Origin: Oscillospiraceae bacterium | GTDB taxonomy: Bacteria > Bacillota > Clostridia > Oscillospirales > CAG-272 | Assembly (NCBI GenBank): GCA_015063855.1 | Contig: SVTI01000010.1 | Coordinates: 1 to 41,172 of the forward strand | DNA: 41,172 nucleotides | Direction of reading: 5' to 3' | Shown here: positions 1 through 41,172 of the stretch, one piece after another | How positions within the stretch are numbered: the stretch's first letter is position 1 | How the letters are laid out: each line of letters begins with the position of its first letter | Made by a program: the position numbers and the translations under genes | The notes under the pieces: model-generated | Seen by the model: only the letters and a program-made list of their open reading frames with translations | The model's database searches: none | What the model was told of the DNA's origin: nothing

Positions 1-2
1 CA

Positions 3-137
3 TGCGAATGGGCAGTAGAGGCAGGACTTATCGGTTCTACCAGTACTACAGCAAAGACTCTTGCTCCTCAGATGACGGTTACAAGAGCTCAGGCTGCTAA
101 GATCTTCATGAGCTACGACGCTTTTGCGCAGGCTTAA
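3..137 (+). CDS. C-terminal fragment of an S-layer homology (SLH) domain protein, truncated by the window edge
   Basis: Frame 3 reads CEWAVEAGLIGSTSTTAKTLAPQMTVTRAQAAKIFMSYDAFAQA*, which fits an SLH motif (WAVEAGLI...TRAQAAKI). Confidence 0.75.
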   Translation, partial: CEWAVEAGLIGSTSTTAKTLAPQMTVTRAQAAKIFMSYDAFAQA

Positions 138-152
138 TTTATAATAACATCT

Positions 153-185
153 ATAAGGACGGCTAATGCCGTCCTTATTTGTATA
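153..185 (+). terminator. Intrinsic terminator after the SLH gene
   Basis: aaggacggc-taat-gccgtcctt followed by atttgtatatttt. Confidence 0.8.
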
Positions 186-214
186 TTTTGTGATAAAAAA
201 TTAATAAATAGGTA

Positions 215-243
215 TTGTATATTTTCAATATTAATGATATAAT
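215..243 (+). promoter_or_regulatory. Sigma-A type promoter of the CBM9-like gene
   Basis: TTGTAT-17 nt-TATAAT, about 60 nt upstream of the ATG. Confidence 0.6.
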
Positions 244-304
244 ATAGAAGATAAATTTCGGTAATTTCCGAAAGTAATATGAACGTATACATACGGAGGT
301 TTTT

Positions 305-1822
305 ATGAAAAAAATCAGAATAGTCAGCATTATTATGTTGGCATTATTCATGTTCTCATCATTTTCATCATTCGCAGAGTATGATCTGAACGCTTACTTA
401 TTTACCGGTTTAAGAGACAATAACACGGTAGATGTGTTCGTCAATAACGGTACACCCACCGCTGATGGTAATATCACAGACACAGAGGGATGGTCCGTAC
501 CTACAACCTATGACTATAATAACTGGGTTCCCTTCTGGGATTCCTCCAGCCGTTGTATCTCAACTGCCGACATTCGTTTTGCATGGGACACTACAGGTAT
601 CTATGTATCTGCAGATATTACTGACCCCTCCATGCTTCCTTCTACAGGCGAGGATGCATTATCCGATGAGGGTGTAAACGAGTACGGCTGGAACGGTGAT
701 ACATTTATTTTTGCTATCGACCCTCTTAACGGTTTATTTAATCACGGTCTTACACTTCAGGGCAACAGATCTGCATGGTACTGCATAAGCGTTAACCAGG
801 CAGGAAAGCTTCTTTGTTATGCATCTAACGCTGAGTCCTTATCCGGTGATATTACTGCTACAGTAAAGGGTGCGGCTAAGATTACCGAGAAGGGATGGGC
901 ATTCGAATGCATGATCCCCTGGAACAGAATTAACGATGATGCCAAGGCAGTTACTGCAGGTAGTGTTTCTGTAGACGTTGCTTCGGTTACCGAGCTCGGA
1001 GCTATCAGTAATGCGGGTATTATGTACATGGACAGAGCCATAGTAGGCGGCGAGTTCGATGTATTTATGGGCTCTGCGGCACTTGCTAACAGTAATCCCG
1101 GTGAGACGTTCACACTTTCAAGAAATATATGCGTACCGATCGAGCATACGGACGGTATGCCCTGGGGTACAGGTGGCGAGTCCATTCGTTCCTACGGTAC
1201 TAAGCTTATAATGGCTGATGCTGAGGGTAACGCTCCCTACGAGCGTGACATCGTTCCTACCGCAACCAATGTTATTATCTCCCCTGATTTCACCGATAAC
1301 ATGACCTTTGAGAGCGGTGAGGGTATCAAGGTTTACGGTACTGCCGATCCTGTTGAGGGTGCAGTAGTAATGTGCGAGCTTAACGGTGCTAAGGCTAACG
1401 GTATAGTTGATGCCAACGGTAACTGGGAAGCTGTATTCGAGGATAAGGTTGAGGACAGCACCTATACCTCCATCAAGGTAAAGACAGCAGATTTAACCAC
1501 AGAGACATGGATCGAAGGAAAGCTCTACATGACCAAAACTACTCTTGAGATCAAGGGTGTTAAGATCGGTGATGCAAGCCAGAGCAATAGCGGCGTTAGC
1601 AACCTCATTACTAATAACGGTGATGAGGAGACAAAGACTCCCATCACATCTCCCTTAAAGACCGAGATAACCGAGTACAATAAGGATCTTGTAAAGGATG
1701 CTCAGAAGGGTAACGGTCTTCCCATAGGTCTTATCATCGGTATCGCAGCAGCAGTTGTAGTAGTTGCAGCAGTTGTAGTAGTTATCGTTGTTATAAAGAA
1801 AAAGAAGGCTAAGGCCGAGTAA
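305..1822 (+). CDS. Secreted/membrane-anchored protein with CBM9/DOMON-like N-terminal domain, Ig-like second domain and C-terminal TM helix
   Basis: Signal peptide; CBM9-like pattern (DGNITDTEGW...RFAWDTTGIYVSADI...WNGDTFIFAID); C-terminal GLIIGIAAAVVVVAAVVVVIVVIKKKK; paralog of the 1950..3218 product. Confidence 0.7.
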   Translation: MKKIRIVSIIMLALFMFSSFSSFAEYDLNAYLFTGLRDNNTVDVFVNNGTPTADGNITDTEGWSVPTTYDYNNWVPFWDSSSRCISTADIRFAWDTTGIYVSADITDPSMLPSTGEDALSDEGVNEYGWNGDTFIFAIDPLNGLFNHGLTLQGNRSAWYCISVNQAGKLLCYASNAESLSGDITATVKGAAKITEKGWAFECMIPWNRINDDAKAVTAGSVSVDVASVTELGAISNAGIMYMDRAIVGGEFDVFMGSAALANSNPGETFTLSRNICVPIEHTDGMPWGTGGESIRSYGTKLIMADAEGNAPYERDIVPTATNVIISPDFTDNMTFESGEGIKVYGTADPVEGAVVMCELNGAKANGIVDANGNWEAVFEDKVEDSTYTSIKVKTADLTTETWIEGKLYMTKTTLEIKGVKIGDASQSNSGVSNLITNNGDEETKTPITSPLKTEITEYNKDLVKDAQKGNGLPIGLIIGIAAAVVVVAAVVVVIVVIKKKKAKAE

Positions 1823-1860
1823 TTTAAAATAATATAAGGAGTCACTTAGGTGACTCATAA

Positions 1861-1905
1861 ATCACTAACAAAACCCACCGATTTTCGGTGGGTTTTGTCA
1901 GTGAT
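1861..1905. terminator. Long palindromic bidirectional terminator between convergent genes
   Basis: atcactaacaaaacccaccga-ttt-tcggtgggttttgtcagtgat, ~20-bp stem with one mismatch. Confidence 0.85.
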
Positions 1906-1949
1906 TTGAGGAAAGATTTTATCTTTCCTGCTTTTTGCCTATATTTATA

Positions 1950-3218
1950 TTATCTTTTATGCCTTTTGAATACTATTACAGCGATACCGATACCTATGAC
2001 AAGTCCGCAGCTTAATGCGACGATAACTACCGTAGCGGGAGAGATCTCATTATCTGACTCATACTCGTCTTCATCATCTTCATCGTCTCTGTCTCTGCGC
2101 GTTCTCATTTTTTTGACGGTTTTATCGTCTTCTGATTCGTCTTTTTCTTCTCTGTCATCCTTGTCTGTATCAGGTCTCACAAGGGATGGAACAGTCTCGG
2201 CAACCGCATCAGTTGTAACGGCGGCGGATTCTTCTTCTGTTGTCTCTACATCTTCGTCAGATACAGTCCAGTCGAATACAGGCTGCTCGACCTCAGGTGA
2301 GTTACCCTCTGAGTCGGCCAATACAAGCTTAGTACCGTAAGAACGAATGCCGTCTCCTCCTGTCATAGAGTCCATTCCGTCGGCATGAACCTTGGGAACA
2401 CAGATGCTTCTGGAGAGTGTAAAGATATCACCTGTTTCAGCTCCAAAAGTTCCAAAAACATCAAATTCACCGCCGGCTACAGATCTGTCCATATACATGA
2501 TACCGACGTTACTTATCAAACCGGGTAAAGTTATGTCATCCTTTGATAAACGAACGGTATCATAGCTTGCCGCTTGTGTATCGCTTAATATTCTGTCCCA
2601 TGGGATCATACATTCAAATTTCCACCCCTTATCGGTGAGCTTAGCAGCACCCTTTACAGTAGAAGTAATATCACCGTTTAAATATTCTGAATAGGCGGCA
2701 TAACAAATGAACTTGTCCGTTGAATCAATACTGATACAGTAGTGTACGGATTTGTCGATATTAGAAGTGAATCCGTCGTAAAACAAAGCATTAAGAGGAT
2801 CTATAGCAAAAATAAATGTATCACCGTTCCAGCCGTATTCGTTTATACCCTCATCATTTAACATATCCTCGCCTGTAGAAGCTATCATTGAAGGATCGGT
2901 GATATCCGCCGCAATATATATGCCGGTATCATCCCATGCGTAACGGACAGCCTTGCTTGTGATACAACGGCTGGATGGCCCCCAGAAGGGAGGCATATTT
3001 GTATAGTCGTAGGTTACAGTCGTCCCCCAGCCCTCAGCATCCGTGATATTGGCATCAAGTGTGGGAGAAGCCTTCCTCGCGGATGCGTTTACCATGTCGC
3101 TGTATCTTGCATTTTCATCGTATTGATAATCATCCAAATTATACTCAGCATAAACCGAAAGAGAGGTACAAAGAAGTATAATGATGAATAAAACCGAAAA
3201 AACTCTTGTCTTTTTCAT
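1950..3218 (-). CDS. Secreted/membrane-anchored CBM9/DOMON-like protein with acidic low-complexity linker and C-terminal TM helix
   Basis: Same N-terminal domain as 305..1822 (EGWGTTVTYDYTNMPPFWGPSSRCI... / YGWNGDTFIFAIDPLNALF); D/E/R-rich linker; TM and KRHKR tail. Confidence 0.7.
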   Translation of the reverse strand: MKKTRVFSVLFIIILLCTSLSVYAEYNLDDYQYDENARYSDMVNASARKASPTLDANITDAEGWGTTVTYDYTNMPPFWGPSSRCITSKAVRYAWDDTGIYIAADITDPSMIASTGEDMLNDEGINEYGWNGDTFIFAIDPLNALFYDGFTSNIDKSVHYCISIDSTDKFICYAAYSEYLNGDITSTVKGAAKLTDKGWKFECMIPWDRILSDTQAASYDTVRLSKDDITLPGLISNVGIMYMDRSVAGGEFDVFGTFGAETGDIFTLSRSICVPKVHADGMDSMTGGDGIRSYGTKLVLADSEGNSPEVEQPVFDWTVSDEDVETTEEESAAVTTDAVAETVPSLVRPDTDKDDREEKDESEDDKTVKKMRTRRDRDDEDDEDEYESDNEISPATVVIVALSCGLVIGIGIAVIVFKRHKR

Positions 3219-3556
3219 TATGCCATTCTACCTTCCAATCTCTGACCGCCGAGAATATGGAAATGAAGGTGCTTGACGGTCTGATGCGCATCATCTCCGC
3301 AGTTGGAAACTACACGGTAGCCGTTGGTGATTCCTGCTTCCTTAGCTATCGCAGGTATCTTCTCGAATATAGCGGCGATGATCGCACTGTTCTCATCATT
3401 GATACCGTCAACCGACGAGATATGCTCCTTGGGGATAACAAGGATGTGTACGGGCGCCTGGGGATTGATGTCATAGAAGGCGAGCATCTTGTCGTCCTCA
3501 TATGCCTTCTTTGATGGGATAGAGCCCTCTACTATTGCACAAAATAAACAGTCCAT
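3218..3556 (-). CDS. hinT: HIT family (histidine triad) nucleotide-binding protein
   Basis: CLFCAIVEGSIPSKK...HTVKHLHFHILGGQ; stop overlaps the downstream ATG (TAATG). Confidence 0.92.
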   Translation of the reverse strand: MDCLFCAIVEGSIPSKKAYEDDKMLAFYDINPQAPVHILVIPKEHISSVDGINDENSAIIAAIFEKIPAIAKEAGITNGYRVVSNCGDDAHQTVKHLHFHILGGQRLEGRMA

Positions 3557-3577
3557 GATTTTTCTCCTTTTATGTAA

Positions 3578-5962
3578 TTATAGTTTTTTTAATTTAGCGA
3601 AGGTCGCCATCATCTTCTTTGTACCGAAGTTGTCGAATACTACCTCATAGAGATAGTCTCCTGACATATCGGATACCGACATGATGATACCGTGACCGTA
3701 TTTGATATGCGAAACCTCGTCGCCTATATTCAGCTTCTCTGCAGGAGCACTCTTGGCTGCGAAGGTGGATGCAGAGGGCCTTGAGATCGGTTGCTTATTT
3801 GCAAATGGTGAGGTATAAGCTGACATGCCGTAGCTCGGTGCTGAACTGCGGAATTGATCAAAGCTTGATTTCTTTATCTGCTGATGTTCTGTTGTGGCAT
3901 CGGGCAGCTCGCTTAAGAAGCGTGAGGGCATATTGTACTGGGTCTGACCGTACATGAGACGGCTTTTAGCGTATGTTATAGCCAGTTCCTTCTTGGCTCT
4001 GGTTATGGCAACGTAACAAAGACGTCTTTCCTCCTCCAACTCTGCCTGCTCACCTATCGACTGGAAGGATGGAAAAAGTCCCTCCTCAAGACCGGGGAGA
4101 TAGACGTTATTAAATTCAAGACCCTTAGCCGAGTGAATGGTCATCATAATGACGGCATCGGCTGTTTCGTCATAATTATCTATATCGGAAACGAGAGCCA
4201 CCTCCTCGAGGAACTGTGCAAGAGTTGCATCCTCGTGAGTCTCCTCAAAAGCTACCGCGTTGGAGATAAGCTCCTCTACGTTCTGGAGTCTGTCCTCTGC
4301 CGCTACACCCTGGGCTATAAGCATGCTTCTGTAGGTACTCATATCAATGGTCTTCTCAACCAGAGAGGAAAGAGTCTCGGTTCTCTCTATCTCACGGAGA
4401 TCGTTTATCAGCTTGGCGAAGCTTTTCAGCTTATCCGATACCCGTCCGAGAGCTGTGTATCTATCGGCATTCTCGATTATCTCAAACATAGGAACACCCT
4501 TCATCTGAGCCAGTCTCTCAACTGCATCAACGGTGGTGTCACCTATCTTACGCTTGGGCTCGTTGACTATACGCTTTAAGCGCAGATTGTCCGAGGTGGA
4601 GGAGATAAGACACAGATATGCGATGATATCCTTGATCTCCTTACGCTCATAGAAGCGTGTACCTCCGAGAATGCGGTAGGGGATACCGCTCTTGGCAAAG
4701 ACATTCTCTAGACCGTTTGACTGAGCGTTTACTCTGTAGAGTATAGCGTGGTCGCTGAATTTACTGCCGTATTTTACGGTATGATCGAGGATCGAGTCTG
4801 CGATATATCTTGCCTCCTCGGTCTGGTCATTTATCTGCTTAATAAGCACCTTTTTACCCTCATCGGCGGCGGTCCACAGCTTCTTGTCGCGTCTGCCGTG
4901 ATTATTTGCGATAAGGTGGTTTGCGCTCTCTATAATATTCTTGGTTGAACGGTAATTCTGCTCAAGCTTTACTATTTTAGCATCGGCAAAATGCTTGTCA
5001 AAGTTAAGTATGTTTTCGATGGTCGCACCTCTGAAGCGGTAGATGCTCTGGTCATCGTCACCGACTACCATGAGGTTACGATATTTTCCGCTGAGAGCTA
5101 CAGCTAAATGGAACTGAGCCTTGTTCGTATCCTGATACTCGTCAATGCAGACATACTTAAAGCGTCGCTGATAGTAATTTCTTATTTCCTCATTTGAATT
5201 AAGAAGTCTTACCGTTCTTACGATTATATCGTCGAAGTCAACTGCATTGGCATCTTCCATTCTTTTCTGATATTCGGTATAGATACGTGCTATATTCTTT
5301 TCGGTATATTCCTTACCGAAGACCTTTTCGTATTCCTCGGGAGTAGTCATATTCTCCTTTGCACGGCTGATCTTTGTCATACAAGCCTTGGGAGAATATC
5401 GCTTGTCGTCAAGATTGAAATCCTTAACAATAGAGCTTATGAGCTTTTTTGTATCGTCGGTGTCATATATGGTAAAGCCGGGTGCGAGACCTGCCTCCAA
5501 GGGGTTCTTACGAAGTATCCTCATACAGATATTATGAAAGGTACCCGCCCATATCTCCTCGGATGCCTCACCGATAACCAGAGAAAGTCTCTCCTTCATC
5601 TCGTTTGCCGCCTTATTGGTAAACGTGATACACATTACAGCCCAAGCGGGACAGGGGTTCTCAGCATATTTGGTAAGATACTCGGCTAATTCACCTGCGG
5701 GAAGGTCATAGGCTCTCTCAAGCTCTTCTGTATCCGAGTCGGTGGCATCAAAGGGAATATTTTCACTCTCATATGCAGAACCATAGCGGATAATTCCCGC
5801 GATCCTGTTTACGAGAACGGTGGTCTTACCGCTTCCTGCACCTGCAACGACAAGGAGAGGTCCTTGTACAGTTTTTAAAGCCTCGCGCTGTCTGTCATTT
5901 AAAAATGAATATATCTTATCAAAACATTTTTGCTTTGCGGTTAAAAATCTCTGTGTGTTCAA
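3578..5962 (-). CDS. pcrA: ATP-dependent DNA helicase PcrA/UvrD; probable TTG start at 5962
   Basis: LNDRQREALKTVQGPLLVVAGAGSGKT, DEYQDTN, VGDDDQSIYRFRGA, TIHSAKGLEF, VAITRAKKEL; GGAGG SD 7 nt upstream of TTG. Confidence 0.95.
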   Translation of the reverse strand: MNTQRFLTAKQKCFDKIYSFLNDRQREALKTVQGPLLVVAGAGSGKTTVLVNRIAGIIRYGSAYESENIPFDATDSDTEELERAYDLPAGELAEYLTKYAENPCPAWAVMCITFTNKAANEMKERLSLVIGEASEEIWAGTFHNICMRILRKNPLEAGLAPGFTIYDTDDTKKLISSIVKDFNLDDKRYSPKACMTKISRAKENMTTPEEYEKVFGKEYTEKNIARIYTEYQKRMEDANAVDFDDIIVRTVRLLNSNEEIRNYYQRRFKYVCIDEYQDTNKAQFHLAVALSGKYRNLMVVGDDDQSIYRFRGATIENILNFDKHFADAKIVKLEQNYRSTKNIIESANHLIANNHGRRDKKLWTAADEGKKVLIKQINDQTEEARYIADSILDHTVKYGSKFSDHAILYRVNAQSNGLENVFAKSGIPYRILGGTRFYERKEIKDIIAYLCLISSTSDNLRLKRIVNEPKRKIGDTTVDAVERLAQMKGVPMFEIIENADRYTALGRVSDKLKSFAKLINDLREIERTETLSSLVEKTIDMSTYRSMLIAQGVAAEDRLQNVEELISNAVAFEETHEDATLAQFLEEVALVSDIDNYDETADAVIMMTIHSAKGLEFNNVYLPGLEEGLFPSFQSIGEQAELEEERRLCYVAITRAKKELAITYAKSRLMYGQTQYNMPSRFLSELPDATTEHQQIKKSSFDQFRSSAPSYGMSAYTSPFANKQPISRPSASTFAAKSAPAEKLNIGDEVSHIKYGHGIIMSVSDMSGDYLYEVVFDNFGTKKMMATFAKLKKL

Positions 5963-6110
5963 TTTCAAGCCTCCGTTAAATGCTTTTTTAATTATACTAC
6001 ATTTCCACTGATTTATCAATGATAAAAAAGAAATTTATCTTTACTTTTTACCTTTAATTTGATATACTTAATTTAATAAACAACATTCTCGAAAAAGAGA
6101 GGAAATATAC

Positions 6111-6986
6111 ATGACGAATTTTGAAAGACTTACAGAACTTATAAACGAAAATACCAAGGGCGGCTATAAGGCGGCGGAAATGACAGAGACCTCCTATATC
6201 GAGCACAGGTTTCGCGAGGGTGCAGGAGCTCATAACACCTATTCCATGTCTAAGGCGGTCACGGGCTGTGCGGTAGGTATACTTGAAGCAGAGGGACTTC
6301 TGTCTACCGAGGACACGGTATTTTCTCATATAGGTGATCTCTTTCCTAAGGGATATGATAAGAAATGGGAGAACGTCAAGCTTCATGACATTATGATACA
6401 TCGAACCGGTGTTCCCGGAGAGGCTAATATTGATATCGATACCGATGATTTCTGGGCTCAGGGCAGAACAGATTTCCTTGCACATATTCTTTCACAGCCT
6501 ATAATCCATACACCCGGAACAGGTCTCTTTGTTTACTGTGATACAAACTATTATATAATCTCCAGGGTTGTCGAGAAAATAACGGGAATGACCCTTGCCG
6601 AGTTCTTACAGCAAAGAATGTTCAACGTCCTTGAATGGAGAGGACATGCATGGGGTTGCTGTCCCGATAATCATACTCTCGGAGGAACAGGTCTATTTGC
6701 AGATGCACGCGACCTTGCCGCTTACGGTCTTATGCTGGCATCGGGCGGTGAGTACAAGGGAAAGCGCATTCTTACTCCCGAATGGATAGAGAAAGCAAGA
6801 GGTCCTGTAGGCGGTTACGGCTACGGTTTCCATAATCATGAGAGATATTTTACAAGTGCAGGCATGTACGGTCAGGAGGTATTTATTTTTCCCGAGACCA
6901 AAAAAGCATTTGTTGTTCTCGGCCACGTTATGCCCAATGATGAAATCAGAGAAAAAATAGTTCCTCTCTATCTTGACGAGATATAA
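6111..6986 (+). CDS. Serine hydrolase, beta-lactamase/class C-like family
   Basis: S-x-x-K in YSMSKAVTG; beta-lactamase fold pattern FVYCDTNYYIISRVVEKITG. Confidence 0.85.
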   Translation: MTNFERLTELINENTKGGYKAAEMTETSYIEHRFREGAGAHNTYSMSKAVTGCAVGILEAEGLLSTEDTVFSHIGDLFPKGYDKKWENVKLHDIMIHRTGVPGEANIDIDTDDFWAQGRTDFLAHILSQPIIHTPGTGLFVYCDTNYYIISRVVEKITGMTLAEFLQQRMFNVLEWRGHAWGCCPDNHTLGGTGLFADARDLAAYGLMLASGGEYKGKRILTPEWIEKARGPVGGYGYGFHNHERYFTSAGMYGQEVFIFPETKKAFVVLGHVMPNDEIREKIVPLYLDEI

Positions 6987-6997
6987 TAAGGAAAAAC

Positions 6998-7639
6998 ATG
7001 GAATTTAAAAATACTTTAATTATAGGCGACAGTTATTCCACCTTTCTTGGTTTTATTCCAAGGCACAATGCCGCTTACTACTATGACAATCCAGAACCTC
7101 ACGGACTCTCAAAGGTTGAACAGACATGGTGGCATCAGTTAATAACTGAAACAAGCTCCAATCTTGTCCTCAATGACAGCTGGTCAGGTTCGTGTATCTG
7201 CCATACGGGATATGACGGTGAGGATTGCTCCGAAACCTCATCATTTGTATACAGACTCGAAAAATACAATAGCCAGGGCTTTTTTAAGGAAAACCATATA
7301 GATACGGTATTTGTCTTCGGAGGAACAAACGATTCCTGGTCGGGCGCTCCGCGAGGAGAACTGAAATTCTCCGATTGGACAAAGGAGGATCTATACAAGG
7401 TTCAGCCTGCCACCTGCTATTTGATAAACAGATTGAAGGAGATCTTGCCGAATGCAGAGATCATCTGGCTTATCAACTGTGATATCAGCGAAACTATCAC
7501 AGAGGGCGCAAAAAAGGCATGCGAGCATTACGGCATTAAGTATATTCATTTTGAAAATATCGACAAGATCGACGGCCATCCTACACCTATGGGTATGACA
7601 CAGATCAAGGAACAGATATATGGGGGACTTGACAAATAA
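6998..7639 (+). CDS. SGNH/GDSL-type hydrolase
   Basis: LIIGDSYSTF, FGGTNDSW, DGHPTPMGM (blocks I, III and V). Confidence 0.75.
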   Translation: MEFKNTLIIGDSYSTFLGFIPRHNAAYYYDNPEPHGLSKVEQTWWHQLITETSSNLVLNDSWSGSCICHTGYDGEDCSETSSFVYRLEKYNSQGFFKENHIDTVFVFGGTNDSWSGAPRGELKFSDWTKEDLYKVQPATCYLINRLKEILPNAEIIWLINCDISETITEGAKKACEHYGIKYIHFENIDKIDGHPTPMGMTQIKEQIYGGLDK

Positions 7640-7730
7640 AGATAGTGTACCTACCGTAATGATCGAGATTGAATTTTTCAAAGCTCCTTTTCTTCACTAT
7701 CCAAATCAAAGCAAATTCATATAAATATGA

Positions 7731-7765
7731 TTAAAGGACTGTCATCAGACAGTCCTTTAATTCTT
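7731..7765. terminator. Terminator between convergent genes, overlapping the ruvX 3' end
   Basis: ttaaaggactgtc-atca-gacagtcctttaa perfect stem. Confidence 0.8.
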
Positions 7766-8182
7766 CCTTGAATCAAGATAATCCTGAAGGATTATCTGTG
7801 CGGAAAGGGTATCAACTACATCCTTTCTCTTTTTACCGTGAGTATTGGTTGCATTAAGATAGGTATGCGCCACCATAGTGGAGCAGCGTTCATCATAAAG
7901 CTCTACCGGGATATCGGTCACCTCGCGGAGAAAATCAGCGAAAAGATGCGCCTTTTCACTTCTCGGACCTCGTGTGCCGTTCATATTGACGGGATCTCCG
8001 ATTATTATCTTACCGCATTTATTCTTCTCTGCCTCCGCCTTGACTATTTCGCAGAGATCGTGCATACCCTTTGCCTTGACAGTACCTATACCGCCTGCCA
8101 TCATGCCAAGGGAGTCCGACACCGCCAGTCCTGTTCTCACATCTCCGTAGTCAACTGCTAAAATCTTTTTAAAATCTGACAT
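7757..8182 (-). CDS. ruvX: Putative pre-16S rRNA nuclease / Holliday junction resolvase-like RuvX (YqgF)
   Basis: MSDFKKILAVDYGDVRTGLAVSD...GDPVNMNGTRGPRSEKAHLFADFL...YDERCSTMVAH. Confidence 0.92.
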   Translation of the reverse strand: MSDFKKILAVDYGDVRTGLAVSDSLGMMAGGIGTVKAKGMHDLCEIVKAEAEKNKCGKIIIGDPVNMNGTRGPRSEKAHLFADFLREVTDIPVELYDERCSTMVAHTYLNATNTHGKKRKDVVDTLSAQIILQDYLDSRKN

Positions 8183-9131
8183 AACCTCTTGCTTCAAGCA
8201 CTCCTTCTATAACCTCGTTTGCAAAATTATAAATGTCCTCCATGACCTCGTTTCGGCTTGTTTCGTTAAAGAGCTCGTGTCTTGATTCCTCATAGAGCTT
8301 ACATTTAAGTATATTTATCTCGCAGTAATCAAGTCGCTCAAATATCTCCTTGACCCCCTTGCCGTAGTTACCCACCGGATCCTCGAATCCGCTGATAATA
8401 AATATCGGCAATGACTGAGGAACCTTGGTCTCCCAGCCCTCCTCGCTTACCTTGTTGAGAAGGGTAAGCATATTGATATAACCGTCAAGGGTGAAGGCGA
8501 ATCCGCTCTTGGAATCAGCTCTGTATTCGTCACGTATCTCTTTCACCGAGGTAAGCCACGAGAGATCATCCTTTTCATCCTTGAAGTGAGAATTATAGCC
8601 TTTAAACGTCAAATTACGTACAAGCACGCTTCTGTATCGCTCACCCTTAAACAGTTTTATGAGCTTACAGAGCTTGATGCCCGACTTAGCCGCTTTATTG
8701 GTACCCGACGTTCCGCATATGACAGCACTGTCTATGGTGTCTGCATAACGTGTAATATAGTCTCGTACCACAAAGGAGCCCATGCTGTGACCGATAAGTA
8801 TGTAGGGTAAGGAACGGTAAGTTTTGCGCACTATTCCGTTAAGCTTCTTTAAGTCATCTGCAAGACAGGTATAATTACCCTCTCCGAAATACCCCAGATC
8901 AGCATCATCCTTGACGCTCTTGCCGTGACCTATATGATCATTTCCGCAGACCACGAATCCATTATCGGTAAAGTATTCTACAAGAGGGGTATATCTGCCG
9001 ATATGCTCGCACATTCCGTGGGATATCTGGATAATACCCTTGGGCATATCCTCGGGTATGCAAATCTTATAATAAACCTCGCTCCTATTATCTGAGGAGG
9101 TAAAATATCCTGTTTTTTCTGTGTATGCCAT
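8169..9131 (-). CDS. Alpha/beta hydrolase (serine aminopeptidase / monoacylglycerol lipase-like)
   Basis: IQISHGMCEHIGRY, GHGKS, LIGHSMGSFV nucleophile elbow. Confidence 0.88.
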   Translation of the reverse strand: MAYTEKTGYFTSSDNRSEVYYKICIPEDMPKGIIQISHGMCEHIGRYTPLVEYFTDNGFVVCGNDHIGHGKSVKDDADLGYFGEGNYTCLADDLKKLNGIVRKTYRSLPYILIGHSMGSFVVRDYITRYADTIDSAVICGTSGTNKAAKSGIKLCKLIKLFKGERYRSVLVRNLTFKGYNSHFKDEKDDLSWLTSVKEIRDEYRADSKSGFAFTLDGYINMLTLLNKVSEEGWETKVPQSLPIFIISGFEDPVGNYGKGVKEIFERLDYCEINILKCKLYEESRHELFNETSRNEVMEDIYNFANEVIEGVLEARGYVRF

Positions 9132-9132
9132 A

Positions 9133-10089
9133 TTAGTTAAGCTGATAATTTATTTCATTATTAAGGACGAATTTGCAAATATCTTCATGGGTAGGAACAG
9201 AGGTAAATGCGCCCTCCTTCGTTACTGTAAGAGCTCCTGCCATGTTTGCATATTCGCAGGCTCTCTTAATGTCACCGCTTCTCATATACTCAACGGTAAG
9301 GGCGGCTGTAAATACGTCCCCTGCGGCAGTAGAATCGATAGCTTCAACATTGTGAGATGCGATAAATTTAAAATATGTGCCATCATAGAGGAATACACCT
9401 CTCTCGCCTAATTTAAGCACATAGTACTTAGCCTTTATCTTATTTGAAAGTGCAAGACATGCCTTGAGACAATTATCGGTAGAGGTAGCCTTGATTCCGG
9501 TGTAGGTGTAGATCTCCGTTTCATTAGGTGAGAAGATCTCAACCTCTCCAAGTGCCTCAAGATCATATTCCTTTGAAGCGGGTCCTGCATCGATAATAAC
9601 GGGAACGCCCGCATCTCTTGCATATCTTACCGAGGCGATGACCGTGTCGTAGGGAACCTCGAACTGAATAAGCATAGCATCAGGGTAACATGTCATTGCT
9701 TCTTCGGCATCCTCGGCGCGGAGCAGGGCATTAGCACCGGGATATGCAACTATTCTGTTATTACCGTTAGCCTCCACCATTACAAGAGCAAGCCCGGTTC
9801 TTTCCTTGGGAGTTGCCGACACAAAACGTGCGTTGATTCCCGATGAGGCATAAATATCAGCCAGTCTTGAACCATGGGTGTCGTTGCCCCTCTTTGCACA
9901 GAAGATAGACTCTCCGCCCATTCTGTGTACTGCAAGAGCAGCATTTGCTCCCTTGCCTCCGGGTATATATTCGTAGCCTGCATGCTCTATTACTGTCTGA
10001 CCTACCGACGGAATCTTTGACATACGCGCCATGAGGTCTATGTTCGCACTTCCTATTGTAAGTATTCTCGGTGTTTTCAAAAGAATCAT
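9133..10089 (-). CDS. rbsK: Ribokinase / PfkB family carbohydrate kinase
   Basis: PRILTIGSANIDLMARMSKIPSVGQTV...GGKGANAALAVHRMGG...DSTAAGDVFTAAL. Confidence 0.88.
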   Translation of the reverse strand: MILLKTPRILTIGSANIDLMARMSKIPSVGQTVIEHAGYEYIPGGKGANAALAVHRMGGESIFCAKRGNDTHGSRLADIYASSGINARFVSATPKERTGLALVMVEANGNNRIVAYPGANALLRAEDAEEAMTCYPDAMLIQFEVPYDTVIASVRYARDAGVPVIIDAGPASKEYDLEALGEVEIFSPNETEIYTYTGIKATSTDNCLKACLALSNKIKAKYYVLKLGERGVFLYDGTYFKFIASHNVEAIDSTAAGDVFTAALTVEYMRSGDIKRACEYANMAGALTVTKEGAFTSVPTHEDICKFVLNNEINYQLN

Positions 10090-10217
10090 CCCCTTGTACT
10101 CTATCTTATTAAGAAAATTGTACCACATTCGGGAGATAAAATCAAGAGTTCATAAAAAGTTTGCTTGCAACATCGGTTAATATATAATATAATATCCTTT
10201 AAAGAGGTGATTATTTT

Positions 10218-10751
10218 ATGAAGCTTAAGGCTTTTATTCTTACATTATTAGCGGCGGTAATACTTCTTTCATCCTGTGCCGCTAAGAAGGACACAGACAT
10301 CCCCGACGGTATGCAGCTTCTTTCCAATAAATACGTTGATTATACCGCTTACGTTCCCGAGGAGTGGAAGGTAAATGAGCCTACCGCGACTCCCTATGCT
10401 TACGTTGGCACGCAGGATGCCTCCAGCGTCAATATCGTTGCCCAGTCATATACAAACGAGCAGGCTGAGGCAGGTCTTGAGGGCTATTGGAAAAGCTATT
10501 CCAAGGATTTTAAAAAGTCACTTTCCGACTTTGATTGTCAGTCTAAACCCACAGAGATACTTCTTGACGGTGTAGCAGCTCACCAGTACGTTTACACTGC
10601 AACGCTTTCCGGTATCGAGTATAAGTATCAGCAGACCATCTGTATGCATGAGGGTTACGTGTATATCATTACATATACCTCTACCCCCGAGCTTTACGAT
10701 GAGCATACCGATGAGGTAAAGAAGATCATCAAGACCTTCAAGTTCGACTGA
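10218..10751 (+). CDS. Predicted lipoprotein, PsbP/DUF1795-like
   Basis: Lipobox LLSSC; YVDYTAYVPEEWKVNEPTATPYAYV. Confidence 0.6.
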   Translation: MKLKAFILTLLAAVILLSSCAAKKDTDIPDGMQLLSNKYVDYTAYVPEEWKVNEPTATPYAYVGTQDASSVNIVAQSYTNEQAEAGLEGYWKSYSKDFKKSLSDFDCQSKPTEILLDGVAAHQYVYTATLSGIEYKYQQTICMHEGYVYIITYTSTPELYDEHTDEVKKIIKTFKFD

Positions 10752-10752
10752 T

Positions 10753-11892
10753 ATGAATCTTTATTTTGATAATAGCGCTACTACTAAGCCTACAGAGGTC
10801 GTAATAACCGAAATGAGCCGAGGAATGAGAGAACTCTGGGGTAATCCATCTTCTCTTCACACTAAGGGCTACGAAGCGGAAAAGGAGCTGACCAAGGCAC
10901 GTGAGACCATTCTCGGTGCCTTAAATATACGTGACCGTAAGGCAGAGCTTATCTTTACGGCGAGCGGCACAGAGGCAGATAATCTTGCTCTATTCGGTAC
11001 TATGCATGCAAAAGAAAAGAACCGAGGTAAGAAGCTTATTACAACCAAAAGCGAGCATCCTGCAGTATTAAACTGTGCAAGGAAGCTTGAGGCTGAGGGC
11101 TATGAGGTAGTATATCTTTCTGCTAAGGGTGGAGAGATAGATGTGGAGCAGTATTCAAATGCTCTCGATAAGAATACCGTTATGGTCAGCATCATGTCCG
11201 TCAACAACGAGACAGGCGCAAGATATGATATCAAAAAGCTGTTTGCCATGGCAAAGGCTGTAAATCCAGAGGTCGTGACCCACAGCGATGCGGTTCAGGC
11301 ATTTATGAAAATAAGACTTGCACCTGAAACACTCAAGTGTGATCTTATGACACTTTCAGCGCATAAGATACATGGTCCAAAGGGTATCGGCGCTCTTTAC
11401 GTAGCTCCTGAGATTATAAAGGCGAAAAAGCTCGTACCCCATATCCTCGGCGGTGATCAGGAAAAGGGTTTTAGAAGCGGAACAGAGAATCTTCCCGCAG
11501 TATTAGGCTTTGCAGAGGCGGTAAAGTCGGGTGTGTATCCTCAATCGGTAGCAGAGCTTCGTCAGTATATAATCGACAATCTTGACCCTGAGATCCGTCC
11601 GAATATTCCGGTTTTCCATGCGCCTCACATTATTAACGTGACTCTTCCCGATATCAAGAGCGAGACTATGCTTCATTTTCTTTCGGCAAAGGGGATTTAC
11701 GTATCAAGCGGTTCTGCATGTTCTTCAAATTCGGGTCATGCAAATTATGTTCTTCCCGATTTCGGATTAAGCGAAAGAGAGGCAGACCATTCTATACGAA
11801 TAAGTCTTGACAATACTCAAACCGAGAAAGATGCAAACATACTCCTTGCAGCTCTAAAGGAAGGCATCGATACGCTTGTAAGAGTGAAATAA
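10753..11892 (+). CDS. Cysteine desulfurase (NifS/IscS-like)
   Basis: MNLYFDNSATTKP, TASGTEADNLAL, SAHKIHGPKGIGALYV, SSGSACSSNSG. Confidence 0.92.
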   Translation: MNLYFDNSATTKPTEVVITEMSRGMRELWGNPSSLHTKGYEAEKELTKARETILGALNIRDRKAELIFTASGTEADNLALFGTMHAKEKNRGKKLITTKSEHPAVLNCARKLEAEGYEVVYLSAKGGEIDVEQYSNALDKNTVMVSIMSVNNETGARYDIKKLFAMAKAVNPEVVTHSDAVQAFMKIRLAPETLKCDLMTLSAHKIHGPKGIGALYVAPEIIKAKKLVPHILGGDQEKGFRSGTENLPAVLGFAEAVKSGVYPQSVAELRQYIIDNLDPEIRPNIPVFHAPHIINVTLPDIKSETMLHFLSAKGIYVSSGSACSSNSGHANYVLPDFGLSEREADHSIRISLDNTQTEKDANILLAALKEGIDTLVRVK

Positions 11893-11897
11893 ATATT

Positions 11898-11935
11898 AAA
11901 AGCCAAGCAGATCGCGATCTGCTTGGCTTCTTCAT
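11898..11935. terminator. Terminator, perfect 30-nt palindrome
   Basis: aagccaagcagatcg|cgatctgcttggctt then cttcttcattt; converging genes. Confidence 0.8.
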
Positions 11936-11940
11936 TTAAC

Positions 11941-14175
11941 TTAGAGCTTCAATTCAAAATAGTCAATACCGAGGTTTGATGTTCGTTGTGCATCCCGTGT
12001 CTGGCTTGTAAGTACAAGAACCTGCATTTCCCTTGAAATGTCGGAAAGGGCTGTGAGCATATTGTCCATTCTTGTATCGTCGAGTCTTGCGAAGCTCTCG
12101 TCGAATATTACGGGAGGAAGCTGCTTCTTGAAAAGTACTCGAATGAGAGCAAGGCGTAGAGCATAATATGCAAGGTCCTTTGTACCTGCACTCATATAAT
12201 CGACTCTATGAAGCTTTCCCTCAGTTTCGTAGCTCATCTCAAGATCCTTGCCGATACCTATTACGCTGTAGCGGTCATTGGTGAGTTTACCAAGGATACT
12301 CCCCGCATTTCCTGCAAGCTTAGGAGTGACGCTTGCACGGAGATTTTTTGATGCCTCGGACAGCTTGCTGTAGGCTAAAAGATAAGCCTCGTTGATCTTT
12401 GTGAGTCGGCTTATCTCGGTAGTGAGACTGCTTACCGTATCGCCTAATCTTGTAGGTTCCTCTACGGTGGCGGTGAGAACCGCCAGCTCCTTCTCAAGGT
12501 CGGCTGCCTTTTGTTTCAAGTATTCTGTGGATTTCTCGTAAAAATCCTTCTCCCTCTGTGCCTCTGTTATTCCATCCTTATCAAAGGACTCGTCGTTATA
12601 AGGTCTGCCTGCCAGTGCTTCCTTTAATGCAACCGGATCAAGCTCCTTTGCCTGATGTGCAAAGGAATCTCTTGCAAGTGCAAATTTTTCCCGCTCAGAA
12701 ATGCTCTCGGAGAGAAGTCTTATGACCTCTTCGGCCTTTTCCATCGCTTCGTCAGGGTTATTCTTACCCCATCTCATTGCCTCGTTTGCAAGCTCGGACT
12801 CCTTCTCTCTAAAGGAGAATACCGTCTTTTCATATTTATGTTCGATATCCTTGACTCTTGAATTACAAAGGGCGAGCATGTTTTCGTTGGAAACGAAGCT
12901 TGAAACCGCTCTGTTGAACGCCTCAGAATCATCTATATCCAATTCTGCGAGAAATTCATTCTCATTTATCTTTTGTCTGCTTGAACCTATCATGCAGAGA
13001 AGTGCAACAAATATGAATACCGCCGCCGCACCGAGTGAAATGTAGAGATCTATGGTATAGCGAAGGAAATATCCCACACCGCCGCATATAAGGGCTAAAA
13101 TAAGCATTATAACGGCAACACCCAGCATTGTTTTCTTTCGTGTTTTTATAGATCTGTATCTATCAACTACCTCATCGATACCACCGTTCTCGTTGACCTT
13201 TTCAATGAACATGGAGGTCTCAAAGAGCTCCTGATTCTTTCGCTGCTGTTGTTCAAGCTCCTTTTCAAGATCCTTAGCCGACTCCTCGAGACGGATACAC
13301 TCATCCTTGAGCTTTTTTATTCTCTCGATGTACGATCTGTCGGGCAAAAAACCATCGTAGGTGTAATTCTTCTTTAATGCTTCTATAACAGCATCAAGCT
13401 CGGCTACCTTCTTTTTAAGACTTCTGTATCGCTTATAGGTACGGTACTTTTTAGCTGTCTCGTAATAATCAAGAAGCTCCTTACAGTTTCTGAGCTTTTC
13501 CTCGTTTTGTTCGATACTGAGTCTTGTCTCGCGAAGTGTGCCCTCCTTCTCAATAATACCCGCATTCATCTGCTTTGCATCGTCGAGACGGCGGATATAA
13601 TCGTCACGCTGTGTCGTAAGCTCGTATATTTTTCCGCCCTTACCCTTCTTGTGAGCGAGGAGAACTCTTGCATCATCAAGCTTTTTAAGAGCCTTATCGG
13701 TATCTATATTCTCGTCGGCTGAAAAGAGGATATTCTCAATAGAGTTCGAAACCTTGGAGCCGTTGATATAGCCGCCCGCCGCTTGTCCTATATATGCTGT
13801 ATGGACAAATACGTCACCCGAAACACCGAAAAAGATATCTTCCGGGCTGTGTCCCTCAAAGACCTGCGTATTTGTATCAAGGTCGATGATGGCGGTCTTG
13901 TCCCCCGAATTTTCTAAATATTCTCTCTCTATACGGTAACGCTTGTTATCTGAGCAGATCGTAAGTGTTCCCGAGGCGCAATTAGATCCCCAACTGTAAA
14001 AGCGGTTACGCTCTGTCTTGTCCGCAAAGCCGTAGAACATGAATTTGATAAATGCCGCAACGGTTGATTTGCCGCTTTCGTTGATTCCGTATACTATATT
14101 CAAGCCCTTATCCAAGGAGAATTCAAAGTCTTTGGTACCGCCGAAATCACGGATATAACCCTTTTCTATATACAT
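11941..14175 (-). CDS. AAA/SMC-like ATPase, YhaN/SbcC type
   Basis: GLNIVYGINESGKSTVAAFIKFMFYG (Walker A), coiled coils with a central hydrophobic segment, SAGTKDLAYYALRLALIR signature, PPVIFDESFARLDDTR Walker B. Confidence 0.85.
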   Translation of the reverse strand: MYIEKGYIRDFGGTKDFEFSLDKGLNIVYGINESGKSTVAAFIKFMFYGFADKTERNRFYSWGSNCASGTLTICSDNKRYRIEREYLENSGDKTAIIDLDTNTQVFEGHSPEDIFFGVSGDVFVHTAYIGQAAGGYINGSKVSNSIENILFSADENIDTDKALKKLDDARVLLAHKKGKGGKIYELTTQRDDYIRRLDDAKQMNAGIIEKEGTLRETRLSIEQNEEKLRNCKELLDYYETAKKYRTYKRYRSLKKKVAELDAVIEALKKNYTYDGFLPDRSYIERIKKLKDECIRLEESAKDLEKELEQQQRKNQELFETSMFIEKVNENGGIDEVVDRYRSIKTRKKTMLGVAVIMLILALICGGVGYFLRYTIDLYISLGAAAVFIFVALLCMIGSSRQKINENEFLAELDIDDSEAFNRAVSSFVSNENMLALCNSRVKDIEHKYEKTVFSFREKESELANEAMRWGKNNPDEAMEKAEEVIRLLSESISEREKFALARDSFAHQAKELDPVALKEALAGRPYNDESFDKDGITEAQREKDFYEKSTEYLKQKAADLEKELAVLTATVEEPTRLGDTVSSLTTEISRLTKINEAYLLAYSKLSEASKNLRASVTPKLAGNAGSILGKLTNDRYSVIGIGKDLEMSYETEGKLHRVDYMSAGTKDLAYYALRLALIRVLFKKQLPPVIFDESFARLDDTRMDNMLTALSDISREMQVLVLTSQTRDAQRTSNLGIDYFELKL

Positions 14176-14186
14176 GATATTCTCCT

Positions 14187-15320
14187 TTACTCAAAATCTA
14201 CTATATCTGTACCGTCGATAGCACAGAGTCCGTAACGCAGTGCCATAGAGGCGATTTCTCTTTCCTCTGCTGTGCCGTTCTCCAACATGGGCAGAAGTGC
14301 CTCGAAGAAGGCTCCCTTAATAGTTGGGTCGTATTTCAGTCTCTCGCAGTCATAGAGAGGCAAGGTGTTATCTATGAGATCAAAGGTGTATAGATTTCTG
14401 ATTTCACGCTCGATTATTTTCTTTGATATCTTAAGGTCAGGGGTGACGTTACCTTCCAAAGTGACACGCAGAAGCGTATCATCTCCATAGCCCTTCTTTA
14501 CAATACAATTTGAGATATGCTCGCATATCTCTTCATTTGAGGATGCTCCGCTTACGTTTATTCTTTCCTGCGCATAACGTCTTCTTGAGAAACGGACGGG
14601 CTTAAGATCATAGCGGAAGCCGTTTTCGTCCTTTATGAGAGTACCGCAGAGTGCTCCCTTGTGACCGGGCTCACCGTAGTCTCTTCCCTCAAGGCATCCG
14701 GGGTATGCGTAGACGCTGTCTCCGATCTTCGTAGGCTCCTTGCCCATATGGATATGACCGAGAGCAAGGTAATCAAATCCGCTTTCTGCGATATCATTTT
14801 CTGTTATGGGACAGTATTTTGAGATGGGAGAGGAGGTATCACCGTGGGCGCAGAGAATATTGATTCTGTCCGAATGCATAGGCTTTTTGCCGATGAATGG
14901 GTTGCGCTCCATATAAGGCTTGGTGAAGGCAAAGCCGTAAACGTCCACTCCGATATCCTCAAAAGCAAAGAGAGACATGGTTGGCTCTGTGAAGATATAT
15001 ACGTTATTCGGGAACTGGGTCTTTTTATAAACACCGTTTGAGGTATAGGGATCGTGGTTTCCGGGCGCAATGACAAAACGGCATTTGGATAATCTTCCGA
15101 ACTCCTTTAATACAAGGGACACCGTGTCCTTGGTCACGTATTCGCTGTCAAACATATCGCCCGAGACAAGCACCAGATCTACGTCATTGTCCTCAACGTA
15201 CATAGTAAGTGCTGTGAATGCGGTACGCAGATCCCCCCTTCTTACCTCGGAAAGGGAGGCGTCCTCCAAAGTGAAGGGAGCATCTAAGTGCATATCTGCC
15301 GTGTGTAAGATTTTAACCAT
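14187..15320 (-). CDS. Metallophosphoesterase/exonuclease, YhaO/SbcD type
   Basis: MVKILHTADMHLDAPF, LVSGDMFDSE, APGNHDPYTS, LGHIHMGKEP; adjacent to the YhaN-like ATPase. Confidence 0.87.
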   Translation of the reverse strand: MVKILHTADMHLDAPFTLEDASLSEVRRGDLRTAFTALTMYVEDNDVDLVLVSGDMFDSEYVTKDTVSLVLKEFGRLSKCRFVIAPGNHDPYTSNGVYKKTQFPNNVYIFTEPTMSLFAFEDIGVDVYGFAFTKPYMERNPFIGKKPMHSDRINILCAHGDTSSPISKYCPITENDIAESGFDYLALGHIHMGKEPTKIGDSVYAYPGCLEGRDYGEPGHKGALCGTLIKDENGFRYDLKPVRFSRRRYAQERINVSGASSNEEICEHISNCIVKKGYGDDTLLRVTLEGNVTPDLKISKKIIEREIRNLYTFDLIDNTLPLYDCERLKYDPTIKGAFFEALLPMLENGTAEEREIASMALRYGLCAIDGTDIVDFE

Positions 15321-15418
15321 TATATTTTCCCCAAACTGTCGAATTTTCTGTATACAATAATTATACATTAAAGCTTTTATTTTTTCAATATGATTTAAGA
15401 AATAAAGGGGATTTAATA

Positions 15419-15447
15419 TTGATAATTTTATAATTTTATGGTAGAAT
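15419..15447 (+). promoter_or_regulatory. Putative promoter of rbfA operon
   Basis: TTGATA-17 nt-TAGAAT. Confidence 0.5.
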
Positions 15448-15499
15448 ATTATATAATATAAACTCGAAAGGAATATGCGGTATTGCCGCAGACAGAAAT

Positions 15500-15865
15500 A
15501 TGGCTAATTACAGAAGAGGAAGAGTCAACGAAGAGATGGCAAAGGAGCTTATGAAAATACTCCCCACGGTTAAGGATCCTCGTGTGGGAACAGCTTTTTT
15601 CAGCATCACCTCGGTTGACTGTACTCCCGACCTTAAATATGCAAAGGTATACTACTCCAGCATCGGAGGAAAGGACGGAGAAGAGGGGGTAGCACAGGGT
15701 CTTAAGAGCGCCAACGGATATATCCGCCGCGAGCTTGCTAAATCACTTAACTTAAGACAGACCCCTGAGCTTACCTTCCTTCGTGACGGCTCTGTTGAGC
15801 ACGGTGCTCATATCTCAAAGCTTCTTGATTCGGTTCGTCCCAAGGAGAATAAGGATGGAGAATAA
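15500..15865 (+). CDS. rbfA: 30S ribosome-binding factor A
   Basis: YRRGRVNEEMAKELMKIL...DPRVGTAFFSITSVDCTPDLKYAKVYYS. Confidence 0.93.
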   Translation: MANYRRGRVNEEMAKELMKILPTVKDPRVGTAFFSITSVDCTPDLKYAKVYYSSIGGKDGEEGVAQGLKSANGYIRRELAKSLNLRQTPELTFLRDGSVEHGAHISKLLDSVRPKENKDGE

Positions 15866-16817
15866 TATAACCGTAGAGGGGATAGCCTCACTTCTTGAGG
15901 AATGGGATGATATTCTTATCCTTACCCATGCCAATCCCGATGCGGATACCTTGGGCTCGGCATTTGCTATAAAATATGCTTATCCTGAAAAAAATATAGA
16001 CGTCTGCTGTGCAGACATCATTCCTGATAGGCTTTCTTTTATTAACAAAGGAATCTCTACGACTCTTTGTGAAAAGGAATATGCTCATATCGTATCGGTT
16101 GACTGCGCTGAGCTTCACCTTATGGGGGAGGCAGGCAGAAAATATTCTGACAGAATAGAACTTAAGGTGGATCATCACCGTACGAGCACAGAGTTCGCGG
16201 AGTATAACTACGCCGAAGAAACAAGCGGATCCTGCGGCGAGATAGTCTATGATATCTTAAAGCAGAAGGACAGAATAAACAAAGATGCCGCAGAGGTTCT
16301 CTATGCGGCTATAGCCTCGGATACGGGTTGCTTTAAATTCAGCAATACCAAGCCCTCAACTCATATAAAGGCGGCAGAGCTTATGGCTATGGGTGTCGAT
16401 TTTGCAGCTATAAACACTATTCTTTTTGAGAACAAATCGAGGTCCGAGATAGCGGCTCTTAGGGTAGCAGTAAACTCCCTTGAATATCATTTTGACGGCA
16501 GAGTTGCTGTAGTTGGCTTTTCCAACAGTATGAAAGAAGAAAATGCTCTCGATGACGATGCACTCGGTTCTGTAAACTCTCTTCCCCGTGAGATAGAGGG
16601 TGTAGAGCTCGGTATCGTCATAAAGGAGAAGAGTGCCAAGCCGGGAGAATTTAAGGTCTCCATGCGAAGCGGTGAAACAGTAGACTGCTCGGTTATCTGC
16701 GGCAAGCTCGGAGGTGGCGGACATATACGCGCCTCGGGTGCAGCCGTTAAGGCGGACAGCCTTAACGCGGCAAAGGAAATAATTTTAAAAACTGTATCGG
16801 AGTGTATCGAAAAATGA
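15855..16817 (+). CDS. nrnA: DHH family bifunctional oligoribonuclease/PAP phosphatase NrnA
   Basis: ILTHANPDADTLGSAFAIKYA, VDHHRTS, GGGGHIRASGA; start overlaps rbfA stop. Confidence 0.9.
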   Translation: MENNITVEGIASLLEEWDDILILTHANPDADTLGSAFAIKYAYPEKNIDVCCADIIPDRLSFINKGISTTLCEKEYAHIVSVDCAELHLMGEAGRKYSDRIELKVDHHRTSTEFAEYNYAEETSGSCGEIVYDILKQKDRINKDAAEVLYAAIASDTGCFKFSNTKPSTHIKAAELMAMGVDFAAINTILFENKSRSEIAALRVAVNSLEYHFDGRVAVVGFSNSMKEENALDDDALGSVNSLPREIEGVELGIVIKEKSAKPGEFKVSMRSGETVDCSVICGKLGGGGHIRASGAAVKADSLNAAKEIILKTVSECIEK

Positions 16818-17710
16818 AGGAATGCTCCGGTGTACTTATAGTTGATAAGCCGATGGATATGACATCCCACGACGCGGTGAACATAATGCGAAAGCTTTAT
16901 AATACCAAAAAGGTGGGACATACCGGAACTCTTGACCCAATGGCAACGGGTTTGCTGGTTATACTTATCGGCAGAGCCGCAAAGGCGGCGGAATATCTTG
17001 TTTCTGACGAAAAGAAATACGAAGCGGGATTGCTTCTCGGTAAAAAATACGATACGGGTGATATTACGGGAAGTATAATTGAAGAGTCAAGGGATATCCC
17101 CGAAAGGGAAAGCGTGCTTTCCTGCATTGCATCCTTTGAAGGCAAGGGACAGCAGATACCTCCCATGTATTCGGCTCTTAAGGTTGACGGACAGAAGCTT
17201 GTCAACCTTGCAAGAAGAGGTATTGAGGTTGAAAGAAAACCCAGAGATATCGAGATATATTCGATAGAAGCTGAAGGGCAGGGAAGCGAGTACAGATTAA
17301 GTGTCCATTGCAGCAAGGGTACTTATATTCGTACTCTCTGCGAGGATATAGGCGAAAAGCTTGGATGCCCGTCGACTATGTCATCACTCAGAAGAACTGC
17401 ATCGGGAGGCTTTGATATTTCGGGCAGCTATACCATAGATGCTCTTCGTGAAATGGATGAGGAGACAAAGGAAAAAATACTTCTTCCCATAGAGAGTCTT
17501 TTTGAGGAATTACCTGTAGTTAAATTACCCGAATTTTTCGTTAAGCTTTCACGAAGCGGTCAGCAGATCTATCAGAAGAAGATAGGCTGTAAATACGATC
17601 TTGGGCAGAGGGTAAGATTATACGATAACAACGGCTTCTACGGCTTGGGCGAGGTCACTGATTACCCTGATGGAAGTGCGATAAAAACAATAAAACAATT
17701 TGTATTATAA
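16814..17710 (+). CDS. truB: tRNA pseudouridine(55) synthase TruB
   Basis: GVLIVDKPMDMTSHDAVN...KVGHTGTLDPMATGLLVI; ATGA overlap with nrnA. Confidence 0.95.
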   Translation: MKECSGVLIVDKPMDMTSHDAVNIMRKLYNTKKVGHTGTLDPMATGLLVILIGRAAKAAEYLVSDEKKYEAGLLLGKKYDTGDITGSIIEESRDIPERESVLSCIASFEGKGQQIPPMYSALKVDGQKLVNLARRGIEVERKPRDIEIYSIEAEGQGSEYRLSVHCSKGTYIRTLCEDIGEKLGCPSTMSSLRRTASGGFDISGSYTIDALREMDEETKEKILLPIESLFEELPVVKLPEFFVKLSRSGQQIYQKKIGCKYDLGQRVRLYDNNGFYGLGEVTDYPDGSAIKTIKQFVL

Positions 17711-17725
17711 ACGGAGGATAAAAAT

Positions 17726-19240
17726 ATGTATCTTATCGGTAGTGATATCGGTACCAGCGGTACCAAAACGGTTCTTTTTGATTTGCAAGGAAACACAGTT
17801 GCTTCCGCGCTCTGCGAATACCCCCTTTATCAGCCTAAAAACGGATGGGCTGAGCAGGATCCCCGTGACTGGTGGAACGCAGTTTGCGAAAGCATCAAGG
17901 CAGTAGTAACCAAGTCCGGTGTTGACCCTAAGGATATCAAGGGTGTTGGACTTTCAGGTCAGATGCACGGTCTTGTAATGCTTGATAAAAATGACGAGGT
18001 TATCCGTCCCTCAATTATCTGGTGTGACCAGCGTACCGCAAAGGAATGTGAGGAGATGACCGATATTATCGGTGCGGATAAGCTTATCGAGATCACAGCA
18101 AACCCTGCTATGACAGGCTTCACCGCTTCCAAGATTATGTGGGTTAAGAATAACGAGCCCGAAAACTTTGAGAAGTGTGCTAAGATCATGCTTCCCAAGG
18201 ACTATATCAGATATATGCTCACAGGTGAGTTTGCAACAGAGGTATCCGACGCTTCGGGTATGCAGCTTCTCGACGTTCCCGCAAGAGACTGGTCTCCCTA
18301 TGTTCTCGACAAGCTGGGTATCGACAGAGCGAAGCTCGGTAAGGTTTACGAATCCTGCGAGGAAACAGGCCGTGTAACCAAGAGAGCCGCAGAGCTCACA
18401 GGTCTTTGTGAAGGCACAATTGTTGCGGGTGGTGCAGGTGACCAGGCGGCAGGCGCGGTCGGTAACGGCATCGTTCGTGAGGGCATCATCTCCGCTACTA
18501 TCGGTACATCAGGCGTTGTATTCGCTCATACAGACAAGCTTTCTATCGATCCCAAGGGACGTGTACATACGCTTTGCCATGCAGTTCCCGGCTGTTGGCA
18601 TATTATGGGAGTTACACAGGGTGCAGGTCTTTCCTTTAAGTGGATGAGAGACAACTTCTTCGAAAATGAAAAATCTACTGCTGCACTTTTAGGCAATGAC
18701 CCCAACTATATTATGGATAAGATAGCGGAGCAGGTTCCCGCAGGTGCAAACGGACTTGTATATCTTCCTTACCTTATGGGTGAGAGAACTCCTCATCTTG
18801 ACCCCGATTGCCGTGGTGTATTCTTCGGTCTTAGCGCTATGCATACCAAGAAGGATATGCTCAGAGCAGTAATGGAGGGTGTAATCTTCTCCCTCACCAA
18901 CTGCATGGATATCATCAAGGATATGACAGGTACCACACCCGAGACCGTTTATGCTTCCGGTGGCGGCGGAAACTCTACCCTTTGGAGAACAATGATGGCT
19001 GACAGCTTCGCTATGCCTATCTCCCGCAATAATTCTAAAGAGGGCGGCGCTCTTGGTGTTGCTATCCTTGCAGGCGTAGCTGCAGGTCTTTATAAGAGCG
19101 TTCCCGATGCCTGCGCCGAGCTTATCCGTGAGAAGGATTCTACCCCCTTCAACGAAGCAAACGCAGAGATTTATAAGAAATATTATACACTTTATAATAA
19201 GCTTTACAGCGATCTTAAGGATTCCTTTAAGATGCTTTGA
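17726..19240 (+). CDS. xylB: Xylulokinase (FGGY family)
   Basis: YLIGSDIGTSGTKTVLFD, GWAEQDPRDWW, GLSGQMHGLVMLD, ASGGGGNSTLWRTMMAD. Confidence 0.93.
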   Translation: MYLIGSDIGTSGTKTVLFDLQGNTVASALCEYPLYQPKNGWAEQDPRDWWNAVCESIKAVVTKSGVDPKDIKGVGLSGQMHGLVMLDKNDEVIRPSIIWCDQRTAKECEEMTDIIGADKLIEITANPAMTGFTASKIMWVKNNEPENFEKCAKIMLPKDYIRYMLTGEFATEVSDASGMQLLDVPARDWSPYVLDKLGIDRAKLGKVYESCEETGRVTKRAAELTGLCEGTIVAGGAGDQAAGAVGNGIVREGIISATIGTSGVVFAHTDKLSIDPKGRVHTLCHAVPGCWHIMGVTQGAGLSFKWMRDNFFENEKSTAALLGNDPNYIMDKIAEQVPAGANGLVYLPYLMGERTPHLDPDCRGVFFGLSAMHTKKDMLRAVMEGVIFSLTNCMDIIKDMTGTTPETVYASGGGGNSTLWRTMMADSFAMPISRNNSKEGGALGVAILAGVAAGLYKSVPDACAELIREKDSTPFNEANAEIYKKYYTLYNKLYSDLKDSFKML

Positions 19241-19257
19241 TACCTTTAATGAATAAT

Positions 19258-19292
19258 CGAACGGAGACATGTTAGATGTCTCCGTTTTAATT
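19258..19292 (+). terminator. Terminator after xylB
   Basis: aacggagacat-gttag-atgtctccgtt followed by ttaatt. Confidence 0.8.
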
Positions 19293-19701
19293 AAGCTATA
19301 TTTATAATTATCTTTCCTTTCGCCCGAGCTCGTTTAAGTGCCTGTTCAGCCCCACCACTATATTGTACATAACATAAAACATAATCTGAATTATCCACCA
19401 TCCATCTGTTTCTTGAAGTTATAGCAAAACGCTTATTGACAAATTCAAGACCCTCCGGATATATGCTTATATCCTCATACCCCTTTCCGCTATTCATATA
19501 TGCCAAAACCACATAATAAATTATTGAATAGTTATCGGACAGCTCTTTCAATATCCTCAAAGCTACTCTGTCAAATTCACCATTGTTTCCAACATAAAAT
19601 AAATTGCACCCATTATTCGTTATCAAATTTATAAGTTCCTCTCTCAATTTTGTCTCAATAGAATTGCTTATATATCGGTGCCCAAATAAAGAACAAGTCA
19701 T
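19291..19701 (-). CDS. SLOG-superfamily-like (DUF1273/YpsA-type) small protein
   Basis: CSLFGHRYI, FYVGNNGEFDRVALRIL, VVLAYM, RNRWMVDNSDYVLCYVQYSGGAEQALKRARAKGKIIINI; recognised by motif only. Confidence 0.65.
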   Translation of the reverse strand: MTCSLFGHRYISNSIETKLREELINLITNNGCNLFYVGNNGEFDRVALRILKELSDNYSIIYYVVLAYMNSGKGYEDISIYPEGLEFVNKRFAITSRNRWMVDNSDYVLCYVQYSGGAEQALKRARAKGKIIINIA

Positions 19702-19714
19702 ATCATTCTCCCCT

Positions 19715-19730
19715 ATTACCCGTTTATGGG
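19715..19730 (-). promoter_or_regulatory. Putative operator 1, CCCAT-aaacg-GGTAAT, just downstream of the -10
   Basis: One of three copies of CCCAT-N5-GGTAAT in this intergenic region. Confidence 0.6.
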
Positions 19731-19759
19731 ATGATATTACAAAAAACCTTTATTGTCAA
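19731..19759 (-). promoter_or_regulatory. Sigma-A promoter driving the SLOG-like gene
   Basis: On the minus strand TTGACA-17 nt-TATCAT. Confidence 0.75.
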
Positions 19760-19775
19760 CCCATATTCAGGTAAT
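19760..19775 (+). promoter_or_regulatory. Putative operator 2, CCCAT-attca-GGTAAT, abutting the minus-strand -35
   Basis: Second copy of CCCAT-N5-GGTAAT. Confidence 0.6.
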
Positions 19776-19806
19776 TTCTCTTTTTTCCTTGTTATCATAT
19801 TATTAA

Positions 19807-19822
19807 CCCATTATTGGGTAAT
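19807..19822 (+). promoter_or_regulatory. Putative operator 3, CCCAT-tattg-GGTAAT, upstream of the XRE gene
   Basis: Third copy; also the symmetric dyad ACCCA-ttat-TGGGT. Confidence 0.6.
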
Positions 19823-19842
19823 TATATGATAAGGGTGATATT

Positions 19843-20097
19843 ATGGAATACTCCGAGCTCTATGTAAAAAGAATTCGCCAATTATGTAAGCAAAAGGGAT
19901 TGTCAATAAACGCTCTTGCCACTATGAGCGATGTTAAGCAATCAACCTTAGATAACATTATGCAGGGGCATACAAAAAATCCGGGCATTGTTACTATGCA
20001 TAAGATAGCTTTGGCCTTTAGTATGACCTTATCCGAATTTCTTAACTACGATGAATTGAATGACTATTCCTTTGACGAAGATAATTTTAAGTCTTAA
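19843..20097 (+). CDS. XRE-family helix-turn-helix transcriptional regulator
   Basis: RIRQLCKQKGLSINALATMSDVKQSTLDNIMQGHTKNPGIVTMHKIALAFSMTLSEFL. Confidence 0.9.
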   Translation: MEYSELYVKRIRQLCKQKGLSINALATMSDVKQSTLDNIMQGHTKNPGIVTMHKIALAFSMTLSEFLNYDELNDYSFDEDNFKS

Positions 20098-20111
20098 TTA
20101 AAAAATAAAAA

Positions 20112-20154
20112 GGACTTTCATTGATTTGATTCAATGAAAGTCCCGTTATTTTTT
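20112..20154 (+). terminator. Terminator after the XRE gene
   Basis: ggactttcattga-tttgat-tcaatgaaagtcc then cgttatttttt. Confidence 0.85.
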
Positions 20155-20511
20155 GTCCGCCCTTTGCGGGCGGTAGGTTGGCAGTCCGTTTGACCGCCTG
20201 AGGTCGAATCCTTTTCTTGGGTACAATATTATTATATTCTCCTTGTGTGACGAATAGTTGATAATCTTGTGCCGATAAAAGTTTTTTTAATCATAGGTGG
20301 TTTCTTCATCCCCGAAGTGAAATGTATTTATAATCATTCTTCAGAGGGAAGTTTAGTGTGACGAATTGTAGGGACACGGGATGCGTGCCATACACATATT
20401 TGTACTAAATTTCGGCTCAGAATCCCCGTAAAACAAGGCAACGAAAAAGAGAATGAAAATCGTAGGGCCAACATTCTCTAATTGATTGTGAATGCTTATT
20501 TTGTGAAAATA

Positions 20512-20880
20512 CTACCCATTATTACGTACAAAGTCCTTGAGTCTTTCCACCGTCTCCTCGCTGATATAATGCTCGATGCGGCAGGCATCCTCTTCAGCAG
20601 TATCTTGTGTAACGCCGAGAATCATAAGCGCTTTCATTAAAACCTCGTGACGCTCGTATACACCCTCTGCAAGCGATTTTCCTGCATCGGTTAGGTGGAT
20701 ATAGCCGTCGGAATCTATGCTTATCATATCACCCTTTTTCAGTATTCCGAGGGCTCTTGAAACGCTGGGCTTGGAATAACCTGTGTGATTGGCAACGTCT
20801 ATCGAGCGGACGTTTGCCTTTTTCTTTGAAAGGACGAGTATCGTTTCAAGATACATCTGTCCCGATTCGTGTATATTCAT
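20512..20880 (-). CDS. DtxR/MntR-family metal-dependent transcriptional regulator, short form without C-terminal domain
   Basis: ESGQMYLETILVLSKKKANVRSIDVANHTGYSKPSVSRAL...ERHEVLMKALMILGVTQDTAEEDACRIEHYIS. Confidence 0.88.
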   Translation of the reverse strand: MNIHESGQMYLETILVLSKKKANVRSIDVANHTGYSKPSVSRALGILKKGDMISIDSDGYIHLTDAGKSLAEGVYERHEVLMKALMILGVTQDTAEEDACRIEHYISEETVERLKDFVRNNG

Positions 20881-22124
20881 TACTGTTCCTCGCTTTTGGT
20901 TAAATAGTCGGGGAGAAATTCGTCATCAATAGTATCGGTCACTATTTTACAGAGAGCGTCATAGCTCGTTCTTATACCGTAGCAGTCCCTGCCAAGCTGT
21001 GAAGCGAGCTCGTCGGTATAATCGGAAAGATAGTAGAGTCTTGAATTATAGTAGCTGGGTCCGAAATGATGGATAACCGGCTCGAATATAACGTTTTCTA
21101 CTGTTATATCATCACCCTTCTTTACAAGCTCAAAGGAAGCCATACCGCCTACCATATTTCCGGGTTGAGTCATGGTGGCAACAAAATTACCGAGAGAATA
21201 GATGCACAGAGTCTTATTACCGTTATCCGAGCTTATCCACTCAACCGGCTGAATAACGTGAGGATGAGTACCGATAATAACGTCAACACCCTCGTCGCAC
21301 ATCATCTGAGCGAGGCTTTGTTGCTCGGTGTTGGGGGAATATACATTCTCCACTCCCCAATGGATAGAAACTATAACCGAGTCGGCAAGGTCGCGGACTC
21401 TTCTTATATCCTCGCGTATAGTATCCTCGTCTATATAGGGAACTACCGCCTCGGAGTAAGCCGAGGGAGAGATACCGTTGGTACCGTAGGTATATGAGAG
21501 GAGTGCCATAGATATACCGTCAGACTCTATTATACAGGGCTCAAGATATGCCTCTTCGTTTTCATAGCCGCCGATCATGGTGACCTCTTTCTTTGAGTTC
21601 CAGTATTCGATGGTATCCTCAAGTCCCGATGACCCCATATCAAGCATATGGTTGGTGGCGATATTGAAAACATCAAATCCAAGCTCAATGAGCTGATCAC
21701 CTAAATTACGGGGCGTATTAAAGCAGGGATAATCCTTATAGCCGTATTCTTCGCCTGCCATAACTGTCTCCTGGTTGATATAGGCTATGTCAGCTGCTGA
21801 TATTTCATCTGCAAGTTCCTCGTATATGGGCATGAAGTTATAGTCGGGATATTCTTCATTTGCACGGTTACGGGCGTCGGTAAAATTGCAATGATACATA
21901 ATGTTGTCACCCACCGCAAGGAAGGTGGTACGCTGTTCTGAGAGCTCGTTGCTTATTACGTCATCCTCTAATGGAGGCTCGGTATCTTCAGGCTCTTTTG
22001 CAGCATCTGTCGTCAGATCTACATAATCCGCTGCACCGTCTAAATCATTTTTCCCGATCTTTTCGCAGGATGTAAGGGATATGATAAATATAACGGCAAG
22101 AATTAAAGATAAATATCTTTTCAT
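20880..22124 (-). CDS. CapA-family (PGA_cap) metallophosphatase-like lipoprotein
   Basis: Lipobox ISLTSC; LAVGDNIMYH, NQETVMAG, VFNIATNHMLDMG, VSIHWGVENVYSPN, GTHPHVIQPVEW. Confidence 0.9.
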   Translation of the reverse strand: MKRYLSLILAVIFIISLTSCEKIGKNDLDGAADYVDLTTDAAKEPEDTEPPLEDDVISNELSEQRTTFLAVGDNIMYHCNFTDARNRANEEYPDYNFMPIYEELADEISAADIAYINQETVMAGEEYGYKDYPCFNTPRNLGDQLIELGFDVFNIATNHMLDMGSSGLEDTIEYWNSKKEVTMIGGYENEEAYLEPCIIESDGISMALLSYTYGTNGISPSAYSEAVVPYIDEDTIREDIRRVRDLADSVIVSIHWGVENVYSPNTEQQSLAQMMCDEGVDVIIGTHPHVIQPVEWISSDNGNKTLCIYSLGNFVATMTQPGNMVGGMASFELVKKGDDITVENVIFEPVIHHFGPSYYNSRLYYLSDYTDELASQLGRDCYGIRTSYDALCKIVTDTIDDEFLPDYLTKSEEQ

Positions 22125-22164
22125 GAATAAAAATCTCCGATTTGATTATTTCTTTTTTAATATA

Positions 22165-22252
22165 TAGGAAATTGCTCCGTTTCGGGCATTGAAGAAACGG
22201 AATTATGCTCGGTCCATACCCGATCATTCGGTGCGCCCGGTGGCGCTTTTTA
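22165..22252. ncRNA. Candidate structured RNA: consecutive hairpins ending in an intrinsic-terminator-like hairpin on the + strand, or a structured capA leader on the - strand
   Basis: TCCGTTTC(22176-83)/GAAACGGA(22194-201); CCGA-tcat-TCGG; GCGCC-cggt-GGCGC-TTTTT (22233-22251); no supported CDS. Confidence 0.35.
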
Positions 22253-22333
22253 TACTATAGGATTTTAATGCATTTCGTGCGAGTTGTTCACACTGCAGAA
22301 ACGGGCGAAATCAGGCGCGGCACTTGTCGCTTG

Positions 22334-23326
22334 TTATTGTATATTCAGCTTCTCAAAAATAAGGTCAAAAAGGGGAGAAAGAAGCTCGGCAAAGCGCGCG
22401 AAGCTTTCGTCTGTAGGATGAATTCCGTCAACTGTGGAGTCTTTGATCGTTCTGTTGCCATAGGCATAGCTGCCGTCGAGGAAATAAACGTTTGTATCCC
22501 CTTCGCGCTGAGCCTCGGAGTAGGTACGGTAGATTACGTCGCGGCGAAGAGCGTTGTTTACGTGATCGTTTCCAAAGTCGGGCTTTGAAAGTATGAGTAT
22601 CGGAAGGTCAGGATGTACCTCGCGTATTCTCTTAAAGAAGCGGGCGTGTCTTTCCTCCAACTCTTCTGCATTGAAGGCATTGTGATCATAGCCGTAAATA
22701 AGCATGGTCATATCTATCTTGTTTATATGATCTGCTACGGCAAGCTCACCGCGGCAACCGCCTGCAAGACCGTAATTGTAATAGTCAAATCCGTACTTAC
22801 GGGAGAGTAGTTCAGGATAGGTGTTGTGAGGGGAGGTAACGGCTACGCCGTTTGTAATGGATGAACCGTAAAAAACAACAGGCTTGGTTATTTTATATGG
22901 CTTTGCTTCTCTGATATTTGCATCGTCCTCTATGGATATATCCATTTCCTTTACGGTGGTGTATATGGGGAGGAGGATGGTTATTTCGGAATATCCCTCG
23001 TTGTTATCTATCACAAAGCTGTAATCTGTATCACCGTCATTTTGCGGAGCGTAGACGCCTATGTATCTTTCGTTAAGATAAACGGCACAGCCGGTCTGTC
23101 CCGAAAGGGTAAAGATTCTGAGTCGGTCATAGGGACAGAGGAAAACCGATACTTCTATTTTTTTTGAATCTGTTGCAAATCTCACCCTGCCGCCTGCGCT
23201 GAGTCCCGAGGATACGGTTGCAGCGGCATGGTTTAAGGTTTCGTGAAAACCCTCGGGTAATCTTCGAAAATCCTTGGTCAATCCGTGGAGCTTTATCGGA
23301 GCATCATTAGGAGTAAAATGCATCAC
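22334..23326 (-). CDS. SGNH/GDSL hydrolase with N-terminal beta domain
   Basis: VVFYGSSITNGVAVTSPHNTYPELLSRKYGFDYYNYGLAGGCRGE...DGIHPTDESFARFA. Confidence 0.85.
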   Translation of the reverse strand: MMHFTPNDAPIKLHGLTKDFRRLPEGFHETLNHAAATVSSGLSAGGRVRFATDSKKIEVSVFLCPYDRLRIFTLSGQTGCAVYLNERYIGVYAPQNDGDTDYSFVIDNNEGYSEITILLPIYTTVKEMDISIEDDANIREAKPYKITKPVVFYGSSITNGVAVTSPHNTYPELLSRKYGFDYYNYGLAGGCRGELAVADHINKIDMTMLIYGYDHNAFNAEELEERHARFFKRIREVHPDLPILILSKPDFGNDHVNNALRRDVIYRTYSEAQREGDTNVYFLDGSYAYGNRTIKDSTVDGIHPTDESFARFAELLSPLFDLIFEKLNIQ

Positions 23327-24462
23327 TATATCTTTTCCCCCAGTATATTTATGTATTTATTATAAAAAGATGTGTAATATCCGCCGTCAAGGGCATCTCT
23401 TATCTTTTGCATAAGCTCGTTATAAAAATAGAGGTTATGAAGAACACAGAGACGGGGACCGAGTACCTCTCTTGCCTTGAAAAGATGTCGGATATAAGCC
23501 TTGGAATAATTACGGCAAGCGGGACACTGACAGTCGGGATCAATGGGGGTATCGTCAAGAAGATATTTTTCATTCATGACATTTATCTTACCCTTCCACG
23601 TGAAGAGATTTCCGTGGCGTGCATTACGGCTGGGCATAACACAGTCGAAAAAGTCTACACCGCGGTATACAGCCTCAAGGATATTGCAGGGAGTACCTAC
23701 ACCCATGAGGTATCTGGGCTTATCGGTGGGCATGTGGGGCTCTACGGCATCAATGATACGGTACATTTCCTCTGCCTCCTCACCTACAGCAAGACCGCCT
23801 ATAGCATAACCGTCAAGATCAAGCTTTGCTATCTCCTGCATGTGAGCGATACGAAGATCTTCATAGGTTCCGCCCTGATTGATACCGAAAAGCATCTGCT
23901 CCTTATTGATGGTGGAGGGAAGGGAGTTAAGCCTTTCCATTTCCGCCTTACATCTGTGTAACCAACGGGTTGTTCTCTCGCAGGATTTCTTTACATAGTT
24001 GTAGGGCGCAGGGTTTTCGATACATTCGTCAAATGCCATGGCGATGGTAGAAGCGAGATTTGACTGGATCTGCATACTCTCCTCGGGACCCATGAATATC
24101 TTTTTACCGTCCATATGGGAGGCAAAGTAAACACCCTCTTCCTTTATACGGCGGAGCTTGGCAAGGGAGTATACCTGGAATCCGCCGCTGTCTGTGAGCA
24201 CGGGCTTGTCCCAGTTAAAGAACTTATGAATACCGCCAAGATCACGAATAAGACCGTCACCGGGACGGATGTGAAGGTGATATGTGTTGGAGAGCTCTAC
24301 CTGACAGTTGATCTCCTGAAGATCCATCGTGGAGACACCGCCCTTGATAGCAGCAGAGGTGCCTACGTTCATGAATACAGGAGTCTGGATAGTACCGTGA
24401 GGTGTTTCGAACTGACCTCTGCGGGCTCTGCCCTCCTGTGCTAATAATGTAAATTTTCCCAT
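23326..24462 (-). CDS. tgt: Queuine tRNA-ribosyltransferase (tRNA-guanine transglycosylase)
   Basis: GTIQTPVFMNVGT, VLTDSGGFQVYSLAKLRRI, YAIGGLAVGE, FDCVMPSRNARHG, zinc motif CQCPAC. Confidence 0.96.
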   Translation of the reverse strand: MGKFTLLAQEGRARRGQFETPHGTIQTPVFMNVGTSAAIKGGVSTMDLQEINCQVELSNTYHLHIRPGDGLIRDLGGIHKFFNWDKPVLTDSGGFQVYSLAKLRRIKEEGVYFASHMDGKKIFMGPEESMQIQSNLASTIAMAFDECIENPAPYNYVKKSCERTTRWLHRCKAEMERLNSLPSTINKEQMLFGINQGGTYEDLRIAHMQEIAKLDLDGYAIGGLAVGEEAEEMYRIIDAVEPHMPTDKPRYLMGVGTPCNILEAVYRGVDFFDCVMPSRNARHGNLFTWKGKINVMNEKYLLDDTPIDPDCQCPACRNYSKAYIRHLFKAREVLGPRLCVLHNLYFYNELMQKIRDALDGGYYTSFYNKYINILGEKI

Positions 24463-24464
24463 AT

Positions 24465-26444
24465 TTATATCCTCTTAAATTGTTTTTCCATTTCTTTTTT
24501 CGACAGCTCTATAGCTACCGGTCTGCCGTGGGGACAGAATTTGATATCGGGCAGAGAGAGAAGGTTGTCGCATATCCATTTTACGTGTCCTACGTCCTCT
24601 ATTCTTCCCGCTTTAATCGATGCTTTGCAGGAAGCCTGGTAGAGTGCTTTTTCCATAAAGAGATTTTTAGTTATCTCGGCTGTACCTATACCTACCGAGA
24701 GCTGCTGTGCTAAAACCTCGAGCATAGCTTTTGCCTCTGCCTCCTCAAGCTGTGAAGGAATGGCATATACCGCAAGAGAACAGTTACCCTCGTCACAGGA
24801 ATAGTCGAAACCTATCGAACGAATATCCTTATCGTATTCGGTAACTGCGGCAAGCTCGTTGGGTGAAAGTGAAATATCTATCGGCAGCATCAATATCTGC
24901 TGTGCAGTATCGCTTTTCTGCATATTGCGCTTCATAGTTTCAAATATGATTCTCTCGTGAGCCGCATGCTTGTCTATCATAAGCATCTTATCCTGCAATT
25001 CTACGAATACATAGGAATTGAATGCTTCGCCTATTATCTTGTAATATGGTATCTCCGTTTTTTCTATCGGACGGGTAAGAGGTGTATTTGTGTGAATGAC
25101 CTCGGGAATATGCTCAAAGCGTTCCTCTTCCTTTGGCTCTTTTTCTTTTTCCTCTTCGGTGAATACAGTCTCCTTTTCGGGTTCTGATTCTACCGTAAAT
25201 ACCTTCGGCTCTTCAACGATAACGGGCATTTTTACGTCTATGGGAGCATCTTTTTCCATTTCCGATTCGACGATATATACCGTCTCGCTTTCCTTTGTGT
25301 CCGAGGGCTTCTCGTCCTGATCGAAGAATATCTTCTGTTCCGGCTTTTGTGAAAGCACCTTGTCCGCATGGTCGTATATCGGAACGAAGGCATTTTTCAG
25401 CTTGATATCCTCATAGCTTACCGAGGCAGGCTCTATCTTCATTTCGGGACGGCGTACACTTGACTCAAGGGCATTGCGTACCGCGCAGTATACCGCATCG
25501 AAAACCTTCTTTTCATCAGAGAATTTAACCTCAAGCTTAGTAGGATGAACGTTTACGTCCACAAATGCGGGATGAATTTTTATGTTTAAAACACAAGAGG
25601 GAAATTTATCCGACGGAATGAAGGATTCATAAGCCTGCTCTATTGCTGACATGGCCGTTCTTGAACGGACGTATCTTCCGTTTATAAAGAAATTCTGGAA
25701 GTTTCGGTTGGATCGGGTATTATCGGGTTGACCGATAAATCCGTATACCGAAACGCCCTCCATCAAACTTTCAACTCTGATAAGCTTCTTTGAAAACTCT
25801 CTTCCTAAGACCGCATATATGGCAGAGTACAGATCCCCCTTGCCGTCAGTCATATAGCGCATCTGACCGTCGGTTATAAGCTTAAAGGAGATTTCGGGGT
25901 GGGAGAGAGCTATTTTTTCCACCACGGCACAGCATGCCATACCCTCGGAGACATCTCTCTTCAAGAATTTACGTCTTGCCGGTACGTTGGCAAAGAGATC
26001 TTCTACTATAACAGTTGTACCGACCTGACAACCTGCCGAGGTAACCGATGACACCGTTCCGCCTTCAGATTCAAGAACTGTGCCCATTTCCGAGTCACGC
26101 GTTCTTGTCATTATACGCAGCCTTGAAACAGCCGCTATTGCGGCTAAAGCTTCTCCTCTGAAGCCAAGCGTGGTGATGCCGTCAAGGTCTGTGGCATATT
26201 TAATTTTACTTGTGGCATGACGGAGTATACAGAGGGAGACATCATCCTCGCTCATTCCGCAACCGTCGTCCGTTATACGGATGAAACAGACACCGCCGCG
26301 CTTAAGCTCAACGGTTATATTCTCAGCACCTGCATCTATTGCATTTTCGAGAAGCTCCTTTACTGCGGAGGAGGGACGGTCTACCACCTCGCCTGCCGCA
26401 ATAAGGTTGGCAACCTTAAAGTCAAGCTGATTTATTCTTCCCAT
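24465..26444 (-). CDS. mutL: DNA mismatch repair endonuclease MutL
   Basis: KVANLIAAGEVVDRPSSAVKELLENAIDAGA; C-terminal DKHAAHERI and CPHGRP. Confidence 0.96.
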   Translation of the reverse strand: MGRINQLDFKVANLIAAGEVVDRPSSAVKELLENAIDAGAENITVELKRGGVCFIRITDDGCGMSEDDVSLCILRHATSKIKYATDLDGITTLGFRGEALAAIAAVSRLRIMTRTRDSEMGTVLESEGGTVSSVTSAGCQVGTTVIVEDLFANVPARRKFLKRDVSEGMACCAVVEKIALSHPEISFKLITDGQMRYMTDGKGDLYSAIYAVLGREFSKKLIRVESLMEGVSVYGFIGQPDNTRSNRNFQNFFINGRYVRSRTAMSAIEQAYESFIPSDKFPSCVLNIKIHPAFVDVNVHPTKLEVKFSDEKKVFDAVYCAVRNALESSVRRPEMKIEPASVSYEDIKLKNAFVPIYDHADKVLSQKPEQKIFFDQDEKPSDTKESETVYIVESEMEKDAPIDVKMPVIVEEPKVFTVESEPEKETVFTEEEKEKEPKEEERFEHIPEVIHTNTPLTRPIEKTEIPYYKIIGEAFNSYVFVELQDKMLMIDKHAAHERIIFETMKRNMQKSDTAQQILMLPIDISLSPNELAAVTEYDKDIRSIGFDYSCDEGNCSLAVYAIPSQLEEAEAKAMLEVLAQQLSVGIGTAEITKNLFMEKALYQASCKASIKAGRIEDVGHVKWICDNLLSLPDIKFCPHGRPVAIELSKKEMEKQFKRI

Positions 26445-26471
26445 AGGCTTTAGTCTCCTTTCCGTGGTTGT

Positions 26472-29063
26472 TTATCCTAAAATTTTCTTAATATCCGCTA
26501 TAAGATTAAGCGCATCAAGGGGAGTCAAAATATTAAGATCTGTGTTTTTAAGCTTGTGTATGGCTTCATCCTTGGCAAAATCCTCAAAGGTGAGATTCAT
26601 GCCCTCGTCATTGCCCGTAACAGCGGTGGGAATGCGCCTTGTTTCGGTTTCGATATTACCGAGAACTTCCTTTGCGCGCTTGATTACGGGATTGGGCACA
26701 CCTGCTAATTTTGCTACCTCGATACCGTAGCTTTCGTCTGTTGCACCTTTAACTATCTTACGAAGGAAGGTAATGTCGTCTCCGCGCTTCTTTGCGGCTA
26801 TGTTATAGTTACGAACGCCCTCTACCTCGCCCTCAAGGGAGGTAAGCTCGTGATAATGGGTGGCGAAAAGTGTCTTGGCACCGATCTTTTTTGAGGCGGT
26901 GTACTCCACTACAGCTCGTGCTATGCTCATGCCGTCATAGGTGGAGGTACCTCTGCCTATCTCGTCGTAAATGATAAGGCTACGCTTGGTTGCGTTTTTA
27001 AGTATGTAAGCTACCTCGTTCATTTCGAGCATAAAGGTGGATTGACCCGAGGCAAGGTCGTCGCTTGCGCCTACACGGGTGAATATCTTGTCAACAATGC
27101 CCACTCTTGCTTCCTCTGCGGGAACGAAGGAACCTATCTGTGCCATAAGGGTGATAAGAGCTACCTGTCGCATGAAGGTGGATTTACCTGCCATGTTGGG
27201 GCCTGTAATGAGTATCATTCGGTTGTGGGCTGTGTCAAGGAGAGTGTTGTTGGGGACGAAGACACCGTCGCGGGTGAATTTTTCGACTACAGGGTGTCTG
27301 CCCTCCTTAACGGTGATAACGTCGCTGTAATCGACCTCGGGACGAACGTAGTTATTCTGTGCCGCGACCGTACCGAGGGAAAGGTAGGTATCAAGGGTGG
27401 CAAGGGCTGCCGCCGTATCCTGAATGCGCTTAAGATTGGACGGAGCTGAAATTATACCGCATATCTCGGTGAAGAGCTGATATTCGAGCGCGGCGAGCTT
27501 ATCTGCCGCACCGAGGACTTCTGACTCAAGCTCCTTTAATTCCTCGGTAATGTATCTTTCACAGTTAGTTAGTGTCTGTCTGCGAATATAGGTATCGGGA
27601 GCCATCTCAGTATAAGACTTGGATATCTCTATATAATAACCGAATACACGGTTGTAGCCTATCTTGAGCTTCGGAATACCCGTAGTCTCTCTTTCTCTGA
27701 CCTCTATATCCTTTATATATCCCTTACCGCCGTCCTTAATGGCGTTAAGTCGGTCGACCTCCTCGTTATAGCCCTTACGTATCATACCGCCCTCGCGTAC
27801 AGAGAAGGGCTGATCCTTTTCAACTATGGCACGCTCGATGAGACCGTAAATATCCTCAAGGGGATCGAGGGTGTTGTATATATAGTTTATCTCTTCGCTC
27901 TTGGCTGAAGAGATAAGTGCTTTTATCTGAGGTATAATGGAAATTGTCGCCGATATGGATTTTAAGTCACGGGAGTTTGCCGAGCCATAGATGATCTTGG
28001 ACATAAGTCTTTCAAGGTCGAGGACTCCGCGCAGTAATTCGGATAATTCATCACGGAGCATCATATCCGAATACATTTCCTCAACCGCACCCTGTCTCAT
28101 CACGATCTGGGCGGTGTTTACAAGGGGCTGCTCTATCCATTTTCTGAGCATTCTTGCTCCTGCAGATGTATAGGTCTTGTCAAGGACGCCCAAAAGACTT
28201 CCCTTCTTTTCCTTTGCTCGCATGGTTTCACAGAGCTCAAGGTTTCGGCGGGTATTGGCATCCATTTCAAGATATCTGCCGCTCTGGTATACATTTATCT
28301 CCTTGATATAGGAGATCTCTGTTTTCTGTGTTTCTAAAATATAGTCAATAAGAGCACCAACGGTTGAACAGAGGAGAGGGTCGCTTCTAAGTGTTTCGTG
28401 AGCCTCGCCCTCAAAGCACCTGTCGATAAGTTCCTTTACATGGGAAATTTCAAAGCGTTCACTCTGTCTGTCTGTGACGAAGGCATTGAGTCTCTGATCG
28501 AGAAAGACGCTTAGATCGGGAACGTCATATCTTTTTATATTAAGTATTGCTTCTGCAGGAGAATAGGCGGCTATCTCGTTTATAAGACGGGTCACGCATT
28601 CAGGACCGTCGAATTTGGTCGCTGCCATATCGCCGGTGGAAATATCGGCGAAGGCTACACCTATCTCGCCCTTTAAAAAGCAGATAGCACAGAGATAGTT
28701 ATTTTTTGTGGCAGAGGGAATATTCTGACCGATAACCGTACCCGGTGTAATGATTCTCGTTACCTCGCGACGAACCAATCCCTTCGCCTGTGCGGGATCC
28801 TCGGTCTGCTCACATACTACTACCTTATAGCCCTTGTTTACAAGTCTTCCAATATAGGTCTCTGCTGCGTGATAGGGTACGCCGCACATGGGAGCGCGCT
28901 CCGCTTCGCCGCAATCTCTTCCCGTAAGAGTAAGCTCCAGCTCACGGGAGGCCGTCTTGGCATCCTCAAAGAACATCTCATAGAAATCGCCGAGACGATA
29001 GAGAAGTATAGCGTCTTTATATTCCTCTTTTACAGCTAAATACTGCTGCATCATCGGGGTCAT
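26472..29063 (-). CDS. mutS: DNA mismatch repair protein MutS
   Basis: MTPMMQQYLAVKEEYKDAILLYRLGDFYEMF; ITGPNMAGKSTFMRQVALI; DEIGRGTSTYDG; FATHYHELT. Confidence 0.97.
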   Translation of the reverse strand: MTPMMQQYLAVKEEYKDAILLYRLGDFYEMFFEDAKTASRELELTLTGRDCGEAERAPMCGVPYHAAETYIGRLVNKGYKVVVCEQTEDPAQAKGLVRREVTRIITPGTVIGQNIPSATKNNYLCAICFLKGEIGVAFADISTGDMAATKFDGPECVTRLINEIAAYSPAEAILNIKRYDVPDLSVFLDQRLNAFVTDRQSERFEISHVKELIDRCFEGEAHETLRSDPLLCSTVGALIDYILETQKTEISYIKEINVYQSGRYLEMDANTRRNLELCETMRAKEKKGSLLGVLDKTYTSAGARMLRKWIEQPLVNTAQIVMRQGAVEEMYSDMMLRDELSELLRGVLDLERLMSKIIYGSANSRDLKSISATISIIPQIKALISSAKSEEINYIYNTLDPLEDIYGLIERAIVEKDQPFSVREGGMIRKGYNEEVDRLNAIKDGGKGYIKDIEVRERETTGIPKLKIGYNRVFGYYIEISKSYTEMAPDTYIRRQTLTNCERYITEELKELESEVLGAADKLAALEYQLFTEICGIISAPSNLKRIQDTAAALATLDTYLSLGTVAAQNNYVRPEVDYSDVITVKEGRHPVVEKFTRDGVFVPNNTLLDTAHNRMILITGPNMAGKSTFMRQVALITLMAQIGSFVPAEEARVGIVDKIFTRVGASDDLASGQSTFMLEMNEVAYILKNATKRSLIIYDEIGRGTSTYDGMSIARAVVEYTASKKIGAKTLFATHYHELTSLEGEVEGVRNYNIAAKKRGDDITFLRKIVKGATDESYGIEVAKLAGVPNPVIKRAKEVLGNIETETRRIPTAVTGNDEGMNLTFEDFAKDEAIHKLKNTDLNILTPLDALNLIADIKKILG

Positions 29064-29079
29064 AGCATTTTCCTCTCTT

Positions 29080-30471
29080 TCAAATAAGCTCTCCGAATAG
29101 TGAATAGGTCTCCGCCTCTGTTATCATAACATCAACAAAGGTACCGATAAGGCTCTCGTCGCCCTTGAAGTGAACAAGGCGGTTCTTTTCGTTTCTGCCT
29201 GTAAGCATAGACTTGTCTGTCTTGCTCCAGCCCTCTACGAGCACTTTAGTTGGCTTACGCTCGTAGTTGAGGTTTCTTGTAAATGAGATTTCGTTCTGTG
29301 TATCTAAAAGTCTTTGGAATCTCTCGCCCTTGATATCGTCGGGTATTTGTCCTTCCATTTCTGCAGCGGGTGTACCCTTTCTGGGTGAATATATGAAGGA
29401 ATAGATGTTGTCGAAGCCGACACGGCGGAGTATGTCAAGGGTGTCCTCAAACTCCTCCTCGGTTTCGGTGGGGAAGCCTACGATAATATCGGTAGTGAGT
29501 CCGATATCGGGCATTTTTTCACGCATATAGTCGACAAGGGAAAGATATTTTTCTCTTGTGTATTTACGGTTCATCTTATCGAGCACTCTGTTATTACCTG
29601 CCTGTAAGGGAAGGTGGAAGTGCTTCGCTATCTTATTCTCGCTTGCCATGGTATCGATAAGTTTATGAGTGGCATCCTTGGGGTGACTTGTCATAAATCG
29701 TATGATAAAGTCGCCTTCAATGGCGCATATATCCTTTAAAAGATCGGAAAAGTCATAATCCTCCTCCAGGTCCTTGCCGTAGGAGTTTACGTTCTGACCG
29801 AGAAGGGTTATTTCCTTGTAACCCTTTGATACAAGCTCTCTTGCCTCGCGTAAGATATCCTCCTTTAAACGGCTTCTTTCTCTGCCGCGTACATAGGGAA
29901 CGATACAGTAGGTACAGAAATTGTTGCAGCCATACATAACGGAAAGCCATGCCTTGAACTTATTTTCTCTGTACTGAGGAAGTCCCTCGGGGATATTTCC
30001 CTTGCTTTCGGGGTCGAGCATGAACTGTCGCTTACCGCTTGTCATTTTAGTATAGAGTATTTCGGGAAAACGGTATACCATGGATGTATCGAGAAGTATA
30101 TCCACGTAGGGATAGCTGTGCTTTATCGCATCGGCACGGTGTCCCTGAGTAACCATGCATCCGCATATTGCGATCACGAGCTCGGGATTTTTGGTCTTTA
30201 AATGTTTGCACTGACCTGTGATCGACAGAGCTTTCTTTTCTGCGTGCTCGCGGATAGCGCAGGTGTTGATTATGATAAGGTCCGCCTCGTCCTTTTCCTC
30301 GGTTACCGTATAGCCCATCTCCTGTGCCATACCGACAAGTCTCTCGCTGTCCGCTTCGTTCTGTTGACAGCCGAAGGTAAGCATATATATCTTTTTTTCT
30401 CCGCCTATAAGAGTCTTTATCTTATGCATATATCCGTACTGCTTGTCTATTTCGCTTCTTTCAATTCTCAT
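29080..30471 (-). CDS. miaB: tRNA-2-methylthio-N6-dimethylallyladenosine synthase MiaB
   Basis: YMLTFGCQQNEADSE; radical SAM CNNFCTYCIVPYVRGRE. Confidence 0.93.
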   Translation of the reverse strand: MRIERSEIDKQYGYMHKIKTLIGGEKKIYMLTFGCQQNEADSERLVGMAQEMGYTVTEEKDEADLIIINTCAIREHAEKKALSITGQCKHLKTKNPELVIAICGCMVTQGHRADAIKHSYPYVDILLDTSMVYRFPEILYTKMTSGKRQFMLDPESKGNIPEGLPQYRENKFKAWLSVMYGCNNFCTYCIVPYVRGRERSRLKEDILREARELVSKGYKEITLLGQNVNSYGKDLEEDYDFSDLLKDICAIEGDFIIRFMTSHPKDATHKLIDTMASENKIAKHFHLPLQAGNNRVLDKMNRKYTREKYLSLVDYMREKMPDIGLTTDIIVGFPTETEEEFEDTLDILRRVGFDNIYSFIYSPRKGTPAAEMEGQIPDDIKGERFQRLLDTQNEISFTRNLNYERKPTKVLVEGWSKTDKSMLTGRNEKNRLVHFKGDESLIGTFVDVMITEAETYSLFGELI

Positions 30472-30472
30472 T

Positions 30473-31450
30473 TTATTTCTCCGTAAAGAGCCTTTTTGCA
30501 CCGTCGGTCATAAATATACCGTCATCGGTGACAAACAAAGCTTCAAAATCATATATTTCGCTTTCGTAAAGTTCAATGGCATCTTCATAGCCCATTACAA
30601 AGAGTGCGGTAGAGAGGGCATCGCCCAATGCACCGTCCTTTGTATAAACGGCGACGCTGTGAATGCCGTTATCGACAGGATGACCCGTTTCGGGATCAAA
30701 TATATGGTGGTATCTCACACCGTCCTTTTCAAAGTATCTTTCGTAGTCTCCCGAGACAGAAATATATCCCTCATCGACCTTGAAAAAACCTATAACCTCG
30801 TTAGTATTAAAGGGGTCTTTTATGCCTATCTCCCATTTTGAAGAATCGGGCTTATCTCCCCATACGCCTACGTTACCTCCGAAGGAGACCATACCGAAGT
30901 TGCAGTCCTTTTTTAAGAGCTCAACAGTTCTTTCAAGGGCATAGCCCTTGGCAACACCCCCAAGATCTATTCGAATATCGGTTGATTCTTTTTTTAGGGT
31001 GTCTTTATCGATTCTCAGAAGAGAATGATCTGTTTTTTTGAGTGCTTCGGATAACTCGTCCTCTGTGGGCAGATATCCCCCTTCACTTATATTCCACAGC
31101 TCGGTAAGATAAAGACAGGTAGGGTCATATGCCCCATTTGTGTTTTTTGCAACGTCAAGGGCTGTACTTATTACCTTCAAGGTATCCTTTGAAAGCTTCG
31201 TACCCTCGCTGCTTTGATTAAAACGGGATATTTCGCTTTTTTTATCGGTTGCTGACAAAAGGGATTCAAGGGAGTATATAAGCTCCTCTGCTTTTTTTAT
31301 AAGAGCATCGCTATTTTTTGTATTCTCGGGAATGCTTACCGAGATGACGGTGCTCATGGCATATATATCACGGCTTATATATTCCGGCCTTTTCTGACAT
31401 GAGGAAAGACAGAGAAGAGCCGAGAGTATAACTAACAATAATTTACGCAT
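30473..31450 (-). CDS. apbE: FAD:protein FMN transferase (ApbE) lipoprotein
   Basis: Lipobox LCLSSC; YAMSTVISVSIP; DLGGVAKGYALERTVELLK; VSFGGNVGVWG; HHIFDPETGHPVD. Confidence 0.93.
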   Translation of the reverse strand: MRKLLLVILSALLCLSSCQKRPEYISRDIYAMSTVISVSIPENTKNSDALIKKAEELIYSLESLLSATDKKSEISRFNQSSEGTKLSKDTLKVISTALDVAKNTNGAYDPTCLYLTELWNISEGGYLPTEDELSEALKKTDHSLLRIDKDTLKKESTDIRIDLGGVAKGYALERTVELLKKDCNFGMVSFGGNVGVWGDKPDSSKWEIGIKDPFNTNEVIGFFKVDEGYISVSGDYERYFEKDGVRYHHIFDPETGHPVDNGIHSVAVYTKDGALGDALSTALFVMGYEDAIELYESEIYDFEALFVTDDGIFMTDGAKRLFTEK

Positions 31451-31958
31451 TATTTGTAAATACCTTTATTTTTGAGATAGGAGTGATCACAGCTCCCGTT
31501 ATAAGCCCGAAGAAAAGGGCGCAGATAAGTAAAAGGGGAAGGTATGATAGTATTTCGGGCGAACCGAGGACGATCATTGCAGCCAGACATTGACCAAGGT
31601 TGTGAAGCGCGGCGCACATAACCGATATACCGTAGAAGCTCAGGTGCTTGATAAACAGCTTGGCTATACACATTCCGATGTAGGCAAGGACGCTTCCGAA
31701 AAGTGAGAAGAGAAGGGATTGTACGTTCCCGAAAAGAAGAGCTGTAAGAGATATCCTTATAAGGCTTACTGCTGCCGCATCTATAGGTGAGATCTTAAAG
31801 AAGCAGAGGGTTACAGCCACGTTTGCAAGACCTAATTTAGCACCGGGTATTGGCACTATAAGGGACAGGGGAAGAATAGCTTCAAGGTAGGAGAGCATCA
31901 TGGCAACACCGATAAGCATTGCATCGGCAGAGAGCCTTTTAACCGGCGACGAAGTCAT
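31443..31958 (-). CDS. Gx transporter family / heptaprenyl diphosphate synthase component I-like membrane protein
   Basis: LPLSLIVPIPGAKLGLANVAVTLCFFKISPIDAAAVSLIRISLTALLFG; multiple TM helices. Confidence 0.85.
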   Translation of the reverse strand: MTSSPVKRLSADAMLIGVAMMLSYLEAILPLSLIVPIPGAKLGLANVAVTLCFFKISPIDAAAVSLIRISLTALLFGNVQSLLFSLFGSVLAYIGMCIAKLFIKHLSFYGISVMCAALHNLGQCLAAMIVLGSPEILSYLPLLLICALFFGLITGAVITPISKIKVFTNNA

Positions 31959-32310
31959 AGTCCGCCTCCTCTCCCGAAATCGTTAAGGTAATACCTGCGG
32001 GTACACAGGCGATGATCTGAGAGTCTTTTGATATCTTACCCGTGTGGACACAGGTGTTGTCGGGACAATCGGCACTTATGACCGACACCGAACCCTTCTT
32101 TATCTCTATTTCAAGGGTGTAGCCCTTTGATCTTACTGTAAAGCAATTATCCTCACTAAGGGGATAATATGTTTTCTTTCCCTCCTGACTTAAAACAAGA
32201 GTGCTTGCATTTTTACCCGCCGACAAAAATGAGCAGAGGATCAAAGCGGCAATCAAGATGAGAATTGTGGATATCACTATAATATCACCTATCTTAAATC
32301 TACCCCTCAT
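31939..32310 (-). CDS. NusG domain II-containing protein with N-terminal TM helix
   Basis: MRGRFKIGDIIVISTILILIAAL...IEIKKGSVSVISADCPDNTCVHTGKISKDSQIIACVPAGITLTISG. Confidence 0.85.
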   Translation of the reverse strand: MRGRFKIGDIIVISTILILIAALILCSFLSAGKNASTLVLSQEGKKTYYPLSEDNCFTVRSKGYTLEIEIKKGSVSVISADCPDNTCVHTGKISKDSQIIACVPAGITLTISGEEADYDFVAG

Positions 32311-32424
32311 AGCTTTTTCCTTCAAATAAACATAATTATATATATTATAACAAATAATATATAATATAGCAAGAGAAAATAGTGTTTTATTTGTGTTGTA
32401 TTTGTAAAACCTGACACAAAAACA

Positions 32425-32455
32425 AAAACAGCCTATCCGTTGGATAGACTGTTTG
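32425..32455 (-). terminator. Terminator of the tRNA-Leu transcript
   Basis: On - strand aaacagtctatcc-aac-ggataggctgttt then ttgttttt. Confidence 0.85.
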
Positions 32456-32540
32456 TGGTGCGAGAAACGGGACTTGAACCCGTACGGTGTGAACCACACG
32501 CCCCTCAAACGTGCGCGTCTGCCAGTTCCGCCACTCTCGC
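32456..32540 (-). tRNA. tRNA-Leu(GAG), CCA encoded
   Basis: GCGAGAGTGGCGGAACTGGCAGACGCGCACGTTTGAGGGGCGTG...GGGTTCAAGTCCCGTTTCTCGCACCA; 5-bp anticodon stem (CACGU/GCGUG), loop UUGAGGG. Confidence 0.95.
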
Positions 32541-32572
32541 ATATCGAACACCGCTCTTGCAGTGCGGATATA

Positions 32573-32601
32573 AGTATACCACGGGGTAAGCGGTTTGTCA
32601 A
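32573..32601 (-). promoter_or_regulatory. Strong sigma-A promoter of tRNA-Leu
   Basis: TTGACA-17 nt-TATACT on - strand. Confidence 0.8.
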
Positions 32602-32740
32602 TAGTTTTTTTGTATTTTTTTATATTTTGATTAAAGAGATAAACAAATCCGTTTTTGAGGCTTGTGTTTTGTTGGTTTTGTATATAAAAAGGGAGCTGTT
32701 ATTCGATATTATTCTGAAATATCCGAGCCTAAGTAAGAGA

Positions 32741-32774
32741 TTACAGCTTAAAGGAAAGAGCCTTTAAGCTGTAA
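32741..32774. terminator. Perfect 14-bp hairpin downstream of the alpha-mannosidase gene, no strong U tract
   Basis: ttacagcttaaagg-aaagag-cctttaagctgtaa. Confidence 0.5.
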
Positions 32775-32795
32775 AATAATGCTGATTTGCAAAAA

Positions 32796-35462
32796 TTATA
32801 TATATACACACAGTGTCAGTATTTCTTTTGATCTAAGGGTTACCATTGCACTGTTATGACCGATAAGCTCAACGATTTTTTCGTCCATATCCGAGGTATA
32901 GATATTCCCTGATATCTTAATTGTACTTGATAACGAATGATTGCAGGGATTAAACAGTCTTACAATTATCCCCTCACCGTCCTCAGCAAGCTTGAAGGCG
33001 GAAATCACCAAGGAATCGTTATCAACACTCATAATATTATTATCTGTAAGAGCTATATGAGAATACTTGTCGTCGCGGTAAAATATTTCGCTTATGACAG
33101 AATCCTGCACCGCCGGTCTGCCTCCTGTTAATTTCCTTGTATCGCAGGGGACACAGCAGCAAAGCGGAGCTGCTCTGAAGCCCTGTGCTTCGCGCGAAAG
33201 TGAATTATGCTTATCCGTGTCGTAAGGATATAGAGCCAGTCTGCCCTTAGTAACCCTTATACACTGATTTTCGGGACATATCCACTGACTTCCCGTGTTG
33301 TGTACGATACAACCTGTTGAACGTACGAGCGTAAGGGCGAGAGAACTTTTGTTTATCTTGGCAACCTCATGGCTTCCTTCGGTGAACAGAGCCAACCCTT
33401 TTTCACTGTCATTGATAGCGGCAAAGCTTGTATTGGGATAACAGACATCGATCATCTGAGGGTGGATAGCCTCATCTCTGTGTGTGATAATGTCGAAGGG
33501 AATATCTGCCTCAAATTCATTTGCTGTAATATCAGAATTTACAAGCAGACGAAGTCTGTGATCGCAGCTGCGGTTGTCAATTTTAAATTCTGTGGTCAGA
33601 TACCTTGAATTCATGTCAAGGCTTAAGATAAGCTCGCAGGCAGATGTCTTTTTTTCCTTGCTTCTTTCCTCTTTTTCAAAATCGTAGAAGGCGGGAAGCT
33701 CCATATTGTATCTGACCGATATTGAGTGCCTGTATCTGTTGTTTTTGATGATTTTTATTTCGGGGACAAAGCAGTCACTTGTAATAGGAGTATCATCGCA
33801 AGCGACAAAGTTATAGGAATCGCCCTTGTCGGCTCTGTCTTCAAGCAAAATACAATTTTTTATTATTCTGCCGTTGTCTTTGCATAGGATATCAATATTA
33901 CCCCTGTTACTCACAGTAACTCTGAGATGCTCATTTTCGAGATGATTTTCTTTTAATTCTTCGACGGGGAGCAGTTTACCCTCGCAGGGTATGACCTTGA
34001 AGAAGCCGAAGGACATGGGCTTGATATCTTCTGCAGGCAGATATATTTCAAATACATCTGCATGCTGTCTGCCCGGGAGATTTATAGCGGAGAAAAAATC
34101 ATGCATTTCTCTGCGTCTTGATATAAGACCGAACTCAACATTTCTTCCGGATTTGTCCGTGATGATAAAATTATTTACGTTTTCATTTTCGGGGAATCTT
34201 ACCGTGACATTAACTATACCGTCAAAGCTTTTTGTACAGGTATTGGCTACGGCAATGGAGTATGCATTCTTATCCGATATTGCCATAGCGTTGTGATATG
34301 CCGCAAGCTCCATTCCCCCGTTTATGAGTGTGTCGGCGATTTCGTTTATACGAAGAAATCTGTCCTCCATGTGACGGTGGACCTCATCACGGCTGCAGCC
34401 GCAGATAGAATCATGGGGATGGTTCTGCATAAGCAGCTTCCAAAGATAACGCATATAATTTCGGGGATATATATCCTCAAAGCCGCAGAGGGTCAGCATC
34501 GAATAGAGGGGTTCTATATAGTTTTCCAACAGGGTCTGTGCTTTGACATTTGCTATTTTCAGATAACTTCGTGAGGAGAGAGTTCCTTGCAATATGGAGG
34601 AATCTCCGCCGTGTCGAAGTTCTCCGCGGTATCGGGGAAGCTTGATGTTATTTTTCTCAACATAATTTCGAAGATTATTGATATAATCATAGAGAGATAC
34701 CTGCTTTATTATATTGTGTTCCCGACCCTTATTAAGCTTGTCAAGTATGGGAAAAAGATCCTCCTGAGCCTCAAGGTGATCTACACCGTTCATGAGAAGA
34801 AGATAAGGAGAACAGGTGGTTGCTTCAAAGCTCTTTTCGATTTCCTTAAGCAGCTCTGTCGATTTGTCTATATCTGCTGAAAAGCGTTGAGCATTGTTGT
34901 ACCAATGCTTCATATATACGGCAAAAAGCTCGCTTTGGTCAGCACCCTCCCATATGAATTCGCAGGGAGCGTTTGTTAAATGCTTTTCCCCTTTTTCATC
35001 TGTTTCATAGGGCTCAAAGCCTCTGGCAAATACGAAATTATCTATACCGAAGCCGTTGAGTATACGGGGAAGCTGAGATATGTTTCCGAATTGATCGGGA
35101 GAGTAGCCTACTTTTCCGCAAGCTCCGAATTGCTCTGAAAGCTCCTTGCCGACAAGGAGGTTCCGAATGGTGGCTTCACCGCTTGTCAGGTAATAGTCAT
35201 TCTGCAGATACCAGGGACCTACGATGATATTACCGCTTTTGATATACTTTTCGAGTACAGGACGGTTCTCCGGGTAAATTTCAAGGTAATCCTCAAGGAC
35301 TATCGTCTGTGCATCAAGGTGAAATATATAGCTTGGGTATTGATCTATTATATTAAAAAGATTGTTGATAAGCTCGCAGAGCTGCATCCGAAAACACTCA
35401 AAGGGCTTATACCATTCTCTGTCCCAATGGGTATGGGATACAACACAATATATTTTTCCCAT
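32796..35462 (-). CDS. Alpha-mannosidase, GH38 family
   Basis: VVSHTHWDREWYKPFE, FHLDAQTIVLEDYLE, GPWYLQNDYYLTSGEATIRNLLVG, GYSPDQFGNISQLPRIL, LLMNGVDHLE. Confidence 0.92.
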   Translation of the reverse strand: MGKIYCVVSHTHWDREWYKPFECFRMQLCELINNLFNIIDQYPSYIFHLDAQTIVLEDYLEIYPENRPVLEKYIKSGNIIVGPWYLQNDYYLTSGEATIRNLLVGKELSEQFGACGKVGYSPDQFGNISQLPRILNGFGIDNFVFARGFEPYETDEKGEKHLTNAPCEFIWEGADQSELFAVYMKHWYNNAQRFSADIDKSTELLKEIEKSFEATTCSPYLLLMNGVDHLEAQEDLFPILDKLNKGREHNIIKQVSLYDYINNLRNYVEKNNIKLPRYRGELRHGGDSSILQGTLSSRSYLKIANVKAQTLLENYIEPLYSMLTLCGFEDIYPRNYMRYLWKLLMQNHPHDSICGCSRDEVHRHMEDRFLRINEIADTLINGGMELAAYHNAMAISDKNAYSIAVANTCTKSFDGIVNVTVRFPENENVNNFIITDKSGRNVEFGLISRRREMHDFFSAINLPGRQHADVFEIYLPAEDIKPMSFGFFKVIPCEGKLLPVEELKENHLENEHLRVTVSNRGNIDILCKDNGRIIKNCILLEDRADKGDSYNFVACDDTPITSDCFVPEIKIIKNNRYRHSISVRYNMELPAFYDFEKEERSKEKKTSACELILSLDMNSRYLTTEFKIDNRSCDHRLRLLVNSDITANEFEADIPFDIITHRDEAIHPQMIDVCYPNTSFAAINDSEKGLALFTEGSHEVAKINKSSLALTLVRSTGCIVHNTGSQWICPENQCIRVTKGRLALYPYDTDKHNSLSREAQGFRAAPLCCCVPCDTRKLTGGRPAVQDSVISEIFYRDDKYSHIALTDNNIMSVDNDSLVISAFKLAEDGEGIIVRLFNPCNHSLSSTIKISGNIYTSDMDEKIVELIGHNSAMVTLRSKEILTLCVYI

Positions 35463-35537
35463 TTCAAAAATCTTCTCCGTTCTGAATCTTATATTATTGT
35501 TATATCATCAAATTCGGCAGAAATCAAGCATTTATTA

Positions 35538-35566
35538 TTGTATTTTCCTTATTTATGTAGTATAAT
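35538..35566 (+). promoter_or_regulatory. Sigma-A promoter of the metallophosphoesterase gene
   Basis: TTGTAT-17 nt-TATAAT, 26 nt upstream of the ATG. Confidence 0.65.
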
Positions 35567-35592
35567 ACTTATATAAAATACAGAGGTGTACT

Positions 35593-36819
35593 ATGAGACT
35601 TGCGATTATAGGAGATCTTCAATACTGGAAGGCGGAGGTTGAAAATCTCGGCTTTAAGATGAAGCAGATAAAGAAATTCAAACCCGGTTTTTCCTTCGTT
35701 ATGGGGGACGTTGGCGGATCACGGATGAGAAGCGAGGAGGGACTCCTTGAAACTAAGGAATACGTTTCGATGGTTGGCTGTCCTTTTCATCTGATCTACG
35801 GAAATCATGATGTTGAATACTGGCTTGAGAATGTGAATAAATATGATCCCGAGGCTACCTACCGTAAGGTCTTTTCGGAGTGCACGTATAAATCTTATGT
35901 TTTTAACGGTGTACTTGTAGTGAGCCTTTCGATAGAGCGTCAGCCTGTCGAGGACTTTATGACCCCCTATACCGTATACGTTTCAGACGAGCAGTATGAG
36001 TGGGCAAGAAAAGTCATAGAGGACAACCGCGATAAGCCCTGTATCATTATTGCTCATGCTCCCGTAGCAGGCTCGGGGCTTCGCTGTGACAGACCTATGC
36101 ACAATGCGGCACTTGATACCTATCTCGACCAGACCTTCAAAGCGGAACGATGGGTGGAGCTGCTCCATGATAATCCGCAGATAAGGGCATGGGTCAGCGC
36201 TCATTTTCACATGGGACACGATTATGATACTGCCATTACCGAAAGGGCTGGTGTAGTTCATATCTCCTGCGGAGTTATGACCTGCTGTACAAGGGATGAG
36301 AGAGCACATACAAGGATTCTTGATATAACTGATGATAAGAGGCTTTTGGTATATACCCTCGATCATAACAATGATGCTGAATTGATTTATGATGCAGAGA
36401 TCGATCTTACCGGCAAAAAAGAAAGCAAGGGCAAAATATCAAGACATGGGAAACATGAAATACTTATCGGTACGGATGATTCTCCCACAAAGGCTTGGTA
36501 TGATGAGTTACATGACAGATATTTCGTAGCTACAGAGAAGGGGATGCTTTGGGAATACTCGGAGAAGCTCTCCGATTTCTGCGGTGCATTGTCATACGAG
36601 AGGACGGTCGATGAATTATACGTTGACGGTGACCGTCTTATTATGAAATATCCGGACAAAGCCGCTATTTCGGTAGATCTTTATTCCCGTCACCGTTGGC
36701 AATACAAGGAGAGTCTCAAGCAGGATATAAATTCTGAGACAGATATTTGCGGTATAGCTCTTCCGAGGATCGGATTTACTATCCGAGATTCAAAAGAGGG
36801 CGTATATATACTGTTCTAA
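35593..36819 (+). CDS. Calcineurin-like metallophosphoesterase with C-terminal extension
   Basis: MRLAIIGDLQYWKAE, FVMGDVGGS, LIYGNHDVEYW, IIIAHAPVAG, VSAHFHMGHDYD. Confidence 0.8.
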   Translation: MRLAIIGDLQYWKAEVENLGFKMKQIKKFKPGFSFVMGDVGGSRMRSEEGLLETKEYVSMVGCPFHLIYGNHDVEYWLENVNKYDPEATYRKVFSECTYKSYVFNGVLVVSLSIERQPVEDFMTPYTVYVSDEQYEWARKVIEDNRDKPCIIIAHAPVAGSGLRCDRPMHNAALDTYLDQTFKAERWVELLHDNPQIRAWVSAHFHMGHDYDTAITERAGVVHISCGVMTCCTRDERAHTRILDITDDKRLLVYTLDHNNDAELIYDAEIDLTGKKESKGKISRHGKHEILIGTDDSPTKAWYDELHDRYFVATEKGMLWEYSEKLSDFCGALSYERTVDELYVDGDRLIMKYPDKAAISVDLYSRHRWQYKESLKQDINSETDICGIALPRIGFTIRDSKEGVYILF

Positions 36820-36825
36820 GAGAAA

Positions 36826-36860
36826 AAACACACCGATTTTGTAAATCGGTGTGTTTTAAT
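36826..36860. terminator. Bidirectional terminator
   Basis: aacacaccgattt-tgta-aatcggtgtgtttt. Confidence 0.85.
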
Positions 36861-36875
36861 TACTTAGAATTTATC

Positions 36876-37640
36876 TTAGAATGATTCGCAATCCTCGCAA
36901 ACTGCATATTCGAAATCGCTAAGCTCCTTACCGCAACGAACGCAGGTCTCGCTTTCCCAACAAGCATCGCAGGAGAACCATTCATCGCCAACGAGAAGCT
37001 CTTCGCAATAGTAGCAATATTCGGGCTCGCCGTCCTCTTCCTCATATGCTTCGGCATCCTCGTCTAAACAATCCTTACAGTATCAGAAGTCATCCTCTTC
37101 AAGAGCAGCGCCGCAGTCAAGACAAGTGTCTTCTTCCTCTTCTCCCTCTACGTCCCATGCCTCTTCACAGTCAGCACAGTAGTATTCTTCACCGTCGCTG
37201 AGCTTTTCGCCGCAATCGATACAGAGATTGTTATCTAAAGCTTCCTCGTATGCTACGTCGTCTGCAAGACAGTCCTCGCAAAGAATGATCTCATCCTTAT
37301 CAAGCTCTTCCATACAGTAGAAGCACTCTGTCATGGATTCACAATCCTCGCAAATTACAGCATCCTCGTCACAGTCCTCGTCACAGAAGTAGCAGATACC
37401 CTCTTCGGAATAATCCTCAATAGTGTAGATAAGGAGCTCCTTATGACTCTTGTCGGAATTATCCACTACATCATCCTTGTCATCGGCATCTTCTGCGTCA
37501 TCTGCATCGTCCTTATCGTCTTTATCTTCTTTTTCTTCTTCCTTTTCATCATCCTTGTCATTTGTAGAGATGGTTACGTTACATGCAACTAAGGAGAAGC
37601 AAAGAAGCATAGCTAACAATAAAACTAAAAACTTTTTCAT
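36876..37640 (-). pseudogene. Exported lipoprotein with six tandem zinc-ribbon modules, interrupted by in-frame TGA at 37083-37085 (nonsense mutation, base error or recoding)
   Basis: Lipobox LVAC-N; acidic linker; CxxC pairs CYFC/CEDC, CFYC/CEDC, CIDC/CADC, CLDC/[TGA]/CKDC, CYYC/CDAC, CVRC/CEDC; frame open from 37082 down to TAA at 36876-36878. Confidence 0.7.
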
Positions 37641-37785
37641 TTCAAAAAAGCCTCCTAAAAATATAATTTAAACCATTATAACATAATATTATACTTTTAT
37701 CAATAGTTTTTTGAGTTTTTGTCGGGAACAGTCGCAAATTGTTGCGCCTGCGTTAATAAAAAAACGGTGAAATGTTTAAAAATAC

Positions 37786-37814
37786 TTGATTTTTTGTTAA
37801 ATAAGTTGTATAAT
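37786..37814 (+). promoter_or_regulatory. Sigma-A promoter of the BspA-like gene
   Basis: TTGATT-17 nt-TATAAT. Confidence 0.65.
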
Positions 37815-37848
37815 AATACCATAAATAAATTGTTTAAGGAAGGTTGTT

Positions 37849-39738
37849 ATGAAAAAATTATTATCTTTCGTGCTCGTATTAACTATGCTTTTCTGTATGA
37901 TTCCTGCCTTTACCTCATCCGCTGCCTATATTCAGGATGAGATTCCCGGATTCATCGGAACAGGATACAAATGGGACAGACTTTGTGAGTTTAATATCGA
38001 TTTCAACGGTGGTTATTACAATGCAAATTCTGGAGCAACTGCAGGTACTGTGCAAGCAAACGCTCTCGGTATTGCAAACGGGTTCAGCGGAGGTATCCTC
38101 ACTATCAGAGTTTACCATCCTGCAAATCAGGTGCTTGATGCCACCTTTAATACCTATATCGGTGTTATCTATTATAACGGCTTAGGTGTATCTCCCACCT
38201 TCTATTATCTCGGTGACCTTATGACCGTTATTTACAATTCAATTGAGAAGGATAATGCAGAGCTTACTGCCATGACTCTTGAGGGCCTTGCGGACTTTAC
38301 TCCCAACGAATTTGCAAGCGGTATTATTGCGGCAGGCATCCTTACCGGTGCTACTTATACCTATACTGCTAAGTGGACCGAGGCTGCTCCCAAGCAGTAC
38401 ACTCTTACCTTTGATACCAACGGCGGTGCAATGCCCGCAGGCTACAGCTCCACCTATACTTTCATGGACGATCAGAAGCTTGCTGACGTTATCGGCGGTT
38501 TCCCCGTACCTACCAAGTCCGGCTGCGTGTTTAAGGGATGGAAGAGAGGTACATCCTCCGATCTTTGGTCTGACGGTTGGGGAACTCAGCCCTACACATG
38601 GGGTCAGGATGTTACAGTTACCGCTCAGTGGGAAGAAGAGGTAGTAGCTCCCAGCGAATGTGAAAACCACAGCTTTGCAAACGGTGTATGTACGGTATGC
38701 GGCGCTGCTATGCAGACATCCTACACGGTAGGCGATTATACCTATACCTACGCTACTGCAAATAAGCTCGGCGCACCCGCAGGCTGGAACGTAGTTGTAA
38801 CCGATACAACCAAGACCTCCTACGGTGCTATCAACGGTAATCTCCACGGTATCCCCGTAACCATTCTTTCCAAGACCTACGCAGGTTGTTCTAAAATGAC
38901 ATCCGCTCCCGCTATTCCTACAACGGTTAAGGTTCTTTACAATACCTATAAGGGAACAGCACTCACCTCCACTCCTTCAATTCCCGCAAGCGTAGTTACC
39001 GTTTACGGTGCATTCAAGGATTGTAAATCTCTTACTACAGTTACAAATATTCCCGCAAACGTTACAGATATGAGCTTTGCATTTACAAACTGTGCTAAGC
39101 TTGCAAGCGTTCCCGCACTTCCCGCAGGTGTAACCTCTCTCTGGCGTGCATTTGCAAACTGTACTTCTCTTAAGAGTGCTCCCGTAATTCCTGTAAGCGT
39201 TAACAACATGGTTGAAGCATTTGACGGATGCTCTGCTCTCGCAGGAAAGGTTAATCTTGCAACCAACAATAACAAGAGAGCTTACAGAGGAACTGCTGTA
39301 ACAGAGGTTGAGATCTCCGCTGACGTTACACATTTCGCTCTCAGCTGCTTCAAGACCAATACTGCAATTCAGAACGTTTATTACGGCGGTGCCGCAACAG
39401 CTTGGAACGATATCACCTACGAAGGCTATAATACCAAGATCATTAACGCACACGTAAGAACCGACGTTAAGGCTGCCGAGCCCACCGTTGAGGTTAAGAA
39501 CGGCAGAACCTATATCTGCGATCTCGATACCGATAATCTCCGTGACGTATTTATCGGTAAGGGCAGAGCTGTGGCATACCGTGGTGTTGTAATGAATAAG
39601 GTCGTTGGCTTCACCGCTGCAAGGATCAACGGTGTGAGCGTTTACACCTACGGTGCTAAGATCGGCGCAGGTAACTATACTCTTTGTGCAAGATATAACG
39701 ATGGTACAACAAGACTTTACTATTTCACAGTTGCATAA
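37849..39738 (+). CDS. Secreted BspA-like leucine-rich repeat protein with InlB B-repeat-like domains
   Basis: Signal peptide; TLTFDTNGGAMPAGYSST...PTKSGCVFKGWKRG; five 22-23-aa LRR units (SLTTVTNIPANVTDMSFAFTNCA, KLASVPALPAGVTSLWRAFANCT...). Confidence 0.82.
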   Translation: MKKLLSFVLVLTMLFCMIPAFTSSAAYIQDEIPGFIGTGYKWDRLCEFNIDFNGGYYNANSGATAGTVQANALGIANGFSGGILTIRVYHPANQVLDATFNTYIGVIYYNGLGVSPTFYYLGDLMTVIYNSIEKDNAELTAMTLEGLADFTPNEFASGIIAAGILTGATYTYTAKWTEAAPKQYTLTFDTNGGAMPAGYSSTYTFMDDQKLADVIGGFPVPTKSGCVFKGWKRGTSSDLWSDGWGTQPYTWGQDVTVTAQWEEEVVAPSECENHSFANGVCTVCGAAMQTSYTVGDYTYTYATANKLGAPAGWNVVVTDTTKTSYGAINGNLHGIPVTILSKTYAGCSKMTSAPAIPTTVKVLYNTYKGTALTSTPSIPASVVTVYGAFKDCKSLTTVTNIPANVTDMSFAFTNCAKLASVPALPAGVTSLWRAFANCTSLKSAPVIPVSVNNMVEAFDGCSALAGKVNLATNNNKRAYRGTAVTEVEISADVTHFALSCFKTNTAIQNVYYGGAATAWNDITYEGYNTKIINAHVRTDVKAAEPTVEVKNGRTYICDLDTDNLRDVFIGKGRAVAYRGVVMNKVVGFTAARINGVSVYTYGAKIGAGNYTLCARYNDGTTRLYYFTVA

Positions 39739-39756
39739 TTAATAAAAGATAAAAAA

Positions 39757-39790
39757 TAAGGCTGTCATTAAGACAGTCTTATTTTATCGT
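39757..39790. terminator. Terminator between convergent genes
   Basis: aataaggctgtc-attaa-gacagtcttattttat. Confidence 0.8.
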
Positions 39791-40837
39791 TACCACAGGT
39801 TTAATTAAATCCTTGGGCTTGTCCTTCATAAGAAGCAGAGCCTCCTCGATATGTCCGAAGCCCTCAAAACGGTGAGTGAGCATTTTTTCGGGGTCTAATT
39901 TGCCGTACTTTATAAGTGAAGCTAACTTTTCAACCCTTCTTCGTCCTCCCGGCATAAGACCCCCTGCAATAGTTTTGTGTCCCATGCCGTTTCCCCAGTC
40001 GGTACGTGGAATACGGATATATTCACCCTCACCGAGGTAATTGACGTTACCTATCTTACCTCCGGGTTTGAGCATTTTTACCGCATCGATGAACGTATCG
40101 TTATCACCGCCTGCGATTATAACACGGTCGACACCCTTGTTTTCGGTGAGCTTCATAGCCTGCTCGAGGATGGAACCGTTACGGTAATTGATGATATCGG
40201 TGGCGCCGTATTCTCCTGCGATCTTAATGCAGTCGGGACGTGAGCCGACAGCCATTATTCGGGATGCACCGCGAAGGGCAGAGCCTGCAACCGACATAAG
40301 TCCTACGGGTCCTATACCGATAACGCATACCGTGTCGCCGTATTCTACCTCGGCAAGCTCGGCACCGTGAAAGCCGGTGGGAATCATATCGCAGAGCATA
40401 ACTGCCGCCTCCGGAGATACCCCTTCGGGCAGATGTGCCATATTTCCGTCAGCATCGTTTACGTGGAAGCATTCGGCAAAGACACCGTCCTTGAAGTTAG
40501 AGAATTTCCAGCCCGAGAGCATTCCTCCCGAATGCATAGAATAGCCTCCCTGGGCTTCAAGAGAATTCCAATCGGGGGTGATTGCGGGAACAACCACACG
40601 ATCTCCCGGTCTGAAGTCACGTACGTATTCGCCTACCTCGATGACCTCACCTACAGCTTCATGACCGAGTATCATATCGTGTCGGTTGCCCAGAGCTCCC
40701 TTCCATACGGTATGGACGTCGGATGAGCAGGGGGATATGGCAATAGGACGCACAAGAGCGTCAAGGGGTCCGCATTTCGGTTTTTCCTTCTCGATCCAGC
40801 CTGTCTCGCCGATTCTTTTCATTGCAAAGCCTTTAAT
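39779..40837 (-). CDS. Zinc-dependent NADP-type secondary alcohol (isopropanol) dehydrogenase; start taken at non-canonical ATT 40835-40837, first ATG at 40822
   Basis: From ATT: (I)KGFAMKRIGETGWIEKEKP...SPCSSDVHTVWKGALG...ILGHEAVGEVIEVG...GGMLSGWKFSNFKDGVFAECFHVNDAD...KDKPKDLIKPVV, very similar to T. brockii / C. beijerinckii secondary ADH as remembered. Confidence 0.88.
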   Translation of the reverse strand: MKGFAMKRIGETGWIEKEKPKCGPLDALVRPIAISPCSSDVHTVWKGALGNRHDMILGHEAVGEVIEVGEYVRDFRPGDRVVVPAITPDWNSLEAQGGYSMHSGGMLSGWKFSNFKDGVFAECFHVNDADGNMAHLPEGVSPEAAVMLCDMIPTGFHGAELAEVEYGDTVCVIGIGPVGLMSVAGSALRGASRIMAVGSRPDCIKIAGEYGATDIINYRNGSILEQAMKLTENKGVDRVIIAGGDNDTFIDAVKMLKPGGKIGNVNYLGEGEYIRIPRTDWGNGMGHKTIAGGLMPGGRRRVEKLASLIKYGKLDPEKMLTHRFEGFGHIEEALLLMKDKPKDLIKPVVTIK

Positions 40838-40842
40838 AATTA

Positions 40843-40886
40843 AACACCTCTCTTTTTGGTTAGTTTAGGCTTAAAAGAGGGGTGTT
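40843..40886 (-). promoter_or_regulatory. Hairpin enclosing the ADH Shine-Dalgarno
   Basis: aacacctctctttt (40843-40856) pairs with aaaagaggggtgtt (40873-40886), 13/14 bp, 16-nt loop; SD GAGGTG lies in the 3' arm of the - strand RNA. Confidence 0.6.
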
Positions 40887-40919
40887 ATTCACTATATTTA
40901 AATGTTGTGATACACAAAG

Positions 40920-40987
40920 TGTATTCTATCTGAAAAGCAGATATCATATATTAGGTGTATCGTATGTATTCAATCTGACGGATATCA
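40920..40987. repeat. Imperfect direct repeat of ~25 bp, period 45/41 bp, upstream of ADH
   Basis: TGTATTCTATCTGA..GATATCA (40920-40946) and TGTATTCAATCTGA..GATATCA (40965-40987). Confidence 0.6.
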
Positions 40988-41029
40988 CCAAAAAAGTCAC
41001 CTTGTCAGTTGACAAAAGTTTATTTTGTT

Positions 41030-41172
41030 ACACGCCCGGCAGGATTCGCATTCTGCTGCGGCAATAGCCTTGCAGACTCCTTCGTTCGGCGTTACCGCCT
41101 CACGCTCATCGCTAAAAACAGTCCCCCGGACTGTTTTCTTAACGCGCTGACCTTCTTAAGGTTCGAATCCTC
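41030..41172. repeat. Dispersed intergenic repeat-like element, running off the window
   Basis: Noncoding, hairpin-rich: AAAACAGTCC-ccc-GGACTGTTTT and ACCTT-ctt-AAGGT; terminal GGTTCGAATCCT shared with 20190-20214. Confidence 0.45.

Follow-up and report, generated by a model that had tools for sequence, protein, structure and literature searches.

On the minus strand of the window, by which the whole analysed stretch of 41,172 nucleotides is meant, a 254-codon gene encoding a ribbon-containing lipoprotein is probably interrupted by a recent nonsense mutation, as judged from a base taken from a draft consensus. The in-frame TGA codon separates a 185-aa open reading frame from a further 68 codons in the same frame, and these codons are former or current coding DNA. 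In this article, the structure of the interrupted frame, its relatives, the decoding of TGA in the source genome and the competing explanations for the stop are discussed.

Structure of the interrupted frame

The frame, which runs from 37640 to 36876 on the minus strand, translates as MKKFLV...CGAALEEDDF(stop)YCKDC...CEDCESF(stop). The pre-stop open reading frame (37086..37640, minus strand; 185 aa) comprises a lipoprotein signal peptide with a lipobox-like LVAC motif, a long acidic linker between this signal peptide and the series of CxxC...CxxC ribbons, ribbons 1 to 3, and the first knuckle of ribbon 4; its product would contain seven knuckles, the last of which is unpaired. The TGA (37083..37085, minus strand), followed by a T, is positioned two residues before the third Cys of ribbon 4 and separates the two CxxC knuckles of that ribbon. 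The post-stop segment (36879..37082, minus strand) supplies the second knuckle of ribbon 4 together with ribbons 5 and 6, and is closed by a TAA (36876..36878, minus strand), which presumably served as the original stop of a 254-codon gene whose full protein would be a six-ribbon lipoprotein. The original prediction, which had described an in-frame TGA inside a zinc ribbon followed by 68 codons, was accurate in both coordinates and content, and the ribbon alignment likewise places the TGA opposite the Tyr of ribbon 3, as had been proposed.

Candidate expression signals surround this frame. An AGGAGG ribosome-binding site (37651..37656, minus strand), read from the sequence, precedes the ATG at 37640, and a promoter-like TTGATA-17-TATAAT element (37675..37703, minus strand), which is a consensus match only, agrees at 11 of 12 positions and has a TG before its second hexamer. 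An intrinsic terminator with a 15-bp stem and a T tail (36825..36857, minus strand; fold z = -7.0) is located 18 nt past the TAA, and since it follows the TAA and not the TGA, the transcript presumably spans the whole frame.

The source assembly is a fragmented draft of 120 contigs, 84% complete, and is the one genome of its species covered by the analysis. A metallophosphoesterase-like gene (35593-36819, plus strand), which in the source genome is followed by the interrupted lipoprotein gene, is present in all five other genomes of the genus; examination of its flanks in these five genomes revealed no ortholog of the interrupted gene beside it. In two of them, G001 and G005 (loci L048 and L049), it directly precedes genes whose translations read as phage terminase small and large subunits. 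The divergent neighbour of the interrupted gene (37849-39738, plus strand) encodes a 629-aa secreted protein, which, from reading by eye, we take to consist of InlB-type B-repeats and BspA-like leucine-rich repeats.

Coding character of the post-stop segment

When translated, the 68 codons of the post-stop segment align with the C-terminus of L004, an intact 237-aa paralog on contig C1 (52% identity across 66 positions, E=8e-19), and less strongly with that of a second paralog (L006, contig C117). Across 62 aligned codons, the differences from L004 at codon positions 1, 2 and 3 number 19, 17 and 38, respectively, which is the same pattern as that displayed by the pre-stop part against its paralogs. 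An open frame of 68 codons has a chance of about 0.02 given the base composition and is by itself weak evidence; the coding score of the segment together with its paralog homology lies far beyond chance. The earlier claim of a genuine coding frame past the TGA therefore holds on the basis of this homology and coding score. The 19-nt near-repeats quoted in its favour are indeed present (minus strand, 36882-36900 and 37337-37355), but they are weak proof of coding because they represent a common ribbon motif that is repeated.

No frameshift and no further stop occurs within the 68 codons, and decay is not yet visible. ATG, GTG and TTG are all absent from the segment, which makes reinitiation past the TGA unlikely. 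A scan for interrupted genes over 171 kb of the source genome identified eleven stops that are flanked, before and after, by coding-like sequence in a single frame and are not covered by any better-scoring frame. In 10 of the 11, an ATG occurs among the first ten codons of the downstream segment, which corresponds to a neighbouring gene, leaving the TGA at 37083-37085 as the only one followed by a coding-like segment without a start codon. Two features of a nonsense-interrupted gene, homologous coding sequence on both sides of the stop in one frame and relatives with a sense codon at the corresponding position, are both found here.

The ribbon-lipoprotein family

A profile search of 295 family genomes recovered three members in the source genome, three in G005 and none elsewhere. 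The five intact relatives contain 4, 4, 5, 6 and 6 ribbons (8, 8, 10, 12 and 12 knuckles), and all of them terminate 2-5 residues past a complete ribbon. At the position equivalent to the stop, family ribbons mostly have V, I, F, Y, A or W, that is, hydrophobic or aromatic residues, with Trp occurring in one ribbon of L004; no stop is found at this position in the two source-genome paralogs or in the G005 members. A TAA inside two of the G005 profile matches was rejected as a candidate, being in each case the normal end of a gene passed by an over-extended match.

On contig C49 of G005, two members with 4 and 6 ribbons (L002, 65670-66221, and L074, 70931-71548) lie about 5 kb apart, a pair that illustrates a small family gaining and losing ribbons. 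In some ribbons of L006 (G000, C117), L074 (G005, C49) and L005 (G005, C4), the second knuckle is HxxC instead of CxxC, its first Cys being replaced by His, a substitution consistent with metal binding. Another locus, L075, shares just the signal peptide and the start of the linker with the interrupted lipoprotein, and two contig scans for relatives yielded no useful one.

Among curated models, DZR_2 (PF18912) matches the readthrough protein with 29 bits (cut-off, 27 bits), and no NCBIfam model covering the ribbon lipoprotein exceeds its own cut-off; no family spanning the whole protein was found in Pfam or NCBIfam. The repeated CxxC-x(10-12)-CxxC knuckles resemble those of DZR_2, whereas in the present proteins a lipoprotein signal and an acidic linker precede four to six ribbon repeats. 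From these sequence features, the gene product is probably a surface-anchored, acidic, zinc-binding lipoprotein, zinc binding being deduced solely from the arrangement of Cys residues. The predicted structure (mean pLDDT 69.5, pTM 0.40) was of too low a quality to support a fold search, and no conclusion rests on it.

Decoding of TGA in the source genome

TGA terminates 36 of the 140 long open reading frames in the same 171 kb, in line with the earlier view that it is a normal stop here; release factor RF2 (prfB) is present above its cut-off, and no tRNA with the anticodon UCA was found among the tRNAs scanned. Reassignment of TGA across the whole code is thereby excluded, and its suppression by a dedicated tRNA was rejected as far as the scanned tRNAs show.

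Insertion of selenocysteine is suggested by the location of the TGA in a Cys-rich domain, the one respect in which the gene resembles those of bacterial selenoproteins. The genes named in the original prediction as pertinent to this possibility give no support to it: SelA is absent from the source genome (84% complete) and from five genomes of the genus, and tRNA-Sec is represented by matches below the gathering score only, the best of which is an ordinary tRNA-Ser(UGA). SelB and SelD reach 172.9 and 27.3 bits against cut-offs of 242 and 125, respectively, and control genomes that remain below the cut-offs likewise give such sub-threshold matches. Folding of the 60 nt from the TGA gives -4.5 kcal/mol, no better than shuffled sequences (z = +1.1), and no bSECIS-like hairpin was found just past the TGA (z = +1.1 and +0.6), which bears out the earlier impression that a convincing element is lacking. 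Moreover, unlike in bacterial selenoproteins, the homologs have hydrophobic residues (V, Y, F, W, I, A) and not Cys at this position. Selenocysteine at 37083-37085 is therefore effectively excluded, within the limits set by the 84% completeness of the genome.

In Escherichia coli, TGA is the leakiest stop, misread mostly as Trp, and a T after the stop raises the accuracy of termination (PMC11126739). In the present gene, special decoding of the TGA has no support, and ordinary low-level leakage is possible.

Origin of the in-frame stop

The favoured explanation is that a recent single-base nonsense substitution created the TGA in ribbon 4 of a lineage-specific gene for a six-ribbon secreted lipoprotein. 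Translation would be expected to end at this codon, releasing a 185-aa lipoprotein in which three ribbons are complete and a fourth is halved, and the 68 downstream codons would still be intact since the mutation is young. We infer a genuine, recent mutation and a truncated product that is damaged; a product ending in the middle of a ribbon looks damaged because the five intact relatives hold complete ribbons only. The gene thereby resembles interrupted coding sequences (ICDS) and nonsense pseudogenes of bacteria, in which a single in-frame stop is flanked by a coding signature on both sides (PMC1852416, PMC7918605). Compared with published ICDS, there is nothing distinctive about it, apart from the base here being a draft consensus call. 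In published surveys, mutation and sequencing error are each represented among the interrupted genes of bacteria (PMC1852416, PMC7918605), and in the published genome of Mycobacterium smegmatis errors account for a significant share of them (PMC1852416). This precedent, the draft state of the assembly with its 120 contigs, and the lone substitution as the sole defect in 254 codons give some weight to the view that the TGA arose as an error of consensus or assembly, the gene itself being intact in the organism, an explanation that ranks second and is a serious but clearly lesser possibility. A young mutation and an error would each leave a lone substitution in a frame without other damage. Such errors are not frequent here, given that no other gene interrupted in this way was found in 171 kb, and a real mutation is favoured on this ground. 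Substitution errors are also rarer than indels in most assemblies, which counts against an error.

Two further explanations were weighed. Partial readthrough of the TGA by near-cognate tRNA-Trp, which would yield a small amount of full-length lipoprotein in addition to the truncated form, is unlikely. The intact downstream frame with its coding signature, the leakiness of TGA towards Trp and the L004 ribbon with Trp at that place would suit it, as would in-frame stops with dN/dS below 1, which are reported as widespread in bacteria (PMC7918605). The coding signature, however, is older than the stop and is no evidence of use at present, the T after the TGA would favour termination by the E. coli precedent, and neither a downstream structure nor a paralog with a stop at the equivalent place accompanies it. 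It is improbable that the TGA has been retained as a leaky stop, yielding surface metal-binding lipoproteins with three and six ribbons in a changing ratio. Functional shortening, whereby a protein of about three ribbons would work, accords with the flexible ribbon number of the intact members, but an unpaired knuckle where all of those end past a complete ribbon, and a terminator placed past the second stop, make it very improbable. Of the options originally offered, mutation and error are retained, whole-code reassignment is excluded, selenocysteine is effectively excluded, and readthrough is unlikely, having no supporting feature.

Implications

The finding is an ordinary one, a gene most likely interrupted by a recent nonsense mutation. 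For annotation, an interrupted gene of 254 codons should be recorded in place of a complete 185-aa protein, and its downstream frame is not to be taken as a signal of recoding. As it stands, the case matters little, concerning one interrupted copy in a small, lineage-specific family of lipoproteins.
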